A stretch of DNA of 64,000 bases, from positions 124,001-188,000 of the forward strand of contig JAICWO010000002.1 of the NCBI GenBank assembly GCA_025934775.1. Reading direction: 5' to 3'. The notes beneath the pieces are model-generated. The model did no database searches. It was given only the letters and a program-made list of their open reading frames with translations, and was not told where the DNA came from. Below, piece after piece: positions 1 through 64,000 of this stretch; position 1 is the stretch's first letter, and each line of letters starts with the position of its first letter. The position numbers and the translations under genes are program-made. The stretch is from Gemmatimonadaceae bacterium. GTDB lineage: Bacteria; Gemmatimonadota; Gemmatimonadetes; Gemmatimonadales; Gemmatimonadaceae.

Positions 1-2
1 TC

Positions 3-44
3 TATCGCAAACTGGCGGAGACGCTCGAACAGTTACCCGAGTGA
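3..44 (+). CDS. C-terminal tail of an upstream gene (partial)
   Basis: Reading from base 3 gives 13 codons (YRKLAETLEQLPE) and then TGA at 42-44. The charged, Leu/Glu-rich residues would suit a helical C-terminus. The piece is too short to assign a family, and the rest of the gene lies outside the window. A chance open frame cannot be excluded. Confidence 0.3.
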   Translation, partial: YRKLAETLEQLPE

Positions 45-356
45 TGTGGTGGTCCACAAACGCGGGATACTCGCCCCGCACTGGCGGAATTCGTGTCCGG
101 AAATCATGTTGCACATCGCAGCATGAGGATTCCATGATCCCGGAGGACGAGCGAACCTGATCCGTCAGCGCCTCGTGTAGGTCGCCGCGCGTTCGTCGCG
201 CGGCGCGCTCGACCGGCTTTCACCGCGACCCGTGATCTCGTTCGATGCCCCGGACTACATTCTCCGGACGCGCACGCGAGGTATGCCGCAGTGCCGCCGC
301 GTCACTAACCCGCGTCGCTCGCGCCGCTGCGCGACCGCCATTGCGGAGGGCGCATC
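45..356. other. Stretch without a recognisable gene
   Basis: No frame here combines a start, a ribosome site and coding-like composition. The stretch separates the partial tail from the lipoprotein gene at 357 and presumably carries that gene's promoter. I see no clear -10 element and no strong hairpin. Confidence 0.4.
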
Positions 357-1076
357 ATGCGTCATGTCATTGTTGTCTGCACGCTTGTCGCGAGCGCGAT
401 GCTTGCGGTCGGCTGCAATTTCATCGATTCAACGGAACACGTGTGCGCCGGCGTCGGCTACTACGCTGTTCACGTCACCGTCTCGGACATCTACGGGCGC
501 CCGCAAGCCCTGGGCGCCGCCGTCACGCTGTATGACGGAAGTTATGTGGAGGTCGACAGCTCGCCGGTGGGCGCCGCAGAATTCTACGCCGCCGAGGAGC
601 GTGGTGGCCGCACGTACGACATCAAAGTGACCAAACCATGGTACACCGACGTGTGGGTTCGGGGCGTGCACGCGCCGGGCGGCGGGTGTGTCACGGACGC
701 CGGGGACGCGACGGTTACAGTACCCGTGCAGCTGAAACTCACGGCCGGGGCACCACGCATCCGGTCCCTGCACCTGGTGCCAGATCGAATCACCATGGAT
801 CGGCCGCCGTACAACTTCTACACGTTTGCCTTCACCCCCGTGATCGACGCGGATTACGGCGTGTCGACAGCGGTGGCATGGCGCCTGACCGGTGACACGT
901 CGTCCGTCTCGTTCGACCCGCTGTCGGGAACTTTGACCTACAAGTGCCTGCCGCAGAGCGGGTATCTCACCGTTCGCGCGACCTCGCGTGTGGACACGAC
1001 ACTGTTCGACACCGCGCAGGTGGCGGTCCAGGGACATCCCGCATCGACCTCGGATCCGCCATGCGCGAGCCCGTGA
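357..1076 (+). CDS. Exported lipoprotein of unknown function, beta-sandwich-like
   Basis: A 239-residue protein whose N-terminus is a lipoprotein signal peptide. The segment LAVGC places the lipid-bearing Cys at residue 20, so the mature protein should sit on a membrane facing the periplasm or outside. Residues about 35-115 contain a DIYGRPQALGAAVTLYDG segment and look like a carboxypeptidase-regulatory (transthyretin-type) beta-sandwich. Residues about 130-225 resemble a bacterial Ig-like domain ending in an LTVRATS strand. A GGAGGG ribosome site lies just upstream of the ATG and supports this start. I do not recognise a named family. The secreted hydrolase downstream is on the same strand about 100 bp away and may or may not be co-transcribed. 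Confidence 0.7.
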   Translation: MRHVIVVCTLVASAMLAVGCNFIDSTEHVCAGVGYYAVHVTVSDIYGRPQALGAAVTLYDGSYVEVDSSPVGAAEFYAAEERGGRTYDIKVTKPWYTDVWVRGVHAPGGGCVTDAGDATVTVPVQLKLTAGAPRIRSLHLVPDRITMDRPPYNFYTFAFTPVIDADYGVSTAVAWRLTGDTSSVSFDPLSGTLTYKCLPQSGYLTVRATSRVDTTLFDTAQVAVQGHPASTSDPPCASP

Positions 1077-1178
1077 TGGGCAGTCCCGATGCGTGACCAG
1101 GACGGGCGGGGCACTGTCGCGGGCCCTGTCCCGTGTTGCATCATCCAAGTCTACGCATCCTTCACCTCGACCCGACCC

Positions 1179-3215
1179 ATGCGACGTCTCTTCTCTCTGG
1201 CTTGCACCGCCGCTCTCCTCACGAGCGCGAGCGTTGTCTCTGCGCAAGCTCCGTCCGTGCCGAAAGCTCACGCCGTCTTCGTCGACGGTATGGCCCAGAT
1301 CGTCCCCGCCTTCGCCGACTCCAACCAGTGGATCCGCGAAGACCTCTGGGTGCAGACGAACTTCGATTCCGACCACGACGGCAAGCCCGATCGCGTGCAC
1401 GTCGACGTGACGCGCCCGCGCCAGACGGAGACCGAAGGGCTCAAGGTGCCGGTGGTCTACGGCTCGAGCCCGTACTACGCCGGCACCGCGCGCGGTCAGG
1501 TGAATTGGAACGTGCAGCAGGAGCTGAACGACGAGCCGCAGCCGCGCGGGCACATGACGTCGCCGGCGTACAACGGCACGCGATCACGAATCTCTAATGC
1601 GCTCGTGAACGAGTGGGTGCCGCGCGGCTTCGCGGTCGTACACTCCGAGGCGCCGGGCAGCGGCCGGAGCCAGGGCTGCCCGACGGTCGGCGACACGCCC
1701 GAGCGCATGCCGATGAAGTTCGTCGTCGACTGGCTCAACGGACGCGCGAAGGGCTACCGCACCGAGACCGGCAACGAGGAAGTGAAGGCCACCTGGTCGA
1801 CGGGCAAGGTGGGGATGATGGGCACGTCGTACGAAGGCACACTCCCGCTCGCGGCCGCGACGACAGGCGTGCAAGGGCTCGAGGTGGTGATCCCCGTCTC
1901 GCCGAACACGTCGTACTACCACTACTATCGCACGAATGGGCTCGTCCGCTCGCCCGGCGGCTACCTCGGCGAAGATGTGGACGTGCTCTACGACTTCATC
2001 GCCAGCGGCGACAGCGCGAACCGCGCGAACTGCGATCGGTTGTACAAGAACGGCATCTTCGCCGGCGATAAGGGGCAGGATCGCGCGAGCGGCGATTACA
2101 ACGCGTTCTGGGCGTCGCGCGATCTGCTGCCGTGGGTCAAGAACATCCACGCCGCGGTGCTCCTCGCGCACGGATTCAACGACTACAACGTCGTCCCCGA
2201 GCACAGTGTCCGCATCTACAACGAGATGAAGCGCCTCGGCAAGCCGGTGTCGATCTATCTGCACCAGGGCGGCCACGGCGGGAATCCGCCGGCCGAGATG
2301 GTGAACCGCTGGTTCAGCCACTACCTGTACGGCGTCAACAACGGCGTCGAGAAGGACCCGCCCGTGTGGATCGTGCGCGACGCCGCGGCGCAGTACCCGC
2401 CGGCCGTCGCCGCGCGCGACGCAGCCGAGAAGGCGCATGCGGACAGCCTGGCGGACGCGCGCGCGCGCGGCGACACCGCGATGATTGATGAATTAACGGG
2501 TGCTACTCTCCGCGCCCGCGGCCGGGGGCGCGGCGGCTTTCGCCGGCCGGTGACGCTGCCGCCGACGCCGTTCGCGTCGTTCCCGGTGCCGGGCTCCGTG
2601 CCGGTGATCTTCCATCCGACATCGGGCGGCAATGCGGTCGCGGCGCTCGCCTTCAGCGCGGCGCCCTCGGGTCGCGACTCGCTCGTCGACGACGTGGCGT
2701 TCAGCGGCAGCGCCGACGCGAGCGCGGACGAATCGAACCATCGCCTGCTCTACGCGACGCCGACGTTCTCGGACACGGTGCACATCTCGGGCACGCCCCG
2801 CGTGACTCTCCGGATCGCGTCGAGCAAGCCGGCGGCGAATCTCAGCGTCTGGCTCGTGATGCTGCCGTACGACTCGACGCGCGTCGGCTCGGAGAGCACC
2901 GCGGGCGTGGTGACGCGCGGCTGGGCGGACATCCAGAACTACCGGTCGCTGACCAAGGGCGGTAATTACAATTCTCTCATCCCCGGCCAGAAGCTCGTCC
3001 CGGGCAAGTTCTACGACCTCACGTTCGACCTCCAGCCGGACGACGAGTTCATCCCGCCCGGCAAAAGGCTCGCCGTGATGATCATGTCGAGCGATCGCGA
3101 GTTCACACTCTGGCCGAACCCGGGCACGCAGCTCACGGTCGATCTCGCGCACTCCTCGTTCTCGATTCCGATCGTGGGCGGCCGCGGCGCGCTGGGACAC
3201 GCCGGCATGCAGTGA
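1179..3215 (+). CDS. Secreted CocE/NonD (X-Pro dipeptidyl-peptidase S15-like) hydrolase
   Basis: A 678-residue alpha/beta hydrolase of the CocE/X-Pro dipeptidyl-peptidase superfamily, which hydrolyses esters or peptide bonds after proline. The chosen ATG starts a clean signal peptide (MRRLFSLACTAALL... SAQA), indicating periplasmic or external action; an in-frame ATG at 1089 would put 30 unlikely residues before it. The nucleophile is probably Ser217 in GTSYEG, the family's GxSYxG elbow. The likely acid lies in HGFNDYNV and the likely histidine in LHQGGHGG. The C-terminal ~200 residues form the jelly-roll domain typical of the family, including SGTPRVTLRI. Length fits the family. The specific substrate cannot be read from the sequence; a secreted X-Pro peptidase role is favoured by the other secreted peptidases in this window. 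Confidence 0.88.
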   Translation: MRRLFSLACTAALLTSASVVSAQAPSVPKAHAVFVDGMAQIVPAFADSNQWIREDLWVQTNFDSDHDGKPDRVHVDVTRPRQTETEGLKVPVVYGSSPYYAGTARGQVNWNVQQELNDEPQPRGHMTSPAYNGTRSRISNALVNEWVPRGFAVVHSEAPGSGRSQGCPTVGDTPERMPMKFVVDWLNGRAKGYRTETGNEEVKATWSTGKVGMMGTSYEGTLPLAAATTGVQGLEVVIPVSPNTSYYHYYRTNGLVRSPGGYLGEDVDVLYDFIASGDSANRANCDRLYKNGIFAGDKGQDRASGDYNAFWASRDLLPWVKNIHAAVLLAHGFNDYNVVPEHSVRIYNEMKRLGKPVSIYLHQGGHGGNPPAEMVNRWFSHYLYGVNNGVEKDPPVWIVRDAAAQYPPAVAARDAAEKAHADSLADARARGDTAMIDELTGATLRARGRGRGGFRRPVTLPPTPFASFPVPGSVPVIFHPTSGGNAVAALAFSAAPSGRDSLVDDVAFSGSADASADESNHRLLYATPTFSDTVHISGTPRVTLRIASSKPAANLSVWLVMLPYDSTRVGSESTAGVVTRGWADIQNYRSLTKGGNYNSLIPGQKLVPGKFYDLTFDLQPDDEFIPPGKRLAVMIMSSDREFTLWPNPGTQLTVDLAHSSFSIPIVGGRGALGHAGMQ

Positions 3216-3289
3216 CGCGTGGCCGCATCGCGTGGTTGGGCCAGCAGTGCCGCTCCTCGATCACTGACTGGCCCAACGTGAGGTGTGCC

Positions 3290-3853
3290 ATGAAGCGCCG
3301 GATCGCGCAGTACGCCGGAGTACTCATGCTCTCGAGTCTCGCCGCGTGTTCGTCGTGGCTCGAGCCGGGTGCGCGCAGCATCGCGGGCGAGTATCAGCTC
3401 GCGACGGTCGATGGGAAAGCGCTTCCGTGCTGCGCGGTCCCGGACTCCGCGACGGGCGCAACGACCACGACGCTCTCCGGCACCCTCGCCCTCGGCGACG
3501 CGGCGCCCGAAGCATTCGTCGAGACACCGGCGGGGATGTACCCGGGCTCGTGCGTGCACGAGGTGCCGAGCGGAACCACGGTCACGAGCTCAGCGATTCC
3601 GCGCTGCGGCGACGGCGACTTCACGCTGACGCTGGTCCAGCGAACGCAGTCGCCGGACGGTGCGATCGTCACGGCGAACGTCGTGTACACCGGCAGATAC
3701 GCGTGGAGCGATAAGGATTCGCTCATCAAGCTCGTCGACGTCCCGATGCTCGGGTCGGTGTCGCCGCGGAGCGGTGGGTCCCAGCTCGAGATCCAACGCG
3801 TGAACGTGGAGGGGCAGTACGGGGAGACGTACGGGTTCGCGCAGGTGCCTTAG
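3290..3853 (+). CDS. Small exported lipoprotein, hypothetical
   Basis: A 187-residue lipoprotein. The ATG at 3290 begins MKRRIAQYAGVLMLSSLAAC, a textbook lipoprotein signal with the lipobox Cys at residue 20; an earlier in-frame ATG at 3212 would bury it. The mature part is rich in Thr, Ser and Val, starts with IAGEYQLATVDGKALP and has paired cysteines (ALPCC, PGSC, PRCGDG) that could form disulfides. The repeated strand-turn pattern suggests a lipocalin-like or small beta-barrel fold, but I cannot name a family. It follows the CocE-type hydrolase on the same strand after about 75 bp. Confidence 0.7.
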   Translation: MKRRIAQYAGVLMLSSLAACSSWLEPGARSIAGEYQLATVDGKALPCCAVPDSATGATTTTLSGTLALGDAAPEAFVETPAGMYPGSCVHEVPSGTTVTSSAIPRCGDGDFTLTLVQRTQSPDGAIVTANVVYTGRYAWSDKDSLIKLVDVPMLGSVSPRSGGSQLEIQRVNVEGQYGETYGFAQVP

Positions 3854-3879
3854 GCTGGGCGACGGGCGCCGGCTCGTTC

Positions 3880-4416
3880 TTACTTCAGCCGAGCTCTCGC
3901 CTGGTTGGCCCGCGCGGCGAATGCCTTCGCGTCCGCGGGATTGAAGCTCTCCATCAGCTGATGGCCGAACATGTCGACGTCGCCGAACGGCTGGCTGCCG
4001 TCCCTGCTGCGAAGCAGAAGCCTGCCGTCGGTGTACTGCGCGTCGGCCAGATCGCGGAGGCTGTACTCGATGCCGTGATCGAAGAGCGGCTCGAGCAGCC
4101 CGCTCGCCATGCTGGCCACGAGTCGCATGCCCACGCTCTGCTGCTTCAGGCTCGAGTCGGTGCTTTTCGTGATGCGCGTCATCCCGGCGTCGGTGAGCTG
4201 CGCGATGATTGTGGTGTCGGTGAGGAGGAGCGCCGAGGTGCCGTCGCGACTCACGATGTGGTAGGTCGAGCGGTCGAGCGGATGGCGGCTCGTGACCCAG
4301 CCCGTCGAGTCATCGCCGCCCGAGTGCATCGCGTGGTGGGACTGCGCCTGTGCGGTGGCGGCGAGGCACGCGAGGAGCAGGGCGGGGAGGAAGCGGCGTG
4401 CGAGCGTCTGATACAT
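3880..4416 (-). CDS. Secreted hypothetical protein
   Basis: A 178-residue protein with a cleavable signal peptide (MYQTLARRFLPALLLACLAATAQAQ would be the exported part, cut after AQA). A GGAG ribosome site sits at a good distance from the ATG at 4416. A longer in-frame ATG at 4461 adds Cys/Arg-rich residues before the signal and is unlikely. The mature protein is His-rich near its start (SHHAMHSGG) and otherwise shows no motif I recognise. It is the last of the run of minus-strand genes that begins at 13156, 58 bp after the small membrane protein gene, so it may belong to that transcription unit. Confidence 0.6.
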   Translation of the reverse strand: MYQTLARRFLPALLLACLAATAQAQSHHAMHSGGDDSTGWVTSRHPLDRSTYHIVSRDGTSALLLTDTTIIAQLTDAGMTRITKSTDSSLKQQSVGMRLVASMASGLLEPLFDHGIEYSLRDLADAQYTDGRLLLRSRDGSQPFGDVDMFGHQLMESFNPADAKAFAARANQARARLK

Positions 4417-4474
4417 CGGAACTCCGGGTGGGGCGACGCATCGACGTACGCATCGCGCCACCCGGAGGTTTCGA

Positions 4475-4954
4475 TCAGCCCTGCTTGGCCAGCGGCGCGC
4501 CGGCTTGCGGCACCTTTGCGTCCGGCGGCAGCACGACGGGCGCGGGCCCGGCGGGCGCTCCTGGTGCCGTCGGTGATTTCTGACCCATCGTGTCCTTGAT
4601 CGAGCTCAACGTGCTCACGACCTGCGACCAAAACGCCGAACCGCCCAGCGCGAACAGCGACACGATGAATGCGCTCACCGGCCTGGTGCTACCGTTGGGG
4701 CCGACGCTCACGTCCAAGCCGCCGAACGAGTAGTAACAGATAAAGAGAGATGTCACATACGAGATCCCCGTCACCATCAAGCGGCGGCCTTCCTCCTGCC
4801 CGGGGCTCGCCACGGACGTCGCCGCCGCCTTCTCATCGCGGAGCCACGGCCACACGTTCTTGATCACCGCCACCGCGCGCTCGCTGGCCAGGCTGAGCGC
4901 CGCCACGACGCCGACGAATGAATTGATGAACTCCGCTGGTGCGTTGGTTTGCAT
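4475..4954 (-). CDS. Small inner-membrane protein with two predicted helices
   Basis: A 159-residue protein of no family I recognise. Residues about 60-80 (VTGISYVTSLFICYYSF) and about 90-115 (VSAFIVSLFALGGSAFWSQVV) look like membrane-spanning helices. The first 50 residues include an amphipathic stretch (FVGVVAALSLASERAVAVI), and the last 40 are a Pro/Ala/Gly-rich tail. A strong purine-rich ribosome site (GAGGAGAG) overlaps the stop of the preceding gene, and the ATG comes only 12 bp later, so the two are almost certainly co-translated. Its position in the oxidase/decarboxylase cluster suggests an envelope accessory role, which is inference only. Confidence 0.65.
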   Translation of the reverse strand: MQTNAPAEFINSFVGVVAALSLASERAVAVIKNVWPWLRDEKAAATSVASPGQEEGRRLMVTGISYVTSLFICYYSFGGLDVSVGPNGSTRPVSAFIVSLFALGGSAFWSQVVSTLSSIKDTMGQKSPTAPGAPAGPAPVVLPPDAKVPQAGAPLAKQG

Positions 4955-4966
4955 CGTTCGCTCTCC

Positions 4967-6067
4967 TCATTGAGTGCGGATCACCGCGTTCTTAAACACC
5001 TGGAACTTCAGGTTTGCGAAGAACACCACCCGATCCGGCGCCGCCGTCGTCTTGACGGGGCTGCCGAACCCGGTTTCCACCCACATCTGATCAGCCGCCT
5101 TGAACTCGATGCCGCCGGACCACTGGCGGCGCCACGCCTTGTTCACACTGTCGGAGCTCACGATGTAGCGCGCCGCGAGATCGAGAAATGCGTCGATTCG
5201 GGCGGTGCCCATGAGCGCGCGGCCCCCAAGCGACCATTCGCGCTCGGTGATGGTGCTGTTGGCGGCGAGCGGGCGACGATTGTCGTAGCGAGCCTCCAAC
5301 GACGTGAGCAGCCAGTTCGTGCCGAGGTTGTGCGAGCCGGCGAGCCACCAGCTCCATCCGATCGGGAGCATGCGACTGGTCTGCGAGTTGATCATGCGCC
5401 AACCGAGCGCGCCCGCAGTGGCGAGGCCGCCGTGGTTCCAGACCCCGCCGCCGGAGTCGGCCCACGCTTTCGCCGCGAGCTGATACGCGGAGTCGGCGCA
5501 CGCCGCGATCGCGGCGGGGCCCGGCGGCCGGCCGCCGGCGACGGGCGGCTGCCCGCACTTCGTCTGAACGGCGTGGTAGATCGCGTTCGTGGCCGCGGTG
5601 TCGCGGAGCAAATCGCTCTCATCCCAGATCACCGAGCGCCATCCCATCCCGAGATCCGTGGACGCGGTGTCTTCCTGCGCGCGAGCGGTGCCCACCGACA
5701 GCGACGAATTCCAGAGGATGTACGCCGGATTGAACGGCGCTGGGTTCTGGTACTCGGTGAGGGTCGTACCAATCCACTTATTCAAGAACTGCGCAGGTGC
5801 GATCCCAAGGGCGAGGCCGCTCTTGACCTTGCCGGAGCTGTCCGCCGCGTTCGCGATGCTCGCCGCGAGCTTCTGCGGCGTCGTCGGCTGATCGACCGAG
5901 GACGGCGATACGCCGAGGAACAGAAAGGCCGGCGCGTCGGGCACGCGAAAGGGGGCGGGAACGATCGTGTCCTTCTGCGCCCGCGCCGCGGCGGGCAGCG
6001 CGAACGATGCAACCATGGCGATCGCGGGCGCCAATCGGCGGATCGTCCAGTGAGATCGGCGCGCCAT
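4967..6067 (-). CDS. Secreted protein, possibly an outer-membrane beta-barrel
   Basis: A 366-residue exported protein. The ATG at 6067 starts an Arg-rich signal peptide (MARRSHWTIRRLAPAIAMVASF... AAARAQ). The second half alternates polar and aromatic residues in strand-like pieces (WSWWLAGSHNLGTNWLLTSLEA, broken by turns; later GGIEFKAADQMWVETGF and FFANLKFQVFK), as in outer-membrane barrels, although the C-terminus is not the usual aromatic residue. The start overlaps the stop of the upstream gene by one base (TGATG), a sign of translational coupling. A longer open frame up to 6496 exists, but its extra part runs antisense-like through that upstream gene. Function unknown. Confidence 0.65.
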   Translation of the reverse strand: MARRSHWTIRRLAPAIAMVASFALPAAARAQKDTIVPAPFRVPDAPAFLFLGVSPSSVDQPTTPQKLAASIANAADSSGKVKSGLALGIAPAQFLNKWIGTTLTEYQNPAPFNPAYILWNSSLSVGTARAQEDTASTDLGMGWRSVIWDESDLLRDTAATNAIYHAVQTKCGQPPVAGGRPPGPAAIAACADSAYQLAAKAWADSGGGVWNHGGLATAGALGWRMINSQTSRMLPIGWSWWLAGSHNLGTNWLLTSLEARYDNRRPLAANSTITEREWSLGGRALMGTARIDAFLDLAARYIVSSDSVNKAWRRQWSGGIEFKAADQMWVETGFGSPVKTTAAPDRVVFFANLKFQVFKNAVIRTQ

Positions 6068-6453
6068 CACGTGAACACCACGTCGATCTGCCCGGCCTGC
6101 GCGTTCCCCGAGGTCGCGGTTGGCGTCATCGTCATCGGGCTCGGCGCGAGCGTGGCCCCGCCCTGCTGGAAGGACACGGTCGCGTTCACCGGTGCGCCCA
6201 CCGGCCCGAGAAAGTCTATGTTGACGATGACCTCCGTCCCGGCGGCGACGGTGGTCAGCGTGTGGGTGTGTGTTCCGGCGGCGACCGCCGCCGACATGTC
6301 GCTCTGCCCGAACTGCTCCCACGCACCGCCGGGCCGCTGCGCCCAGAGCCAGCAGTTCGTGATCAGCGGGGTCTTGACGTCGATCACCACGTCGACGTTC
6401 TGGTTCGCGGCGGTGAGGGCTACGTTGACCGGGGGAGTCGCGGGAGGGGCCAT
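6067..6453 (-). CDS. Small beta-sandwich-like protein, hypothetical
   Basis: A 128-residue protein without a signal peptide. It is composed of short strands rich in Val, Thr and Asn (VNVALTAANQNVDVVIDV, AGTHTHTLTTVAAGTEVIV, APVNATVSFQQGG). It contains a NCWLWAQRPGGAWEQF segment that could form a Trp-lined surface, as in lectin-like or carbohydrate-binding folds. That resemblance is an impression, not a family match. A GGAG ribosome site precedes the ATG. The gene lies 50 bp after the decarboxylase gene and overlaps the next gene by one base, so it is probably part of the same operon. Confidence 0.6.
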   Translation of the reverse strand: MAPPATPPVNVALTAANQNVDVVIDVKTPLITNCWLWAQRPGGAWEQFGQSDMSAAVAAGTHTHTLTTVAAGTEVIVNIDFLGPVGAPVNATVSFQQGGATLAPSPMTMTPTATSGNAQAGQIDVVFT

Positions 6454-6503
6454 GCGTCGTCTCCGTGAAAGAATGGTAATGAGCGCCTACATACAATGGG
6501 GTC

Positions 6504-8252
6504 TCAGGGCGCCGCCGGCTGCGCCAACGCGAGCATCTGCGGCGTGATGTCGTGCTCCGGAATGCGCAGGTCGATCACCGACAGCGCGCCGGTGTTCGCC
6601 CTCGCCTTGGCCAGCGCATCCTCGAGCTGCTGCATCGTCGTCACCGTCGCCGCCCAGCCGCCGCGGAAGAGCTCCACCAACCGCGCGTAGTCCCAGGCGT
6701 GCAGGATGTCGAACGCCTCGGGCGGCTCGTCCTTCGTGAAGAACTTCACGTTCACGAACGCCTGCTCGATTCCGTACAGCGCGTTGTTGAAGATGAAGAT
6801 GATGGTGCCGTGCTTGGCGCGAACGATGTCGGACAGCGCCTGCACGGTCATCTGAAAGCCGCCGTCGCCAACGAACACCACCGGGCGGCGCTCCGGATCG
6901 CCGTAGCCCGCGCCGAGCGCGCCGCCCGGCGTGTAGCCGATCGAGTTCCACGCCGCTTGCGCGATGAACCCGTCGCGCGCGTTCACCGGCAGCTCCGCCG
7001 CCGAGTAGAGCACGATCGACGTGTCGGCCATCAGCACCATGGACTCGTCGACCCACGTCTTCATGCGATCGAAGAACAGCTCGTACGTGACCTGCGTCTC
7101 GGGCTGGTCACCGCCGGCGCGCACGCGCGCCGCGAGGCGCGGGAACTTCATGGCGGCGCGCTCGCCAAACGTCGGCATGGCGCCGAGCCGCGCGGCGGCG
7201 CGTGCCGGCGCCCGGTATCCGTCCTCGCGCAGACGATCGCGGAGCTCGGTCATGAACGCGGCGAGCGGAACCTCGCGGTGCGTCCGCGTGCCGACGCGCA
7301 CGCTGTTGTTCCAACCCAGGACCATGTTGCCGTAGTTCTTCTGGATGAGATCGAGGAAGTCGTCCGTGACGAGATTCCCGAATCCCAGCACGCAGTCGGA
7401 CGTCTCGAGCATGATGCGGAGCGCTTTCGTGGCCGAGGCGCCGTCGTACACACCGACGAAGCCGGGCGTCGTCTCCGGCAGCACGCCCTTGCCGATGAGA
7501 TCCGTCGCGTAGGAGAGGCCGGTCGCCTCGAGCAGCTCGATGAGCGTTTGCTGAAGTCCGAAACGCTGCACCTCGGGGCCGGCCCAGATCACGGGAGTCT
7601 TCGCCGATTTCAGACGCTTGAGCGTCTCATTCGCGGCGCGCGTCACGGCCACGCGCGAGATCGGAAGCGGACGCGGTCGGAGCGGTTTGGTGGGCGCGGC
7701 GCACGTCTGGTTCCAGACGTTCTGCAGCACCTCGATGTACGCGGGCCGGCTCCAGCGCATCGCCTCCTCGATCGCCGCGTCGATCCGGCGCGGCGCGCTC
7801 TTTCCGTCGCGAATCACTTCGCGCGCGACGACGACGTTCTGCACGGAATCCGAGTCGGCGGTCAACGCGCCGGTGGAGTGATGATAGAGAACACCCTCCG
7901 TGCGCTCCACGTGCCGATTGTCCCGCGACGGGCTGCCGATGATGAGAATCACCGGGAGCTGCTCGACGTACGAGCCGGCGAGCGCGTTCAGCACACTGAA
8001 CGTTCCCACGCCGTACGTGAGGCACGCCGCGCCCGCGCCGCGTAGCCGGGCGTACGCATCCGCCGCGTAGCCGGCCACGAGCTCGCTCGTCGTCCCGACG
8101 CGCGTGATGCCGGTTGCCTTGTCCATCGCGGAGGCAAACGCGCCGGCGTAGTCGCCCGGCACCGTGAATACGTGCCGCGCGCCAAACTCCTCGAGCCGTT
8201 GAATCAGATACTCGGCGACGGTGCACGTCGCGCTGCTCTTTCGCGTCGCCAT
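6504..8252 (-). CDS. Thiamine-diphosphate-dependent 2-keto acid decarboxylase (pyruvate/indolepyruvate decarboxylase type)
   Basis: A 582-residue three-domain ThDP enzyme that should convert a 2-oxo acid to an aldehyde and CO2 in the cytoplasm. The features that mark the pyruvate/indolepyruvate/phenylpyruvate decarboxylase branch are visible. These are an N-terminal VPGDY with Asp34, the cofactor-activating Glu57 in TSELVAGYAADAYAR, and the paired histidines His124-His125 in YHHSTG. The C-terminal ThDP/metal motif runs from GDGG near residue 462 to NN near 490, followed by YGIE, whose Glu (about 496) matches the catalytic Glu of the family. The HH pair argues against acetolactate synthase. 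The gene begins 3 bp after the amine oxidase stop. Inference: the oxidase makes its 2-keto acid substrate, for example indolepyruvate or phenylpyruvate. Confidence 0.85.
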   Translation of the reverse strand: MATRKSSATCTVAEYLIQRLEEFGARHVFTVPGDYAGAFASAMDKATGITRVGTTSELVAGYAADAYARLRGAGAACLTYGVGTFSVLNALAGSYVEQLPVILIIGSPSRDNRHVERTEGVLYHHSTGALTADSDSVQNVVVAREVIRDGKSAPRRIDAAIEEAMRWSRPAYIEVLQNVWNQTCAAPTKPLRPRPLPISRVAVTRAANETLKRLKSAKTPVIWAGPEVQRFGLQQTLIELLEATGLSYATDLIGKGVLPETTPGFVGVYDGASATKALRIMLETSDCVLGFGNLVTDDFLDLIQKNYGNMVLGWNNSVRVGTRTHREVPLAAFMTELRDRLREDGYRAPARAAARLGAMPTFGERAAMKFPRLAARVRAGGDQPETQVTYELFFDRMKTWVDESMVLMADTSIVLYSAAELPVNARDGFIAQAAWNSIGYTPGGALGAGYGDPERRPVVFVGDGGFQMTVQALSDIVRAKHGTIIFIFNNALYGIEQAFVNVKFFTKDEPPEAFDILHAWDYARLVELFRGGWAATVTTMQQLEDALAKARANTGALSVIDLRIPEHDITPQMLALAQPAAP

Positions 8253-8255
8253 GGC

Positions 8256-9893
8256 TCAGTACCCGAAGTTGTAGCCGGGCGTGAGCCACTGCGGCGGCTT
8301 CATGCCGAAGTGTTCCTGGAGCACGAGATCGGCCGTCTGGAGCGCGCCCTCGACCCAACCCTGGTTGATCGAGTACGCCTCGCCGCAGACGAAGACGTCT
8401 TCTTTGGGCGACGGCTGGCGCACCTGCTTCATGAGCTCCCAGAACTTGAAGCCTGCTTTCCACGCGTGCCAACCGGCGCCGAACGGATCCTCCGACCAAT
8501 CGTGGTAGACGGCGGAGTATGGCTCCGGCACGAAGCGGAGGCCGTGGATCTCGCGCACCTGCTGCTGCGCCGCATCGACCATCTGCGACGTGACGGTGAA
8601 CTCGTGCGCCGGAACTTCCTTGTGCGCCGGCGCGAAGAGGTTGCGCCGCCCTCCGAACGGATCGCCTTCCTCGAGCGCCTTCCAGAACGGCACGCTCCCC
8701 AAATCGTTGTAGCTGACCATCATGAGAGAATTCATATTGGTCGGGTCGGCGCCGGGCTGCAGCCCTTCGGTCTGGAAGTAGAACGTCTGCCGGAGCGGCA
8801 TGTCGGTGATCGAGCGGCCGAACTCGACGCCGAGCGGCTTCCACCACGGATACGGGTAGGCGAGAAAAAGCTTGAATGCCGCCTGGCTGATCACGGACCC
8901 GATGAGCCGCGATACCTCGGGCTGCTCGAGCACGTCCCATCGCACCAGCTCGATCGACCGGCGCGGGAGCGCCAGCACCACCTTCTTCGCGAACACGCGG
9001 ACCGGCGGATGGCCGGGCAGGTCCGTCGTCTTTCCCGACGGCGACGTCTGCGTGCGAATGAACAGCAGGGCGTAGCGGTCGTTGACCTTGGCGATCGAAT
9101 CGAGGCGATGGTTGGCGAAGAACTCGCCGTCGAGATCCGTGAACGACGTCGCCAGCGCCTTCGGGAGCGCGTCGTACCCATCGACCAGCGTCTCGTACGC
9201 CACGCTCGGCCCGAAATCGAAGACCGGCAGCGACAGCACGGCGTTCGTGTTGGCGACGTTGGTGTAGTACCCGCCAGCATCATCCATGAACTGGTATGCT
9301 TCGCTGCTCAACGTCCGATACAAGAGATTCCAGAAGCCGAGCTTGTAGAGCTGCTCGCCGTTGAGCACCGAGATGTCGTTCCACTGGTGCTGCGTGAGCT
9401 GGTCGGCATTCGGCACGAGCGAATTCATGACGTACTGCTGGAGCTGATCGGGCGTCATGCCTTGCTCGGTCGGGTTCAACAGATACGGGAGCTTGGCGGG
9501 ATCGGTGAAGTCCTTGATTCGCATCAGCCGCCGCCTGAGGTACGCGAAGTTGTTCGCGCCCGCCGGATCGTCCGCCGCGCCCATCGGGAAGGGCCGGCGC
9601 GCGAGACCGAGGTGCACGATCAGATCGGTCACGAAGGCCTGGGTCTTCGGAATGAATCGCATGCCGCCGACTTCCGCGTGCACGTGCGGCATCCCCGGAA
9701 GCTCGACGGTGTAGAGCCGGCCGCCCACGCGATTCGAGTATTCGAATAACGCGATCCGCTGCTTGGGGAACTTCTCCTTGAGCCGCCACGCGGAATACGC
9801 GCCGCTCACGCCCGCGCCGATGACGGCGACGTCGAGCTCGAGGTCGGCCTGCGCGAAGGGTTCGAATCGTTGGTGGACGAGTGGTCTGGTCAT
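8256..9893 (-). CDS. Flavin-containing amine oxidase / L-amino-acid oxidase-like
   Basis: A 545-residue FAD enzyme of the amine oxidase family. It has a Rossmann dinucleotide motif (VAVIGAGVSGAYSA, about residues 23-36), Glu51 for the ribose, RVGGRLYT just after it, and the EVGGMRF motif typical of L-amino-acid and tryptophan oxidases. Near the C-terminus is the FAD-closing segment VFVCGEAYSINQGWVEGAL. There is no signal peptide. The ATG at 9893 overlaps the stop of the preceding gene (ATGA), with AGGAAG upstream. An upstream extension of the frame to 10073 has no coding character. The expected reaction is oxidation of an amino acid or amine to an imine/2-keto acid with H2O2 release. The decarboxylase gene follows directly. 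Confidence 0.85.
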   Translation of the reverse strand: MTRPLVHQRFEPFAQADLELDVAVIGAGVSGAYSAWRLKEKFPKQRIALFEYSNRVGGRLYTVELPGMPHVHAEVGGMRFIPKTQAFVTDLIVHLGLARRPFPMGAADDPAGANNFAYLRRRLMRIKDFTDPAKLPYLLNPTEQGMTPDQLQQYVMNSLVPNADQLTQHQWNDISVLNGEQLYKLGFWNLLYRTLSSEAYQFMDDAGGYYTNVANTNAVLSLPVFDFGPSVAYETLVDGYDALPKALATSFTDLDGEFFANHRLDSIAKVNDRYALLFIRTQTSPSGKTTDLPGHPPVRVFAKKVVLALPRRSIELVRWDVLEQPEVSRLIGSVISQAAFKLFLAYPYPWWKPLGVEFGRSITDMPLRQTFYFQTEGLQPGADPTNMNSLMMVSYNDLGSVPFWKALEEGDPFGGRRNLFAPAHKEVPAHEFTVTSQMVDAAQQQVREIHGLRFVPEPYSAVYHDWSEDPFGAGWHAWKAGFKFWELMKQVRQPSPKEDVFVCGEAYSINQGWVEGALQTADLVLQEHFGMKPPQWLTPGYNFGY

Positions 9894-12454
9894 GAGGTCT
9901 TCCTGGAGGAGCGTGTGGGAGCGGAGCGCTTGAGGCGCGACACGTGCCGGCTGGCGAAGATCGCGCTCACGCGAAGCTCGATCGCGTCGATCGCACCGCG
10001 TTTCAACTGCTTGTTGTAGACGTAGGAGTGATGCTGGCTCTGTACGTAGTCGAGCGGCACCGTGATCTCCCACGTGGCGTATGGGCTGTAGCGGATCCGC
10101 GCCACCGCCTCGGCGACGTCGAACGTTTGGCGTATGGCGCCGTCGTGCACGTAGTTCGGCTTGTCGCCGTCGAGCACGTACGAGAACTCGATGCTGCGCG
10201 GCTGCTGATAGCAGGTCACGATCGCGCGGTCGCGATTCACGAAATGCGAGATGCCGTGGTGCTTGAGCACGCAGTAGAACGCCGAATCGGCCGCGACGCG
10301 CCCGCCGCGCAGCACGACCTTCGCGTCGATGACGCGCTCGAAGTAGAGATTCGACGACGGGTCGGGCGACACCGTGAGGATCATCTGCCCCGTTTTATCG
10401 AATCGATCGAACTCGGCGGGATAATCGGCGCGCTTCCAGACGAACGGCGTGTTGACGAAATCGCTCTGCGCGGGAACGGTGGCTTTGGCGATCGCGTCGG
10501 CGATCTTGTTCGAGAGCGGCTGGTGGAACTTGGCGCGCAGCGTCTTGGCGTCGACGTTGGGCGGGAGCGCGGGAAAGCGCTGCTCCTCGAGCGTCCAGAT
10601 GGTGTACGCGCGTCCCTCGTCCCGAATGCGCTCCAGCGCGTGCGTGAGCGCCAGGTTGACGGAGGCGTCGAGACCGGTGCGAATGTCGTCGGCGTCGGCC
10701 GATTGCGGATCGAAGTCGAGCGCCGCGCGCTGCGCCTCGAGCAGCGCCATGCTCCGCTGCTGAACGCGGAGCTGATACTCCAGGTCGCGCCGCGTTGCTT
10801 GCACGTCGGCGAGGCGCGAGAGCATGTCGAACCGCGTGTCCGCCGTATCGAAGTAATCGGCGAAGAGGTGCTTCCACTCGCGTGCCTCCTCGTACTCCTC
10901 GAGGAACTTCACGATGAACGCCTCGAAGTCGTTTCGCTGCTTCTTGAGTCCGAGCTTGGCGGTGTCGAACACGAGCACGCTCGCCTGCACGTCGACCGGC
11001 TCGAGCGTGTACGACACCGTCTTTCGCGAAGCGAGAATGGCGTCGTACGCGGCGATCTTCGCCTGAAAGTCCGTGACGCTCGTGATGAACGCCTTGCGGC
11101 CCTTGTCGACCTTCTCCCACTCCTTCGTCTCGAGAAACGCCGCCATCTCCGTCTTCACCTGGGAGAATTCGCGATTCCAGACGCCGTCCTTCAGGATCTC
11201 GCCGACGGTGTCGAGGTCGAGGGTCTCCTTGTAGAAATCCTTGACCGTGCCGATCATCGCCTTGATGCTCCCGGCGGCGCTCGCGAAGTTCATCACGATG
11301 CCCGCGGCCATGCCCACGAACTCGAGCACGGTCCACACGTCCATCGCGGATTCCTTCCGGATCTTGGCGTCGATCGCGTCCTGGAGCTTTCGATCCATGT
11401 GCTCGAGACGGTAGCGATAGTCCACGAGCTGGAGATCGAGTGTGCCGATGGCGTCCTTGAGCTCCCGTTCCTTCGCCTGGTAGTACAGAATGCTGCCCGG
11501 CGTGAGCGAGCTGCCGGTGAGCTGCTTCATGTGCTCGGCGGCGTCGAAGATCGTCTCGTCGAGCGCGCGCTTGCGGTCGGCGAGCTTGGCGGCGTCGCGC
11601 TCGTACTTCGCGACGAGCTCCTCCTGCCGCTCCGCGTGCTTGAGCGAATCGTTCACGAAGTTCGCATACAACTGGATGTCCGTCTGCGCACAGCGCGTCG
11701 CGCGGTTCGCGGCGTCCGGGGCACCCGCCGCGCCCGCGCGGGCGAGCAGCGCCTGCTCGGTCTCGAAGTGGATCGCCTGGCGCTGCTTCGCGTCGTCCGG
11801 CGCATCGGGCGGCAGATGCCGGTACGCCGCGGTCACGACCATGATCCAGCGGAGAATGCCCGCCAGCCGATCGGTGTCGCGATCGAATTCCGCCGCGGCC
11901 GCGCTCCGCTGGAGCATGAGCACGTACGCCAGCGGAACATCGCGGAACGGCGCGCCGCCGGCGTCGAGCGCGTTCTGGGCGAACGAGCCAGTCGGCCCGT
12001 CGTTCGCCGCCGGCACGGGAGGCTCCGTCGCGCCGCCGGATGCCCCGTAGCCACCGGCGCGTCCACCGGCGCCAGGGCTCGCGCGCTCCTTCAGCATCTT
12101 GTGGCCGCCCTCCTCGACGACATACGCGGAGTTGACGCCCAGGTCCTTGAAGCGATTGATCGTCGCCTTTCGCGTGTTCCAGTATTCGTTCCAGCGCTCG
12201 TCGCCCGTGTACGTGGACCAGTCGATGTCGATGAAGCCGAACTTGGACTTGTACTTGTACGCGCCGCCAAGGCCGCCCTTGGCGCCGCCGCCGGGTTTTC
12301 CGTGCTTGGCCACTGCGCCCTTCGCGCCGCCCGCGACGTCGGCCCGGATCGCCGTTGAGTATTTGCTAAATACGCGAACCGTCACGGCGCCGCCGCGGCC
12401 GCCGTCGCCCGGCCGGCCCGCCAGCCCCGCGTGGCCGCCGTGGCCTCCCGGCAA
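9890..12454 (-). CDS. Large glycine-rich, coiled-coil protein: downstream part after an in-frame stop
   Basis: An 854-codon open part (counted from a possible TTG at 12454) in the same frame as the 206-codon gene part upstream; only one TAG at 12536-12538 separates them. The first ~170 residues are glycine-rich (GGHGGHAGLAGRPGDGG, GAGGRAGGYGASGG). The middle, about 170-620, is helical with coiled-coil stretches (KYERDAAKLADRKRALDET; YQLRVQQRSMALLEAQRAAL). The last ~220 residues are strand-rich (TVSPDPSSNLYFERVIDAKV; YATWEITVPLDYVQSQHHSY). I recognise no family. It overlaps the amine oxidase start by 4 bp (ATGA), so the product or its translation is coupled to the oxidase. Without a clear ribosome site at 12454 it may be a pseudogene fragment, a read-through product or a sequencing error. 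Confidence 0.6.
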   Translation of the reverse strand: MPGGHGGHAGLAGRPGDGGRGGAVTVRVFSKYSTAIRADVAGGAKGAVAKHGKPGGGAKGGLGGAYKYKSKFGFIDIDWSTYTGDERWNEYWNTRKATINRFKDLGVNSAYVVEEGGHKMLKERASPGAGGRAGGYGASGGATEPPVPAANDGPTGSFAQNALDAGGAPFRDVPLAYVLMLQRSAAAAEFDRDTDRLAGILRWIMVVTAAYRHLPPDAPDDAKQRQAIHFETEQALLARAGAAGAPDAANRATRCAQTDIQLYANFVNDSLKHAERQEELVAKYERDAAKLADRKRALDETIFDAAEHMKQLTGSSLTPGSILYYQAKERELKDAIGTLDLQLVDYRYRLEHMDRKLQDAIDAKIRKESAMDVWTVLEFVGMAAGIVMNFASAAGSIKAMIGTVKDFYKETLDLDTVGEILKDGVWNREFSQVKTEMAAFLETKEWEKVDKGRKAFITSVTDFQAKIAAYDAILASRKTVSYTLEPVDVQASVLVFDTAKLGLKKQRNDFEAFIVKFLEEYEEAREWKHLFADYFDTADTRFDMLSRLADVQATRRDLEYQLRVQQRSMALLEAQRAALDFDPQSADADDIRTGLDASVNLALTHALERIRDEGRAYTIWTLEEQRFPALPPNVDAKTLRAKFHQPLSNKIADAIAKATVPAQSDFVNTPFVWKRADYPAEFDRFDKTGQMILTVSPDPSSNLYFERVIDAKVVLRGGRVAADSAFYCVLKHHGISHFVNRDRAIVTCYQQPRSIEFSYVLDGDKPNYVHDGAIRQTFDVAEAVARIRYSPYATWEITVPLDYVQSQHHSYVYNKQLKRGAIDAIELRVSAIFASRHVSRLKRSAPTRSSRKTS

Positions 12455-12535
12455 GCCCGCTTCGGCCTGATGCGCGACGAGCAGCTCGGCGCCCCACCAA
12501 TCGCTGCCGATCTTGTCGACGTCGCCGCCCCAGCC

Positions 12536-12538
12536 CTA
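12536..12538 (-). other. In-frame amber codon splitting the glycine-rich gene
   Basis: Read on the minus strand, codons run GAG GTG TAG GGC TGG GGC. Both sides are in one frame (13156 and 12454 differ by a multiple of three) and have the same glycine-rich composition, so a single substitution (for example from CAG, GAG, TGG or TAC/TAT) explains the break. Whether it is biological or a base-call error cannot be told here. Confidence 0.75.
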
Positions 12539-13156
12539 CACCTCTTGCCATTTGCCGTGCGGCGGGTTCGTCACCTCGAACCGGCGGCTGACCACGATCA
12601 TCCGCGGCGTCGGAACCTCGACGCGCACTTCGGGCTGCGCGCCGCCAAGTCCGTGCCCGCCGTCCTGTCCACGGCCCCCGACGCCGCCGCGGCTCGTGAT
12701 CTCGAGCTTCGCGCCGGAGATCGACTCGGCGTAGATCGTGACGCTCCCGCCGGGGCGCCCGGCGTCGCCCGGCTTACCATCGAACCCGTCGCCGCCGTCG
12801 TACGTGGATTTGCGTTCCGTCGCATCGTGGCGCTCGCCCTCGACGAATCCCTTGCCGGCCGCGCCCGACACGTCGATCGCGGCGCCTGATTCGACGATCA
12901 CGCGCGCGGCATAGATCGTCAGATCACAGCCGGGATTCACGAATCCCTTCTTGATCGTAACGGTCGTCGCGTAGACGACCTGCGGGTGGCCCGTGCTCAC
13001 CATCGCCGCGTCGAGCGTGATCGACTCTCGGCGGGTGATCGTCGGTGCGGGCGCGGGCGGATCGCCGGCGGTCGGTGCGACCGTGGCGAGCGCCAAGATT
13101 GAAGTGGACATGGCCAGCGGGAGGGCGGGCCCGTCGCGCGGTGAGCCACTGCTCAT
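12536..13156 (-). CDS. Secreted glycine-rich protein: N-terminal part, ends at premature TAG
   Basis: A 206-residue open part starting with a probable signal peptide (PALPLAMSTSILALATVAPTAG). The mature section has short beta strands (CDLTIYAARVIVESGAAIDV, GGSVTIYAESISGAKLEIT) alternating with glycine loops (GGDGFDGKPGDAGRPGG, GGVGGRGQDGGHGLGG), giving a collagen-like or polyglycine-helix look. The frame stops at TAG (12536-12538) and then continues open with the same glycine-rich style (GWGGDVDKIGSDWWGAEL) into the 854-codon part. The intact gene would encode about 1088 residues. It is the first gene of the oxidase/decarboxylase run. Confidence 0.6.
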   Translation of the reverse strand: MSSGSPRDGPALPLAMSTSILALATVAPTAGDPPAPAPTITRRESITLDAAMVSTGHPQVVYATTVTIKKGFVNPGCDLTIYAARVIVESGAAIDVSGAAGKGFVEGERHDATERKSTYDGGDGFDGKPGDAGRPGGSVTIYAESISGAKLEITSRGGVGGRGQDGGHGLGGAQPEVRVEVPTPRMIVVSRRFEVTNPPHGKWQEV

Positions 13157-13317
13157 CCGCGCGCGTCATGGAACAGCGGGCGACTCGGTGGAGGGATGCC
13201 GTCGTCGGCGAGCCGAATATACCGGCGACTCTCAGCCGAGCAATGGCGCGCTACGAAGTGGTTTCATTAGAAATTCTAATCTTTCTTCGCAACGCGCCCG
13301 CACGCGTCCGCGGGGCC

Positions 13318-15387
13318 TCAGCGCAGCCGAAGCTCGAAGCGAATGACGCGTCCCGGTTGCGGCAGCCCACACTGATCGTAGATCGTCTCGTCGCCGGCGT
13401 CGTCCGCGGCGATCGTGCTCTCGATCGAACGAAACCAACTCCGCGCCGCGTCGCGACGCGTCCACCGCCGCGACAGTGCGACGCTCGTGCGCGCGCTCGC
13501 CGCCAGCCGGTCGTAGCCCGTCGGACTCGACGCATCGACACAATACTGGGTGCCGACCATGCGCGTCCCGAGCGAGAGCTCGGCGCCGAGGGGTACGGGC
13601 GCCGACGCGCGCACGCCGCCGGCGAACTTGGGCTGATACTCGGCGCGATAGTCCTGCGCCGCGGCGGGGTTGCGGCCCGTCACGGACTGGGCGGTCACGT
13701 CGCCGCCGATGCTGGCGGGGCCGAGCGGCACCGAGGCGAGCAGCTCCACGCCCGTGCTCGTGGTCCGGTCGCGGTTGATGCGCTCGACCTTCTTGGCGGC
13801 GGTGGTGCTCGAGACGATCTCGTCGTGGATCTCGTTGTGGAAGAGGACACCCTGGAGCTGCGCGGCGCCCGCGCCGACCGTGGCGCCCGCCTCGGTGGCG
13901 ACCATCTGCTCCGGGCGCAGGTTCGGGTTCGGCTGGATCATATTGAGTGGACCTGAATACAACTCTCGTAATGATGGAAATCGTACACGGCGGTTGACGC
14001 CGGCGTGCAGCAGGACGCGGCCGCCGTCTGTGGCGCCGGTGAGGCCGAGCCGGCCGCCCCAGGCGTGGAGCGTGCCCACGGCCGGCTTGCCCGCGGTGTC
14101 CGGCGTGTCGGCCGCGTCGAGCGCGACGCCGGCGCTCGCGCGCAGCGCCGACAGGCTCGCGACGTTCGGGAGCCGCCATCCCAGCTCCGTGGCCCCGCTC
14201 CAGAGGCGCTGGCTGTAGTCGGAGACGCCGCCCGGCGCGAGCGCCTCGTGCCGCCGCACGTCCGCGTACGTCGCGGCGGCGTGGAGGTCGCCGCCGCCCG
14301 CGATCGTCTGATCCGCGACGATGCGACTCGTGAGATCGTGATCGTCGTCCGCTTCGCGGCTCTTGATCGTGGTGTACGTCCGCGCGGTGAATCCATTCAG
14401 CTCCGTGCGGCCGCCGTCGTAGCCGACGTTGGCCTCGAGCGAGCCCCACCCGCCGAATGGCGAGCGGCGCGCGCCGCTGCCGAGCGAGAGCACGGAGAAG
14501 CTTCGGCGCTCGGCGGGATACTGGAGCAATTGCGGCGACTTCGATCCGATCTCCGCCGGCACGCCGCGCCGCGCGGAATAGCCGGACGACGAGAGCGACA
14601 TCCACCCGCCGCCGTCGCCTTCGTACCGCGCGGCGAGGTAGCCGTCGCCCTGCTCGCCGTACGAGTTGAGGCGCGTGTCGCGAGCGGTATACGGCGGCGG
14701 TTCGGTCGCGCCGGGCGGCAGCGGGAATCCAAGACTGTGACGATAGCCCCCGCCCGCGCGCACGAGCAGCGTGCCGGAGCCGGCGCGATCCTCGACGTTC
14801 ACGCCGGACGCGAGGCGATACGCGCCGGTGTGGTCGATGCCGGAGTCGAAGCGCAGGTGATCGGAATCCGCGTCGGCGAGCGGAACGCGTGCGATGCCCA
14901 CGTCCACGACGCCGCCGAGCACGTTGGGGCCGTAGAGCAGCGACGGCAGTCCGCGCACGACGGTGAGCGTTTGCGCGCCGGTGGCGGGGAGCAGCGACAG
15001 GTCGGCGCGATGATCGAAGTTGAGGCTCATCGGCACGCCGTCGACGAGCACCGCGACCTCGCGCGCGTTGAAGCTCGAGCCGCGAAGCGCGAAGTACGCC
15101 TCGCCGCGCGGATTGGTGCGCACCTGCATGAACGGCACGTCGCGCAGCGCCTGGTCGAGCGTCGGCGCGACGGGAATGTGCAGCGAGTCCAGTCGAATTT
15201 GCAGCGCGCTGCCGCCATCGCCCGTCGCGATCGCGCGCAGCGCCTGAACGCGCACGCCGGGGAGATGATACGCCGTGTCGGTGTTCGCGCTGTCGGCGCG
15301 TGCCTGGGCGCGTGTCTGGGCGCGCGCGGACGACGCGGCGAGCGCCAGCAGCGCGCCGGCGAACGCGGTGATGTGGCGGGAGGGCAT
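13318..15387 (-). CDS. TonB-dependent outer-membrane receptor
   Basis: A 689-residue receptor that should import a metal chelate, cofactor or sugar across the outer membrane with TonB/ExbBD energy. The ATG at 15387 starts a signal peptide (MPSRHITAFAGALLALAASS... ARAQ). Residues about 55-165 form the plug domain, with DQALRDVPFMQVRTNPRGEA, FALRGSSFNAREVAVLVDGV and VVRGLPSLLYGPNVLGGVV, the usual plug signature order. The rest is a 22-strand-type barrel ending in VIRFELRLR. Segment RFPSLRELYSGPLNMI followed by NPNLRPEQMVATEAG is the conserved TonB_dep_Rec box. It diverges from a multicopper oxidase; copper or iron handling would be a reasonable but unproven link. One A/T-rich rare-codon patch lies at 13938-13985. 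Confidence 0.9.
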   Translation of the reverse strand: MPSRHITAFAGALLALAASSARAQTRAQARADSANTDTAYHLPGVRVQALRAIATGDGGSALQIRLDSLHIPVAPTLDQALRDVPFMQVRTNPRGEAYFALRGSSFNAREVAVLVDGVPMSLNFDHRADLSLLPATGAQTLTVVRGLPSLLYGPNVLGGVVDVGIARVPLADADSDHLRFDSGIDHTGAYRLASGVNVEDRAGSGTLLVRAGGGYRHSLGFPLPPGATEPPPYTARDTRLNSYGEQGDGYLAARYEGDGGGWMSLSSSGYSARRGVPAEIGSKSPQLLQYPAERRSFSVLSLGSGARRSPFGGWGSLEANVGYDGGRTELNGFTARTYTTIKSREADDDHDLTSRIVADQTIAGGGDLHAAATYADVRRHEALAPGGVSDYSQRLWSGATELGWRLPNVASLSALRASAGVALDAADTPDTAGKPAVGTLHAWGGRLGLTGATDGGRVLLHAGVNRRVRFPSLRELYSGPLNMIQPNPNLRPEQMVATEAGATVGAGAAQLQGVLFHNEIHDEIVSSTTAAKKVERINRDRTTSTGVELLASVPLGPASIGGDVTAQSVTGRNPAAAQDYRAEYQPKFAGGVRASAPVPLGAELSLGTRMVGTQYCVDASSPTGYDRLAASARTSVALSRRWTRRDAARSWFRSIESTIAADDAGDETIYDQCGLPQPGRVIRFELRLR

Positions 15388-15457
15388 TCGGGCCCCGATG
15401 TGGGAAGGTAAGACTGCGATTCGGCGGGAGACGTCCAACGACCACGTGTCTCGCGCA

Positions 15458-15465
15458 ACTATAAC
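15458..15465. promoter_or_regulatory. Overlapping divergent -10 elements (receptor / oxidase)
   Basis: The sequence ACTATAAC gives TATAAC on the plus strand (15460-15465) and TATAGT on the minus strand (15463 back to 15458). It lies between the divergent TonB-receptor and multicopper-oxidase genes. The expected transcript starts would be near 15451 (minus) and 15472 (plus). No convincing -35 is visible on either side. Confidence 0.45.
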
Positions 15466-15573
15466 AGCGGCCCGCGCATTATGAAATGGTCATCGCGGCG
15501 AGATTGGCGTGATCTCTTGCGCGAATTTTCAGAATTCGTTATCGAGGTGGCTACTCACGCACTTGGAGATGGC

Positions 15574-17457
15574 ATGCTCGTACTTGAACGGCGAATGGTC
15601 GCGGCAGTCGCGGGTCTCGCGTCTATCCTGACGGTGGTGTCGTGCAGCAAGCAGGGAGGGGGTGCGGACACGACGGCCGCCGCTCTTCCGCCGCTGCATC
15701 GCTTCATCCAGGCGGGGGTGGACACGCTGCAGGAGCCGCTCATCGTCAGGAGCGTGCCGACGCTCGTCGGAAAGGATACGATCGGTATCCTCGATGCGAC
15801 GCTCGCCGTGGTGATGGACACGACGAAGCTCCCGGGCGCGTCGGGGCCGATCGCGCTCCGCTCGTACAAGCTCATCGCCGCCAACGGAAAGACGTACAAC
15901 GAGGTCGGGACGCCAGGCCCCACGTTCTGGGTGCATCCCGGCGACTCGGTGCGCATCAAGCTGGTGAACAAGCTGCCGAACGACCCCACCGGCGACACGA
16001 CGTGCATCAAATATCCGGCGGTCAACGCCGGCGTCGATCACTACCCCGACTGCTTCCACGGCTCGAATTTCACCAACATCCACTACCACGGATCGCACAT
16101 CTCGCCGGAAGGCTCCGGCGACAACGTGCTGGTGATGATCGGCCCGGACTCGTCGTGGCAGAGCGCGTTCCGGATTCCGATGGACCAATCGCCGGGCACC
16201 ATGTGGTACCACCCGCACAAGCATGGATCGGTGGCGATGCAGGTCACGAACGGGATGGCCGGCGCGTTGATCATCGAGGGCGGCGGCCTGGATTCGTTGA
16301 CGCGCGCGCTGCACATGACGCAGCACCTGCTGGCAGTGCAGACGGTGGACTCGACGCTGAAGTTGATCGACACGGCGGCGAGCCGGCCCAAGGCGGTGCC
16401 GCTCGTGAATGGGCAGAGCAATCCGACGATCGTCATGCGGCCGCGCGAAGTGCAGCGGTGGCGCATCGTGAACGAGAACGCGCAGACCACCGTGTCGTAT
16501 AAGATCCTCTTCCAGGATCCGGGCACGTTGAAGCTGCCAAAGATGTACGACGTCGCGCGCGACGGCGTGCAGTACGCGCCCGCGAACTACGACGCGGTCA
16601 CCGCCGATACGGCGCTCTACATCGCGCCGGGCAATCGCCTCGACATCTTCGTCCAGGCGCCGTCGCTACCCGGCATCTATCATTTCCGCACGCACCCGGT
16701 GGGTCGCGTGGAGAGTCCCCGGCTGCTCAAGCTTCAGGGGCGTCGCGGAGGCGGTGGAGGCGGTGGTGGCGGAGGCGGTGGTGGCGGAGGCGGTGGTGGA
16801 GGCGGTCAGCTAGGAGCGCAAGCCACACCGCCGCTCATCACGGTGAAGGTCGTCGCCGACGCGACCCCGGTCGATACCATCCTTCCGAAGGCCTTGCCGC
16901 CGCTCCCGAGCTTCCTCGCGAACCTCGACACCGTCACCAAGGGCGACACCGCGGCGCGCATCGTGTTCAGCGATTCGCTGAACGGCTCGCAGTCCGCGAC
17001 GAACCCGACGCGGTTCTGGCTCGGCACTGATTCCAATCCGCGCCAACAGTTCAACCCCGACTCGGTGTTCCTGCACATGCCGCTCGGGGCGACGCAAACC
17101 TGGAAGGTGATGAACGCCAGCACCGGGATCGATCATCCGATGCACATTCACATCAACCCATTCCAGGTCTTGTATGTGAAATACATCGCGACCGATCCGA
17201 ACAAGGCGTTCTACCAGCAGATCAACCAGGCTGCGGCGAATGGAAATCCGCTCTGGATGGATACGTTCCCGCTGCCCGTCTCGAGCCCGAACAGCACGGT
17301 CCCGAGCTACATCGTGATCCGGCAGCACTACGCGGACTTCGCGGGGAAGTACGTGATGCACTGTCACATTCTCGGCCATGAGGAGCGCGGCATGATGCAA
17401 CTCCTGGAGGTCGATTCGGCCAAGACGATCGCGTCGGCGCGTTCGGGCGCGCGCTGA
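15574..17457 (+). CDS. Multicopper oxidase, exported lipoprotein
   Basis: A 627-residue multicopper oxidase carrying all four copper-binding boxes. These are NIHYHGSHI (His170 and His172), WYHPHKHG (His213, 215, 217), HPMHIH (His521, 524, 526) and HCHILGHEERGMM (His596, Cys597, His598, His602, axial Met). It should oxidise a phenol, metal ion or other one-electron donor with O2 reduced to water. The ATG at 15574 has a GGAGA site and begins a lipoprotein signal ending LTVVSC, so the enzyme is membrane-anchored and outside the cytoplasm. An in-frame ATG at 15481 sits closer to the -10 but would bury the signal. A run of 20 glycines (16747-16806) forms a linker before the third cupredoxin domain. 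Confidence 0.92.
   Translation: MLVLERRMVAAVAGLASILTVVSCSKQGGGADTTAAALPPLHRFIQAGVDTLQEPLIVRSVPTLVGKDTIGILDATLAVVMDTTKLPGASGPIALRSYKLIAANGKTYNEVGTPGPTFWVHPGDSVRIKLVNKLPNDPTGDTTCIKYPAVNAGVDHYPDCFHGSNFTNIHYHGSHISPEGSGDNVLVMIGPDSSWQSAFRIPMDQSPGTMWYHPHKHGSVAMQVTNGMAGALIIEGGGLDSLTRALHMTQHLLAVQTVDSTLKLIDTAASRPKAVPLVNGQSNPTIVMRPREVQRWRIVNENAQTTVSYKILFQDPGTLKLPKMYDVARDGVQYAPANYDAVTADTALYIAPGNRLDIFVQAPSLPGIYHFRTHPVGRVESPRLLKLQGRRGGGGGGGGGGGGGGGGGGGGQLGAQATPPLITVKVVADATPVDTILPKALPPLPSFLANLDTVTKGDTAARIVFSDSLNGSQSATNPTRFWLGTDSNPRQQFNPDSVFLHMPLGATQTWKVMNASTGIDHPMHIHINPFQVLYVKYIATDPNKAFYQQINQAAANGNPLWMDTFPLPVSSPNSTVPSYIVIRQHYADFAGKYVMHCHILGHEERGMMQLLEVDSAKTIASARSGAR
16747..16806 (+). repeat. GGN simple repeat encoding 20 consecutive glycines
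   Basis: Sixty bases made only of GGA, GGC and GGT codons in the multicopper oxidase gene. Sub-motifs such as GGCGGTGGTGGCGGA recur, as expected from slippage. It codes for a flexible linker and is likely length-variable between strains. Confidence 0.85.
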
Positions 17458-17526
17458 TGGCGGGAGCGTGGCGGGTCGCGTGCGCCAGACGGCGCCGCGC
17501 CCGCCCGCGCCGCGCCCGCCCGCGTG

Positions 17527-17608
17527 GTCATCCCGAGCGGAGTTGCCGCGCGGCTCCGCTCGGGATGACAAGTGTGGGAAGCCGCTGTGCGGCTCCGCTC
17601 GGGATGAC
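17527..17608. repeat. GTCATCCCGA-type palindromic repeat between convergent genes
   Basis: A perfect 16-bp inverted repeat, GTCATCCCGAGCGGAG at 17527-17542 and its complement at 17554-17569. A second direct copy of the right arm follows at 17593-17608. It lies between the stops of the multicopper oxidase and the efflux channel gene. The hairpin could stop transcription from either side, but there is no T-run. A related element is at 49117-49206. Confidence 0.75.
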
Positions 17609-17613
17609 CGCGC

Positions 17614-19239
17614 CTACTTCGCCGTCCAGCTGCCTCCGAGCGCCTTGTACAACTGGACCGCGCTCGTCAGCTCGTTGAGCTGCGCCTGACTCAACGCCAG
17701 CTCGGCGTTGAACAAACTCCGCTGCGCGTCGAGGAGATCGAGGTACGATGCCAGCCCTGCCTGATAGCGCATCGTCGCCAGATCCAGCGCCTGCCGCAGC
17801 GCGTTCGCCTGCGTCGACTGCGCGAGTGCTTCGTCGCGGGCCGCGCGCACCGACACCAGCGCGTCGTTCGCCTCGCGCAGCGCGTTGAGCGCGACACCCT
17901 CGTACGACGCGCGCGCCTCGTCGGCACGCGCACGCGCGGCCCGCGAGACGTTTGCCAGGCGGCCGTTGTCGAACAACGGAAACGTCATGCCGACGAGCGC
18001 CTGGTAGACGCGCGTATTGTTGCCGAACACGTTGCTCGGCACGCCGGCCTGGCTGCCGAACGAGCCGACGATGTTGAACGTCGGCCAGCGCGCCGCATCG
18101 GCGACGCCGATGCGCGCCACGCTCGCGGCGTACGTGCGCTCGGCCTGCACGACGTCCGGGCGCCGCGCGAGCAGCGCGGCGGGAATCGAGTCGGGGACGA
18201 CGAGCGCGCTCACGGCGTCGGCGAGCCCCGTGCCGCGGGGAACCGCCGCCGGGCCTTGTCCGAGCAGCACGTTCAGATTGTGTTCCGCCTGCGCGCGCGC
18301 GCGCTCCGTCTGCGCGAGCGTGACGGCGGGCGCGGCGACCTGCGCCTCGAACTGCCGCACGTCGAGCTCCGACGTGAGCCCCTGCGCGAACCGCTCGCGC
18401 GCCAACTCCAGCGTCGCCTTCCGCGAGCTCAGCGTCCGCTCGGCGATGTCGCGCTCCTGATCGAGCTCGAGGAGTTGCAGATACGCGCTCGCGACGTCGC
18501 TCACGAGCGACAACGAGGTCGCGCGCTCGGCGGCTTCCTGCGCGCCCAGATCGGCGTTCGCGGCCTCGACGCCGCGACGCGTGCGTCCCCAGAAGTCCAG
18601 CTCCCACGCGAGATCGCCGGTCAGGCGCGCGGCGCGATACGACGTCGGCGGGAAGGCGCCGAGCGCGACCTGGTTGCTGCTCTCGCTGGAATTGAGCGTG
18701 AGACTTGGCAGCTCCGGCGCCCGGGCCTGGCCGAGGTCGGCGCGGTACTCCTCGATGCGCGCCCGCGCCATCTGCAGCGTGCGATTCTGCGCGACGGCCG
18801 TGTCGATGAGGTCCACGAGCGTTGAGTCGTGGATGATATCCATCCAGGCCGCGGCGTTCACCTGCGCGTCGTTCAGCGTGTAGCGAGCGGGCACGTGTAC
18901 GGTCGCCCCCGCGACGCTGTCCCGCCGGCGCGCGACCGCCAGCGAATCAAAAAATGCTCGTGAGGAATCACTCAACGCTGTCGCGCCGAGCCGCTGCGCC
19001 GGGGCAATCACGGTCTCGGGCTTGTACGTGGGACCGACGGTGCAGGCGGTGAGGCCGGCGGCCGCGATCAACGTTCTCGCGCGCCGGCCAACTGCCTCGG
19101 CTACGAATTCGGCGAATGAATCGAATTCAACGAATGCGAGCAGAGAGTGGAATCGCCTCATTCGACCAATTCGTTCAATTCGCGGAATTCGTAGTCCCAA
19201 TGAATCCGCCCGCCGGCGAGTGCTCGTCAGCATGATCAC
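17614..19239 (-). CDS. RND efflux outer-membrane channel (NodT/OprM-type lipoprotein)
   Basis: A TolC-like outer-membrane factor, 541 codons from a GTG at 19239 that overlaps the RND pump stop (GTGA). The family signature starts at the lipobox LTAC followed by TVGPTYKPE. After it come the two repeats of long helices and barrel strands (for example WELDFWGRTRRGVEAANADL, a conserved box, and RPDVVQAERTYAASVARIGVA). It completes the tripartite pump with the two upstream genes. Oddity: about 60 residues precede the lipobox. They include translated sequence from a palindromic element (19101-19194) that seems to have been inserted between the original start and the signal peptide. A later start could be used, but no clear ATG/GTG with a ribosome site lies after the element. 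Confidence 0.85.
   Translation of the reverse strand: MIMLTSTRRRADSLGLRIPRIERIGRMRRFHSLLAFVEFDSFAEFVAEAVGRRARTLIAAAGLTACTVGPTYKPETVIAPAQRLGATALSDSSRAFFDSLAVARRRDSVAGATVHVPARYTLNDAQVNAAAWMDIIHDSTLVDLIDTAVAQNRTLQMARARIEEYRADLGQARAPELPSLTLNSSESSNQVALGAFPPTSYRAARLTGDLAWELDFWGRTRRGVEAANADLGAQEAAERATSLSLVSDVASAYLQLLELDQERDIAERTLSSRKATLELARERFAQGLTSELDVRQFEAQVAAPAVTLAQTERARAQAEHNLNVLLGQGPAAVPRGTGLADAVSALVVPDSIPAALLARRPDVVQAERTYAASVARIGVADAARWPTFNIVGSFGSQAGVPSNVFGNNTRVYQALVGMTFPLFDNGRLANVSRAARARADEARASYEGVALNALREANDALVSVRAARDEALAQSTQANALRQALDLATMRYQAGLASYLDLLDAQRSLFNAELALSQAQLNELTSAVQLYKALGGSWTAK
19101..19194. repeat. Palindromic element inside the efflux-channel reading frame
   Basis: Two 36-bp arms, 19101-19136 and 19159-19194, are inverted copies with about 29 of 36 positions matching, starting CTACGAATTC and separated by 22 bp. 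Composition (CGAATT/GAATTC-rich, about 50% AT) differs sharply from the surrounding GC-rich code. It keeps the frame open and is translated as RIPRIERIGR to FAEFVAEAV. Confidence 0.8.
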
Positions 19240-22200
19240 GCCTCCTCCGCGACGACGGCTCGCGTGGCGGCCAGCGGAGCGCCCTGCCGGCGTTCCGCCA
19301 ATCCGCGAATGATCCGGAAGAAGAGCGGGATGAAGAAGATGCCGATCGTCGTCGCGAACAGCATGCCCGCGAACACGCCCGTGCCGATCGAGTGACGGCT
19401 CGCCGCGCCGGCGCCCGACGCGATCATCAGCGGGAGCACGCCAAGGATGAACGCGAACGACGTCATGAGAATCGGACGCAGCCGCTCGCGCGCCGCCTCG
19501 AGCGCCGCTTCGCGAATCGACAGCCCGCGCTCGTTGCGCAGGTGCGTCGCGAACTCGACGATCAGGATCGCGTTCTTGGCGGCGAGGCCAACGACCGTGA
19601 TCAACCCCACCTGGAAATAGATGTCGTTTGGCTGCCCCCGCAGGAAAATGCCGAGCAACGCGCCGAGCACGCCGAACGGCACGCCGAGCAGCACCGCGAA
19701 CGGAACCGACCAGCTCTCGAACTGCGCGGCGAGCACGAGGAACACCATGATGAGGCCGAGCACGAAGACGAGCGCCGCGTCGCCGCTCGAGGCGCGCTCC
19801 TGGAACGATTGTCCGGAGTACGAGACGCCAAGCCCCGCCGACGCGAACTGCGTCTGAATCAATTGATCCACCTGGTCGAGCAGCTCGCCGGTCGAGTGCC
19901 CGGGCTTTGGCGGTCCGGTGAATTGCGCCGACGTGAATCCGTTGAATCGCGTGACGACTGTCGGCGCGCTCCGGAAGCTGGTGCTCGTGAGAGCGGAGAC
20001 GGGTACCATCGCGTTGTTCGAGCCGCGCACGTACAACTGCCCGATGTCGCTCGGCGTCTGCCGATACGGCTCCTGCGCCATCGCCTGCACGCGGTACGTC
20101 TTGCCAAACAGGTTGAAGTCGTTGATGTAGAGCGACGAGAGGAAGGCCTGCATCGTCGCGAACAGGTCGGTGAGGCTGACGCCGCGCGCCTTCGCCGCCG
20201 TGCGATCCACCGTGACGTACACCTGCGGCACGCTCGCCCGGAACGTCGAGTTGAGCCCGCCCGATGCCGGGAGCTGGTTCACGGCCTGGCGGAATTCATT
20301 CACGTGCTGCGCGAACGCGCGAATGTCCTGGCCATTACGATTCTGTAAATTCATCTCGACGCCGGCCGTCACGCCGAGGCCGGGCACTTCGGGCAGATTG
20401 AACCCGAACGCCATCGCGTCCTTGAGGCCGAACAGCTTGCCGTTGATGCGTGCCGCGATCGAGTCGAGCGCGTCGTGCTTCGAGCGCTCCTCCCATGGCT
20501 TCACGTTGAGGAACACCGTCGCGCCGTTCGTCGAGTTGGATTGGCTCAGGAGATCGAGTCCGACGAGGGCGACGATGTTCTGCACCGCCGGCTCGGTGCG
20601 AATGATCTTCTCGACCGTCGCGACCGTCGCTTCGGTGCGCTGCAACGACGCCGCGTCGGGGAGCTGGATCGACATCGCCATGTATCCCTTGTCTTCGGTC
20701 GGGATGAAGGCGGAGGGAATCTTCTTCCAGAGGAGCCCCGCGAGCGCGAGCAGCACGACGAACGCGCCGAGCCACGCGGCCGGCCGGCCGAGGACGGAAT
20801 CCACCGCGCGCACGTAGCGAGTCGTGGCGCGTCCGAACATGTGGTTGAACCAGCCGAAGAATCCCGACTGGTGCGCCTCGTTGCTCTCCGTGAGCAGCAG
20901 CGCGCACAGCGCCGGCGTGAGCGTCAGCGCGACGATGCCCGAGAGCACCACGGCGATCACGATCGTCATCGCGAACTGCTTGAAGAACGCGCCGGTCACG
21001 CCGCTGATGAAGGCGACCGGCACGAAGACGGAGCAGAGCACGAGCACGATCGCGACGAGCGCGCTCGCCACCTGCCGGATCGCGTGATCCGCCGCGAGCT
21101 TGGGCGGCAGCCCTTCCGTCGCCATGATCCGCTCGACGTTCTCGATCACGACGATCGCGTCGTCGACGACGATGCCGATCGCGAGCACGAGCCCGAATAG
21201 CGTCAGCACGTTGATCGACATCCCGAACGCGAGCAGGCCGAGGAACGTGCCGACCACGCTCACCGGCACCGCGAGCATCGGGATCAGCGTCGCGCGCCAG
21301 CTCTGGAGGAACAGGAAGACGACGAACGTCACGAGGATCATCGCTTCCACGAGCGTGATTGCCACTTCTTTAATGGACGCGCTGACGAACGGCGTCGTGT
21401 CGAACGGGATCGCGTACGTCACGCCCGGCGGAAAGCCCCGCTGCAGCTCGTCCATCCGCTGCGCGACGGCCTGCTTCACCTGGAGCGCGTTCGCGCCCGC
21501 GCGCGTGTACAGCAGCGCGAACGCGGTCGGCACGCCGTTGAGCCGTCCCTCGAGATCATAGCTGCGCGCGCCGAGCACCGCCTTGCCGATGTCGCTCACG
21601 CGGACCACCGACCCGTCCGGCCGCGCGCGCACGATGATGCTGTCGAACTGCGCCGGCGACGTGAGCCGCCCCAGCGTCGTGATCGGCAGCGTGAGCTGCG
21701 TCCCCGGCGGCGAGGGCTCGGCGCCCAGCCGCCCCGCCGGATTCGTCGCGTTCTGCTCGCGCACCGCGTTCGCCACGTCGGTCACGGTGATCCCGAGCTG
21801 CGCCATCTTCGCCGGGTCGAGCTGGAGCAGCATCGAGAAATCGCGCGCCGGGAACGGCGTCGCGTCGCCCACACCGGGAACGCGCTTCAGCTCGTCCACG
21901 ACGTACAGCTTCATGTAGTTGGCGAGGTACGTCGCGTCGTACCGCGGATCGCTCGACTTGAGCGCCACCACGGCGAGAATGTCGGTGTTCGCCTTGAGGA
22001 TCGTGATGCCGTTCGTCCGCACCGCGTCCGGGAGCTGCGGCTCGGCGAGCTTCACGGCGTTCTGCACGTCGACCGCGGCGAGATCCTGATTGCGCGACAC
22101 GTCGAACGTCACGTTGATCGTCGTCGTCCCGTCGCTCGCGTTCGACGACGAGTAGTAGAGCATTCCTTGAAGACCCGCGAGCTGCTCCTCGATCGGCGCC

Positions 22201-22421
22201 GCCACGGCCTGCGCCGCGTCTTCCGACGACGCGCCCGGGTAGTTCGCGGTGATGCGAACCGCCGGCGGCGTGATCTGCGGATAGCGAGCGATCGGCAGCA
22301 GCTTGATCGCGAACAGGCCTAGCAGCGTGATCACGATCGAGATCACCGCCGACAGCACTGGCCGCCGAATGAAGAAGTACTGCGCTTCCTGCGGATGCGG
22401 GTCGGTCGCGGTGCCGCTCAC
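19236..22421 (-). CDS. RND efflux pump inner-membrane transporter (AcrB/HAE1 family)
   Basis: A 1061-residue proton-driven drug/solute exporter of the hydrophobe/amphiphile efflux type. The GTG at 22421 overlaps the adaptor stop (GTGA) and gives the usual N-terminus YFFIRRPVLSAVISIVI, which is TM1. The TM4 proton-relay aspartates are present in GIVVDDAIVVIENVER, and the TM10 lysine in GLAAKNAILIVEF. The two large periplasmic porter loops and twelve helices fit the family length. A longer frame up to 22559 only adds Arg-rich residues. It works with the adaptor upstream and the outer-membrane channel downstream. Substrate not predictable from sequence. Confidence 0.95.
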   Translation of the reverse strand: MSGTATDPHPQEAQYFFIRRPVLSAVISIVITLLGLFAIKLLPIARYPQITPPAVRITANYPGASSEDAAQAVAAPIEEQLAGLQGMLYYSSSNASDGTTTINVTFDVSRNQDLAAVDVQNAVKLAEPQLPDAVRTNGITILKANTDILAVVALKSSDPRYDATYLANYMKLYVVDELKRVPGVGDATPFPARDFSMLLQLDPAKMAQLGITVTDVANAVREQNATNPAGRLGAEPSPPGTQLTLPITTLGRLTSPAQFDSIIVRARPDGSVVRVSDIGKAVLGARSYDLEGRLNGVPTAFALLYTRAGANALQVKQAVAQRMDELQRGFPPGVTYAIPFDTTPFVSASIKEVAITLVEAMILVTFVVFLFLQSWRATLIPMLAVPVSVVGTFLGLLAFGMSINVLTLFGLVLAIGIVVDDAIVVIENVERIMATEGLPPKLAADHAIRQVASALVAIVLVLCSVFVPVAFISGVTGAFFKQFAMTIVIAVVLSGIVALTLTPALCALLLTESNEAHQSGFFGWFNHMFGRATTRYVRAVDSVLGRPAAWLGAFVVLLALAGLLWKKIPSAFIPTEDKGYMAMSIQLPDAASLQRTEATVATVEKIIRTEPAVQNIVALVGLDLLSQSNSTNGATVFLNVKPWEERSKHDALDSIAARINGKLFGLKDAMAFGFNLPEVPGLGVTAGVEMNLQNRNGQDIRAFAQHVNEFRQAVNQLPASGGLNSTFRASVPQVYVTVDRTAAKARGVSLTDLFATMQAFLSSLYINDFNLFGKTYRVQAMAQEPYRQTPSDIGQLYVRGSNNAMVPVSALTSTSFRSAPTVVTRFNGFTSAQFTGPPKPGHSTGELLDQVDQLIQTQFASAGLGVSYSGQSFQERASSGDAALVFVLGLIMVFLVLAAQFESWSVPFAVLLGVPFGVLGALLGIFLRGQPNDIYFQVGLITVVGLAAKNAILIVEFATHLRNERGLSIREAALEAARERLRPILMTSFAFILGVLPLMIASGAGAASRHSIGTGVFAGMLFATTIGIFFIPLFFRIIRGLAERRQGAPLAATRAVVAEEA

Positions 22422-23536
22422 TTCGACGCTCCCGCCGTGGAATCGTTCGCCGGCACCGGCTTCACGACGCGTCCCGGCGCGACTTTCTGCACGCCGTCGA
22501 CGATCACGCGATCGCCCGCGACGAGACCGGAGTCGATCATCCACAGGCCGCCGTTCCACTGGCCCGGATGCACGTCGCGCATCACGACCGTATCACCGGC
22601 GCCGACGACGTACACGAACTGACGTCCGAGTCCCTGCTGTACGGCGCGCTGCGGCACGGCGAGGGCGTTCGGCCGCTTGAATCCCTCGAGCCGCACGCGC
22701 ACGAACTGACCCGGCAGCAGCCGGCGGTCGGGATTCGGAAACTGTGCGCGGAACTCCTCGGTGCCGCTCGCGGAATCGAGCGACGGCGCGACGAAGTTCA
22801 ATCGTCCAACGCGCGGAAGCAGCGAGCCGTCGGGCAGCACGACGCGCACGCCGAGGCCAGTGCTGCCCGGACGGAGCAGCGCCGCCGATTGCGGATCCTG
22901 CTGCCAGGCGAGCAACTGTTGCGACGACGGGTGGAACGTCACGTACACAGGATCGAGCTCGTCGATCGTCGTCAGGAGATCCGCGGAGCCGGTGACGCGC
23001 GCGCCCAGCTCGAGGCGTGCGCGTCCGACCTGGCCCGCGATTTCAGCGCGGATCACGGTGTCGTCGAGATCCTTCTTCGCGTTGTCGACCGCCGCCTGCG
23101 CGCCCTCCAACTCCGATCGCGCGTTGTCGACGTCCTGCTGCGCGACGGCGTGCTTCGGCAGCAGCGGCTCGAGTCGCGCGAGCGTGCGCTTCGCGTTGTC
23201 GAGCCGCGCGAGCGCGCTGCGATACGCCGCATCGTACTTGACCTGGTCGAGCTTGTAGAGGACCTGGCCTTTCGAGACGACGCTCCCCTCGATGAACGGC
23301 CGGTCGACGACGATTCCTTCAACGCGCGACCTGACCTCGACGCGCCGGAACGGTTCCACCTGTCCGACGAATTCGTAGGGTTCAGAGAGGCTGGCGGGTG
23401 CCACCGTGAGCACGCCAACCTGGGCGGGCGGCGGCACGAACGGCTTGGGCGCGGCGTGATCGCAGGCGGCGGCGACAAGAAACAAGGGCGCGAGCAGAGC
23501 GACAGGCGCAATGCGGCGCTCGAGCGACGCAATCAT
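22418..23536 (-). CDS. RND efflux periplasmic adaptor (membrane fusion protein)
   Basis: A 372-residue AcrA/MexA-type adaptor, first gene of the tripartite efflux operon. The ATG at 23536 starts a lipoprotein signal with lipobox VAAAC (Cys about residue 25), so it is anchored in the inner membrane. Domain order is as expected. There is a lipoyl half with EVRSRVEGIVVDRPFIEGSV and KGQVLYKLD, then a coiled-coil hairpin (about 95-160; ALARLDNAKRTLARLEPLL, DVDNARSELEGAQAAVDNA). The second lipoyl half is TVIRAEIAGQVGRARLELGA, followed by beta-barrel and membrane-proximal domains ending VKPVPANDS. The stop overlaps the pump start (GTGA). Confidence 0.93.
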   Translation of the reverse strand: MIASLERRIAPVALLAPLFLVAAACDHAAPKPFVPPPAQVGVLTVAPASLSEPYEFVGQVEPFRRVEVRSRVEGIVVDRPFIEGSVVSKGQVLYKLDQVKYDAAYRSALARLDNAKRTLARLEPLLPKHAVAQQDVDNARSELEGAQAAVDNAKKDLDDTVIRAEIAGQVGRARLELGARVTGSADLLTTIDELDPVYVTFHPSSQQLLAWQQDPQSAALLRPGSTGLGVRVVLPDGSLLPRVGRLNFVAPSLDSASGTEEFRAQFPNPDRRLLPGQFVRVRLEGFKRPNALAVPQRAVQQGLGRQFVYVVGAGDTVVMRDVHPGQWNGGLWMIDSGLVAGDRVIVDGVQKVAPGRVVKPVPANDSTAGASK

Positions 23537-23683
23537 ACTGAGGTCGGTCGGAGAGAGGACGGGGCGGCGGAATGGCGGGACTGCGGAACGACGGTGGGGC
23601 GGGTCTAGGAAAACATAGGCACCCGTGAAGCCCGGTGCAGTCGCCGAGCACGGCATCGGGTATGCTCTGGCCGAACTCTTACA

Positions 23684-25420
23684 ATGCCCAGTGACGAACC
23701 GGTCTCACAGAAGCCGCCCGAAGTCCGCGAGCTGACTGTCCGCTCCATCATCTGCGGGTTGTGCATCGCCGCGGTGATGGGCGCGTCGTACCCGTACATC
23801 GTGCTCAAGCTCGGATTCGGGCCGAACGTCTCGGTCGTTTCCGCGTTCTTCGGCTATCTCGCGCTCGGCATCTTTTTCAAGGATTACAATCGCTGGGAGA
23901 ACAACATCGTCCAGACCGCGGGCACCGCCGCGGCGCAGACGGCGTTCATGTGCATTCTCCTCGCCGCGTTCGACATGCTGTCGGCGAGTCCGACCGCGCA
24001 CTTTCATCTCACGCTCACGCCGCTCCAGGCGTTCTGGTGGCTCGCCACCGGCGGCATCCTCGGCGTGCTGCTCGCGATTCCGATGCGGCAGCACTTCGTG
24101 GTCGACGAGCGGCTGCCGTTTCCGGACGGCACCGCCGCCGGCACGACGCTGATCGTGCTCGATGCGGCCGACGCCGGCGCGCGCCGCGCGGCTCGCGCCC
24201 TGGCGATCGGCGCGGTCGCGTCGGCGGCGTTGATGTTGATGACCGAGGATGCGCGCGTCATCGCGTGGTTTCCGTCGGTGATGCTCATCGGGCCGGCCAT
24301 TCTCCAGACCACGGGCGTCGGGATCAACTGGAGCCTGCTCTCGCTCGGCTCCGGGATGATCATCGGCTTCCGCGTCGACCTCTCGATGCTCATCGGCGCG
24401 ACGCTCTCGTGGGTGGTCGCGCCATATGCGTTATTACATTATGGAATCATCAAGCCCGGATTCGGCAAGAACGATGTGCTGTTCTGGATCATGTGGCCCG
24501 CGACGGGGATGCTCGTCTTCGCCGGACTCGCCGGGCTGGTGATCCGCTGGGGCGTGCTGAAGAAGACGTTCAGCAATCTCGCGGGCGCGTCGGCCGACGA
24601 GGGGACGGTCCCCGTGAAATGGGTCGGGATCGGGTCGCTCCTCGCGTCGATCGCCGTGATCGTCGTGATGAAGGCGATCTTCGGCATCGCCATCTGGATC
24701 ACCGCCGTCTCGATCATTCTGTCGGTGCCGCTCATGCTCGTCGGGCTCCGCGTGCTCGGGGAGACCAACTGGGGACCGATCAGCGCGCTCGCCAACTTGA
24801 TGCAGGGGGTCTTTGGCGCGCTCGTGCCGGGCAACATCATGGTCAACATGGCGGCGAGCGGGAACACCGGCATCATCGCGACCGACTCCGAGGCGTTGAT
24901 GCAGGACTACCGCGCCGGCTTCATGATCGGGTCCACGCCGAAGAACATGGCGATCATGCAGCTCATCGCGACGCCGGTGGGTGCCGCGGCGGTCGCGTGG
25001 ATGTATCCGCTGCTGCGAAGCACGTATGGCATCGTCGGCAACAACGCCGGCCTCTCGTCTCCGACGTCGCGCCGGTGGGCGGGCTTCGCCGAGATCCTGT
25101 CGCGCGGCACGAGCGCGCTGCCGCACGGCGCGGTGGCCGCGCTCGTCATCGGCTCGATGCTGGGAATCATCTTCGCGATCCTCGAATCGCGCGGCGCGAA
25201 ATGGGTCCCGTCGCCGACCGGCATCGGCATCGGCATGCTCGTGCCGTTCGCGGTCGTGCTCGTGCTCTTCTTCGGCGGCATCGTCGACAGCCTCTGGCGC
25301 CGCGCCAACGCCGACGCGCACGAGCGCTTCTCCGTGCCGCTCGCGTCCGGACTCATCGCCGGCGAGGCGATCGTCGCGGTCGTCATTCCACTCCTCGTCG
25401 CGATCGGCGTGGTGCGTTAG
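23684..25420 (+). CDS. OPT family transporter
   Basis: A 578-residue polytopic inner-membrane protein of the oligopeptide transporter (OPT/YSL) family, which imports small peptides or metal-chelate complexes with protons. It has an N-terminal RELTVRSIICGLCIAAVMGA helix, the family segment NIVQTAGTAAAQTAFM, LPFPDGTAAGTTL, and a later NMAASGNTGIIATDSEALMQDY loop. About 13-15 helices are apparent. It diverges from the RND operon. A possible TATGCT -10 lies at 23661-23666, about 18 bp before the ATG, with no clear ribosome site. An A/T-rich codon patch at 24421-24455 encodes YALLHYGII. The substrate is unknown; the neighbouring efflux operon gives no firm hint. Confidence 0.88.
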   Translation: MPSDEPVSQKPPEVRELTVRSIICGLCIAAVMGASYPYIVLKLGFGPNVSVVSAFFGYLALGIFFKDYNRWENNIVQTAGTAAAQTAFMCILLAAFDMLSASPTAHFHLTLTPLQAFWWLATGGILGVLLAIPMRQHFVVDERLPFPDGTAAGTTLIVLDAADAGARRAARALAIGAVASAALMLMTEDARVIAWFPSVMLIGPAILQTTGVGINWSLLSLGSGMIIGFRVDLSMLIGATLSWVVAPYALLHYGIIKPGFGKNDVLFWIMWPATGMLVFAGLAGLVIRWGVLKKTFSNLAGASADEGTVPVKWVGIGSLLASIAVIVVMKAIFGIAIWITAVSIILSVPLMLVGLRVLGETNWGPISALANLMQGVFGALVPGNIMVNMAASGNTGIIATDSEALMQDYRAGFMIGSTPKNMAIMQLIATPVGAAAVAWMYPLLRSTYGIVGNNAGLSSPTSRRWAGFAEILSRGTSALPHGAVAALVIGSMLGIIFAILESRGAKWVPSPTGIGIGMLVPFAVVLVLFFGGIVDSLWRRANADAHERFSVPLASGLIAGEAIVAVVIPLLVAIGVVR

Positions 25421-25518
25421 CACCAAAGCGATTCTCGCGCTTGTGCTCGCCACCGCGATTCATTATCGATCTGCGGCGGCGCCGCCGCGACCATCGCGTA
25501 ACCAACTCGGAGCAGCCC

Positions 25519-25743
25519 ATGCTTGCTCGTCAAGCGTTCGACTGGGGTATGTTGGCGGGAATGCTGTTCATGATTGGTGCGACCGCGATCCATTGGTTCA
25601 TCACCCCAATGAGCCACCCACACACCACACCACTCGAGACCTGCTTTGCGGTGGCGGAGCTGGTGGTTGGCTTCGGCGGTGGCGCATGGCTCTACACGCG
25701 CCGCCGTCCATCCAGATCGGACGGCCGCCCCGCGGTGCTCTAG
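25519..25743 (+). CDS. Small two-helix membrane protein, hypothetical
   Basis: A 74-residue product with two hydrophobic segments (GMLAGMLFMIGATAIHWFI and CFAVAELVVGFGGGAWLY) and a basic tail (TRRRPSRSDGR). CGGAG lies at a suitable distance before the ATG. It comes about 100 bp after the OPT gene and just before the DUF2164 gene. I do not recognise a family; the gene is probable from composition and its ribosome site. Confidence 0.55.
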   Translation: MLARQAFDWGMLAGMLFMIGATAIHWFITPMSHPHTTPLETCFAVAELVVGFGGGAWLYTRRRPSRSDGRPAVL

Positions 25744-25775
25744 CGTCCAGCGGGCGAGCGGAGTAGAAATCTCGC

Positions 25776-26048
25776 ATGGCCATCACGCTCTCCGACGACG
25801 CCGCGAAACTCGCCGTTGCATCCATCAAACGCTATTTCCTGGAGGAGCTCGATCACGAGATCGGCGATCTCAAAGCCGCGCTCGTGCTCGACTATTTCCT
25901 CAGGGAGATCGGGCCCTCGATCTACAACGGCGCGATCGTGGACGCCCAAACGTACATGCGGGATCGCGTCGCCGATCTCGACGGCGCCTGCTCGGCGCCG
26001 GAGTTCTCGTACTGGCCGCCCAAATCGTCGGTGAGGCGCGGGCGATAG
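25776..26048 (+). CDS. DUF2164 family protein
   Basis: A 90-residue cytoplasmic protein matching what I recall of the DUF2164 family: ASIKRYFLEELDHEIGDLKA, LVLDYFLREIGPSIYNGAI and a C-terminal PEFSYW. These bacterial proteins are short, helical and of unknown function. CGGAG lies before the ATG. The last six residues are basic (SSVRRGR). It ends 12 bp from the convergent gene at 26061. Confidence 0.82.
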   Translation: MAITLSDDAAKLAVASIKRYFLEELDHEIGDLKAALVLDYFLREIGPSIYNGAIVDAQTYMRDRVADLDGACSAPEFSYWPPKSSVRRGR

Positions 26049-26060
26049 TCGGCAGCGGCG

Positions 26061-27176
26061 CTATCGCGCGCCTTTGAGCCACACGACCCAATACGTCGGA
26101 TGGTTCAGCCCCTCCGCGCGGCAGTGCGGAAACATGTCCATGCGCGCGGCCACCGTGCCGGAGAGCTCGGTGTTGTCGGGATACACCTCGAGCATCTCGA
26201 TCTCGTCCGCGCTGTACGTGGAGAGCGGCTGATACAACGGGCGCGTTCCGTTCTCGAGGATGCACCGGTCGTCGAGATCAGTCGGCATCGCGCTCGCGCG
26301 GGGCTGCGTGTTCCCAAAGCTCGTCACGTGTCCCCGTCGTAGCCGCGCCATCTCCTCGGCGCCGTTGAGGATGTAGGTCGACGCGATGTCGAGCGGCAGC
26401 GAGCCGTAGTGCTGCAGATCGGTTGGGCCGAGAACGACGTCACCGGCCGATCGCCAGCGGCGCCGGCGCTCGAACTCGTCCCACGCGGATTGTGAATCCC
26501 CATAGCCGCTCCGCGCTTGCACGACCATTGGATCGAGGCCGACGGGCAGCGCCCGAAGGCGGATGACGAACTCGCGATCCTCACCGGCCTCCAGTTGCAG
26601 CGAGAGCACGTTCGGCGCGTATCCGAACTTGCGCACGCGCAGCATGAGCGATCCCGAAGGCAAGCGGTCGAAGACGAACCCGCCGTTCGCGCGCGTTGCG
26701 CCGGCCGCGTGCGCGCCGATCACCTGGACCTCGGCGTCCTCGATCGGAGCGCCCGCCGAATCGACGACCACGCCGCGCGCGATCGCGGTCCCCAGAAACC
26801 GCTTGTCCTCGCGGTCGCGCACGACTACGGGGTCGAGCGTGTGCGGGAGCGCGCGCAAGGTTACGTTAATTCTCGTTTCCTCATGCGCGCGCGCAACCCA
26901 CAGATATCGCACGGTCTGACTGCCGATTCGGCGAAACCAGACGTCGAAGGTGCCGGGCGATTCAGAGATCGCGAATCGGCCGTCCGCGGAGCTGCGCACC
27001 GCACGGGCCGCACCGTTGACGAGGACCTCGACGTCGCCCCTCGGCGCGCCGAGCGAATCCCGGACGACGCCGACGAGCCGCGCCGAATCAGGCGGCGGCG
27101 TCGCGGGCGCTTGCGCGCGGAGACGCACGCCAGCGAGCAGCATGCACGCAATCGCGACGGCGAGCGGTCGACGCAT
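26061..27176 (-). CDS. Exported protein with two carboxypeptidase-regulatory-like domains
   Basis: A 371-residue exported protein. A signal peptide (MRRPLAVAIACMLLAGVRLRAQ) is followed by two copies of a transthyretin-like beta-sandwich. The first (about 33-110) starts RLVGVVRDSLGAPRGDVEVL and the second (about 130-205) starts ARGVVVDSAGAPIEDAEVQV; both end in a strand like the CarboxypepD_reg domain seen at the front of TonB receptors. The rest (about 230-371) looks like a short plug-like region (EMARLRRGHVTSFGN; YSADEIEMLEVYPDNTELSG) but no barrel follows. It is therefore either a stand-alone surface protein or a shortened receptor. An RLR-type repeat (LRALPHTLDPVVV / LRALPVGLDPMVV) ends each domain. 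Confidence 0.75.
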   Translation of the reverse strand: MRRPLAVAIACMLLAGVRLRAQAPATPPPDSARLVGVVRDSLGAPRGDVEVLVNGAARAVRSSADGRFAISESPGTFDVWFRRIGSQTVRYLWVARAHEETRINVTLRALPHTLDPVVVRDREDKRFLGTAIARGVVVDSAGAPIEDAEVQVIGAHAAGATRANGGFVFDRLPSGSLMLRVRKFGYAPNVLSLQLEAGEDREFVIRLRALPVGLDPMVVQARSGYGDSQSAWDEFERRRRWRSAGDVVLGPTDLQHYGSLPLDIASTYILNGAEEMARLRRGHVTSFGNTQPRASAMPTDLDDRCILENGTRPLYQPLSTYSADEIEMLEVYPDNTELSGTVAARMDMFPHCRAEGLNHPTYWVVWLKGAR

Positions 27177-27233
27177 CGGGAGAACGTATCCGCCGCCGCG
27201 CCACGATGCGAGACTCGGCGGCCGAGCTTCGGG

Positions 27234-27581
27234 CTACCCCTCGACCATCTCCTTCAGCCGCACTAGCGCGCGATCCCACCGCGCGGACATCGCATCGACG
27301 AATTCTCGCAGCTCGAGGATCGGCTCGGGATCGAGCTCGAACAGCCGCTCGCGTCCCGCACGATGCTCGCGCACGATGCGCGCCTCCTCCAGCACGCGGA
27401 GATGCTTCGTCACCGCCTGGCGTGTGAGTCCGGTGCCGTCGGTGATGTCGGCGATCGAACGGCGTGCGCCATCGCCCAGCTTGGCGACGATCTCGAGCCG
27501 CGTCGGGTCGCCGAGCGCGGCGAAGATCGGCGCGTGCTTGCGGCGCCACGCGCTGGTGGCACTACGGGTGCTGCGCGACAT
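27234..27581 (-). CDS. ArsR-family winged-helix transcriptional repressor
   Basis: A 115-residue regulator with the ArsR fold: APIFAALGDPTRLEIVAKLG, then DITDGTGLTRQAVTKHLRVL as the recognition helix, and ARIVREHRAGRERLFELD as the wing. The metal-binding CxC of classical ArsR is absent. That fits the SdpR-like subgroup that is encoded with SRPBCC proteins. Its ATG overlaps the end of the SRPBCC gene by 20 bp, so the two are made together. Inference: it binds the paired ATGCAACC palindromes upstream of the operon and represses its own synthesis. Confidence 0.88.
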   Translation of the reverse strand: MSRSTRSATSAWRRKHAPIFAALGDPTRLEIVAKLGDGARRSIADITDGTGLTRQAVTKHLRVLEEARIVREHRAGRERLFELDPEPILELREFVDAMSARWDRALVRLKEMVEG

Positions 27582-28014
27582 AGTCTCGGATGTTGATGAT
27601 CTGCTGGGCCCAGCCCTGATCGTTCATGCGCAGCGCCTCGGCGCGGCGCTCGGGCGGAATCTCGTCGAAGCCGGATTCGGTGATGGAGAGCCGTGTGCCG
27701 GTCGCGGTCGGCTCGAGTCGGAACTCGATCAACGTCGTCGGCTCGGTCGCGTAGTCGGCGTTGGGATCGACGGCGTAGGGATGCCAGGTGAACGAGAACA
27801 GCCGCTCCGGCTGCATCTCCTTCACCGTCGCCCGCCAGACGACGTGCTCGTATCCCGGATGCGTGATGCGTCCGCGCGCCTCCTGCCCGGGAGCGAACGG
27901 GCCCTCGAGCGCGACGCCGAACCACGCGCCGAACTCGCGATAGTCGGTGACCGCGCGCCAGACGCGCGACACGGGCGCGCGGAGCTCGATCTCTTTCTCG
28001 ATCCGATCGGACAT
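27562..28014 (-). CDS. SRPBCC/AHSA1 (START-like) domain protein
   Basis: A 150-residue hot-dog-like helix-grip protein: MSDRIEKEIELRAPVSRVW, the EFGAWFGVALEGPFAPG segment, MQPERLFSFTWHP and a C-terminal GWAQQIINIRDYVAQ helix. This is the usual Activator-of-Hsp90 homologue (AHSA1)/SRPBCC pattern. It folds round a cavity for a hydrophobic ligand; the ligand is unknown. The ATG at 28014 was chosen because the residues upstream come from the operator region. It is the first gene of the SRPBCC-ArsR operon. Confidence 0.85.
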   Translation of the reverse strand: MSDRIEKEIELRAPVSRVWRAVTDYREFGAWFGVALEGPFAPGQEARGRITHPGYEHVVWRATVKEMQPERLFSFTWHPYAVDPNADYATEPTTLIEFRLEPTATGTRLSITESGFDEIPPERRAEALRMNDQGWAQQIINIRDYVAQHP

Positions 28015-28034
28015 ATGCAACCTCCTGGTTGCAT
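28015..28034. promoter_or_regulatory. Operator palindrome 1 upstream of SRPBCC-ArsR
   Basis: ATGCAACCTCCTGGTTGCAT is an 8-bp inverted repeat around TCCT, immediately before the SRPBCC start codon, where the ribosome would bind. Its arms are identical to those of the second palindrome 41 bp further upstream. It is likely the ArsR binding site. Confidence 0.75.
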
Positions 28035-28055
28035 GATATCGCCGCGCGCTTCGAT

Positions 28056-28075
28056 ATGCAACCATTTGGTTGCAT
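28056..28075. promoter_or_regulatory. Operator palindrome 2 upstream of SRPBCC-ArsR
   Basis: ATGCAACCATTTGGTTGCAT, extended to GATATGC...GCATATC (28053-28078), with the same arms as the palindrome at 28015. The 41-bp spacing is close to four helical turns, so two dimers would sit on the same face of the DNA. It is also 72 bp before the divergent alginate-lyase-like gene and could influence it. Confidence 0.75.
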
Positions 28076-28146
28076 ATCTACCCGCGCCGCGCCGCGGCCA
28101 CCGCGAGGTGAATTCCCTTCGCGCGTGCCAGGGTGTACGATGAGAA

Positions 28147-29343
28147 ATGCCGAATTCGTTGCTCCGCGCCGCGGCGCTCGTGGCGACCGTCACCGCGGCC
28201 GTCGCGTCCGCTGGCGCCGCACAGATCACGCGCCGCCAGCTCGTCGCCCTCGACAGCGCACGGGTCGTCACCGCGGCGAACGCGTATCTGAGCGCGCCGC
28301 CGATCACCGTCACGGCGGTGCGCGCCGCGCGCAGCACCGGCGGTCCGCACGACTACTACTCCGAGGGCGACTACTGGTGGCCCAATCCCAAGAACCCGGA
28401 CGGCCCCTACATCCGCCGCGACGGAGAAACGAACCCCGATAACTTCGTCGCGCACCGGGACGCGATGCGCCGGTTGAGTCAGATCGTGCCGGCGCTCGTC
28501 GCTGCCTACGAGCTGACCGGCGACACGCGCTACGCGACGCAGGCGACGGCGCACCTCCGCGCCTGGTTCGTCGCCGAGAGCACGCGCATGAACCCGGACC
28601 TGCTGTATGCGCAGGCGATCAAGGGCGTCGCGACGGGGCGCGGCATCGGAATCATCGACACGATTCACCTGGTCGAAGTCGCGCGCGCGGCGGCGGTGCT
28701 CGCGCAGCTCGGCTACCTCACCGGCGACACGCTTGCCGGCGTGAAAGACTGGTTTCGGCAGTACCTCGCGTGGATGACGACGCATCCGTACGGGCTCGCC
28801 GAGAAGAACAACGGAAACAACCACAGCGCGGCGTGGGCGCTGCAGGTCGCCGAGTTCGCGTCATTCGTCGGCGACACGGCTCGAATGGGCGAGATGCGCA
28901 CCTTCTTCAAGGACACGCTCATCCCGCAGCAGATGGCGGCGGACGGAAGCTTTCCCAAGGAGCTCGCGCGCACCAAGCCGTACGGCTACTCGCTCTTTCA
29001 GCTCGACGTGATGTCCACGCTCGCCCAAGTGCTCTCGACGCCGTCGGACGATCTCTTCGCGTACACGACGCCGGACGGCCGCGGCATGGCCCGCGCGCTC
29101 GCGTTCATGTACCCGTACATCGCCGACAAATCACAATGGCCGAAGAGGCCGGACGTCGAATACTGGGACGACTGGCCGGTGCGAGAGCCGGCGCTGCTCT
29201 TTGGCGGACTCGCGCTGCACCAGCCCAAGTACATCGCGCTTTGGAAAACACTAAATCCCGATCCGACGGTCGACGAGATCGTGCGGAACGACCCCATCCG
29301 GCAGCCGCTGCTCTGGATCGGCCCGACGCCGGCTCGTCGTTGA
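28147..29343 (+). CDS. Alginate lyase-family periplasmic protein
   Basis: A 398-residue secreted protein with a signal peptide (MPNSLLRAAALVATVTAAVA... GAAQ) and the all-helical alpha/alpha-barrel pattern of the alginate lyase (PL5-like) superfamily. Recognisable parts are GPHDYYSEGDYWWPNPKNPD near residue 75, the AEKNNGNNHSAAWALQ box with the catalytic Asn-Asn-His, and GYSLFQLDVMSTLAQ. The protein should cleave an acidic polysaccharide by beta-elimination, though many members of this family have no tested substrate. It diverges from the SRPBCC-ArsR operon. Gamma-glutamyltransferase follows on the same strand. Confidence 0.82.
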   Translation: MPNSLLRAAALVATVTAAVASAGAAQITRRQLVALDSARVVTAANAYLSAPPITVTAVRAARSTGGPHDYYSEGDYWWPNPKNPDGPYIRRDGETNPDNFVAHRDAMRRLSQIVPALVAAYELTGDTRYATQATAHLRAWFVAESTRMNPDLLYAQAIKGVATGRGIGIIDTIHLVEVARAAAVLAQLGYLTGDTLAGVKDWFRQYLAWMTTHPYGLAEKNNGNNHSAAWALQVAEFASFVGDTARMGEMRTFFKDTLIPQQMAADGSFPKELARTKPYGYSLFQLDVMSTLAQVLSTPSDDLFAYTTPDGRGMARALAFMYPYIADKSQWPKRPDVEYWDDWPVREPALLFGGLALHQPKYIALWKTLNPDPTVDEIVRNDPIRQPLLWIGPTPARR

Positions 29344-29474
29344 CCCAGGCGACCTCGCGGCACACGGCCGGCCGCCGTACAATTCCCGCGTCGACCGACG
29401 CCGATCCGATGCACTCGCCGACACGGTCCTTTCACACGCTTCCGCCCATGCTTCCGCTTCACCGCTCGCGCGTC

Positions 29475-31220
29475 ATGCGCTCGCTCTCGTTTCTCGCCCT
29501 CGCCGCCGGCTCGTTCGCGGCGCTCTCCTGCCGCCCAGCGGCACGCGCCGGCAGCGCAGCGGTACCGTCCGTCCAAGCCGCGGCGTTCCCGGCGGGATGG
29601 TCGGTCAAGCATCGGCGCGAGCCGGTCCTCGCCGAGCACGGCATCGTGGTGAGCAACAGCGATCTCGCGAGCGCCGCGGGCGCCGAGATCATGAAGAAGG
29701 GTGGCAACGCGGTCGACGCCGCCGTCGCGACCGGCTTCGCGCTCGCGGTGACCTATCCGTTCGCCGGCAACATCGGCGGCGGCGGGTTCATGGTCATCCA
29801 CATGGCCGACGGTCGCGCGGCGGCGATCGATTACCGCGAGGTCGCGCCGCTCGCCGCCACTCGCGACATGTACATCGACGCGAACGGCAAGCTCACGAAG
29901 AAGAGCCTCGTCGGCGCGCTCGCGGTCGGCGTGCCGGGCGCGGTCGCCGGGATGGCCGACGCGCTGGCGAAGTACGGCACGATGTCACTGCACGACGTGA
30001 TGCAGCCGGCGATCCGGCTCGCCGCCGAGGGTTTCGCGGTCGATTCGTCTCTTTATGAATCTCTAAACCGCAGCCGCCGCTTGATCGGACAGTTCGACGG
30101 CGCGAAGGTCTTCCTCCCGAACGGGCAGGCGCCCGCGCCCGGGACGATGCTCGAGCAGCCGGATCTCGCGCGCACGCTCACGCTGATCGCGAACGAGGGG
30201 CCCAAAGCGTTCTACGACGGCCCGATCGCCGACGCGCTCGTGGCCGAGCAGAAGAAGGACGGCGGGATCATCACGAAGGAAGACCTCGCGCGCTATAGAC
30301 CGATCGAGCGCCAGCCGATCGTCGGCACGTATCGCGGCTACACGCTGTACACGATGCCGCCGTCGTCATCCGGCGGCATCACGATGCTCGAAACGCTGAA
30401 TCAGCTCGAGACGTGGCCGTCGCTTCCGCCGTTCGGCAGCGCGGAGTACACGCATCTCGTCGCCGAGGCGTTTCGGCGCGCGTTCGTCGATCGCAACGAG
30501 AAGCTCGGCGACCCGGCCTTCGTCAAAGTTCCGGTGGCCGAGCTCACGAGCAAGGCGTACGCGAAGAAGCTCGCGTCGACGATCGACCCGCACCACGCGA
30601 CGCGCTCGCCGACGTTCAGCGCGGCCGCCGAGCCGATGCACACGACGCACTACTCCGTCGTGGACGGCCAGGGGAACGCCGTCGCGACGACGACGACGCT
30701 CAACAGCGGGTACGGCTCCGGCGCGTACGTCGCGGGCCCGGGCGGCGGCTTCTTCCTCAACGACGAGATGGACGACTTCGCGTCGGAGCCGGGCAAACCG
30801 AACCAATTCGGCCTCGTGCAGGGCGAGGCGAACGCGATCCAGCCGGGCAAGCGCATGCTGAGCGCGATGTCGCCGACGATCGTGCTCGGCAAGGACGGCA
30901 AGGTGCTGCTCGTGGTCGGCGCGGCGGGCGGCCCGACGATCATCACGGCGGTGACGCAGGTGATCCTCAACGTCATCGATCAGCACATGACGATCGCGGA
31001 CGCGATGTACGCGCCGCGCATCCACCACCAGGCGTGGCCGGACTCGCTCGAGTACGAGCAGGGCGGGCTGAGTCAGCCGGTGATCGACTCGCTGGAGGCG
31101 ATGGGGCATCATCTGCATTCGATTCGCTCATTAGCGAACTCGAATGCGATCATGCGGGGGGAGCACGGGTGGCTCGGCGTCGTGGAGCCGAGAAGCACGG
31201 GAGGAGCGGCCGGCTATTGA
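29475..31220 (+). CDS. ggt: Gamma-glutamyltransferase (glutathione hydrolase), exported
   Basis: A 581-residue Ntn-hydrolase that cleaves the gamma-glutamyl bond of glutathione and similar compounds in the periplasm. It is made as a precursor that cuts itself before the catalytic Thr, here Thr390 in TTHYSVVDGQGNAVA. Other family segments are present: NAVDAAVATGFALAVTYPF, NIGGGGFMVIH, DYREVAP, GSGAYVAGPGGGFFLNDEMDDF and MLSAMSPTIVL. The ATG at 29475 begins a probable lipoprotein signal (FAALSC); ATGs at 29409 and 29448 are in frame but give poorer signals, so the start is uncertain. A near-perfect hairpin (31115-31147) lies near the 3' end within an A/T-rich patch. Confidence 0.93.
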   Translation: MRSLSFLALAAGSFAALSCRPAARAGSAAVPSVQAAAFPAGWSVKHRREPVLAEHGIVVSNSDLASAAGAEIMKKGGNAVDAAVATGFALAVTYPFAGNIGGGGFMVIHMADGRAAAIDYREVAPLAATRDMYIDANGKLTKKSLVGALAVGVPGAVAGMADALAKYGTMSLHDVMQPAIRLAAEGFAVDSSLYESLNRSRRLIGQFDGAKVFLPNGQAPAPGTMLEQPDLARTLTLIANEGPKAFYDGPIADALVAEQKKDGGIITKEDLARYRPIERQPIVGTYRGYTLYTMPPSSSGGITMLETLNQLETWPSLPPFGSAEYTHLVAEAFRRAFVDRNEKLGDPAFVKVPVAELTSKAYAKKLASTIDPHHATRSPTFSAAAEPMHTTHYSVVDGQGNAVATTTTLNSGYGSGAYVAGPGGGFFLNDEMDDFASEPGKPNQFGLVQGEANAIQPGKRMLSAMSPTIVLGKDGKVLLVVGAAGGPTIITAVTQVILNVIDQHMTIADAMYAPRIHHQAWPDSLEYEQGGLSQPVIDSLEAMGHHLHSIRSLANSNAIMRGEHGWLGVVEPRSTGGAAGY

Positions 31221-31673
31221 CGGCTGACGGCGCAAACCACGAACGGCGCTGACCTCCAAACTGCGCCGACTTCCGAACGGCGCTGACTTCCGAACGGCGC
31301 TACGCTTCCAAACGGCGCTGACCTCCAAACGGCGCAGCCTGCGGCAGACCCATAACGGCGCAAACAACCAACTGCGCAAGGGCAAACCGCGGGGCGGGCG
31401 CGGCGCTGCGCGCGCGCCCGCTGCAGCCTGCCCCGTCACTCGCCGTTCGCCGTTGCGCCGTTCGGCGCCGCTCGCAGCTGCGCCGTCGCCCGCCGTCTGC
31501 TTCTTGCGCCGCTATGTGTCTGCCGAACGGCGCAGCCGTTCGTGCCGCGCCGTTCGGAAGCGTCGCGCCGTTCGGAAGTCCGCGCCGTTTGGAAGTCAGC
31601 GCCGTACGGAAGTCAGCGCCATTCGGAAGTCCGCGCAGTTGGTTCTTTGCGCCGTTAGTTGTTAACGTCGTTA
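31214..31673. repeat. Inverted pair of 17-bp tandem-repeat arrays
   Basis: The left half carries about five head-to-tail copies of a 17-bp unit close to GAACGGCGCTGACTTCC (about 31240-31330). The right half carries about five copies of the complement, GCGCCGTTCGGAAGTCC (about 31545-31640). Flanks also pair: AGACCCATAACGGCGCAA in the left half with TTGCGCCGCTATGTGTCT in the right, and ACGGCGCAAACCACGAACGG with its counterpart at the right end. The whole 460 bp could fold into one long imperfect hairpin with a loop near 31390-31440. It fills the gap between ggt and the M28 peptidase gene. Confidence 0.85.
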
Positions 31674-31674
31674 C

Positions 31675-33255
31675 ATGCGCCCTTTCCCGATTCTAGCCCT
31701 CGCGGCCTTCGCCGTTGCGCCGTCTGCCCTCCTCGCCCAGTCCAACCCGACCAACGACTCGGTTGTCGCAAAGATCTACGACGAGGGCATGCATCATTCG
31801 CAGGCACCTCGGCTCGCCCAGGTGCTGATGGATTCCATCGGCCCGCGCCTCACCGGCTCCGCCGCCAATCGCGCCGCGAATGATTGGCTGCTCCGCACGT
31901 ACAAGGCGTGGGGCATCGACGCGAAGAACGAGCAGTACGGCACCTGGCGCGACTGGACCCGTGGCGTGAGCGGGCTGTCGCTGATCTCGCCCCGCACCCG
32001 CGTGCTCGAGGCGACGATGCATGCGTGGAGCGCGACGACGCCCGTCGGCGGCGTGACCGCGGACGTCGTCGTTCCGCCGCCCGCGTCCGAGGTCGGTGAC
32101 AGCGCGGGATTCGCGCGCTGGCTCGCGGGAGTGAAGGGGAAGCTCGTGCTCATCAGCGTGCCGCAGGTCTCGTGTCGTCCGGACTCCGACATCAAGTTCT
32201 GGGCGGATTCGGCGGTGTACGCGCATGCGCGAGCGGAGCGCGACAGCGTCGCGCGCGACTGGCAAGCGCGGTTCGCGGCGGCGCACGTCAATCCGCGCAC
32301 GTTCCCGCAGATGCTCGAGCGCGCGGGGGCCGCGGGCGTGCTCTCGAACACGTGGTCGCGCGGCTGGGGCGTGGACAAGATCCAATCGGCGCGTGCGTCG
32401 ACTATTCCATCGTTCGACGTCTCGTGCGAGGACTATTCGCTGCTCGCACGGCTCGCCGAGCACGGGCAGCATCCACGTGTGCATGCGGTGGCGGAGGCGA
32501 CGGTCGCGCCGAAGGAGTCGCCCGTATTCAACACCGTCGCGCAGATCCGCGGCACGGAGAAGCCCAGTGAATACGTGATGCTCTCGGCGCACCTCGATTC
32601 GTGGGACACCGGCAGCGGCGCGACGGACAACGGCACCGGCACGATCACGATGCTCGAGGCAATGAGGATTCTGAAATTATCATATCCGCATCCCAAGCGG
32701 ACGATCCTCGTCGGGCACTGGAGCGGGGAGGAGGAGGGCGACATCGGGTCCAACGCGTTCGCGGCCGATCATCCGGAGGTCCTGAAGGGGCTGCAGGTCC
32801 TCTTCAATCAGGACAACGGGACGGGTGAGATCGATACCGTGCAGACGAACGGCTTCGTCAACGCGGCGCCGGCGCTCGCGCGCTGGATGTCGGCGATGCC
32901 GCTCGACCTGCTCAAGAACGTGACGCTGATGACGCCGGGCGTCGCGCACAACGAGAGCACCGACAGCGACGCGTTCGACTGCCGCAACGCGCCGGGCATC
33001 TTCCTCACGTCGTCGGACTGGTCGTATACCGACTACACGTGGCACACCCAGCGCGACACCTACGACAAGGTGAACTTCGATGAGGTCGAGCGAAACGCGA
33101 CCATGATCGCCGAGTTCGCGTACGAGGCGTCGGAGGATCCGAACATGATCGCGCGGACGCCGCGAGTGCCGGGCGTGGGGCGGCGCGGCGGGGCGGCGGG
33201 GGTGCCGGCGTGCGATCAGGCGCCGCGGAGCTGGGCGACGGCGACACGGCGGTAG
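31675..33255 (+). CDS. Secreted M28-family zinc aminopeptidase
   Basis: A 526-residue exported peptidase: signal peptide MRPFPILALAAFAVAPSALLAQ, an N-terminal part with a PA-like insert (about 110-270), then the M28 catalytic domain. Di-zinc ligands appear as His306 in SAHLDSWDTGSG, Asp318 in GATDNGTG, and Glu352-Glu353 in WSGEEEGD. Further ones are Asp in FNQDNGTGEI and His in TWHTQRDTYDKV. Members remove N-terminal residues from peptides. The gene starts two bases after the inverted repeat array, so its promoter or leader must lie in or be replaced by that array. An A/T-rich codon patch sits at 32661-32687. Confidence 0.92.
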   Translation: MRPFPILALAAFAVAPSALLAQSNPTNDSVVAKIYDEGMHHSQAPRLAQVLMDSIGPRLTGSAANRAANDWLLRTYKAWGIDAKNEQYGTWRDWTRGVSGLSLISPRTRVLEATMHAWSATTPVGGVTADVVVPPPASEVGDSAGFARWLAGVKGKLVLISVPQVSCRPDSDIKFWADSAVYAHARAERDSVARDWQARFAAAHVNPRTFPQMLERAGAAGVLSNTWSRGWGVDKIQSARASTIPSFDVSCEDYSLLARLAEHGQHPRVHAVAEATVAPKESPVFNTVAQIRGTEKPSEYVMLSAHLDSWDTGSGATDNGTGTITMLEAMRILKLSYPHPKRTILVGHWSGEEEGDIGSNAFAADHPEVLKGLQVLFNQDNGTGEIDTVQTNGFVNAAPALARWMSAMPLDLLKNVTLMTPGVAHNESTDSDAFDCRNAPGIFLTSSDWSYTDYTWHTQRDTYDKVNFDEVERNATMIAEFAYEASEDPNMIARTPRVPGVGRRGGAAGVPACDQAPRSWATATRR

Positions 33256-33281
33256 GCGCCAGGCAGCGTAATTAGAAAACG

Positions 33282-34490
33282 CTAAATGCCGCCGGCCCGC
33301 GGTACGCGAGCGAGGTCGATCATCTCGAGCGTGCGCGAACCGAAATTCGTCACGAACAGCGTGCGGCCGTCCGGTGTGACGCGAAGCTCGCGGGGGAAGG
33401 CGCCCGCTGGCACCTTGCCAACGACGGCCTTGGCTCCCGATCGAAGCTGAGCCGCGTCGACGATCGCGAGCGGCTGCCGGTCGTTGGCGTTGCCCGCGAA
33501 CCGATTCGAGTTCGTCACGACTAGCGTGGCCCCGCTGTCGATCACCGCCACCCCGACCGGCGCGACCCCCACGTCCGTGCGACCGAGGAGCGCGTGTGCC
33601 GTGTCGCTGACGAGGCGGCCGGTGTCGAACGCCTCGACCGCATTGTCCTCGCGCACGCTCACGTAGGCGACGTCTCCGCGCGGCGACAGCACCAGTCGAA
33701 CCGGACTGCACCCGGCCGCGACGCGCGAAAGCGCGGCGTGTGTTGGATCCGTGACCGCCTTCGCCACGTCGAAGACGATGATCGCACCCTGCGCGTGCGA
33801 CTGGGCGTTTCTCGCTCGCGGGTTCTCCGGTCTACAGGCACGCCGCCAGTTCCAGTCCGGCAGGCCGGCTTCGCTGGTCGTGTACAGGAATTGCCCGTCG
33901 GGCGAAAGCGTGACGGCGATCGGCGCGTTGCCCACGTCGAGTTTGGCGACCGCGCCTCGCTGCGCGAAGCCTCCCGCGCGTGCCTCGGCGAGATCGAGCA
34001 CGAGGATCGACCGGGCTCTCTCGGCGGCGACGAACGCGTACTTGTCGTCGGGTGTGACGTTCGCGTAGAAGAAGCCGACCGGCGCGCCGCCGCCCATGTA
34101 GCCGAGGACGGCATCACTGTCGCCCGACTGAAGCTTGAGCGCGTCGAGAAAGGCGATGTAGTCGCCGTCGGCGACGATGAGGAGCTTGCCGTCGTGGGTG
34201 AGCACCGCGCCGCCAGGCGAGCCTTTGAGGGGAATCGTGCGGGCGATCGTCAGCGCACCCTTCGAGCGTTGCACGACGGCGATCCCGGCGCTGTTCGCGT
34301 CGCTCCCTTGCAGCAGCGTCACGAAGATCCAACAGCCATCGGCCGAGATCACCGGTTCGAACGGCCCACCAGGTATGTCGAGGTGGACGATGGAATCTTT
34401 CGCCGGCGCGTTGCACGTGTCTCCCTGGGCGCGCGCACGGCCCGCGGCGAGGACGAGGAGGGCGACTGCCGGGAATGAAGCCAGGCGCAT
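33282..34490 (-). CDS. Secreted YncE/lactonase-type beta-propeller protein
   Basis: A 402-residue protein with a signal peptide (MRLASFPAVALLVLAAGRARAQ) followed by about seven propeller blades. Blade signatures include VTPDDKYAFVAAERARSILV, LSPDGQFLYTTSEAGL, LSPRGDVAYVSVREDNAVEA and VTPDGRTLFVTNFGSRTLEM, as in the YVTN/YncE and 6-phosphogluconolactonase-like families. Cys at CNAP, DGCW, RRACRP and AAGCSP could form disulfides outside the cytoplasm. The ATG at 34490 was chosen because it begins the signal; ten extra residues are possible from 34520. A TACAAT -10-like element lies upstream near 34555. Function unknown. Confidence 0.78.
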   Translation of the reverse strand: MRLASFPAVALLVLAAGRARAQGDTCNAPAKDSIVHLDIPGGPFEPVISADGCWIFVTLLQGSDANSAGIAVVQRSKGALTIARTIPLKGSPGGAVLTHDGKLLIVADGDYIAFLDALKLQSGDSDAVLGYMGGGAPVGFFYANVTPDDKYAFVAAERARSILVLDLAEARAGGFAQRGAVAKLDVGNAPIAVTLSPDGQFLYTTSEAGLPDWNWRRACRPENPRARNAQSHAQGAIIVFDVAKAVTDPTHAALSRVAAGCSPVRLVLSPRGDVAYVSVREDNAVEAFDTGRLVSDTAHALLGRTDVGVAPVGVAVIDSGATLVVTNSNRFAGNANDRQPLAIVDAAQLRSGAKAVVGKVPAGAFPRELRVTPDGRTLFVTNFGSRTLEMIDLARVPRAGGI

Positions 34491-34564
34491 TGGCGAACCG
34501 TGGAGGCAAGGTGCCCCCAATGTAGCGGATCGGCGCCCGCGCGCGATCGGGCGATTGTAAGATC

Positions 34565-34933
34565 CTAATCAGCCCGCTGGTCGCTCAACCGCGCCGCCGC
34601 GCTTCTGATCCGCAGCGCGTACTCGTGCAGCGACTCCCCGCCGTGGCACATGGGCAGCACGAATCGCGGATCGTCGGGCTCCGTCGCCGGACGCGTGTCG
34701 ACCATGAGATCGCCGCCCGCGGCCTGCACCGCGCGCTCGAACGTGTCGACGGCTTCACTCACCTCGATCAGCGCTTCGACCGACGCGTCGTCGGTCACGT
34801 CGATCCCGCGGGCATTGAGCCGGGCGATCACGTCGTCGCGCGCGTTCCGCTGCTCCGCGCCGCGATGCCGGTTCAGATCGCGCTCGTGCCCTTCGTCGCC
34901 GGTCGTGATCGGGTGCCGCATGCTCTCGCCCAT
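34565..34933 (-). CDS. Small acidic conserved hypothetical protein
   Basis: A 122-residue cytoplasmic protein: a polar N-terminus (RHPITTGDEGHERDLNRHRG), a helix-turn-helix-sized middle (DDVIARLNARGIDVTDDASV, EALIEVSEAVDTFERAVQAA) and the end TEPDDPRFVLPMCHGGESLHEY. I recall similar short proteins in Acidobacteria and Gemmatimonadetes, but no name or function. GGAGA is well placed before the ATG at 34933; an earlier in-frame start would add a Cys/Arg-rich stretch. Confidence 0.65.
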   Translation of the reverse strand: MGESMRHPITTGDEGHERDLNRHRGAEQRNARDDVIARLNARGIDVTDDASVEALIEVSEAVDTFERAVQAAGGDLMVDTRPATEPDDPRFVLPMCHGGESLHEYALRIRSAAARLSDQRAD

Positions 34934-35029
34934 GGTGCGTCTCCGTCGGTGGGGGTCAGCGCTGCATCCTGCACAGGCGAGGCCGTCGGTGCGGCGGCCG
35001 ACGAGCACGCCATCTCACCGCCGGCGGAC

Positions 35030-35605
35030 TCAGCGCGCGGCGGCGAGCGCCTCCAGCGCGCGACGCAGTGGCGCGGCAATGCCCGGATCGCTCACGAGCG
35101 ACTCTGGGTCGCCGCCGCGCCCGCGGACCGGCACGGTGATGCACGCATCGGCCACCAGCCGAGCCGACATCGTCGTGTGTACTTCCGCGAGCTGCGCGAC
35201 CACGTGCGCCGACGATGGCGACGTGCTGATCAGCGCGACCGGCTTGCCGGGAAACTCCACACTCGCCACGAGCCAATCGAGCGCGTTTTTGAGCGACCCC
35301 GGGATCCCGTGCGCGTACTCCGGGCTCGAGATGATGAGGCCGTCCGCGGCGCCAATGCGTGCGCGGAGCGCGCCGATCACGGGCGGCGGGGTGTCGAGGT
35401 CCAGGTCAGGGTTGAAGTGCGGCAGCGTGTCCAATCCGTGGTAGATCTCTACGTCCAGCTCCGGCGCTCCGATCCGCCGCGCGGCCTCGAGTACTGCGCT
35501 GTTGGATGAAGTCGCGCGCAGACTCCCCGAGATGGCGAGGAACCGGAGGCTCGACGCCGGAGTGTTCGTGAGGTCGACGTTGCGCAGGCCCGCAGTATGC
35601 CGCAT
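35030..35605 (-). CDS. NAD(P)H-dependent FMN reductase
   Basis: A 191-residue flavodoxin-like oxidoreductase. The FMN phosphate loop is SGSLRATSSNSAVL (about residues 26-39) and the second signature is SSPEYAHGIPGSLKNALDWL, typical of the NADPH-dependent FMN reductase/chromate-reductase family. It reduces FMN or quinones and similar acceptors with NAD(P)H in the cytoplasm. The ATG at 35605 lies in the sequence AATACAATG. It diverges from a small lipoprotein gene only 30 bp away, so the two promoters must overlap the genes or each other. The longer frame to 35890 is antisense to that lipoprotein gene. Confidence 0.9.
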   Translation of the reverse strand: MRHTAGLRNVDLTNTPASSLRFLAISGSLRATSSNSAVLEAARRIGAPELDVEIYHGLDTLPHFNPDLDLDTPPPVIGALRARIGAADGLIISSPEYAHGIPGSLKNALDWLVASVEFPGKPVALISTSPSSAHVVAQLAEVHTTMSARLVADACITVPVRGRGGDPESLVSDPGIAAPLRRALEALAAAR

Positions 35606-35635
35606 TGTATTCCAAACCCGCGTCCAGGAGACGCC

Positions 35636-35908
35636 ATGAGTGTCGATCGTACTGGTATTCGTCGCGCGGTCCAGACGGCCGCAGCGCTGCTCGCCCTTGG
35701 CCTGCTCGGCGGCTGCGTGTCGATCCCGCAGCGCGCGTGGCGCAACGGCGAGGCCATGAGCCAGAGCCGGGCCTATGAGGAAGTAATGGGCGGCAGCAAG
35801 AGCTTCCGGGCGCACCGCGAGCTGGAAAGCTCGCTCAACCCGCTCCGCCTGGGCTACGGCCAGGAGCGCGCGTACCCCGGATTCCCGCAATACGGGACGT
35901 GGTGGTAG
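35636..35908 (+). CDS. Small lipoprotein, hypothetical
   Basis: A 90-residue lipoprotein with a clear signal (GIRRAVQTAAALLALGLLGGC), lipid Cys about residue 27. The mature part is polar with several Arg and Gly (RAWRNGEAMSQSRAYEEVMG) and ends in a Pro/Tyr/Trp tail (AYPGFPQYGTWW). AGGAG precedes the ATG by seven bases. It resembles no family I can name. It diverges from the FMN reductase gene. Confidence 0.7.
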   Translation: MSVDRTGIRRAVQTAAALLALGLLGGCVSIPQRAWRNGEAMSQSRAYEEVMGGSKSFRAHRELESSLNPLRLGYGQERAYPGFPQYGTWW

Positions 35909-35936
35909 GCTCGCCGCGGCATTAGAAAGGATTAAT

Positions 35937-35942
35937 TATAGT
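35937..35942 (+). promoter_or_regulatory. Probable -10 element (TATAGT) for the TPR-like gene
   Basis: TATAGT lies in an A/T-rich island (ATTAGAAAGGATTAATTATAGT, 35921-35942) just before the TPR-like gene. The expected start of transcription is near 35949, leaving a leader of about 34 bp. No good -35 is visible. Confidence 0.4.
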
Positions 35943-35982
35943 CTCACCTGGCGCGGAGCGCCGAAAGTCGCGATAGTTCAGC

Positions 35983-37227
35983 GTGGACACGATCCCCGCC
36001 TCGCGACATTTCGGCTCTCCGGCCGCCGCGTACCGCCTCGATGCCGGCGAGAACGGCGCCGAGTTCAGCGTGCACGACGCGGCATGGCTCGCCGCCGCGA
36101 CGCTGGTCGAGCACGCGGCCATGCGGGAGCATCCCGAGCGCGACGCGCTGCTTCGGGATGCGATCGAGATCGCACAGCAGGTCGTCGGCGAAGACCAGTT
36201 GCGCCTCGCCGGCGCCCGCGAGTGGGGCGATCGCGAGCGGTTCGACGCGGAGATCCTGATTCTCCTCTCGCGTGTCATGCGCGAGGCCGGCGCCCGACGC
36301 CTCGCGGCGACGCTGCTCGACGCGATCCCGCGTGCGGCCGCGCCGCTCACGTCCGTTCAACGCGGCCGCGTACTGGTGGAGCGTGCGCGGTCGGCGCGCG
36401 ATGCCGGCGACCTGGACCAAGCGGTCGATCGCTATCGTGCGCTCGCGTCGCTCGCTCGGTCGGCCCGATCCGCCGAGTTGCGTGCGCTGGCGTGGAATGG
36501 CTTCGCCGCGATGGCGCAAGCGCGGGGCAATCATCCCGAGATGCGCCGCTACGCCGCGCGCGTCGCGAGGATCGCCGATCGAGAGGGCTTCACCGCGATG
36601 TCACGCAGCGCGCACCTCACGTTGATGTTCGCCGCGGCGTCGGCCAAGCGCTTCGGCGAGGCGATGCTCGAGGGATGGGTCCTCTATCAGCGTTCGCTCG
36701 GCGATTCGGTGCAGGAATCGGGAGCGCTCCAGAATCTCGGGCAGCTCCTGCTCGAGATGGGTCGTCCTGCCGTCGCGGAAGCGGTGTTCACCGCGATCTG
36801 CGCCCGCCCGCTGCCGCCGCGGCTCTTGCTCCCGGCGCTGAGCGGCCTCGCGCTCGCCAGTGCGCGGTGTGCGCACGAAGCCACGCTCGAATGGTCGGTG
36901 GCGGAAGTACGAGGCATGCATCCGATGGTGGGAGCGCGGCACGACGTCGCGGACGCGCTCGCGGAGTGCGCGACGGCGCTCTCCATCGCCGGGCGCGGCG
37001 AGGATGCGGAGCGCTGCCGTACGGCCGCGCGCCGATTGGCCGAGCGATATGGGTATCACGCGATCGTGTTCCGCCTCGATGGCGCGGACGACGCGGCGCG
37101 CGCGCAGAGTGCGATCGTACAGACCGCGGAGCTGCCCCCGCGCGCCGCCGCCATCGTCAAGGATCTCGAAGCGTTGATGCCGCCTTCGCGACCCGAGCAC
37201 GTTCAGCCCACATTGGGCGTGTTATGA
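35983..37227 (+). CDS. TPR-like helical repeat protein
   Basis: A 414-residue cytoplasmic protein built almost wholly of helix pairs. Repeats of about 34-40 residues can be seen (LVERARSARDAGDLDQAVDR, LRALAWNGFAAMAQARGNHP, ALQNLGQLLLEMGRPAVAEA, ALSIAGRGEDAERCRTAARR), matching the small-Gly/Ala-large TPR pattern. No enzymatic or DNA-binding domain is evident. The start is a GTG with a weak ribosome site, so the exact N-terminus is uncertain. I recall similar proteins fused or adjacent to transcription regulators, and here two regulator genes follow on the same strand, so a signalling or scaffold role is possible. Confidence 0.75.
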   Translation: MDTIPASRHFGSPAAAYRLDAGENGAEFSVHDAAWLAAATLVEHAAMREHPERDALLRDAIEIAQQVVGEDQLRLAGAREWGDRERFDAEILILLSRVMREAGARRLAATLLDAIPRAAAPLTSVQRGRVLVERARSARDAGDLDQAVDRYRALASLARSARSAELRALAWNGFAAMAQARGNHPEMRRYAARVARIADREGFTAMSRSAHLTLMFAAASAKRFGEAMLEGWVLYQRSLGDSVQESGALQNLGQLLLEMGRPAVAEAVFTAICARPLPPRLLLPALSGLALASARCAHEATLEWSVAEVRGMHPMVGARHDVADALAECATALSIAGRGEDAERCRTAARRLAERYGYHAIVFRLDGADDAARAQSAIVQTAELPPRAAAIVKDLEALMPPSRPEHVQPTLGVL

Positions 37228-37234
37228 GACTCGA

Positions 37235-37459
37235 TCAGGGGTCCGTACACGTCCATCGCCCGCCGTTCCACTCCCACCCCGAGCGGCACGTCTGGCCCGT
37301 CGTGTCGTCGACGATGAGATCGGATTGCCGCGCCGCCGGTGTCTTCGCCTGCGGTTCGGTGGCGGCCGCACGATCGCACGCGGCGATCGCGGCGACTGCG
37401 GCGGTTGCACTTCCAACCATGGCGGCGCGCAGCGCACGCCGGGTGACTCGTGACATCAT
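37235..37459 (-). CDS. Tiny lipoprotein with a Cys/Trp-rich end
   Basis: A 74-residue product: basic start (MMSRVTRRALR), hydrophobic core and lipobox AIAAC (Cys28). An Ala/Thr-rich linker and the tail CRSGWEWNGGRWTC follow, whose two cysteines could bridge. A GGAG-type ribosome site precedes two adjacent ATGs (37459 and 37456). The gene is antisense to nothing and lies between two plus-strand genes. The frame is longer upstream, but that part overlaps the AraC-type gene and lacks coding character. Confidence 0.6.
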   Translation of the reverse strand: MMSRVTRRALRAAMVGSATAAVAAIAACDRAAATEPQAKTPAARQSDLIVDDTTGQTCRSGWEWNGGRWTCTDP

Positions 37460-37517
37460 GATCCGCTCCGTATTCGTGGAGCGGCCGATATACGAGTTGG
37501 CCGCCGGCTGAACCGTC

Positions 37518-38369
37518 ATGCCACGAGAAGCGGGGTCACACGCGGTTGCCCGGCATGCGATCGATTCGGGCACCGTGCTCGCGTGCGTGCAGTCGCCGCA
37601 GTACCGCGCGCGCATCGTCGACGCGCTGCGGAACTGCGCGGACGTTCGCTTCGTCGAGACGCTGTGGGAGCTCCGCGCGCTGCTGCGGCGAACGGTGACG
37701 GACGTCGGCACGATCATCGTCTCGGGCCACGACGCGAACGGGACGCCGGCGGCCGCCGTGGTCCGCGAGATCGCCGCGGCGCGGCCGTCGACCGCCATCA
37801 TCGCCTACTGTCAGCCGGGGCCGCCGCACAACGCGGATCTCCGGGCGCTTGCGCTGGCGGGCGTGCACCAGTTTTTGATCGCCGGTGTGGACGACGTCGG
37901 CCTCGCCCTTCGCGCGGTGCTCGCCTCGGCGCGGCGCCACTGCGCCGCGGAGTGGGTGATGCGCGACCTGGCGCCCGTCGTCCCGGCGTCGCTGCACCGG
38001 ATCGTCGAAGCGATCCTCGCCCGGCCCGACGAGGTGACGTCCATCGCCGCGCTTGCCGACGCGCTCAGCGTGCATCGAAAGACGCTGTTCAACCGCTGCG
38101 AGCGCGCCGGGTTCGTGGGACCGGCGGAGCTGCTCGCGTGGTGCCGCCTCGCCCTCGTCGCGTACTATCTCGATTCCACCGGCTGCACGATCGAGTCGAT
38201 CGCATTGGAAATGGGCTTCGCGTCGGACACCGCGCTCCGCAACGCGATCAAGCGCTACACGGGAGCCACGGCGACGGCCGCGCGGGCGACGGGGGCCGTT
38301 CGCATGGTGATCGCCGCGCTGGAGCGACGGACGAGGCCGGAGCGCCGGGCGGCCTTGCACCTCGTGTAA
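37518..38369 (+). CDS. AraC-type transcriptional regulator with receiver-like N-terminus
   Basis: A 283-residue protein. Residues about 18-140 look like a degenerate response-regulator or alpha/beta sensing domain (VLACVQSPQYRARIVDALRN, GTIIVSGHD, STAIIAYCQPG, GVHQFLIAGVDD). The C-terminal ~90 residues hold an AraC-family double helix-turn-helix: VTSIAALADALSVHRKTLFN, then TIESIALEMGFASDTALRNA. There is no clear phosphoacceptor Asp in the usual place. The regulated genes are unknown; the TPR-like protein and the next regulator flank it. Confidence 0.8.
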   Translation: MPREAGSHAVARHAIDSGTVLACVQSPQYRARIVDALRNCADVRFVETLWELRALLRRTVTDVGTIIVSGHDANGTPAAAVVREIAAARPSTAIIAYCQPGPPHNADLRALALAGVHQFLIAGVDDVGLALRAVLASARRHCAAEWVMRDLAPVVPASLHRIVEAILARPDEVTSIAALADALSVHRKTLFNRCERAGFVGPAELLAWCRLALVAYYLDSTGCTIESIALEMGFASDTALRNAIKRYTGATATAARATGAVRMVIAALERRTRPERRAALHLV

Positions 38370-38422
38370 CGCAATCCCCGGGCGCCGGCGCGTAGCTTGG
38401 AGCGCACCGCACCCCCGAGCGC

Positions 38423-39007
38423 ATGGCGACGCACTCTCGTTCAAAAGTTCTCATTCTCCCTACGTCGAACCGCGGCGCCGGGCGGTCCCCGCGCCCGGGG
38501 ACCACCGCGCGACTCAACGTCGTGCTCGAGATGCAGACGAGCTCCGCCGAGTGGCTGCGTGAATACCTGCGCGAAGACGAGCGCGGTTTCGTCCTCGCCT
38601 CGGCCAACGGCCGACTGACCTTTCGGGCGCGCCTCTATCTCCGCGAGCGGAGCGGCGCGCCGGCGCCGTACGTGAATGGCAAAGTCTTGATCGATTGGTC
38701 GAGGTCGACCGTGAGCCACGGCGACCAGCGCACCACGCTCTCGCACACCGAGCTGCGGCTGCTCGCGGTGCTGGTCGAGAGCGAGGCGGACGCGATCGAT
38801 CGGGCGACGCTGATCGCGCGCGTCTGGCCCAACCACCGCCTGCGCTTCGGCGAGCGCGAGAACGCGCTCGCCGTGTACGTGCACTCACTGCGCAAGCGGC
38901 TCGGCGCGATCGGCATCGCGCGCCTGCTGCGGACGGTGCGCGGCGTCGGCTACAAAGTCGATTTCAAGTATCTGAATCCGCCGAAACGCAGCCGCTACGG
39001 TCGGTAA
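38423..39007 (+). CDS. OmpR-type winged-helix protein without a receiver domain
   Basis: A 194-residue DNA-binding protein. The last ~90 residues are a PhoB/OmpR-type winged helix: TTLSHTELRLLAVLVESEAD, ATLIARVWPNHRLRF, ENALAVYVHSLRKRLGA, LRTVRGVGYKVDF. Residues 1-95 do not form a receiver; they include LREYLREDERGFVLASANGR and a short strand region. So it responds to something other than a histidine kinase, or acts as a partner of the AraC-type regulator just upstream. Its 3' end overlaps the convergent RCC1-repeat gene by 13 bp. Confidence 0.78.
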   Translation: MATHSRSKVLILPTSNRGAGRSPRPGTTARLNVVLEMQTSSAEWLREYLREDERGFVLASANGRLTFRARLYLRERSGAPAPYVNGKVLIDWSRSTVSHGDQRTTLSHTELRLLAVLVESEADAIDRATLIARVWPNHRLRFGERENALAVYVHSLRKRLGAIGIARLLRTVRGVGYKVDFKYLNPPKRSRYGR

Positions 39008-41505
39008 GGCGCAACGGCCGCGGGCTGAGATCGATCGGTCGTCGTGCCGTCGCCGAGCTCGCCGTGGGCGTTCGCGCCCCAGCAATAGGCCGCTCCGCCC
39101 TGGATGGGATCCGAGCTCGCGAGGATCCCGCACGTGTGCTCGCCGTCCGCCGCCAGTGTGGCGAACGCAAATGCGCCCGACACCTGAGCCGGCGTTGCGA
39201 TGAACGCGAGCGACGATCCGGCACCGAGCTGTCCGTGCGCGTTCGAACCCCAGCAATACGCGGCGCCGCTCGACGTGAGTGCGCAGGTGTGTTGGCTTCC
39301 GGCGGCGAGCGCGGTCACTTGACCAATGGCGCGCACGGGAGCGGCCGTCGCTCGCGAGACAAACGCGCCGTCCCCAAGTTGTCCGGCGTTGTTCGCGCCC
39401 CAGCAGTATGCGAGGCCGTCCTCGCCCAGTGCGCAGGCGTGCGACCCGCCGGCGACGACGGCGCGTGCGCGGACCGGAAGCCCGGTCACGGCCACTGGCA
39501 CGCTTCGATTGGTCGACGTGCCGTCGCCGAGCTGGCCGCGATCGTTCTTGCCCCAGCAGAACGCGCCGCCACTCGTATTCACGGCGCAGGAGAAATCGTC
39601 GCCCGCGGCGATCGACGCGATCTTCGTCCCGAGCACCGTCGTGTCGACAGGCGCGGGATGGTCGCGGCCGATCGTCGATCCGTCGCCCAGCTCGCCGAAG
39701 TGGTTGTCGCCCCAGCAGAGCGCGCGATCGGCGGCTGGCCCTCCGATGATGTGAAGCCCCGCTTGATACGTCGTGGTCACGATCGAGACGGCGCACGTGT
39801 GCCGCGTCCCCGCCGCCGGATTGCCGGCGCTTTCCATGGTCGTGTCCGGCCGGCGAGCGTCGGTACCGGTTCTCCCGAGTTGGCCCGCGCCGTTCGCGCC
39901 CCAGCAGAGCAGCGTCGGCATGTTGTACGAGATGTAGTCGATTACAGTATGCTCATCGGCGACGCAGGTGTGCGATCCGCCGCCCGCGGGCGACGTGAAG
40001 CCCAGGCTGTACACCGCCGGACTGGTGGCCAGCGCGATCGTTGGCGTGGTGCGTTGTGCGACCGTGGTGCCGTCGCCGAGCTCCCCGTCGGCGTTGCTGC
40101 CCCAGCAATACAGGAACGATTGGCCGGTGTCGCTCACCCAGGAGGTCGCGCACGTGTGCGCGGCGCCGGCCCCAATGTTCGCGAAGCGAATCGGCCCCGT
40201 GACGATGCCAATGATTTGCTTCTCCGCGCCGGGTACGCCATCCACCGACAGCCGCATCGTGTCGACGCCGACGTGCCGCAGGTTCCACGCTGCCCTGACC
40301 ATGCCATCGGCATCGGTGTGCACCGCCGCACGGTCCAACACGTCGGAACCGATCGAGACGTGATACCCCGCGGCCGGCGCGCCGTCGGCGAGTCGCAGAC
40401 GCACGGTGACACTCTCCGCGGCCGCGGTGCCGATCGTGAACGTCGTGTCGCCATGCGGACTCATGAAGTCAATCGACGCCGGCGGCTCGACGACGGACGC
40501 GGTGACCACGGTCCGCGCGGCGCCGGCCGAGATGTGCAGCGAGTCGACGCCGGCTCGTTTCGGCGGCACCCACGCGCAGGGCATCGGCGTGAATCCGATC
40601 GAGACGTTCGCGCACTGTGACTCGCCCGCGGGTCGGTCGGACCACAGCACGTCCGCGTCGTAGACGAAGTTTCCCGCTGAGTCCCGGACGATGATTTCCG
40701 GACTCACCGGCACGGGGAGCCCGATCGCGACCTGCTGCCCCGCGCCGCTACGGACTTCGATCGATGCCGCGGAGCCGGCGGCCGCTCGAGCCAGCACTGA
40801 ATCTTCGACGGCGCCCAGGGACGCGGTGAGCACGTACAGTGCGCCAACCGCGTTGCCGAGTCTCCAGTCGCTCACCACAACCGTGCCGCTCGAGTCGGTC
40901 GTCCGCTTGCTGCTGCCGATCGTGCTCCCGCCGCTCGCGTTGAGCGACACCGTATCGCCAGCGAGTCTGTTCCCGTACGTGTCGGTGAGGGCGAACGAGA
41001 TTGGCTCGTGCACGATATTGCCCGTGGACCCCGACCACACCGGGTACGCAGCGATTGCTCGCACTACCGCCGGCGGCCCGGGGACCACGGAGATCGTCAA
41101 CGTGGTCGCGACCGCGTTCGTCGAATCGCCCGCGCGGACCGTGAACACGTTCACGCCGGCTTTCGAGAGTACGTATGGGGGGGCCTGCTCGAAGTCGACG
41201 ACGGCGGTTCCGTCGGACGACGTCGACGTGACGCACACCTGGAAGCCGGGCATGAACGTGCCGGTGGTCACGACAACGTGCGCGGCGAATACGGGCTGGT
41301 CCGACGCGTCGACGACCCGGATCACGATCGAATCAGGCGGGGTAATGGCCCCGGCCGCGACGCGTTGTTTGTCGCCGGAAACGACTTCGACGCGTGCGGG
41401 AGTGGCTGAACCCGCCCGTGGATGCGTGAGATCAGAACGACAACTGCTCGCGAGCAGCAGCAACGCGGCTGGAAGGAGCGCCGCGCGCGCACAACGATCT
41501 ACCAC
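38995..41505 (-). CDS. Exported RCC1-repeat lipoprotein with Ig-like N-terminal domains
   Basis: An 836-residue lipoprotein (GTG start at 41505, lipobox ASSC near residue 22). Residues about 35-430 form four or so bacterial Ig-like beta domains (ARVEVVSGDKQRVAAG; ASIEVRSGAGQQVAIG). The rest is a seven-bladed RCC1-type beta-propeller with blades ending YCWGSNADGELGDGTT, CWGKNDRGQLGDGTS, YCWGANNAGQLGDGA and similar. RCC1 repeats in bacteria usually serve protein or surface contacts; there is no link to Ran. The start is 6 bp after the M28 peptidase stop with a TAGGTG site between, so the two are likely one operon. Confidence 0.85.
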   Translation of the reverse strand: MVDRCARAALLPAALLLLASSCRSDLTHPRAGSATPARVEVVSGDKQRVAAGAITPPDSIVIRVVDASDQPVFAAHVVVTTGTFMPGFQVCVTSTSSDGTAVVDFEQAPPYVLSKAGVNVFTVRAGDSTNAVATTLTISVVPGPPAVVRAIAAYPVWSGSTGNIVHEPISFALTDTYGNRLAGDTVSLNASGGSTIGSSKRTTDSSGTVVVSDWRLGNAVGALYVLTASLGAVEDSVLARAAAGSAASIEVRSGAGQQVAIGLPVPVSPEIIVRDSAGNFVYDADVLWSDRPAGESQCANVSIGFTPMPCAWVPPKRAGVDSLHISAGAARTVVTASVVEPPASIDFMSPHGDTTFTIGTAAAESVTVRLRLADGAPAAGYHVSIGSDVLDRAAVHTDADGMVRAAWNLRHVGVDTMRLSVDGVPGAEKQIIGIVTGPIRFANIGAGAAHTCATSWVSDTGQSFLYCWGSNADGELGDGTTVAQRTTPTIALATSPAVYSLGFTSPAGGGSHTCVADEHTVIDYISYNMPTLLCWGANGAGQLGRTGTDARRPDTTMESAGNPAAGTRHTCAVSIVTTTYQAGLHIIGGPAADRALCWGDNHFGELGDGSTIGRDHPAPVDTTVLGTKIASIAAGDDFSCAVNTSGGAFCWGKNDRGQLGDGTSTNRSVPVAVTGLPVRARAVVAGGSHACALGEDGLAYCWGANNAGQLGDGAFVSRATAAPVRAIGQVTALAAGSQHTCALTSSGAAYCWGSNAHGQLGAGSSLAFIATPAQVSGAFAFATLAADGEHTCGILASSDPIQGGAAYCWGANAHGELGDGTTTDRSQPAAVAPYRP

Positions 41506-41511
41506 GATGAT

Positions 41512-43260
41512 TCACCTACACTGCGGATACGCCGGATCAGGCCCCGCGATCTTGGGTTTGTCGGCGCGGTTCGCGATCGCCCACATGATGTCGTGAATGA
41601 AGTTGCCGACCCGCGCTGCCTTATCGTAGTCGATGTACCGCGGTTCGTCAGTCGCTTGGTGATAGTCGATGGTGTAGCCGGTCGAGAAATACGTGACGGG
41701 CACGTTGTGGTGCACGTAGTTCACCTGGTCGCTCCGGCAGAAGCGGTTCATCGGATTCGCCGGAACGTCCCAGCTTCGGTCGATCGCCATCGGGTTCGCG
41801 ATCACCGCATTCACCGAATCGATGATGTCGCCGAATTCGCGCGAGAGGCGCCGCGAGCCGAGCGTCTGGACGGAGTTGGGGCCGCCGAACTTCACGTCGG
41901 TCACGCGGCCGCGCCCGTCCATGTCCATGTTGTGCGCCGCCACGACGGAGTCGAGCGGAATCGTCGGATGATCGGTGAACCAGCGGGACCCGAGGAGGCC
42001 CGCTTCTTCGCCGACGTGGGAGATGAAGATGATCGAGCGCGCGGGGTGCTCGCTCGCGAACTTCTCCGCGATCTCGAGCAGGATCACCGTGCCCGAGCCG
42101 TCGTCGTCGGCGCCGTTCATGACGGAGTCCTTTTGTGGCGGACGGATCGACCGCGCGTGCGCGATCAACGCGTCGATCTCCTTCTGCTCGGCGGCGTTCG
42201 GCTTGCGCACCGGATCGTTCGCGCCTTGCGGGCGCATGATGCGATTGAACGCGCGCACGGAATCATGATCGATCGGCGCCGCGAGCATGCCGACGTGATC
42301 GTTGTGCGCGCCGACGAGCACGTACTCGGCGGCGAGCCTCGGGTCCGCGCCGCGCTTGATCGCGATCACGTTCCGCGATGGATACGGCGCCGCCTTGAAC
42401 GTGGTCGTCCAGCTCGCGCTCACGTTGCCACCGGCTGTGCCGACCGAGAGTTGATCGAGCGCGCGGCCGAAGATCTTTGCCGCCGCCGCGTTGCTGATCG
42501 CGGCCGCCGGCGCGCCGGGCGCGGGCTCGACGCGCATGCCGGGGCGCGCGTCGAACGTAATCGCGACGGCGTTGCCCGGCATCTCGTCGAGCGCGGCGAC
42601 GAGCACGAGCGCCGCGCCGGCGTCGGACGCGCGCGGGTCGCGCACGAACGTGAAGGTGCCGCCGCGGCCCGCGCGTCCACCGGTCGCGCGGGCGGGCGCG
42701 GTGAACACCGCGACCTTGCCGCGAATGGCCGCCGGATCGAGGTGCGTCGTGGTGTCGCCCCATCGGCCGGCGAAGACCGCCTGCGCGTTGGCGACGTTGG
42801 CATTTTCCGTGATGCCGCTGCCCGAGTTCGCGGGGACCGGCACCCACTCCACTTTGGGCGCGAGGGCCGCGCCGCCGGCGTCGAGCCGCGCACTGGCGAG
42901 CACGAACGCATTCGTGCCGTAGGGGATCGTCTGGAAGTACGTGCCGTTCTCGCCGGCGGGCTGGAGGCCGAGGCGCTTGAACTCGGAGGCGATGTAATCG
43001 GTGCCTTTGACGTTGCCGATGTCGCCGACCTTGCGGCCGCGCATCGAGTCGTCAGCGAACTGGTATAATCGAGTTCTCAAGTCGTTCGCCGTGATCGCCG
43101 GCTCGGTGGGACGGGGCGCCCAGGTGGCGGGGCCCTCGTCGGGCCAGACGGCGTTGGCGGGGCGGAGGGGCGCGGCAGTCGGCGCCACCGCTCCCGGCTG
43201 GGGCGCGGCGCAGGCCGCCGCTCCAAGCAGCAGTACGCTAACGGAGAATTTTGTCAGCAC
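41512..43260 (-). CDS. Exported M28-family zinc peptidase
   Basis: A 582-residue lipoprotein peptidase. The GTG at 43260 begins VLTKFSVSVLLLGAAAC, the lipoprotein signal. After a linker come a PA-type insert (about 150-290) and the M28 domain. Zinc-ligand boxes are VLVGAHNDHVGM, NGADDDGSGTVILLE, SHVGEEAGLLGSRWF, AHNMDMDGRG and YHQATDEPRYIDYDK. It should trim N-terminal residues from peptides outside the cytoplasm, or act on peptide-like substrates. An RCC1-repeat lipoprotein gene follows 6 bp downstream. A TATAAT -10 lies 26 bp before the start. Confidence 0.9.
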   Translation of the reverse strand: MLTKFSVSVLLLGAAACAAPQPGAVAPTAAPLRPANAVWPDEGPATWAPRPTEPAITANDLRTRLYQFADDSMRGRKVGDIGNVKGTDYIASEFKRLGLQPAGENGTYFQTIPYGTNAFVLASARLDAGGAALAPKVEWVPVPANSGSGITENANVANAQAVFAGRWGDTTTHLDPAAIRGKVAVFTAPARATGGRAGRGGTFTFVRDPRASDAGAALVLVAALDEMPGNAVAITFDARPGMRVEPAPGAPAAAISNAAAAKIFGRALDQLSVGTAGGNVSASWTTTFKAAPYPSRNVIAIKRGADPRLAAEYVLVGAHNDHVGMLAAPIDHDSVRAFNRIMRPQGANDPVRKPNAAEQKEIDALIAHARSIRPPQKDSVMNGADDDGSGTVILLEIAEKFASEHPARSIIFISHVGEEAGLLGSRWFTDHPTIPLDSVVAAHNMDMDGRGRVTDVKFGGPNSVQTLGSRRLSREFGDIIDSVNAVIANPMAIDRSWDVPANPMNRFCRSDQVNYVHHNVPVTYFSTGYTIDYHQATDEPRYIDYDKAARVGNFIHDIMWAIANRADKPKIAGPDPAYPQCR

Positions 43261-43285
43261 GAGGCAATCGCTGAAGAAGGATCGG

Positions 43286-43291
43286 ATTATA
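43286..43291 (-). promoter_or_regulatory. -10 element (TATAAT) of the M28/RCC1 operon
   Basis: Read on the minus strand, TATAAT lies about 26 bp before the GTG at 43260, so transcription should begin near 43279. No ribosome-binding sequence is seen in the short leader, and the -35 region is not recognisable. Confidence 0.5.
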
Positions 43292-43425
43292 GATGATTGA
43301 GTATGGACCGTGCCGAGCGGACGCGGCAAGCATGCACGCCGGCAATACCGCGACAAGACCCTCGACCCGCAAGAGCAATCTCTATTAAATCAGACCTTCC
43401 CTAGCGGGCCTCGGAACGCTCGTGA

Positions 43426-43467
43426 ACGACGACAGCGGCCGGGCGATCGCCCGGCCGCGGTCGTCGT
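43426..43467. repeat. 42-nt near-perfect hairpin in a divergent intergenic region
   Basis: The core 43435-43458 is a perfect 24-bp palindrome (GCGGCCGGGCGA and its complement). ACGACGAC at 43426-43433 pairs with GTCGTCGT at 43460-43467, leaving one mismatch. It sits between the divergent M28 and secreted-paralogue genes. No T-run follows on either strand. Confidence 0.75.
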
Positions 43468-43635
43468 GCCGTTCCGCGCGCGACGATCGCGCTGGCGACG
43501 CGATTGTCGCCGCTCGGCGTGGAAGAAGCGTCCGCGAATTGCTTGGGGGGCAGAGGGATTAGAACGTGCTAATTTCGGCGATCTGTTGTACAGTGGTGGT
43601 GCGCCGCTTTCGTCGTGTCCCTTCCAGGAGAGCTC

Positions 43636-44508
43636 ATGCGAGCCACACCGGTGTTCGTCGTCCTCGTCTCAGGCATTCTCGCCACGTCGGCCGCCGCGCA
43701 GGGGAGCGTCGGTTGGACGTACGCCATGCGCATCACCACTGACTCGGGGCAGGGGACGACGCCCTCGGTGATGGGGATGCGCCAGCTGGTCCGTGGGAAC
43801 AAGCTCCGCATGGAAAGCTCGCTGGCCGGCGCGCCGGCGATGCTCGAAGACGCCTATTCGATCTTCAATGGCGCCGACAGCACGATGACGATGGTGATGC
43901 CGAGCGAGCATTCGGCGATGATCACGCCACTCGGTCTCGCCGGCGCGATGCGCATGCAAAGCATGGCGGTGCGTTCCACGAACAGCGACGTCGTCGACCT
44001 CGGGGCCGGCGAATCGATCCTCGGCCATCCGACCCACCGGTATCGCGTCGCGTCCTCGGGCGCGGTGGACATCACCATCGGCGGCCACACGTGCACGAAA
44101 AAAATGGAAACCGTGAGCGAAGTCTGGATCGCCGGCGACGTCGACTTGGAGCAGGCGACCCGCGCGGCGTCGCAAACGATGAAATCGTTCGCGCCGACGG
44201 TGATGATCGATCAATGGTACGGCACGGCCCGGTCGCATCTGCCCCCGGGCACGGCGCTGCGCAACGTGATGACGATGCAGAGCTACGACGCGTCGGGCAC
44301 CGCGCATCCCGTCAAGATGACGGTGGAGATCACGGAGCTGTCGCACGGCGAGATCGCGGATTCCGTGTTCGCCATTCCGGCTGATTATCAATCGACCGAC
44401 ATGCGCGAGATGTTGAAGATGGTGCCGGCGGGAATGATGGACTCGATCACGAAGGCGCAGAGCTCGAAGATGTCGAGCGCGATGTGCGACGACGTGACGA
44501 AGCAATGA
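43636..44508 (+). CDS. Secreted hypothetical protein, first of a tandem paralogue pair
   Basis: A 290-residue exported protein: signal peptide MRATPVFVVLVSGILATSAAAQ, then a beta-rich body in which MRITTDSG, RMESSLAGAPAML and MTMVMPSEHSAM resemble the repeating strands of a LolA/LppX-like half-barrel. ILGHPTHRYRV, HTCTKK and ITELSHGEIADSVFAIP recur almost unchanged in the next gene. No named family is claimed. AGGAG is well placed before the ATG. The stop overlaps the next start (ATGA). Confidence 0.7.
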   Translation: MRATPVFVVLVSGILATSAAAQGSVGWTYAMRITTDSGQGTTPSVMGMRQLVRGNKLRMESSLAGAPAMLEDAYSIFNGADSTMTMVMPSEHSAMITPLGLAGAMRMQSMAVRSTNSDVVDLGAGESILGHPTHRYRVASSGAVDITIGGHTCTKKMETVSEVWIAGDVDLEQATRAASQTMKSFAPTVMIDQWYGTARSHLPPGTALRNVMTMQSYDASGTAHPVKMTVEITELSHGEIADSVFAIPADYQSTDMREMLKMVPAGMMDSITKAQSSKMSSAMCDDVTKQ

Positions 44509-45359
44509 GATGGTGCGCCGCGGGTCTCGCCGTCGTGGTGCTCGCCGCCGCGGCGGCGCGCGTGGATGCGCAGACCGTCGGCTGGAGCATCGCTATGAAG
44601 ATGACGCGGGATACGGGCGCCTCGGCGACGGCAGGAACCACCGTCTCGCGCGAATGGATCACGCCGCGCATGCTCCGGATCGAGGTCGATCACGGGAACG
44701 CACCGGCGTCGATGCGCCGCAATTATATGTTGATGGCCACCGACGACAGCACGGTGACGATGGTGTCGCCCGCGCGGCGGACGGCGACGGTCACACTGCG
44801 TCCGCCGATCCATTCCTCCGTCGAGGCGATCTCGCGATCCGTGACGAACACACTCACAGACCTCGGACCCGCCGAGCCAATCCTCGGCCATCCCACGCGG
44901 CGCTATCGGCGCGTGTCGCGCGGTTCCGTGGTCGAATCGATTGCCGGACATCGGTGCACCGTGCGCATCGACGCGACGACCGAGTATTGGGTCGCGCCGG
45001 ACGTGAACGCTGGCAATATCGCGACGAGCACCCTCCAGCGAATGGACCCGGAAATGGCGGAGGTGCTCACACGTGCCACCGCCACCGCGCACGACACGAT
45101 GCCGCGCGGCACGCCGTTGCGGGAGGTACGGCGCGCCGTCATCCGCGACGGCCAGGAGCACACGCAGACCTCGACGCGGACGTTCGAGTTCACGGAGCTC
45201 TCGCACGGACCGATTCCAGATTCGGTATTCCAGATCCCGAATGGCTACGCCCGCTACGACATTCGCCGAGCGGCGATCGCCTCCTCCAAGAAGATCGACT
45301 CGCTCATGCGAGCCGCCGGCGAGCGGCTGGCCGCGCGCGTCTGCGCGCCGGGCGGCTGA
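44505..45359 (+). CDS. Secreted hypothetical protein, second of a tandem paralogue pair
   Basis: A 284-residue exported protein with a signal peptide (MRWCAAGLAVVVLAAAAARVDAQ). It is a diverged duplicate of the gene before it: GWSIAMKMTRDTG matches GWTYAMRITTDSG, PILGHPTRRYRRV matches SILGHPTHRYRV, and FTELSHGPIPDSVFQIP matches ITELSHGEIADSVFAIP. The ATG overlaps the preceding stop by 4 bp, showing a single transcription unit. A beta half-barrel binding a hydrophobic ligand is plausible but unproven. Confidence 0.7.
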   Translation: MRWCAAGLAVVVLAAAAARVDAQTVGWSIAMKMTRDTGASATAGTTVSREWITPRMLRIEVDHGNAPASMRRNYMLMATDDSTVTMVSPARRTATVTLRPPIHSSVEAISRSVTNTLTDLGPAEPILGHPTRRYRRVSRGSVVESIAGHRCTVRIDATTEYWVAPDVNAGNIATSTLQRMDPEMAEVLTRATATAHDTMPRGTPLREVRRAVIRDGQEHTQTSTRTFEFTELSHGPIPDSVFQIPNGYARYDIRRAAIASSKKIDSLMRAAGERLAARVCAPGG

Positions 45360-45367
45360 GGGCGACC

Positions 45368-45409
45368 ATACCATCAACACTTGATTGTATCAACTGTTGA
45401 TGGTATAGT
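45368..45409 (+). promoter_or_regulatory. padR promoter with embedded operator palindrome
   Basis: Perfect 12-bp inverted arms ATACCATCAACA (45368-45379) and TGTTGATGGTAT (45395-45406) flank 15 bp. Within them lies a promoter: -35 TTGATT (45381-45386), a 17-bp spacer and -10 TATAGT (45404-45409). The predicted start of transcription is about 45416, which is the A of the padR start codon. Repressor bound here would cover both hexamers. Confidence 0.75.
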
Positions 45410-45415
45410 TGGCCC

Positions 45416-45760
45416 ATGACGACACGCTCGCTCGATCTCCTCCAGGGCACGCTCGACGTGCTCGTCCTCCGCGCGCTCTCCTGGGGCCCGATGCACGGCT
45501 ACGGCGTCGCGCGGTTCATACACGCCGGCTCCGGCACCGCGTTCAAAGTCCTGGACGGCGCGCTCTACACCGCACTTCACCGCATGGAGGAGCGCGGCTG
45601 GGTCGAGTCGGAGTGGGGGCAGTCCGACGCCGGGAAGCGCGCGAAGTTCTATCGCCTCACGACCGCCGGCCGCCGCGCGCTGCGCGCGGAAACGGAGAGC
45701 TGGAACGAGTACGTGAGCGCGGTTGGCGGTGTGCTGCGCGCCACGCCCGACCCGGTATGA
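45416..45760 (+). CDS. PadR-family transcriptional regulator
   Basis: A 114-residue winged-helix regulator: LLQGTLDVLVLRALSWGPMH, GYGVARFI, then VLDGALYTALHRMEERGWVE as the recognition helix and wing, and KRAKFYRLTTAGRRAL. It matches the short PadR-type proteins that accompany MacB-like permeases. There is no ribosome site; the promoter places the transcript start at the ATG, so the mRNA is probably leaderless. The palindrome spanning that promoter is its likely autoregulatory site. The stop overlaps the permease start (ATGA), so both are translated together. Confidence 0.92.
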   Translation: MTTRSLDLLQGTLDVLVLRALSWGPMHGYGVARFIHAGSGTAFKVLDGALYTALHRMEERGWVESEWGQSDAGKRAKFYRLTTAGRRALRAETESWNEYVSAVGGVLRATPDPV

Positions 45761-48468
45761 GCGCCGACTTCTCAGGCCCCGCGCCGCGCTGGCGGCGGTA
45801 TCTCCGGTTCTGGCGGCGCGATCTCGCGGCGGATACCGATGACGAGATTCGCCTGCATCTCGAGGCTCGCATCGACGAGTTGACGGCTGGTGGCCTGTCG
45901 CGGGACGCGGCACGCGCACACGCGATCGAGGAGTTCGGCGATCTCGACGCGGTACGCGGCGATCTGCGCGCGATCGACGCACAGATCGCGCGCCGCCTGT
46001 CGAAGCGCGACCTGTTCGGCGCGATGCGCGACGACCTGCGGTACACGGTGCGTTCGCTCGCGCGCTCGCGCGGGTTCGTGTTCATGGTCGTCGCGGCGAT
46101 GGCGTTGGGCCTCGGCCTCAACGCGGCGATGTTCACGTTCATCGACGAGGTGTTCTTTCGGCCGCCGGCGGGGGTGCGTGATCCGGGGAGCGTGCGGCGG
46201 GTGTGGACGTGGCATCATCGCACGGCGGACGGTACGCCGTTCGCCAGCACGCGCTCCAACGTCGTCCTATCGGACCTCCTCCAGCGCGCCGCGGGTGATG
46301 ATGCCGAGTTGGCGACGTACTGGCTCGAGAAGTCCGCGCGCATTGGTCGCGGAGAGGGCGCGCCGACAGCCGTGGCTGCGTACACGAGTACGAATTATCT
46401 CAGCGTTCTTGGGGCGCGGCTCGAGCGCGGGCGCTGGTTCTCCAACACCGAGAATGAATTCGGCGCGCCGACACCGGTCTCCGTCGTCAGCGGCGCTTTC
46501 GCGCATCGGCGCTCGCTGGACATCGGGTCACAGCTCCTCGTGAATGGCGCGACGACGACGGTGATTGGCGTGGCGCGAGACGGATTCGTGGGACCGGACC
46601 TGGATGGCGTCGACGTCTGGTTGCCGGAGGCGATCGATACGTCGGCCGCGGGCGACCGTGTTCCGTGGTGGCAATCGCGGAACACATACCAGCTTTCGCT
46701 GATTGCGCGTGTGCCACCGCGAACGCGCGCGTCCACGCTCGTGCTGCGCATGACGGCGGCGCTCGAGGCTGACCAGCGCACCCAGCGCTACGGTGATACG
46801 CTGGTGACCGCGGCGCTCGGTCCCATCAACGAGGCGCGCGGACCCGGGAAAGACGAACCCACGGTGACCGTCGCGACGCGCCTCGCCGCCGTCGCCGTCC
46901 TCGTGCTGATCATCGCGTGCGCAAACGTGATTAACCTGCTGCTCGCGCGCGCAGTGGTGCGTCGCCGCGAGCTGGCGATCCGGGTCGCCCTTGGCGTCGC
47001 GCGCGCACGTCTGATGCGCCTGCTGGCCCTGGAAAGCATCGTGCTCGCGTTGCTGGCCGGTGCCGGCGCGTTGCTCGCCGCGTACTGGGGCGGCACGCTG
47101 CTTCGCGTGCTGCTGCTCCCCGACACGCGTTGGGCGGAGTCGCCGGTGAGTTGGCGCATCGTCGCATTCACCGCAGGGTCCGCGATTCTCGCGGGACTCA
47201 TTGTCGGCATCGTCCCGGCGATTCGTGCGTCCGCGCCCAGAATGTCCAACTTCCTGCGTGGAGGCGATGGTGGCGCACTGCAGCGTTCGCGGCTTCGCGC
47301 GGCGCTCGTTGCGGCGCAGTCAGCCCTTGCGCTTGCATTGCTGGTGATGTCGTTGTTGTGCATCGCTAGCCTCCGAAACGTCCAAGGCGTCGACATCGGT
47401 TACGATGCGTCACGCCTGCTATTCGCGAGCGTCCGATTCGAAACGCCACCCGCGCACGCGAATGCGGTTGTGGATCGAGGTCTGCGCCAGACGGCGGCCG
47501 GCCTGGCCGGAATTCGAGGCATCGAAAGCGTTGCGTACGCGACGCTGGCTCCGATGCGCGGATTCAGCTTCATCACGACGTTTGTGAATGGCGATTCGGT
47601 TCAGCGGCTGGTCGCCGATTCCAAAGCCGATCCCAGTTTCAACGCGGTCAGCTCGTCCTACTTTCGCACGGTGGGCACGCGTTTGGTGCGCGGCAGAGTG
47701 TTCGCTGATGGCTCGCGTGAGAACGCGGTCGTCATCAACGAGCGGTTGGCGCAGGTCGCGTGGCATGGCGTCGACCCGATCGGGCAGTGCATGCGCTTCG
47801 AGTCGCCTACCGGGATTTGCTACCAGGTGATCGGCATCGTGGGTGATGCGCGACGCGATCACGTGATCGAAGCGGGGGATGACGCGCAGTTTTATCTGCC
47901 GATTGACAACATGCCGGTCGCGGGGTGGGGTGCAGGCGTCGTCATCGTGCGCGCGGAGCCCGAGGCGATGCCGGCGGCGGTCGCTACCGTGCGCGCCCGC
48001 ATGCGCGAAGTATTTCCAACCGGCGAGCCGGTGCTCAAGCGGATGACCGAGTACCTCGAGCCGGAGTATCGCCCATTCCGCCTTGGCGCGACGCTCTTCA
48101 CCGCGTTCGCGGTGCTAGCGCTCGTCGTTACGCTGGTGGGGATCTACAGCACCGTGGCCTACGGCGTTGAGCAGCGCGCCCACGAGTTCAGCATTCGCGT
48201 GGCGCTTGGCGCTCGCGCGCGCGACGTCGTGCGGCACGTCGTAGGTCGCGAGCTTCGCGTGGTGACGATCGGCCTCATCGCAGGGACGGCCATCGTCCTT
48301 GCCGGCGGCCGCTTCGTCGCATCGCTCCTCTACGGCATCCAGCCGCGCGACGTGCGCGTGATCGGCGCGGTCAGCGTGCTGTTGTTGCTGGCGGCTGTCG
48401 TCGCGTCCCTCGGCCCCGCCTGGCGCGCCGGCCGCGCCGATCCGGTGAGCGCGCTCCGGAGCGAATGA
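45757..48468 (+). CDS. MacB/FtsX-type permease (duplicated orphan permease) with N-terminal prefix domain
   Basis: A 903-residue permease of the ABC macrolide/lipoprotein-export class, without an ATPase domain. Residues about 10-75 (RRYLRFWRRDLAADTDDEIRL; AHAIEEFGDLDAVRGDLRA) form the cytoplasmic 'permease prefix' domain. TM1 is near 105-130, followed by a large MacB periplasmic core domain. The first FtsX block is about 370-480 (LVLIIACANVINLLLARAVV, RRRELAIRVALGVARARLMRL) and a second at the C-terminus is about 790-900 (LALVVTLVGIYSTVAYGVEQ, EFSIRVALGARARDVVRHVV). The family is known from Acidobacteria and Gemmatimonadetes. The cognate ATPase must be elsewhere. It is controlled by the PadR gene with which it overlaps. 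Confidence 0.9.
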   Translation: MSADFSGPAPRWRRYLRFWRRDLAADTDDEIRLHLEARIDELTAGGLSRDAARAHAIEEFGDLDAVRGDLRAIDAQIARRLSKRDLFGAMRDDLRYTVRSLARSRGFVFMVVAAMALGLGLNAAMFTFIDEVFFRPPAGVRDPGSVRRVWTWHHRTADGTPFASTRSNVVLSDLLQRAAGDDAELATYWLEKSARIGRGEGAPTAVAAYTSTNYLSVLGARLERGRWFSNTENEFGAPTPVSVVSGAFAHRRSLDIGSQLLVNGATTTVIGVARDGFVGPDLDGVDVWLPEAIDTSAAGDRVPWWQSRNTYQLSLIARVPPRTRASTLVLRMTAALEADQRTQRYGDTLVTAALGPINEARGPGKDEPTVTVATRLAAVAVLVLIIACANVINLLLARAVVRRRELAIRVALGVARARLMRLLALESIVLALLAGAGALLAAYWGGTLLRVLLLPDTRWAESPVSWRIVAFTAGSAILAGLIVGIVPAIRASAPRMSNFLRGGDGGALQRSRLRAALVAAQSALALALLVMSLLCIASLRNVQGVDIGYDASRLLFASVRFETPPAHANAVVDRGLRQTAAGLAGIRGIESVAYATLAPMRGFSFITTFVNGDSVQRLVADSKADPSFNAVSSSYFRTVGTRLVRGRVFADGSRENAVVINERLAQVAWHGVDPIGQCMRFESPTGICYQVIGIVGDARRDHVIEAGDDAQFYLPIDNMPVAGWGAGVVIVRAEPEAMPAAVATVRARMREVFPTGEPVLKRMTEYLEPEYRPFRLGATLFTAFAVLALVVTLVGIYSTVAYGVEQRAHEFSIRVALGARARDVVRHVVGRELRVVTIGLIAGTAIVLAGGRFVASLLYGIQPRDVRVIGAVSVLLLLAAVVASLGPAWRAGRADPVSALRSE

Positions 48469-48471
48469 TCT

Positions 48472-49020
48472 TCATTCGAGCCCTTTGAAGACTTCGCCGA
48501 GCTCGATCGTGACGATCCGATCGAGCGTCGGGACAGCCCAGCGCAGCGTGTCGGTCACGACCTGCCGCTCGCCATTGGGGCGGCAGACTTCGACGTTCAG
48601 ATTGCGCGGGTCGGCGAGCCAGACTTCCGTCACGCCGAGCGCGAAGTACGCCGCAGCCTTGAAGTCCCGGTCGTAGACGCGCGAGCCGCGGCTCAGTACG
48701 TCGACCGCGAGCCAGTGCTCGTCGATCTGGCGCCAGTGCAGCTTGGGTGAGAACCGCGCGGGGAAGACGAGGATGTCTGGTTCGAGATGCGTGGCGGGGG
48801 CGCGCTCGATCGTGCCAACGCCGATCACGTGTGCCTCGCCGGTCTTGCCGGCGGCCAGTGTGAGCTCGAATTGAAGGCGAGCCGCGACACTCTGGTGCGG
48901 TATACCCGGCGCCGGCGTTACCATCAAATATCCATCAAGGATCTCATACCGGTTCCCGTCGTCCGGGAACCGATCGAGATCCTCGATCGTATAGCGCGGA
49001 ATACTGATCGCCATGCCCAT
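48472..49020 (-). CDS. Uma2-family protein (DUF820, PD-(D/E)xK-like)
   Basis: A 182-residue Uma2-family protein: YTIEDLDRFPDDGNRYEILD, GYLMVTPAPGIPHQSVAARL, EPDILVFPAR, LAVDVLSRGSRVYDRDFKAA and YFALGVTEVWLADPRNLNVE are the successive family boxes. These include the acidic and Lys residues of a restriction-endonuclease-like fold. Members are common in multiple copies and mostly of unknown role, with some linked to DNA uptake or defence. The start may instead be the ATG at 49014. Convergent with the permease, 3 bp apart. Confidence 0.88.
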   Translation of the reverse strand: MGMAISIPRYTIEDLDRFPDDGNRYEILDGYLMVTPAPGIPHQSVAARLQFELTLAAGKTGEAHVIGVGTIERAPATHLEPDILVFPARFSPKLHWRQIDEHWLAVDVLSRGSRVYDRDFKAAAYFALGVTEVWLADPRNLNVEVCRPNGERQVVTDTLRWAVPTLDRIVTIELGEVFKGLE

Positions 49021-49116
49021 ATACTACCGCCTCGGCTTTCGAAAAGTCTACTCGGCATGGCGGACGGTAGTAGTCGCATGCCATGGGTGCGTCATCAATC
49101 GAACGGGCACCGGAGC

Positions 49117-49206
49117 GTCATCCCGATGGAGCGGAGCGACCGAGGGATCATCTCGCTGCGTCGAGATCTCGACCGGCACAGGATTCCTCGCTCCGCCCGG
49201 AATGAC
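49117..49206. repeat. GTCATCCCGA-type dispersed palindrome
   Basis: GTCATCCCGATGGAGCGGAG... (49117-49149, ending CGAGGGATC) pairs with GATTCCTCGCTCCGCCCGG... ending AATGAC (49182-49206). An inner hairpin (CTCGCTGCGTCGAG) fills the middle. It lies in the 290-bp gap before the M14 gene. It shares GTCATCCCGA and its complement with the element at 17527-17608, so both belong to one family. Confidence 0.75.
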
Positions 49207-49310
49207 GAGCGCGCCGCCGCCGCACTAACGCTTCGCCGCGCGTCCTCGTATCGTATCTGGCGGCCAATCAGGCCGTCCGACGCCCTCCCAACCGCCCGAC
49301 CACCCGACGT

Positions 49311-52300
49311 ATGAGATTCCGCCCCGTCGCGGCCGCGCTTGCGGCTGCCACGACTCTTTCCCTCGCCGCGCCCGCGCGTGCCTCACTCGCCGCGCAGCAG
49401 TTCGTCAACGAAACGCGCGATCCGCATCAGGCGCAGTACGAGGACTTCGCGCGCGACTATGTGAAGTGGACGAGCAGCCCCGAATACGGCAGCCCGCTCG
49501 TCGATCACCTGCCGCGCGTGAAAGGGATTCCGACGCCGCAGGACGTGCTCGGCTACTACATCGGCGCGCCGGCCAAGCTCACGTACTACGCGGACATCGT
49601 GAAGTACTACCGTGCGCTCGCCAAGGCGACGCCGCGCGTGAAGGTGGAGACGATCGGCCGCTCGGACGAAGGGCGGGAGCTGGTCGTGGTATGGGTATCT
49701 TCTGAAGAGAATATTCGTAATCTCCAGAAGAACCGGGAGAACCTGGCCAAGCTCGCCGATCCGCGCGGGCTGTCGGCGGCCGACGTGCAGCACCTCATCC
49801 AGACGACCAAGCCGAACTATCACTTGATGGGCGGCCTCCACTCGGGCGAGACGGGTCCGTCGGAGATGCTGATGGAGCTCGCGTACCGGCTCGCGACCGA
49901 GACGTCGCCGCTCATCACGAACATTCGTAACAACGTCATCGTGTCGATCACGCCGGCCGCGGATCCGGACGGCCGCGATCGCAACGTCGACTGGTTCTAT
50001 CACGGGCTCGACATGGGCCCGGACACGGCGGCCGCGGACACGACCGCCGGTGGGCGCGGCGGCGCGGCGGGCGGCGCACCCGGCGGCGGCCGCGGCGGGA
50101 GTCCGGCCGGCCAGCTCCCGTACTGGGGCAAGTATGTCTATCACGACAACAACCGCGACATCAACCTGTCGCAGACGTCGATGCGCGCGATCACGGATTG
50201 GTACTTCACCGCGCATCCGCCGATCATGCACGATCTGCACGAGTCGCTGTCGCTGATGTACGACTACAGCGGCGGTCCGCCACAGAACCCGAATCTCGAC
50301 CCGATTCTGTTCTCCGAGTTGCCGTTCTACGCGAACTGGGAGCTGGAGCAGATGACGAAGTACGGCATGCCGGGCGTGTACACGCACGCGTTCATGGACG
50401 GGTGGTCGCCGGGCTATCTCGGCTCCGTGGCGTACAATCACAACGGCATGATGAGAATGTACGAAACGCAGTCCGGCCGGGAGATGACGAAGGCGGACAG
50501 CGCGACGGTGAAGAAGATCGAGGACAGCACCGCGCGCGCGATGCAGGGCCTGCCGCCGCAGCGCGACACGACGGCGCGGCGCGGCGGCGGTCGCGGGGCC
50601 GGTGGACGCGGCGGTCGGGGCGCGGCGGCCGGCGGGGGCGGGGGCCGCGGCGGCGCCGAGTTCGGCGGGCCGGCGGCCGTTCCCACCGGCAAGGGCGGCG
50701 GCCAGCCGCGCGAGTGGTACCGCGGGCTCCCGATCCCGCCCGACGCGATCCTCCGCTTCACGCGGCGCAACAACACCAACTACATGGAGACGGGCGTGCT
50801 CTCCGGTCTCGAGCTCACGGCCATGTTTCCACAAGTAGTATTACAGAATTTTTATACCAAGACCAAGCACTCGATCGACGCCGGGAGCGCCGAAGCGCCC
50901 TACGGCTACGTGATCCCGGTCGCGCCGGACATGACCCGCGCCGCGACGCTCGTCAACGTGCTGCGCGCCCAGGGGATCGAGGTGGGCACGCTGCAGAAGG
51001 AGACGACGATCGGCGCCGAGAAGCTCCCCGCCGGATCGTACGTGATCAAGCTGAATCAACCGTACGGGCGCCTCGCCAAGAACCTGCTCGAGAAGCAGGA
51101 CTATCCCGACCCCGCGCTCACCACGTACGACGACAGCGGCTGGTCGATGGGCTACGCGTTCAACGTCGACGTCAAGGAGATCAAGGACAAGTCGATTCTG
51201 ACCGCACCGACGACGCCGGTGAAGACGGCGCTGGTGAAGGGCACGGTCGCCGGCACCGGCACGGCCGGCCTCGCGGTCGCGCACTACGGCTCGAACAACA
51301 TGGTCACGTTCCGCTACGCGCTGAAGAACGTGCCGATGAAGGTCGCCGAGAAGGAGTTCACGGCCGAGGGCGTGAAGTTCCCCGCGGGCTCGTTCCTCGT
51401 CACGGGCTCGCCGGCCGATCTCCAGGCCGCGAAGGCCGCCGCCGAGTCGCTCGGCCTCACGGCGGCGGCGCTCTCGTCGCTGCCCGCGGTCGCCGCGCAC
51501 GACGCGAACGTGCCGCGCGTGGCGATCTACTCGCAGTGGAGCGGCACGCAGGAGCTGGGCTGGTATCGCTTCACCTTCGACCAGTTCGGCATCCCGTACG
51601 ACCTGATCTTCAAAGAGCGGGTCGAGAAGGGCGATTTAAAGAAAGATTATGATGTCATCATCATGGCGGCGCAGAACATCGATCGGCGGGCGGTGCTCGC
51701 GGCGAAGGCCAAGCGCCCGCAGCCGTACGAGCAGTCGGCCAAGTACAAGTTCCTCGGCATGTACGGCTCGACGCCGGACATGAGCGGCGGGTTCGGCCAG
51801 ACGGGCGTGGAGGCGATCAACAAATTCCTCGATCAGGGCGGCACGCTCATCACCGCGCTCCAGTCGGTGCGCTACCCGATCGAGTTCGGGCTCGCGCGCT
51901 CGGTGGACACCGAGAGTCCGGCGGGCGTGGTCGCGCAGAAGCCGCTCATCCAGGCGGAGATCAAGCGCACGGATAGCCCGGTCTTCTACGGCTACGGCGA
52001 CAAGATCTTCCCGATCAAGTTCGGCCAGGGCTCACAGGTGTTCCGCGTCGGCGTGGCGGATCAGTCGAACGTGATCGCCGAGTACGTCGGCGGCCAGGCG
52101 TCGGTGCTCAGCGGATTGATGACGGGCGCGGACAACCTCAAGGGCCGCGCCTTCGTCGTCGACATTCCGAACGCGTACGACGGCCACGGGCGCGTGCTGA
52201 TGTTCGCCAACAATCCCATCTATCGTTGGCAGAACCACGGCGAGTTCAACATGATCTTCAACTCGATCATCAACTGGGACGATCCGACGCCGCCGGCGCC

Positions 52301-52373
52301 GCTCACGCTGCCGGCCGCCGCGGCGACGAGCGCCGGCCGCGGCGGGGGCGGCGGGGGCGGCGGCTCGCGCTGA
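49311..52373 (+). CDS. Secreted M14-family zinc carboxypeptidase
   Basis: A 1020-residue exported peptidase: signal peptide MRFRPVAAALAAATTLSLAA, then an M14 catalytic domain. HxxE is seen as His177-Ser-Gly-Glu180 in GGLHSGETGPSEM; the third zinc ligand is His307 or His310 in PPIMHDLHESL. Two glycine-rich insertions (50035-50115 and 50575-50715) break the catalytic region, and a long C-terminal part follows (APYGYVIPVAPDMTRAATLV; TDSPVFYGYGDKIFPI), ending in a polyglycine tail. It should release C-terminal residues from peptides outside the cytoplasm. No clear ribosome site precedes the ATG, so it may be leaderless. Several A/T-rich codon patches are present (49692, 50831, 51633). Confidence 0.88.
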   Translation: MRFRPVAAALAAATTLSLAAPARASLAAQQFVNETRDPHQAQYEDFARDYVKWTSSPEYGSPLVDHLPRVKGIPTPQDVLGYYIGAPAKLTYYADIVKYYRALAKATPRVKVETIGRSDEGRELVVVWVSSEENIRNLQKNRENLAKLADPRGLSAADVQHLIQTTKPNYHLMGGLHSGETGPSEMLMELAYRLATETSPLITNIRNNVIVSITPAADPDGRDRNVDWFYHGLDMGPDTAAADTTAGGRGGAAGGAPGGGRGGSPAGQLPYWGKYVYHDNNRDINLSQTSMRAITDWYFTAHPPIMHDLHESLSLMYDYSGGPPQNPNLDPILFSELPFYANWELEQMTKYGMPGVYTHAFMDGWSPGYLGSVAYNHNGMMRMYETQSGREMTKADSATVKKIEDSTARAMQGLPPQRDTTARRGGGRGAGGRGGRGAAAGGGGGRGGAEFGGPAAVPTGKGGGQPREWYRGLPIPPDAILRFTRRNNTNYMETGVLSGLELTAMFPQVVLQNFYTKTKHSIDAGSAEAPYGYVIPVAPDMTRAATLVNVLRAQGIEVGTLQKETTIGAEKLPAGSYVIKLNQPYGRLAKNLLEKQDYPDPALTTYDDSGWSMGYAFNVDVKEIKDKSILTAPTTPVKTALVKGTVAGTGTAGLAVAHYGSNNMVTFRYALKNVPMKVAEKEFTAEGVKFPAGSFLVTGSPADLQAAKAAAESLGLTAAALSSLPAVAAHDANVPRVAIYSQWSGTQELGWYRFTFDQFGIPYDLIFKERVEKGDLKKDYDVIIMAAQNIDRRAVLAAKAKRPQPYEQSAKYKFLGMYGSTPDMSGGFGQTGVEAINKFLDQGGTLITALQSVRYPIEFGLARSVDTESPAGVVAQKPLIQAEIKRTDSPVFYGYGDKIFPIKFGQGSQVFRVGVADQSNVIAEYVGGQASVLSGLMTGADNLKGRAFVVDIPNAYDGHGRVLMFANNPIYRWQNHGEFNMIFNSIINWDDPTPPAPLTLPAAAATSAGRGGGGGGGGSR

Positions 52374-52406
52374 GCGCGCCGCCAGACGGCGCGAATAAGC
52401 GTTTGC

Positions 52407-54053
52407 TCATTGCGGCGCGGTCAGCGTGAGCTGACCGTCCGCCCCCCTGGACAATTCTCCGGCGAAGAGACCGAGCTGCTTGCGCCGCCACCACGCGCCG
52501 GTCTCCTCGTGGGTGCGCCAATCGGTGAACCAGTACTGCCAGAGCACCGTGCGCACGCGCGGCGGTGGATGGCCCTTGAAGGGATCGTCGCGAAAGAGCC
52601 GCAGCACGCTCGGGCTGCCCTCGATCAGCCGCGCCTGCGTGTTGAGCACCCACGGCGAATCCTGCCACGGCGCGAGCGACGCGAACCACAGATTCCACTC
52701 GAAGCGCGGATGATACGGCGCGTACACGCCGGGCCGCTCCATGGGATTCTGCGGTTTGTACCGGAAGGGATACGCGATCCACGTCTTGCCGCCGTCTGCG
52801 CTGCCCTGGAACTCGATCTCGTAGCGCGCGGGAGTCATGGTCGCGAACAGGCCGTACGCGTTGGCGATGCGGAACGGATCGAGCCAGCGGGCGGGGGAGC
52901 GGAGGATGGAGTCGGAGGGGGCGGCGAAGGCGGAGATGCTGGTATAGAACAGGACGCAGAGAAAGAGGGTGGAGGCGCGAGTGCGCCAGGCTAACGGTGC
53001 GGGCGGCCTCTCTGTGCGGTCGCTGTCGTTGTGCGTTGACCGTTGTGCGTTTTCCGTGAACCCGTTGGACTGAGCGCCGGGGCGCCGACGGAGCCACAGA
53101 GAACGGAAGACGGAAAACGCACGACGACAGCGACCGCCGGAACGAAGCCACCGCGCCGTTCGCTCGAACACCCCATCATCGAGCAGCAGCACCCCCAGCA
53201 TCAGCACCAGATAATTCAAAAACGCATAATTGGCCGTCGCGATGATGCCGGTCTGCAGCGCGGTCACGCCCGCCGCGCAGAGCAGCCGGAACGGCCGCGG
53301 CAGGAAGACCGCCCAGACCACGAACAGCTCGATGCCGAGCGTGATGATCACGGTCGCGGCGTGGTACCAGTGCGGCAGGTGCTGGATGTACCAGCCGGGC
53401 CACGCCGGCAGCGGGCCGTTCTGGTAGTAGTCGTCCATCGCCGTGAGATTGCGCCAGTGCGGGTCGCCGCTCGCCAACTTCACGATCCCCGACTCGAAGT
53501 AGATGCGAAACCACTCCCACCGGAGCATGAAGAGGCTGACGCGCGACGGCGGATGGGTCGCGCCGAGGCCGGGGCGCGCGCCGGCGGGGGCGAAGAAGAT
53601 CGAGAGGAGGCCTGCTTCGAGCAGCATCCCGTCGGACTGATACGACGAGAAGACCTGCAGCGTCGTGATGCACGAGAGAAAGAGCGCCGTCGCGAGGCCG
53701 ATCGTGACACGGGGCCAGACGTTGAGCGTGATCAGGATCGAGCAGAGCAGGCCGGCCGCCAGAACCAGCGTCAGCGCGCCGTCGCTCGCATTGAGCCAGA
53801 ACAGGCTCGGAAAATCCCAGAAGCGCGCGAGCCCGGGCACCGCCTGACGTGCTTCGGCGAGATAGCGGCCTTGCGGAAGGATGCCGCGCGATCCGATCAA
53901 CCCGTGGATCTGCAGCGCGAGCGAGTAGAACGCGGAGAGGAAGATGAGGCCGAGCGCGCGGAGCCAGATCCATCGCGGCCAGAGATAGCCCGCGCCGCTC
54001 CCGGGCGACGCGAGATGCCGGATGTACGAGTCGATGCGCTCGGCGGCGGTCAT
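52407..54053 (-). CDS. Lipase maturation factor-like membrane protein
   Basis: A 548-residue polytopic protein like lipase maturation factor (LMF1) relatives. N-terminal helices carry WPRWIWLRALGLIFLSAFYS, SDGMLLEAGLLSIFFAP, LFMLRWEWFRIYFESGIVKL and LTAMDDYYQNGPLPAW. The C-terminal soluble part has YEIEFQGSADGGKTWIAYPF, PHHPRFEWNLWFASL-like and VRTVLWQYWFTDW strings. In animals the family helps fold lipases in the ER; its bacterial role is unknown. About 40 residues between helices (RCRRAFSVFRSLWLRRRPGA onward) are translated from an inserted palindromic element. The ATG at 54053 is preferred because the -10 is 11 bp before it; a GTG at 54074 lies upstream of that -10. Confidence 0.85.
   Translation of the reverse strand: MTAAERIDSYIRHLASPGSGAGYLWPRWIWLRALGLIFLSAFYSLALQIHGLIGSRGILPQGRYLAEARQAVPGLARFWDFPSLFWLNASDGALTLVLAAGLLCSILITLNVWPRVTIGLATALFLSCITTLQVFSSYQSDGMLLEAGLLSIFFAPAGARPGLGATHPPSRVSLFMLRWEWFRIYFESGIVKLASGDPHWRNLTAMDDYYQNGPLPAWPGWYIQHLPHWYHAATVIITLGIELFVVWAVFLPRPFRLLCAAGVTALQTGIIATANYAFLNYLVLMLGVLLLDDGVFERTARWLRSGGRCRRAFSVFRSLWLRRRPGAQSNGFTENAQRSTHNDSDRTERPPAPLAWRTRASTLFLCVLFYTSISAFAAPSDSILRSPARWLDPFRIANAYGLFATMTPARYEIEFQGSADGGKTWIAYPFRYKPQNPMERPGVYAPYHPRFEWNLWFASLAPWQDSPWVLNTQARLIEGSPSVLRLFRDDPFKGHPPPRVRTVLWQYWFTDWRTHEETGAWWRRKQLGLFAGELSRGADGQLTLTAPQ
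53018..53135. repeat. Palindromic element inside the LMF-like reading frame
   Basis: GGTCGCTGTCGTTGTGCGTT (53018-53037) and TTGTGCGTTTTCCGT (53043-53057) pair with the arm at 53110-53135, which reads ACGGAAAACGCAC then GACGACAGCGACC. The left side contains a partial tandem duplication of GTTGTGCGTT. It keeps the frame open across about 40 codons in a loop between membrane helices. Confidence 0.75.
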
Positions 54054-54063
54054 TCCGCCGCTG

Positions 54064-54071
54064 ATTATACT
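54064..54071. promoter_or_regulatory. Shared -10 core for divergent LMF-like and aldo/keto reductase genes
   Basis: ATTATACT gives TATAAT on the minus strand (54069 back to 54064) and TATACT on the plus strand (54066-54071). Seven bases on, transcripts would start at about 54057 (minus; ATG at 54053) and about 54078 (plus; the A of the ATG). The whole gap between the start codons is 24 bp. The minus start codon sits in the loop of CGGCGG-TCATT-CCGCCG (54044-54060). Confidence 0.65.
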
Positions 54072-54077
54072 CACGAC

Positions 54078-55049
54078 ATGATCCAGCGCACCTTCGGACG
54101 CACCGGCTGGCGTGTCGGAGAAGTCGGCTACGGGATGTGGGGATTGGCCGGCTGGACCGGATCCGACGACATGGAATCGCTCGACTCACTCGAGCGCGCG
54201 GTCGACCTCGGCTGCACCTTCTTCGACACCGCGGCCGCGTACGGCGACGGACGCAGCGAGCGGATTCTCGGACGCGTGATCCACAATAATCCGGGAAAGC
54301 GTCTCTACGCCGCGACGAAGATCGCGCCGAAGAATCGCACGTGGCCGTCGCGCCGCGGGTTCAAGCTCGACGACGTGTTTCCGTCGGACTACATCCGCGC
54401 CAGCGCGGAGGAGAGCCTCGAGCGGCTCGGTATCGAACGGATCGACCTGCTCCAATTTCATGTGTGGGAAGACGACTGGTCGACCGACGAACGGTGGCAG
54501 CGCGCGGTGGACGACCTGAAGCGCGAAGGCCTCGTGAGCGCGATCGGCATCAGCGTGAACCGATGGGAGCCGTGGAACGGCATTCGAACGCTGCGCACGG
54601 GGCTGATCGATGCGGTGCAGGTGATCTACAACATCTTCGACCAGTCGCCGGAGGACGAGCTGTTCCCGGTCTGCCGTGAGCTTGGCGTCGCGCTGATCGC
54701 GCGCGTCCCGTTCGACGAGGGGTCGCTCACCGGGACGCTGACTCGCGACAGCGGGTGGCCGGAGGGAGATTTTCGGAACATCTACTTCACGCGGGCGAAT
54801 CTCGAGCCGACGGTCGAGCACGTCGAGCGGCTGCAGGCGGACTTTCCGCCAGATACCGACCTGCCGGAGCTTGCACTCCGATTCATCCTCTCGAACCCGG
54901 ACGTCGCCGTGGTGATCCCGGGCATGCGCAAAGCGACACACGTCCGCGCGAACGCGGGCGCGAGCGACAAGGGGCCATTGTCCAACGAAGAGATCGGCCG
55001 GCTGCGTTTGCATCGGTGGGACCGAGTGCCGACGGAGTGGTCGAATTAG
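54078..55049 (+). CDS. Aldo/keto reductase
   Basis: A 323-residue NAD(P)H-dependent oxidoreductase with the family (beta/alpha)8 barrel. The catalytic tetrad is visible: Asp50 and Tyr55 in FFDTAAAYGDGRSE, Lys81 in AATKIAPK and His128 in LQFHVWED. Further family strings are SAEESLERLGIERIDLLQFH, SAIGISVNRWEPW and RFILSNPDVAVVIPGMRKA. The group with this last motif reduces small aldehydes and ketones; the true substrate is open. It shares a 24-bp divergent promoter with the LMF-like gene and appears leaderless. Confidence 0.93.
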   Translation: MIQRTFGRTGWRVGEVGYGMWGLAGWTGSDDMESLDSLERAVDLGCTFFDTAAAYGDGRSERILGRVIHNNPGKRLYAATKIAPKNRTWPSRRGFKLDDVFPSDYIRASAEESLERLGIERIDLLQFHVWEDDWSTDERWQRAVDDLKREGLVSAIGISVNRWEPWNGIRTLRTGLIDAVQVIYNIFDQSPEDELFPVCRELGVALIARVPFDEGSLTGTLTRDSGWPEGDFRNIYFTRANLEPTVEHVERLQADFPPDTDLPELALRFILSNPDVAVVIPGMRKATHVRANAGASDKGPLSNEEIGRLRLHRWDRVPTEWSN

Positions 55050-55065
55050 TGGAGCGTAGAAAGTA

Positions 55066-55116
55066 GAGAGTGGAGGGTAGAGATCGGATGGACTCGACTC
55101 TCCACTCTCCACTCTC
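55066..55116. repeat. GAGAGTGGAG-type inverted repeat
   Basis: The left arm GAGAGTGGAGGGTAGAGA (55066-55083) and the right arm (55096-55116, CTCTCCACTCTC repeated) are inverted copies with a short loop. The right arm also holds a direct repeat of CTCTCCA. It lies between the aldo/keto reductase stop and the next permease gene and may serve as a terminator or be a dispersed repeat. Confidence 0.6.
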
Positions 55117-55158
55117 CCGGCAGTACATTCTCTCCGCCTGCCCCAAGGACCCTCCCCG

Positions 55159-57618
55159 ATGTCCAACTTCGCCCGCGAGCTGCGTCATGCTTGGCGCCGC
55201 CTGCGCCGCGCGCCCGCGTTCACCGTCACGACCTTCGTCGTTCTCGCGCTGGGACTCGGCGCGACGACGGCGATCTTCAGTATCGTCTACGGCATTCTGC
55301 TCCGGCCGCTTCCATATCCGAACGCGGATCGGTTGATGGTCGTGTCGCATTCGCTCGTCGTGCCCGGGGTCGATCACGTGGACGAGTCGGATGCGACGTT
55401 CATGCTGTATCAGGCACACAACACCGTCTTCGACGGCATCGGCGCGTACCACGAGACGGACCTCAACCTCGGCGTCGCGAACGGGGCGGGGCAGCCGGAG
55501 CGCGTGAGCGCCGCGGGGGTGAGCGCGAGTCTGCTGCCGACGCTCGGCGTCGCGCCCGCCGCCGGCCGCGCGTTCAGCACGGACGAAGACCGCGTGGGCG
55601 GGCCCAAGGTGGTCATCCTCGCGGACCAGCTCTGGCGCCGGAAATTCGGCGGCGATCGCGCGCTCGTGGGGCAGAACGTCCTCATCGACGGGACGCTGCG
55701 GCAGGTCGTCGGCATCATGCCGGCGAGTTTCCATTACCCTAATACCAGAACTGAAATCTGGTTCCCGCTGCAGCTCGACCCTGCGCACTCGGCGCCGGGC
55801 AATTTCAACTACGTCGCGGTGGCCCGGCTGAAGCCGAACGTCACGCCCGCCGCGGCGACGGCGGAGCTCACGCGCATTCTGCCGCGGCTGCTCGAGGAAT
55901 ATCCGAGCGACATTCCGCCGGCCATGTTCGAGAAGGTGCACTTGCGTCCCGTGCTCACGCCGCTGCGCGACGTGATGACGAAGGACGTGCGCGGCCTGCT
56001 GTGGATTCTCTTCGGCGCGGTGGGGCTCCTGCTCGTGATCGCGTGCGCCAACGTCGCGGATCTCTTTCTCGTGCGCGCCGAGGGCCGGCAGCGAGAGCTC
56101 GCGGTGCGCAACGCGCTCGGCGCGCGGCGCTCGACGCTCCTCGCGCAGCACATGAGCGAGGCGATCGTGCTCGCGGCGCTGGCGACCGTCGCGGGGCTCC
56201 TGCTCGCGGCGAGCGGCATCGGGCTGCTCGCGTCGCTGCCGAGCGGCATCGACGTGCCGCGCTTGTCGGAGGTGAGTCTCAACGGCGTGGTCCTGCTCTT
56301 CGCGGTGGGGACGGCGCTCCTCTGCGCGATCGCGGTGAGCGTGGTGCCGCTCCTCCGTACGCTGCGCATTCCGATCGCCGTCGTGCTGCGCGAGTCGGGG
56401 CGCTCGGCGACGTCGGGGCGCGAGAAGCATCGCGTGCGGTCGGTGCTGGTGGTCGCGCAAGTGGCGCTCGCGCTGGTGCTCGTCGCCGCCTCGGGGCTGC
56501 TCGCGCGCAGCTTCGAGCGATTGCGCGGCGTCACGCCCGGCATGAACGCCGACGGCCTTTGGAGTATGCGTATTGCACTTCCATCATCGCGGTACGGGAC
56601 GACGCCGGTCATCGCGGGGTTCTACACGAACCTGCTCGACCGGGTGCGCGCCATTCCCGGCGTGCAGCAGGCCGCGCTCACCACGTGGGTGCCGCTGACG
56701 GACGACAACGACAACAGCACGCTCCAGGTGGAAGATCATCCCCTTCCGCCGAACTCGGTGCCGCCGGTGCACGACCTCGTCTACGCGACGAGCGACTACT
56801 TCAGCACCATGGGAATTCCGCTGCTTTCCGGGCGTGCGCTCGGCACGCAGGACCCCAACCACCCGCTGTTCGAGGCCGTCGTCAGCCGCGCGTTCGCCGC
56901 GCAGTACTGGCACGGCGGCTCGGCGCTTGGCAAGCGTGTGCGGCCGTGGATCACCGGGCCGTGGTTCACCGTCGTCGGCGTCACCGGCGACGTGCATCTC
57001 AAGGCGCTCGACCAGCCCGCGGAAGCGGCCGTGTATTTCCCGATCATCTTCTCGATGCCCGACAGCGTCGTCGCGTTCGACAACGTCGCGCTGATGATCC
57101 GGAGCGCGCCGGGTCCGGTGAACGTGCTCTCCGCCGCGCGCGGGGTGGTGCAGTCGCTCGATCCGAGCTTGCCGACGTACGGAGAGCGGCCGATGAGCGA
57201 CATCGTGCGCGCGGCGTCGGCGAGAGCGCGTTTTCTCGTGCTGCTCCTCGGCGTGGCGAGCGCGATCGCGCTCGTGCTCGGCGCGGTGGGTTTGTATGGC
57301 GTGATGGCGTACGGCGTGAGCTTGCGCCAGCGCGAGATCGGCGTTCGGGTCGCGCTCGGCGCGCAGCCGTCGGCGGTGAGCCGCATGATCTCGCGGCAGG
57401 GGCTCGCGCTCGCGACGGCGGGCGTGGTCGTGGGATTGATCGCGGCGGTCGCGACGACACGGCTGTTGCGCGGCCTGCTCTACGAGATCAGCCCGACCGA
57501 TCCGCTCACGTTGGGCGGGACGGTGGCGGTTCTGCTCGCCGTGGCGTTCGTGGCATCGTGGCTGCCGGCACGGCGAGCCTCGGTGGTGGACCCCGCGGTG
57601 GTGCTGCGCAGCGAATGA
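55159..57618 (+). CDS. MacB/FtsX-type permease (duplicated orphan permease) without prefix domain
   Basis: An 819-residue permease like the one at 45757 but starting directly at TM1 (FARELRHAWRRLRRAPAFTV then TFVVLALGLGATTAIFSIVY). It has a MacB periplasmic core (about 45-240), a first FtsX block (LLWILFGAVGLLLVIACANV, ELAVRNALGARRSTLLAQHM) and a C-terminal second block (LVLGAVGLYGVMAYGVSLRQ, EIGVRVALGAQPSAVSRMIS). There is no ATP-binding domain and no PadR gene beside it. A/T-rich codon patches occur at 55733-55760 and 56563-56590. Confidence 0.9.
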   Translation: MSNFARELRHAWRRLRRAPAFTVTTFVVLALGLGATTAIFSIVYGILLRPLPYPNADRLMVVSHSLVVPGVDHVDESDATFMLYQAHNTVFDGIGAYHETDLNLGVANGAGQPERVSAAGVSASLLPTLGVAPAAGRAFSTDEDRVGGPKVVILADQLWRRKFGGDRALVGQNVLIDGTLRQVVGIMPASFHYPNTRTEIWFPLQLDPAHSAPGNFNYVAVARLKPNVTPAAATAELTRILPRLLEEYPSDIPPAMFEKVHLRPVLTPLRDVMTKDVRGLLWILFGAVGLLLVIACANVADLFLVRAEGRQRELAVRNALGARRSTLLAQHMSEAIVLAALATVAGLLLAASGIGLLASLPSGIDVPRLSEVSLNGVVLLFAVGTALLCAIAVSVVPLLRTLRIPIAVVLRESGRSATSGREKHRVRSVLVVAQVALALVLVAASGLLARSFERLRGVTPGMNADGLWSMRIALPSSRYGTTPVIAGFYTNLLDRVRAIPGVQQAALTTWVPLTDDNDNSTLQVEDHPLPPNSVPPVHDLVYATSDYFSTMGIPLLSGRALGTQDPNHPLFEAVVSRAFAAQYWHGGSALGKRVRPWITGPWFTVVGVTGDVHLKALDQPAEAAVYFPIIFSMPDSVVAFDNVALMIRSAPGPVNVLSAARGVVQSLDPSLPTYGERPMSDIVRAASARARFLVLLLGVASAIALVLGAVGLYGVMAYGVSLRQREIGVRVALGAQPSAVSRMISRQGLALATAGVVVGLIAAVATTRLLRGLLYEISPTDPLTLGGTVAVLLAVAFVASWLPARRASVVDPAVVLRSE

Positions 57619-57672
57619 CCGACCTCTAGATTCCGTAGCGGTTGCTCGTTGGCTGTTCCCCGAGGTGTTGCC

Positions 57673-58488
57673 ATGAAGTCCTGGAAGTCAATCGCGGCTG
57701 CCGCCGCGCTCGCCGTAGTCGCAGCCGCGTGCGGGTCGGATGCTCCGACCGCACCGCACTCGTCGTCGAGCACGCTCGATCTCTCGACCGTGTTCGCCCA
57801 GATGTCTATGGGAAACGCCGACGCCATGCCCGGTGCGCGCGCCGCGACCGGCGTGCCGTTCACCGGGACCGCGCCGGCGCCATCGAGCGCCTCATGCGCG
57901 TACTCCGGCGCGACGCAGGGCTTCACCTGCGCGCCAGCGACCGTGGATGGAATCAAGTTCACGCTGTCGTACTGGTTGTACGACGCGGCGGGCCACGCCC
58001 TCGACGCGCCCGACGCCTCGAAGACCGCGTCCGTGCGCACCGTGACGGATGCGGCCGGGACGCTCGCGCTGGCCGGCGTGCAGAGCATTGGAGAGAGCAT
58101 CGCTCTCACCGAGCACAGCGACATGACGCTGAGCGGTTTGCTGTCGAACGGGCGCACGCTCAACGGCACGTCGGCGTCGCACTACGACATCTCGTTCTCC
58201 GCGTCGACGCCAGTGCACAGCGTGATGGACGATTCGAGCGTCACGACGAACGTCGTGGTGCCCACGAACCCCACCGATGGCCAGTACTGGCCGGCGTCGG
58301 GTACGATCGCCAGCACGATGCACATGGTCACGACGAGCCAGTCGCTGCCGTCGATCTCGATGACGAATCACATCCTGATCACGTTCGACGGCACGAGCCG
58401 CGTGAAGTTCACGCTGACGGCGGACGGCGGCTCCCCGTCGACGTGCACGATCGACCTGAGCGGAAAGACGCCGCCGGTCTGCTCCTGA
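57673..58488 (+). CDS. Exported lipoprotein, hypothetical
   Basis: A 271-residue lipoprotein: MKSWKSIAAAAALAVVAAAC gives the lipid Cys at residue 20, followed by a Ser/Thr/Pro linker. The mature protein is beta-rich and strongly Ser/Thr/Ala-biased (IALTEHSDMTLSGLLSNGRT, YDISFSASTPVHSVMDD, HILITFDGTSRVKFTLTADG), with cysteines in CAYSGATQGFTC and near the end (CTIDLSGKTPPVC) that could form two disulfides. GAGGTG precedes the ATG. No family recognised. Its TGA abuts the next gene's stop on the other strand (TGATCA). Confidence 0.72.
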   Translation: MKSWKSIAAAAALAVVAAACGSDAPTAPHSSSSTLDLSTVFAQMSMGNADAMPGARAATGVPFTGTAPAPSSASCAYSGATQGFTCAPATVDGIKFTLSYWLYDAAGHALDAPDASKTASVRTVTDAAGTLALAGVQSIGESIALTEHSDMTLSGLLSNGRTLNGTSASHYDISFSASTPVHSVMDDSSVTTNVVVPTNPTDGQYWPASGTIASTMHMVTTSQSLPSISMTNHILITFDGTSRVKFTLTADGGSPSTCTIDLSGKTPPVCS

Positions 58489-60069
58489 TCACGGGGCGCG
58501 AGCCCGAGTCTGGAGCTCGAATTCGCGCAGGCTGTCGGGTGGGTTGAAGACCACTGCGCCGGCCCAGTCGTAGATCTCGTTGCCGACGCTCGTACCGACG
58601 AGCAGGATCGCTTGGCAGGAACCGCGAACGCGCGCCAGCCGCATGAGCATTTCTGGATTCGCGATCCGTTCCGCCACGTTCGTGTGCAGCGTGAGGTAGA
58701 CCCAGCCGCGTGCATAGCCGGTGACGGCGTACAGCGCGCACGGCCTGGCGACGGGCTGCAGCGCGTCGAGGACCGCGCGGTCATGCGCGAGGGTCTCGGA
58801 GATGTCGCGCGTCCGGCCCGGATGGTAAATCGCGTTCGCCGCGACGAGCGCGATCCACGCCGCCGCGAACGCCCGTTGCGCACCGCGCCGAAGCTGCGTC
58901 AGTCCGATCGCGAGCAGCACGCACAGGACGATCTCCGCCTTCGGGCGATCGAACGTGTACTCGGTGGCGTGCTGCATCAGCACCAGATTTTCCACGAGCG
59001 GGATCGCGGCGACGACGACGAGCGCGAGCAGCGGCTCCGGCACGTCTGGCCAGCGGCGCGACTGCGCGCGAACGCAGAGCGGCGCGGCGAGCGCGAGCAG
59101 CGGGAGGAGCAAAAACGATCGGTAATAGCCGCGCACCAGCCCCCACAAGCTTCCCGCCGCCGCGTCGCGCGCAACGGCGCGCTTCCCGAGCGCCAGGACG
59201 AGCGGACGAATCCCGATCGTGAGCGCGAAGTGCGCAAGGAAAGTCACGCCGGCGAGCAACGCGCCCGCGATCACCGCGATCGCGAGCCGGCGCGGCGTGC
59301 GGCGCGCCGGATCGGCACTCGAATCTCGCGCGTACCACCAGAGCCAACCCGCGATCGCGAGATTCGCGATGTACCCAGTCCATTCGATCGAGGGGCCAAG
59401 CACGCTCGTGACGATCAGCCCCGCGAGCTGCGCACGCGTTGCACCTTCGCCGCCCTCCCAGCGGCGCAGCACGCGTAGGAAAAAGAGGAGCTGCAGCATC
59501 CACACGGGCTGAAAGAGCGAGTGATGCCAGTAGATCAGTCCGTGCGAGAACAGCGTCTCGATCGAGAACAGATACGTGCACGCGGTGAGCAGCGTCGCCG
59601 TCCCGCGGAGCTCGGGCGAGATCGCGCTCGCTCCGAGCGCCTCGTACACGAGGAGCGCGAGCAGCAGCGTCGCGAGTAGATGGATGGCAAAGTTCATCGC
59701 CATCAGATTCTGTGGATTCGCGTCGGCGTGGAATGCGCCAAGCACGGCGTACGGGACGAGGAAACCGATCGACCCGAACGATGTGTAGAAGCGGTTGCCG
59801 CGCGCATCCGGCACCGTGCTGCCGAAGTTGAGATTTTGCTGGGGCGATCGCGCAAGGTTCACGATCGGCAGATAGTGGTGCACGCTCGGCGGGGCCTCGC
59901 GGAGCGCCTGCACCGTGAGGAGCACGTGGTAGGTCGCGTCGAGATCCTGCACGTTCTCGCGCGGATCGTACGTCTGGAGCCGCAACAGAACGGACAGGAT
60001 CCAGAGCACCACGATCGGCGCGACGAGACCGCGATATCCCCGGCTGACGAGCAAACGCAGCGAGTGCAT
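58489..60069 (-). CDS. Polytopic membrane protein (glycosyltransferase-C-like)
   Basis: A 526-residue integral membrane protein with about ten helices (for example LVAPIVVLWILSVLLRL, IGFLVPYAVLGAF, FAIHLLATLLLALLVYEAL, LFLPLLALAAPLCVR-like, LVVVAAIPLVENLVLMQ). The first loop YDPRENVQDLDATYHVLL has acidic residues soon after TM1, as in PMT/GT-C-type enzymes that use lipid-linked sugars. The last ~90 residues are a soluble part (ALYAVTGYARGWVYLTLHTN, AQAILLVGTSVGNEIYDWAG-like). Function is inferred only from architecture. The ATG at 60069 was preferred to the one at 60135. Convergent with the lipoprotein gene. Confidence 0.72.
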   Translation of the reverse strand: MHSLRLLVSRGYRGLVAPIVVLWILSVLLRLQTYDPRENVQDLDATYHVLLTVQALREAPPSVHHYLPIVNLARSPQQNLNFGSTVPDARGNRFYTSFGSIGFLVPYAVLGAFHADANPQNLMAMNFAIHLLATLLLALLVYEALGASAISPELRGTATLLTACTYLFSIETLFSHGLIYWHHSLFQPVWMLQLLFFLRVLRRWEGGEGATRAQLAGLIVTSVLGPSIEWTGYIANLAIAGWLWWYARDSSADPARRTPRRLAIAVIAGALLAGVTFLAHFALTIGIRPLVLALGKRAVARDAAAGSLWGLVRGYYRSFLLLPLLALAAPLCVRAQSRRWPDVPEPLLALVVVAAIPLVENLVLMQHATEYTFDRPKAEIVLCVLLAIGLTQLRRGAQRAFAAAWIALVAANAIYHPGRTRDISETLAHDRAVLDALQPVARPCALYAVTGYARGWVYLTLHTNVAERIANPEMLMRLARVRGSCQAILLVGTSVGNEIYDWAGAVVFNPPDSLREFELQTRARAP

Positions 60070-60212
60070 GGCCCCAAGATACGGCGCCCGGGATATTTCG
60101 CGCGTGCTAATTTGTCGGTTCCACTGGGGGCGCACGCTCGCGGCTCCAATCGCTGGACGAGCGGTCGCGTCCTAGATTGCCGACGCTCGGCCGCCTCCCG
60201 CCACTTCACACG

Positions 60213-61139
60213 ATGCGCTTCCACTCACGATTCGCCGTCATTCCACTCGTCGCGGTCCTCGCGGGGCTGCTGCGCGACTCGCTCGGTTTTCGCGGCACCG
60301 CGATCACCGACGCGTTGACGATGGAAGGCATCGGCAAGGGGTACACGACGGAGCAGAGCAGCGTGCTCGCGGTGAAGGCCGGCGCCGACATTCTGCTCAA
60401 GCCGAGCGACCCGACGAAGGCAATCGACGCGGTGGTGGCGGCGGTGGAGCGCGGTGAGATCTCACGGGCGCGGATCGACACGGCGGCGCGGCACATGTTG
60501 GAGCTCAAGGTGCGCTCCGGCGTCGCATTCGCGCCGATGGTCTCGCTCGAGCGGTTGCGCGACATCGTCGGCTCGCCCGAGCATCGCGCGGTCACGGCGG
60601 ACATCGCCAAGCGCGCCGTGACGCTGCTTCGCGATCGGGATTCGCTGGTGCCTCTGTCCGGAGACACGGGCCGCGTCCTCGTGATTCAGTACGCGCCCGA
60701 AACGGAGGTCAAGGCGGGTCGGACGTTCAATGCCGAGATGCGCGCCGGGCTTCGCCGCGCCAACGTCGGGCGGAGCCGTCGCGCCGCCGTGCAGATCGTC
60801 CGCATCATGCCCAACGCGAGCGGCGATCAGCTCGCGTCCATTGCGCGGACCGCGGCGTCGGCGAGTGCGGTCATCGTCACCGCGTACGTTCGCCGCGTGG
60901 AAGGGCAGGGCCGCTTCGCCATTCCGCAGCCGATCGCCGCGTGGATCGACACGCTCGCGCAGCGCCAACACACCATCGTCGTCACGTTCGGCAATCCCTA
61001 TCTCATTCAGCAATTCCCGAACGTCGGCACGTACATGGCGACGTACGGCGTTGGCGACGATCCCGAGCGCGCGCCGGTGTCATTGCCCGGCTTTTTCCGC
61101 CCCGGCGCCGGCGTTCAGCGCGCCGCGAGCGTACGCTAG
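60213..61139 (+). pseudogene. Remnant of a secreted GH3 beta-N-acetylhexosaminidase/glucosidase gene
   Basis: A 308-residue open frame that looks like a GH3 enzyme with large pieces missing. A signal peptide (MRFHSRFAVIPLVAVLAG) runs straight into LLRDSLGFRGTAITDALTME, a segment that normally lies about 250 residues into the barrel and holds the nucleophile Asp (in TDALTM). It then continues through AVKAGADILLKPSD and the second-domain strings AVTLLRDRDSLVPL and HTIVVTFGNPYLIQQFPNVG. Near the C-terminus TYGVGDD joins directly to APVSLPGFFRPGAG, where about 20 residues are usually present. Both joins are in frame. Without the front of the barrel the product is unlikely to be a working glycosidase. 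Confidence 0.7.
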
Positions 61140-61645
61140 CACGTTGGCGGCGGCGCGCCCACGGGCGGCCCGGATGGGGGCATGCTGCCGCTGCGCACCA
61201 CCACAGTGCGGGTCTGCACGACTTCATGTTGGATCACGATCTGTCGCACGGGCACACCATCGAGCGTGGCGGGCTGGTAACGCCACGTGCCCACCGTCGG
61301 GAGCAGGGCATCGGTGAGCGCCCTGCTGTTCGTGCGCACGACGCTGGCACTGTTCGCCTCGGGGTAGCCGAGCGTGTCGACCACCAGCTCCACGTCGGTC
61401 GAGCAGCATCCGTCGCGCGGTTCCGGCTCGCGGAAGTCGGGGTGCGAGCCGACCGAGATGCGCACTGCTCGTACGGTCACCGCACAGTCGCGATACACCG
61501 GTCCTGTTGCGAGATACACGGAATCCGGCGCCGCGATCTGACAGTTGCGTGTCCGCACGCCCGTCTGGGTGCTCGCGCAGGCGGAGATGATCCCGGCGAG
61601 CGCGGCGAACGGAACTAGCCAACACGCGTGCCGAAGCTGCATCAT
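61136..61645 (-). CDS. Lipoprotein with a TonB-C-like domain
   Basis: A 169-residue lipoprotein (MMQLRHACWLVPFAALAGII then SAC as the lipobox). After a Cys-containing region (RNCQIAAPD, VYRDCAVTV, PRDGCCSTDVELVVD) comes a segment like the TonB C-terminal domain used in 'energy transducer TonB' proteins (ALLPTVGTWRYQPATLDGVP followed by VRQIVIQHEVV). The tail is Pro/Gly-rich (SMPPSGPPVGAPPPTC). It ends on a base overlap with the GH3 remnant (convergent). A role in periplasmic contacts is possible; it lacks the TonB helix and proline arm. Confidence 0.65.
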   Translation of the reverse strand: MMQLRHACWLVPFAALAGIISACASTQTGVRTRNCQIAAPDSVYLATGPVYRDCAVTVRAVRISVGSHPDFREPEPRDGCCSTDVELVVDTLGYPEANSASVVRTNSRALTDALLPTVGTWRYQPATLDGVPVRQIVIQHEVVQTRTVVVRSGSMPPSGPPVGAPPPTC

Positions 61646-61768
61646 GTTGCCGATACTCCGATTGTCGGGTGCGTGCCGCCGCGTCGCGTGCGTGGTCCTG
61701 ACAATCTGATCAGAAGCGCCGACGCCGGCCAGCTCTCGACCGACCGAGTTTCACAAAAGTCTGATTCC

Positions 61769-62050
61769 GTGCCTGCTTCGCTGGAACCCTCCGCGACATC
61801 CGTCTGCCGTCTCTGCAAGGTCGCGACGGCGCGCATTCACTTCACGAGCAACCTGCGTGAGATCGACGTCTCCTGCGAAACGTGCGGGCGCTTTCGCGTC
61901 GAGATTCCGGGATACGACATGAACCTCGACGAGTTGACCGGCGCGCAGCGGCTCGAGCTGATCGGGAAGATCAAAGCCAAGCGCGCGTCGGGCGACGACT
62001 CGCCGCTGATCACGAACGACGACCTCAAGTCCATCCTCGGCCGGGGTTGA
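61769..62050 (+). CDS. Small zinc-ribbon protein, hypothetical
   Basis: A 93-residue product if the GTG at 61769 is used. Two Cys pairs (CRLCKV and SCETCGRF) spaced by about 25 residues make a zinc ribbon. A short helix with YDMNLDELTGAQRLELIGKI and a basic, acidic-ended tail follow. The start is uncertain: the frame is open back to a GTG at 61628, but that part is low in coding character and has no ribosome site. Function unknown; nucleic-acid or protein binding would fit the fold. Confidence 0.5.
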   Translation: MPASLEPSATSVCRLCKVATARIHFTSNLREIDVSCETCGRFRVEIPGYDMNLDELTGAQRLELIGKIKAKRASGDDSPLITNDDLKSILGRG

Positions 62051-62089
62051 TGTATCATTCGGGTCACCCGGACCCGAGAGGGGATCGAG

Positions 62090-62365
62090 ATGCCGTGTCT
62101 TTTCGCGCTCATCGCGCTCGCCGCACCGCGCATCGTCATTCTCGCGCTGTGGTTCTTCTCGACGTGGTTCACCGGCCTGTTCGCGACGATTCTCTGGCCG
62201 GTCCTCGGTTTCATCTTCCTGCCGACGACACTGCTCTGGTACACGGCGGTGGCGCACTGGTGGGGCGGCCACTGGTCGCTCTGGCCGGTCGTCGGGTTGG
62301 TAATCGCCTTGATGATCGACATTTCGCCGGCGAAAGGACGGCGGCGTCGGGTCGTGGAGGAGTAG
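62090..62365 (+). CDS. Small Trp-rich membrane protein, hypothetical
   Basis: A 91-residue protein that is mostly hydrophobic: three helices (CLFALIALAAPRIVILALWF, TGLFATILWPVLGFIFLPTT, WSLWPVVGLVIALMIDI), the second containing several aromatics, and a basic tail (KGRRRRVVEE). AGGGGATCGAG precedes the ATG. It resembles short membrane proteins found widely in Proteobacteria and other phyla with no known role. Confidence 0.7.
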   Translation: MPCLFALIALAAPRIVILALWFFSTWFTGLFATILWPVLGFIFLPTTLLWYTAVAHWWGGHWSLWPVVGLVIALMIDISPAKGRRRRVVEE

Positions 62366-62402
62366 GTCGTTCGCTCGGGGAATTTCACTCGGCGAATACG
62401 GG

Positions 62403-62484
62403 TGGATTTGGGACGCGCCGAATAGGGTAGCTCGACCAGTCCGCCCTCGTTTGCTAGGTCCGCCGAGTCCGCGTCCCAAATCCA
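62403..62484. repeat. 15-bp inverted repeat with 52-bp spacer
   Basis: TGGATTTGGGACGCG at 62403-62417 and its exact complement at 62470-62484. The loop is GC-rich and contains no gene. It follows the small membrane protein gene and may be a dispersed repeat or part of a structured RNA. Confidence 0.65.
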
Positions 62485-62536
62485 TCCAGCCTTCCTTGGC
62501 GACTGTACGATACAGAAAAATAAGCTGGTAAATACA

Positions 62537-62568
62537 GAACGCCCCCACACTCGCGTGCAGGGGCGTTC
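62537..62568 (-). terminator. Terminator-like hairpin
   Basis: GAACGCCCC (62537-62545) pairs with GGGGCGTTC (62560-62568). Read on the minus strand the hairpin is followed by CTGTATTT and, a little later, TTATTTTT, like a Rho-independent terminator. However, no minus-strand gene lies upstream of it within 580 bp, so an unrecognised short transcript would have to exist. Confidence 0.45.
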
Positions 62569-62951
62569 GCGCTGGCAGGCAGACGTCGCTTCGACTCGCC
62601 GGCCACACGCGGGTGATTCACGGTTCTCTGCGAGTCCCGCGCGCGACACACAGCCGCGGCCGTCCTCCCTCGAGCTCAGGCACCGGCGGTACCGGCATCC
62701 GAGTGCTGCGGAATTCCAAACAGCGCCAGTCGTGACCAGCGACCCCACGACCGACCACTCCGGGGTCGAACCCTGAGTGGCGACCCTCGCGGCGGCGTCC
62801 CGCCCGTGAGCCATGGCCGCGCGACGCTCGTACCGCTGCCGCGCCGGCGAACGAAAACAGTGCAAAGCCTTTGCCATGGCGCCGCCTGAGCCGCGGCATG
62901 GATCACGCACTCTCGTTGGCGAATCGACGACGCCGCGAAGGAGTTGCGACC

Positions 62952-64000
62952 ATGGGCGACCGACACGCCGCGCCGGACCTCCGGCCGCTGGAGAACGCAT
63001 ATACGATCATCGGCGAGCTCCGCGGGGACGACGACGCCCGCACCTTCCTCGCGAAGCGTGCCGCGGGTGATGACGAAGTGCTCATCACCGTCGTGCGCGA
63101 GCCCGGCAGCGACGGCAACAACGCACTGAACCATTTCGCGGCCGACACCAAGCTGCTCGCCGGCCTCGCGCATCCCAACATGCCGCGCGTGCTCGACGGG
63201 CGCTGGCTCGGTAAGGATGCGTTCGCCATCGTGACCGCGCGGCCCGCCGGCGACACGCTCGGCGAGCTGCTCTCACGCGACGAGCGGCTGAGCTTCCCGC
63301 GCATCGCGTCGGTGTTGCAAGACGTGAAAGGCGTTCTCGATTGGGCGCGCGACAACGGTGTCGTCCATCGCGGCGTCACCGCGGATTCGCTCGTCTTCGA
63401 GCGCGACTCGGATCAGGTGCTCGTGTCGCTGCTGCCCACGCCGATCGGCATCGATGCGGTGCCGGGCGCGTGCGACGACGCGCGCACCATCGGCCGGCTC
63501 GCCCGCGCGATGCTCACCGGTGAGCCGCCGCAGGGCGAGGCGCGGCTCACTCCGATCGCCGACGTGCGTCCGGATCTCGCTCGCCGCGTCGCCGAGGAGA
63601 CGGACGCGATGACGTCGTGCGCGAACCCGAACGAAGCGCCCGACGTCTCGGCGTACATCGGCGTGATCGCGATGGCGCAGTCGCTCAAGGATGGCGAGGA
63701 GACGGTCGCGCGTCTCCAGGCGGAGTTCGCCGCCGAACAGGCGGCCGAGCGCGAGCGATTCGACAACGAGATGGACGCGTGTCGCCGCGACGCCGCCGAC
63801 CAGGCCGCCGAATTCGCCGCCGAGCGCGACGCGGCGCGCAAGCGCATCGAGGAGCAGCAGACGCAGCTCACCGCCGAGCGCGCGCAGTACGATCAAGAGC
63901 GCATCGAGTTCGACGAGGCGCGCGAAGAATTGGAACGGCAGCGCACCGCATTCGCGGCCGAGCATGCCGCCTTCGAGCGCGAGCGCGACGATTGGAATCA
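62952..64000 (+). CDS. Pseudokinase-like protein with a long coiled coil (partial, runs off the window)
   Basis: At least 349 codons with no stop before the window ends. AAGGAG is well placed before the ATG. Residues about 15-235 have a protein-kinase outline: a glycine-containing loop (IIGELRGDDDARTFLAKRAA), HPNMPRVLDGRW, VLDWARDNGVVHRGVTADSL and ARTIGRLARAMLTG. The catalytic loop reads His-Arg-Gly rather than His-Arg-Asp and no DFG motif is seen, so phosphotransfer is unlikely. From about residue 245 the protein becomes a Glu/Arg/Ala-rich coiled coil (AEFAAEQAAERERFDNEMDA; ARKRIEEQQTQLTAERAQYD). It is probably a scaffold or signalling protein; whether a membrane segment follows is unknown. 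Confidence 0.75.
   Translation, partial: MGDRHAAPDLRPLENAYTIIGELRGDDDARTFLAKRAAGDDEVLITVVREPGSDGNNALNHFAADTKLLAGLAHPNMPRVLDGRWLGKDAFAIVTARPAGDTLGELLSRDERLSFPRIASVLQDVKGVLDWARDNGVVHRGVTADSLVFERDSDQVLVSLLPTPIGIDAVPGACDDARTIGRLARAMLTGEPPQGEARLTPIADVRPDLARRVAEETDAMTSCANPNEAPDVSAYIGVIAMAQSLKDGEETVARLQAEFAAEQAAERERFDNEMDACRRDAADQAAEFAAERDAARKRIEEQQTQLTAERAQYDQERIEFDEAREELERQRTAFAAEHAAFERERDDWN

Follow-up and report, generated by a model that had tools for sequence, protein, structure and literature searches.

What is the long hairpin that fills the gap between two co-directional genes, ggt and an M28 peptidase gene, in a Gemmatimonadota genome, and how did it come to be there? In the window, i.e., the whole 64-kb stretch of DNA that was analysed, ggt (gamma-glutamyltranspeptidase, PF01019, Pfam E = 3e-168) occupies positions 29499-31220 of the plus strand, its start being approximate, and the M28 peptidase gene (PF04389, Pfam E = 1e-32) positions 31675-33255 of the same strand. 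Between them, at 31221-31661, repeat and fold analysis places a long hairpin of inverted 17-bp arrays, for which an initial annotation of this DNA had offered two origins: a duplication-inversion followed by drift, or selection for structure. Here, the hairpin is read, with a probability of roughly 0.7, as an ORF-less (non-autonomous) copy of a dispersed element, similar to both the intervening sequences (IVSs) of 23S rRNA and to REPINs, whose likely partner is a four-helix bundle (4HB) protein.

Structure and borders of the hairpin

The left arm (31221-31363, plus strand) begins directly after the ggt stop codon (TGA, 31218-31220), which forms the left edge of the element. It consists of outer units, GACGGCGCAAACCACG, five 17/18-bp AACGGCGCTGACNTCC units at 31242-31327, and an inner conserved block, AACGGCGCAGCCTGCGGCAGACCCATAACGGCGCAA. 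These five AACGGCGCTGACTTCC-like units face five complementary units at 31546-31632 in the right arm (31506-31661), which is the complement of the left one and whose outer units extend to TTAGTTGTT. The loop (31364-31505) is GC-rich, with secondary hairpins in the predicted fold, and tblastn detects no ORF relic in it. The best ungapped inverted pair (31240-31318 with 31547-31625) covers 79 nt and is 87% complementary. Pairing continues beyond the arrays, both outward (31217-31300 with 31582-31665, 81% complementary) and inward, where the 31328-31363 block is complementary to 31506-31536. The RNA fold of 31180-31700 reaches -320.9 kcal/mol, versus -237.8 ± 6.5 for shuffled sequences (z = -12.8, with none of 100 shuffles equalling it), and no other inverted repeat in the window comes near it in strength (154 bits, versus 68 for the runner-up and at most 45 for codon-block shuffles). 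The initial annotation thus described the architecture correctly: the inverted 17-bp arrays can form a large hairpin, and their flanks also pair across the centre. Its exclusion of a CRISPR array also stands, the units being arranged head to tail and inverted, without unrelated spacers, as does that of a simple satellite. The pairing of the arms and the position between ggt and M28 were likewise read correctly. An Rfam search of the 64-kb window gave no match.

The right border needs correction. The hairpin had been said to abut the M28 start by two bases. Element sequence is recognisable up to about 31661, and the M28 ATG stands at 31675; because the last ~13 nt before this ATG look like pre-M28 sequence in relatives (alignment by eye), the element probably ends ~13 nt, not 2 nt, short of the M28 gene.

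Copies of the element elsewhere in the genome

A genome search with the window element retrieves seven sites on five contigs, namely C20:65.4k, C20:155.2k (the window copy), C20:317.8k, C6:106.5k, C7:39.8-40.8k, C12:178.4k and C24:120.4k. The inverted repeats, the fold and the homology to these six other sites delimit the window structure as a complete, ORF-less member of a 17-bp-unit family. Its copies have units headed by AACGGCGC and share an inner conserved block that forms a small hairpin by itself; most of them combine an outer set of AACGGCGCAAACAACT type with an inner set of TGACTTCC type. Dispersed copies marking a mobile repeat had been named at the outset as grounds against the initial interpretation, and this picture is largely the one found, with seven copies, none of which occurs at the matching gene ends in the closest relatives. 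If a tandem satellite had been duplicated and inverted in place and had then drifted, without any mobile partner, the divergence of the copies without covariation (see below) would fit such decay, but local events would not place the same multi-part arm (AACGGCGCAAACAACT outer set, TGACTTCC units and inner block) at seven unlinked sites. This origin is, therefore, contradicted and very improbable.

The copy on contig C7 (about C7:39750-40806) is longer, and its loop holds a 134-aa ORF, P0001. The protein matches PF05635 (23S rRNA-intervening sequence protein; E = 8e-17, 61.8 bits against a cut-off of 33.8) and TIGR02436 (four helix bundle protein; E = 4e-17). This 4HB gene, in the place that the loop takes in the window element, provides a link that was invisible from the window alone. 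When 16 4HB proteins were compared by tblastn with the six ORF-less copies, including that of the window, no ORF remnant was found; ORF-bearing and ORF-less copies have their arms in common and no internal ORF remnant. Viral carriage of P0001 was also considered and rejected, no relative being found in the viral contigs scanned.

The 17-bp unit tracks, in a suggestive manner, one clade of the protein. Among 59 genomes, P0001 homologues at E < 1e-18 are present in G000, G001, G005 and G024, and 17-bp array matches at E < 1e-9 occur in exactly these four. The chance of such a coincidence is 1 in 455,126 if genomes are independent; as three of the four share one genus, the link is suggestive and not conclusive. 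The three foreign P0001 homologues are themselves flanked by inverted arrays whose period is 16-17 bp and whose sequence is related (e.g., AACGGCGCTGACTGCCC in G005), and period 17 is restricted to this clade, with none among the other PF05635 loci tested. In G005, the homologues L306 (G005:C86), G005:C69 and G005:C7 each carry one in-frame stop and are apparently decaying ORF-bearing copies.

Pairing of the arms and gene ends in relatives

Selection for structure was the other origin initially put forward. Under a regulatory version of it, the host would have preserved the hairpin between ggt and M28 through compensatory changes, for use as a terminator, mRNA stabiliser or leader. Its very stable fold and its position exactly between stop and start codon fit this reading. 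Had compensatory changes accumulated since the spread of the copies, each left arm would be expected to find its best partner in the right arm of the same copy. In the 17-bp family, the mean arm-pairing score is 219.6 within copies versus 216.5 between copies (permutation p = 0.40), and in a second family (11 copies), variable pairs are formed at a frequency of 0.889 within versus 0.885 between copies (p = 0.21). Pairing despite unit variation had been taken as a possible sign of selection; with no arm-specific covariation in either family, this argument is not supported. The left arm of the window copy pairs best with the right arm of the C6 copy, a mosaic pattern that hints at exchange between copies.

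The gene ends of relatives were compared separately, and not as one empty site, since ggt and M28 are not adjacent in the relatives examined. The element is absent downstream of ggt in G003 and upstream of M28 in G003 and G004. The closest relative (ggt 80% identical) has a short ordinary stem after ggt, and the M28 orthologues of four same-genus genomes are preceded by different sequences. For the second hairpin family, the gene ends adjoining the copies carry no element in the relatives checked. Judging from these comparisons, the presence of the elements appears species-specific. Unrelated inverted arrays lie directly past the ggt stop codon in two other genera (G007, locus L135, and G008, locus L144), and a small unrelated one lies upstream of M28 in the congener G005 (L080); the same gene borders have thus been struck repeatedly by different families. 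Although these recurrent arrays would also suit a regulatory hairpin, it is at odds with the missing covariation, with the absences after ggt and before M28, and with the presence of family members at unrelated genes. In addition, no match to a sigma-70 promoter was found, and a terminator scan gave a single weak candidate site, which is no more than chance would yield. A regulatory origin is, overall, quite improbable.

Other PF05635 genes and hairpin families in the genome

The genome counts seven PF05635 genes, six of which are flanked by inverted arrays, each with its own arm sequence: the 17-bp unit on C7, GTGGATC units on C17, GAGAGTGGA-like units at C12:122k, GACGCGAGA-like units on C47, GGGTTGCGTGTTTCG-like units on C35 (C35:204.8k), and a 67-bp arm, 93% complementary, at C20:262.6k (C20:262570). 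An inverted-repeat scan of about 740 kb returned 54 strong inverted repeats, versus one in a shuffled 400-kb stretch, and many of the 54 have arms like those of one of the six PF05635 elements and no ORF. When searched against the whole genome, the arms of the five elements other than that of C7 gave 63 matches. At least 12 ORF-less copies, mostly of ~260 bp, belong to the C20:262.6k family, with inverted arms mostly at least 90% identical to the query, and the arms of the remaining array-flanked genes recur in several ORF-less hairpins each. Each array-flanked PF05635 gene is, therefore, the only ORF-bearing member seen in a family of otherwise ORF-less hairpins, a pattern that is less secure for the shortest-unit families, where it is based on arm similarity.

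The window contains a second, smaller ORF-less hairpin (53016-53137, plus strand; GCGGTCGCTGTCGTTGTGCGTT...AACGCACGACGACAGCGACCGC), whose arms resemble, by eye, those of the C35 PF05635 hairpin. It appears to be an ORF-less member of the family that has its ORF-bearing copy at C35:204.8k; further members lie at C47:123677 and C20:273420. Separately from these families, an abundant hairpin repeat, TGTCATCCCGAGCG...GAGTCGAGGGATCTGG, to which no PF05635 gene is linked here, has many copies in the 740 kb, e.g., at 17527-17569 of the window, at C47:9824-10288, 14640-15070 and 394293-394752, and at C20:41590, 80295, 101666 and 258785-259278. Other inverted-repeat families of about 140-540 bp, of GCGGACGCGGACTTCGGCGG / GAACGAGGCGCGGAA types, have no assigned partner gene (C20:13317-13857, C20:301695-301988, C47:172274-172589 and C47:227277-227415).

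PF05635 genes and inverted arrays across phyla

PF05635 was found in 64 of 121 Gemmatimonadota genomes, with up to 14 genes per genome, and eight columns are invariant among 16 aligned members (Q33, S40, N44, E47, G48, S67, E70 and L75). The 200 nt upstream and downstream of such genes were scored for how well they pair as inverted complements, and 404 neighbouring ORFs served as controls. The 99th control percentile is exceeded by 6/7 loci of this genome and by 16/20 and 24/28 loci of other genomes, assigned to Gemmatimonadota from named records, i.e., 46/55 for the phylum. In a multi-phylum set, 48/72 loci do so. Mann-Whitney tests give p values between 1e-4 and 7e-35, depending on the set, for loci that are only partly independent. 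With 500-nt flanks, a preceding version of the test gave 16/20 loci versus 0/129 controls above 34 and, for the multi-phylum set, 27/72 loci versus 3/241 controls above 40. The latter set was gathered by similarity to Gemmatimonadota proteins (a narrow profile) and is, thus, biased toward Gemmatimonadota-like proteins; one third of its loci lie at or under the 99th control percentile, and Chloroflexota, among several others, show a weak signal. Flanking arrays were read in Poribacteria, Cyanobacteria, Bacteroidota, Acidobacteriota, Planctomycetota, Nitrospirota and one CPR bacterium.

A significant tandem period was detected in 80 of the 86 loci whose arms are clear, and it is 7, 14 or 21 in 57 of these 80; the 17-bp arrays were judged by period scoring, an exact count of GGCGC spacing being too strict. 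Simple ORF calls around 28 moderate-GC loci give a co-directional upstream neighbour in 24/28 cases and a co-directional downstream neighbour in as many (24/28), with median gaps of 1.5 nt between stop codon and arm and 3.5 nt between arm and next start codon. Seven Gemmatimonadota species, from several genera, carry PF05635 genes with differing units at one and the same site (L124, L125 and L127-L131), by the end of a gene judged ychF-like from its sequence. Three of these loci pair internally (scores of 50-60) and not across loci (14-28), so the arm sequence turns over while pairing is present; in the other four, the gene has no arms around it but is followed by a local hairpin.

PF05635 genes are, therefore, strongly associated with flanking inverted arrays, mostly of 7-bp units, in many phyla. 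This association points to a poorly recognised class of hairpin elements, which are probably mobile. Ordinary MITEs, i.e., insertion sequence remnants served by a DDE or HUH transposase elsewhere, with the PF05635 gene of the C7 copy as a passenger, would likewise be of this size, have inverted ends, occur as dispersed copies without an ORF and be species-specific. The window family does share with MITEs its short, ORF-less, multi-copy format with inverted ends, but no transposase-bearing parent was found, and the only ORF in a copy with the same ends is PF05635. Moreover, PF05635 is the only protein inside such elements, in six independent families here and in many phyla, whereas a passenger would not be the part that stays constant. 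Insertion sequences do not typically end in arrays of 7- or 17-bp units, and a target-site duplication was not established, the copy junctions having been read by eye and the ends being blurred by arrays of varying length. The MITE explanation is, on this evidence, unlikely.

Proposed mode of spread

We infer that the 4HB protein mobilises these elements. It would recognise the folded arms, as RNA or as DNA, and may have to be supplied in trans before ORF-less copies can spread, the part ascribed to RAYTs in the case of REPINs. It could act as an enzyme or as a binding protein that relies on host machinery. Since the elements are sense-oriented and reach from a stop codon to the next start codon between co-directional genes, they would be co-transcribed with the host operon and fold in the mRNA, as IVSs do inside pre-rRNA. 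The ggt-M28 transcript would, in this way, gain a long hairpin open to RNase III-type cleavage, most likely without any dedicated host function.

Comparison with known systems

The PF05635 protein type is known from 23S rRNA IVSs, of which ORF-less forms exist, and is a distant relative of Avd of diversity-generating retroelements; we know of no catalytic activity or active site in PF05635. The likeness to Avd is that of a distant sequence relative, its model NF033474 matching one of three tested proteins at E = 1e-6, below its cut-off, and no reverse transcriptase was found in the interiors of the elements examined. The 23S rRNA IVSs with an S23/IVP protein (Coxiella and Leptospira) share with the present elements a hairpin of inverted ends, a PF05635 gene in the loop, and short tandem repeats adjacent to the ORF. 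In Coxiella, the IVS forms a hairpin in 23S rRNA, is excised by RNase III, and bears a PF05635-type ORF preceded by heptameric tandem repeats (GACAGAT; PMC4990558). The same paper assigns no function to PF05635 and calls it unclear how 23S intervening sequences arose (PMC4990558). Of the present elements, the C7 copy has such an ORF in its loop and the window copy has none. Unlike IVSs, the present elements lie between protein-coding genes, that of the window between ggt and M28 and not in a 23S gene (none was found in the assembly); their arms are tandem arrays, and they are multi-copy, with several families, each with its own arms, in one genome.

The REPIN/RAYT system consists of one protein-coding locus and many short palindromic, ORF-less intergenic copies. 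REPINs with their RAYT are the other nearest known system (PMC3116915), and the elements described here share with them a repeat-flanked protein-coding locus plus many short, ORF-less, palindromic intergenic copies. The partner would, however, be a 4HB protein without a known nuclease fold, and the arms are arrays of 7- or 17-bp units. A true REP/REPIN-type repeat, spread by a RAYT (Y1/HUH) transposase, would follow the same population logic, but it is hardly credible here: unit and length differ from those of REPs, and a search for PF01797 (Y1_Tnp) that detects 6/14 controls gave 0 matches at E <= 0.01 in this 99%-complete genome. The missing RAYT contradicts this origin, save for a gene in the ~1% that the assembly lacks.

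Heptameric intergenic repeats are known as GGGAATC in Xanthomonas, with 70-75 inverted pairs, and as GGGGA(C/T)T in Nostoc (PMC4692102), and TAACTGA repeats were described in Beggiatoaceae (PMC4679880). All of these repeats resemble the present arrays in being intergenic, built of 7-bp units and placed between aligned ORFs, near or overlapping stop codons; those of Xanthomonas and Nostoc often form inverted pairs. These papers treat the repeats as G-quadruplex or regulatory sequences and do not mention four-helix/S23 proteins (PMC4692102, PMC4679880). The Xanthomonas, Nostoc and Beggiatoaceae repeats seem to be arrays of the kind described here. Among solved structures, the nearest to the PF05635 family is that of XCC0516 (PDB 2gsc), a PF05635-like protein of Xanthomonas campestris (PMC4990558). 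A link between PF05635 and inverted arrays outside rRNA was not found in the open-access literature searched.

These comparisons allow a broader reading, offered tentatively and at somewhat less than even odds. In most bacteria that have them, PF05635 4HB proteins would partner a widespread class of selfish hairpins, which are built from inverted arrays of 7-bp (here 17-bp) units and insert into operons, in the gap that separates one stop codon from the following start codon. Each clade would recognise its own unit, ORF-less copies would spread in trans, and 23S rRNA IVSs would represent the rRNA-inserted branch. The consistent link between PF05635 and arrays outside rRNA gives the protein, and the 23S intervening sequences, a testable role: each protein is expected to bind its own arms, and strains are expected to differ by ORF-less hairpin insertions. 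It also offers one possible cause for several unexplained classes of short intergenic repeats, and the broader reading, if true, would also account for the heptameric repeats long known from intergenic regions of Xanthomonas and cyanobacteria.
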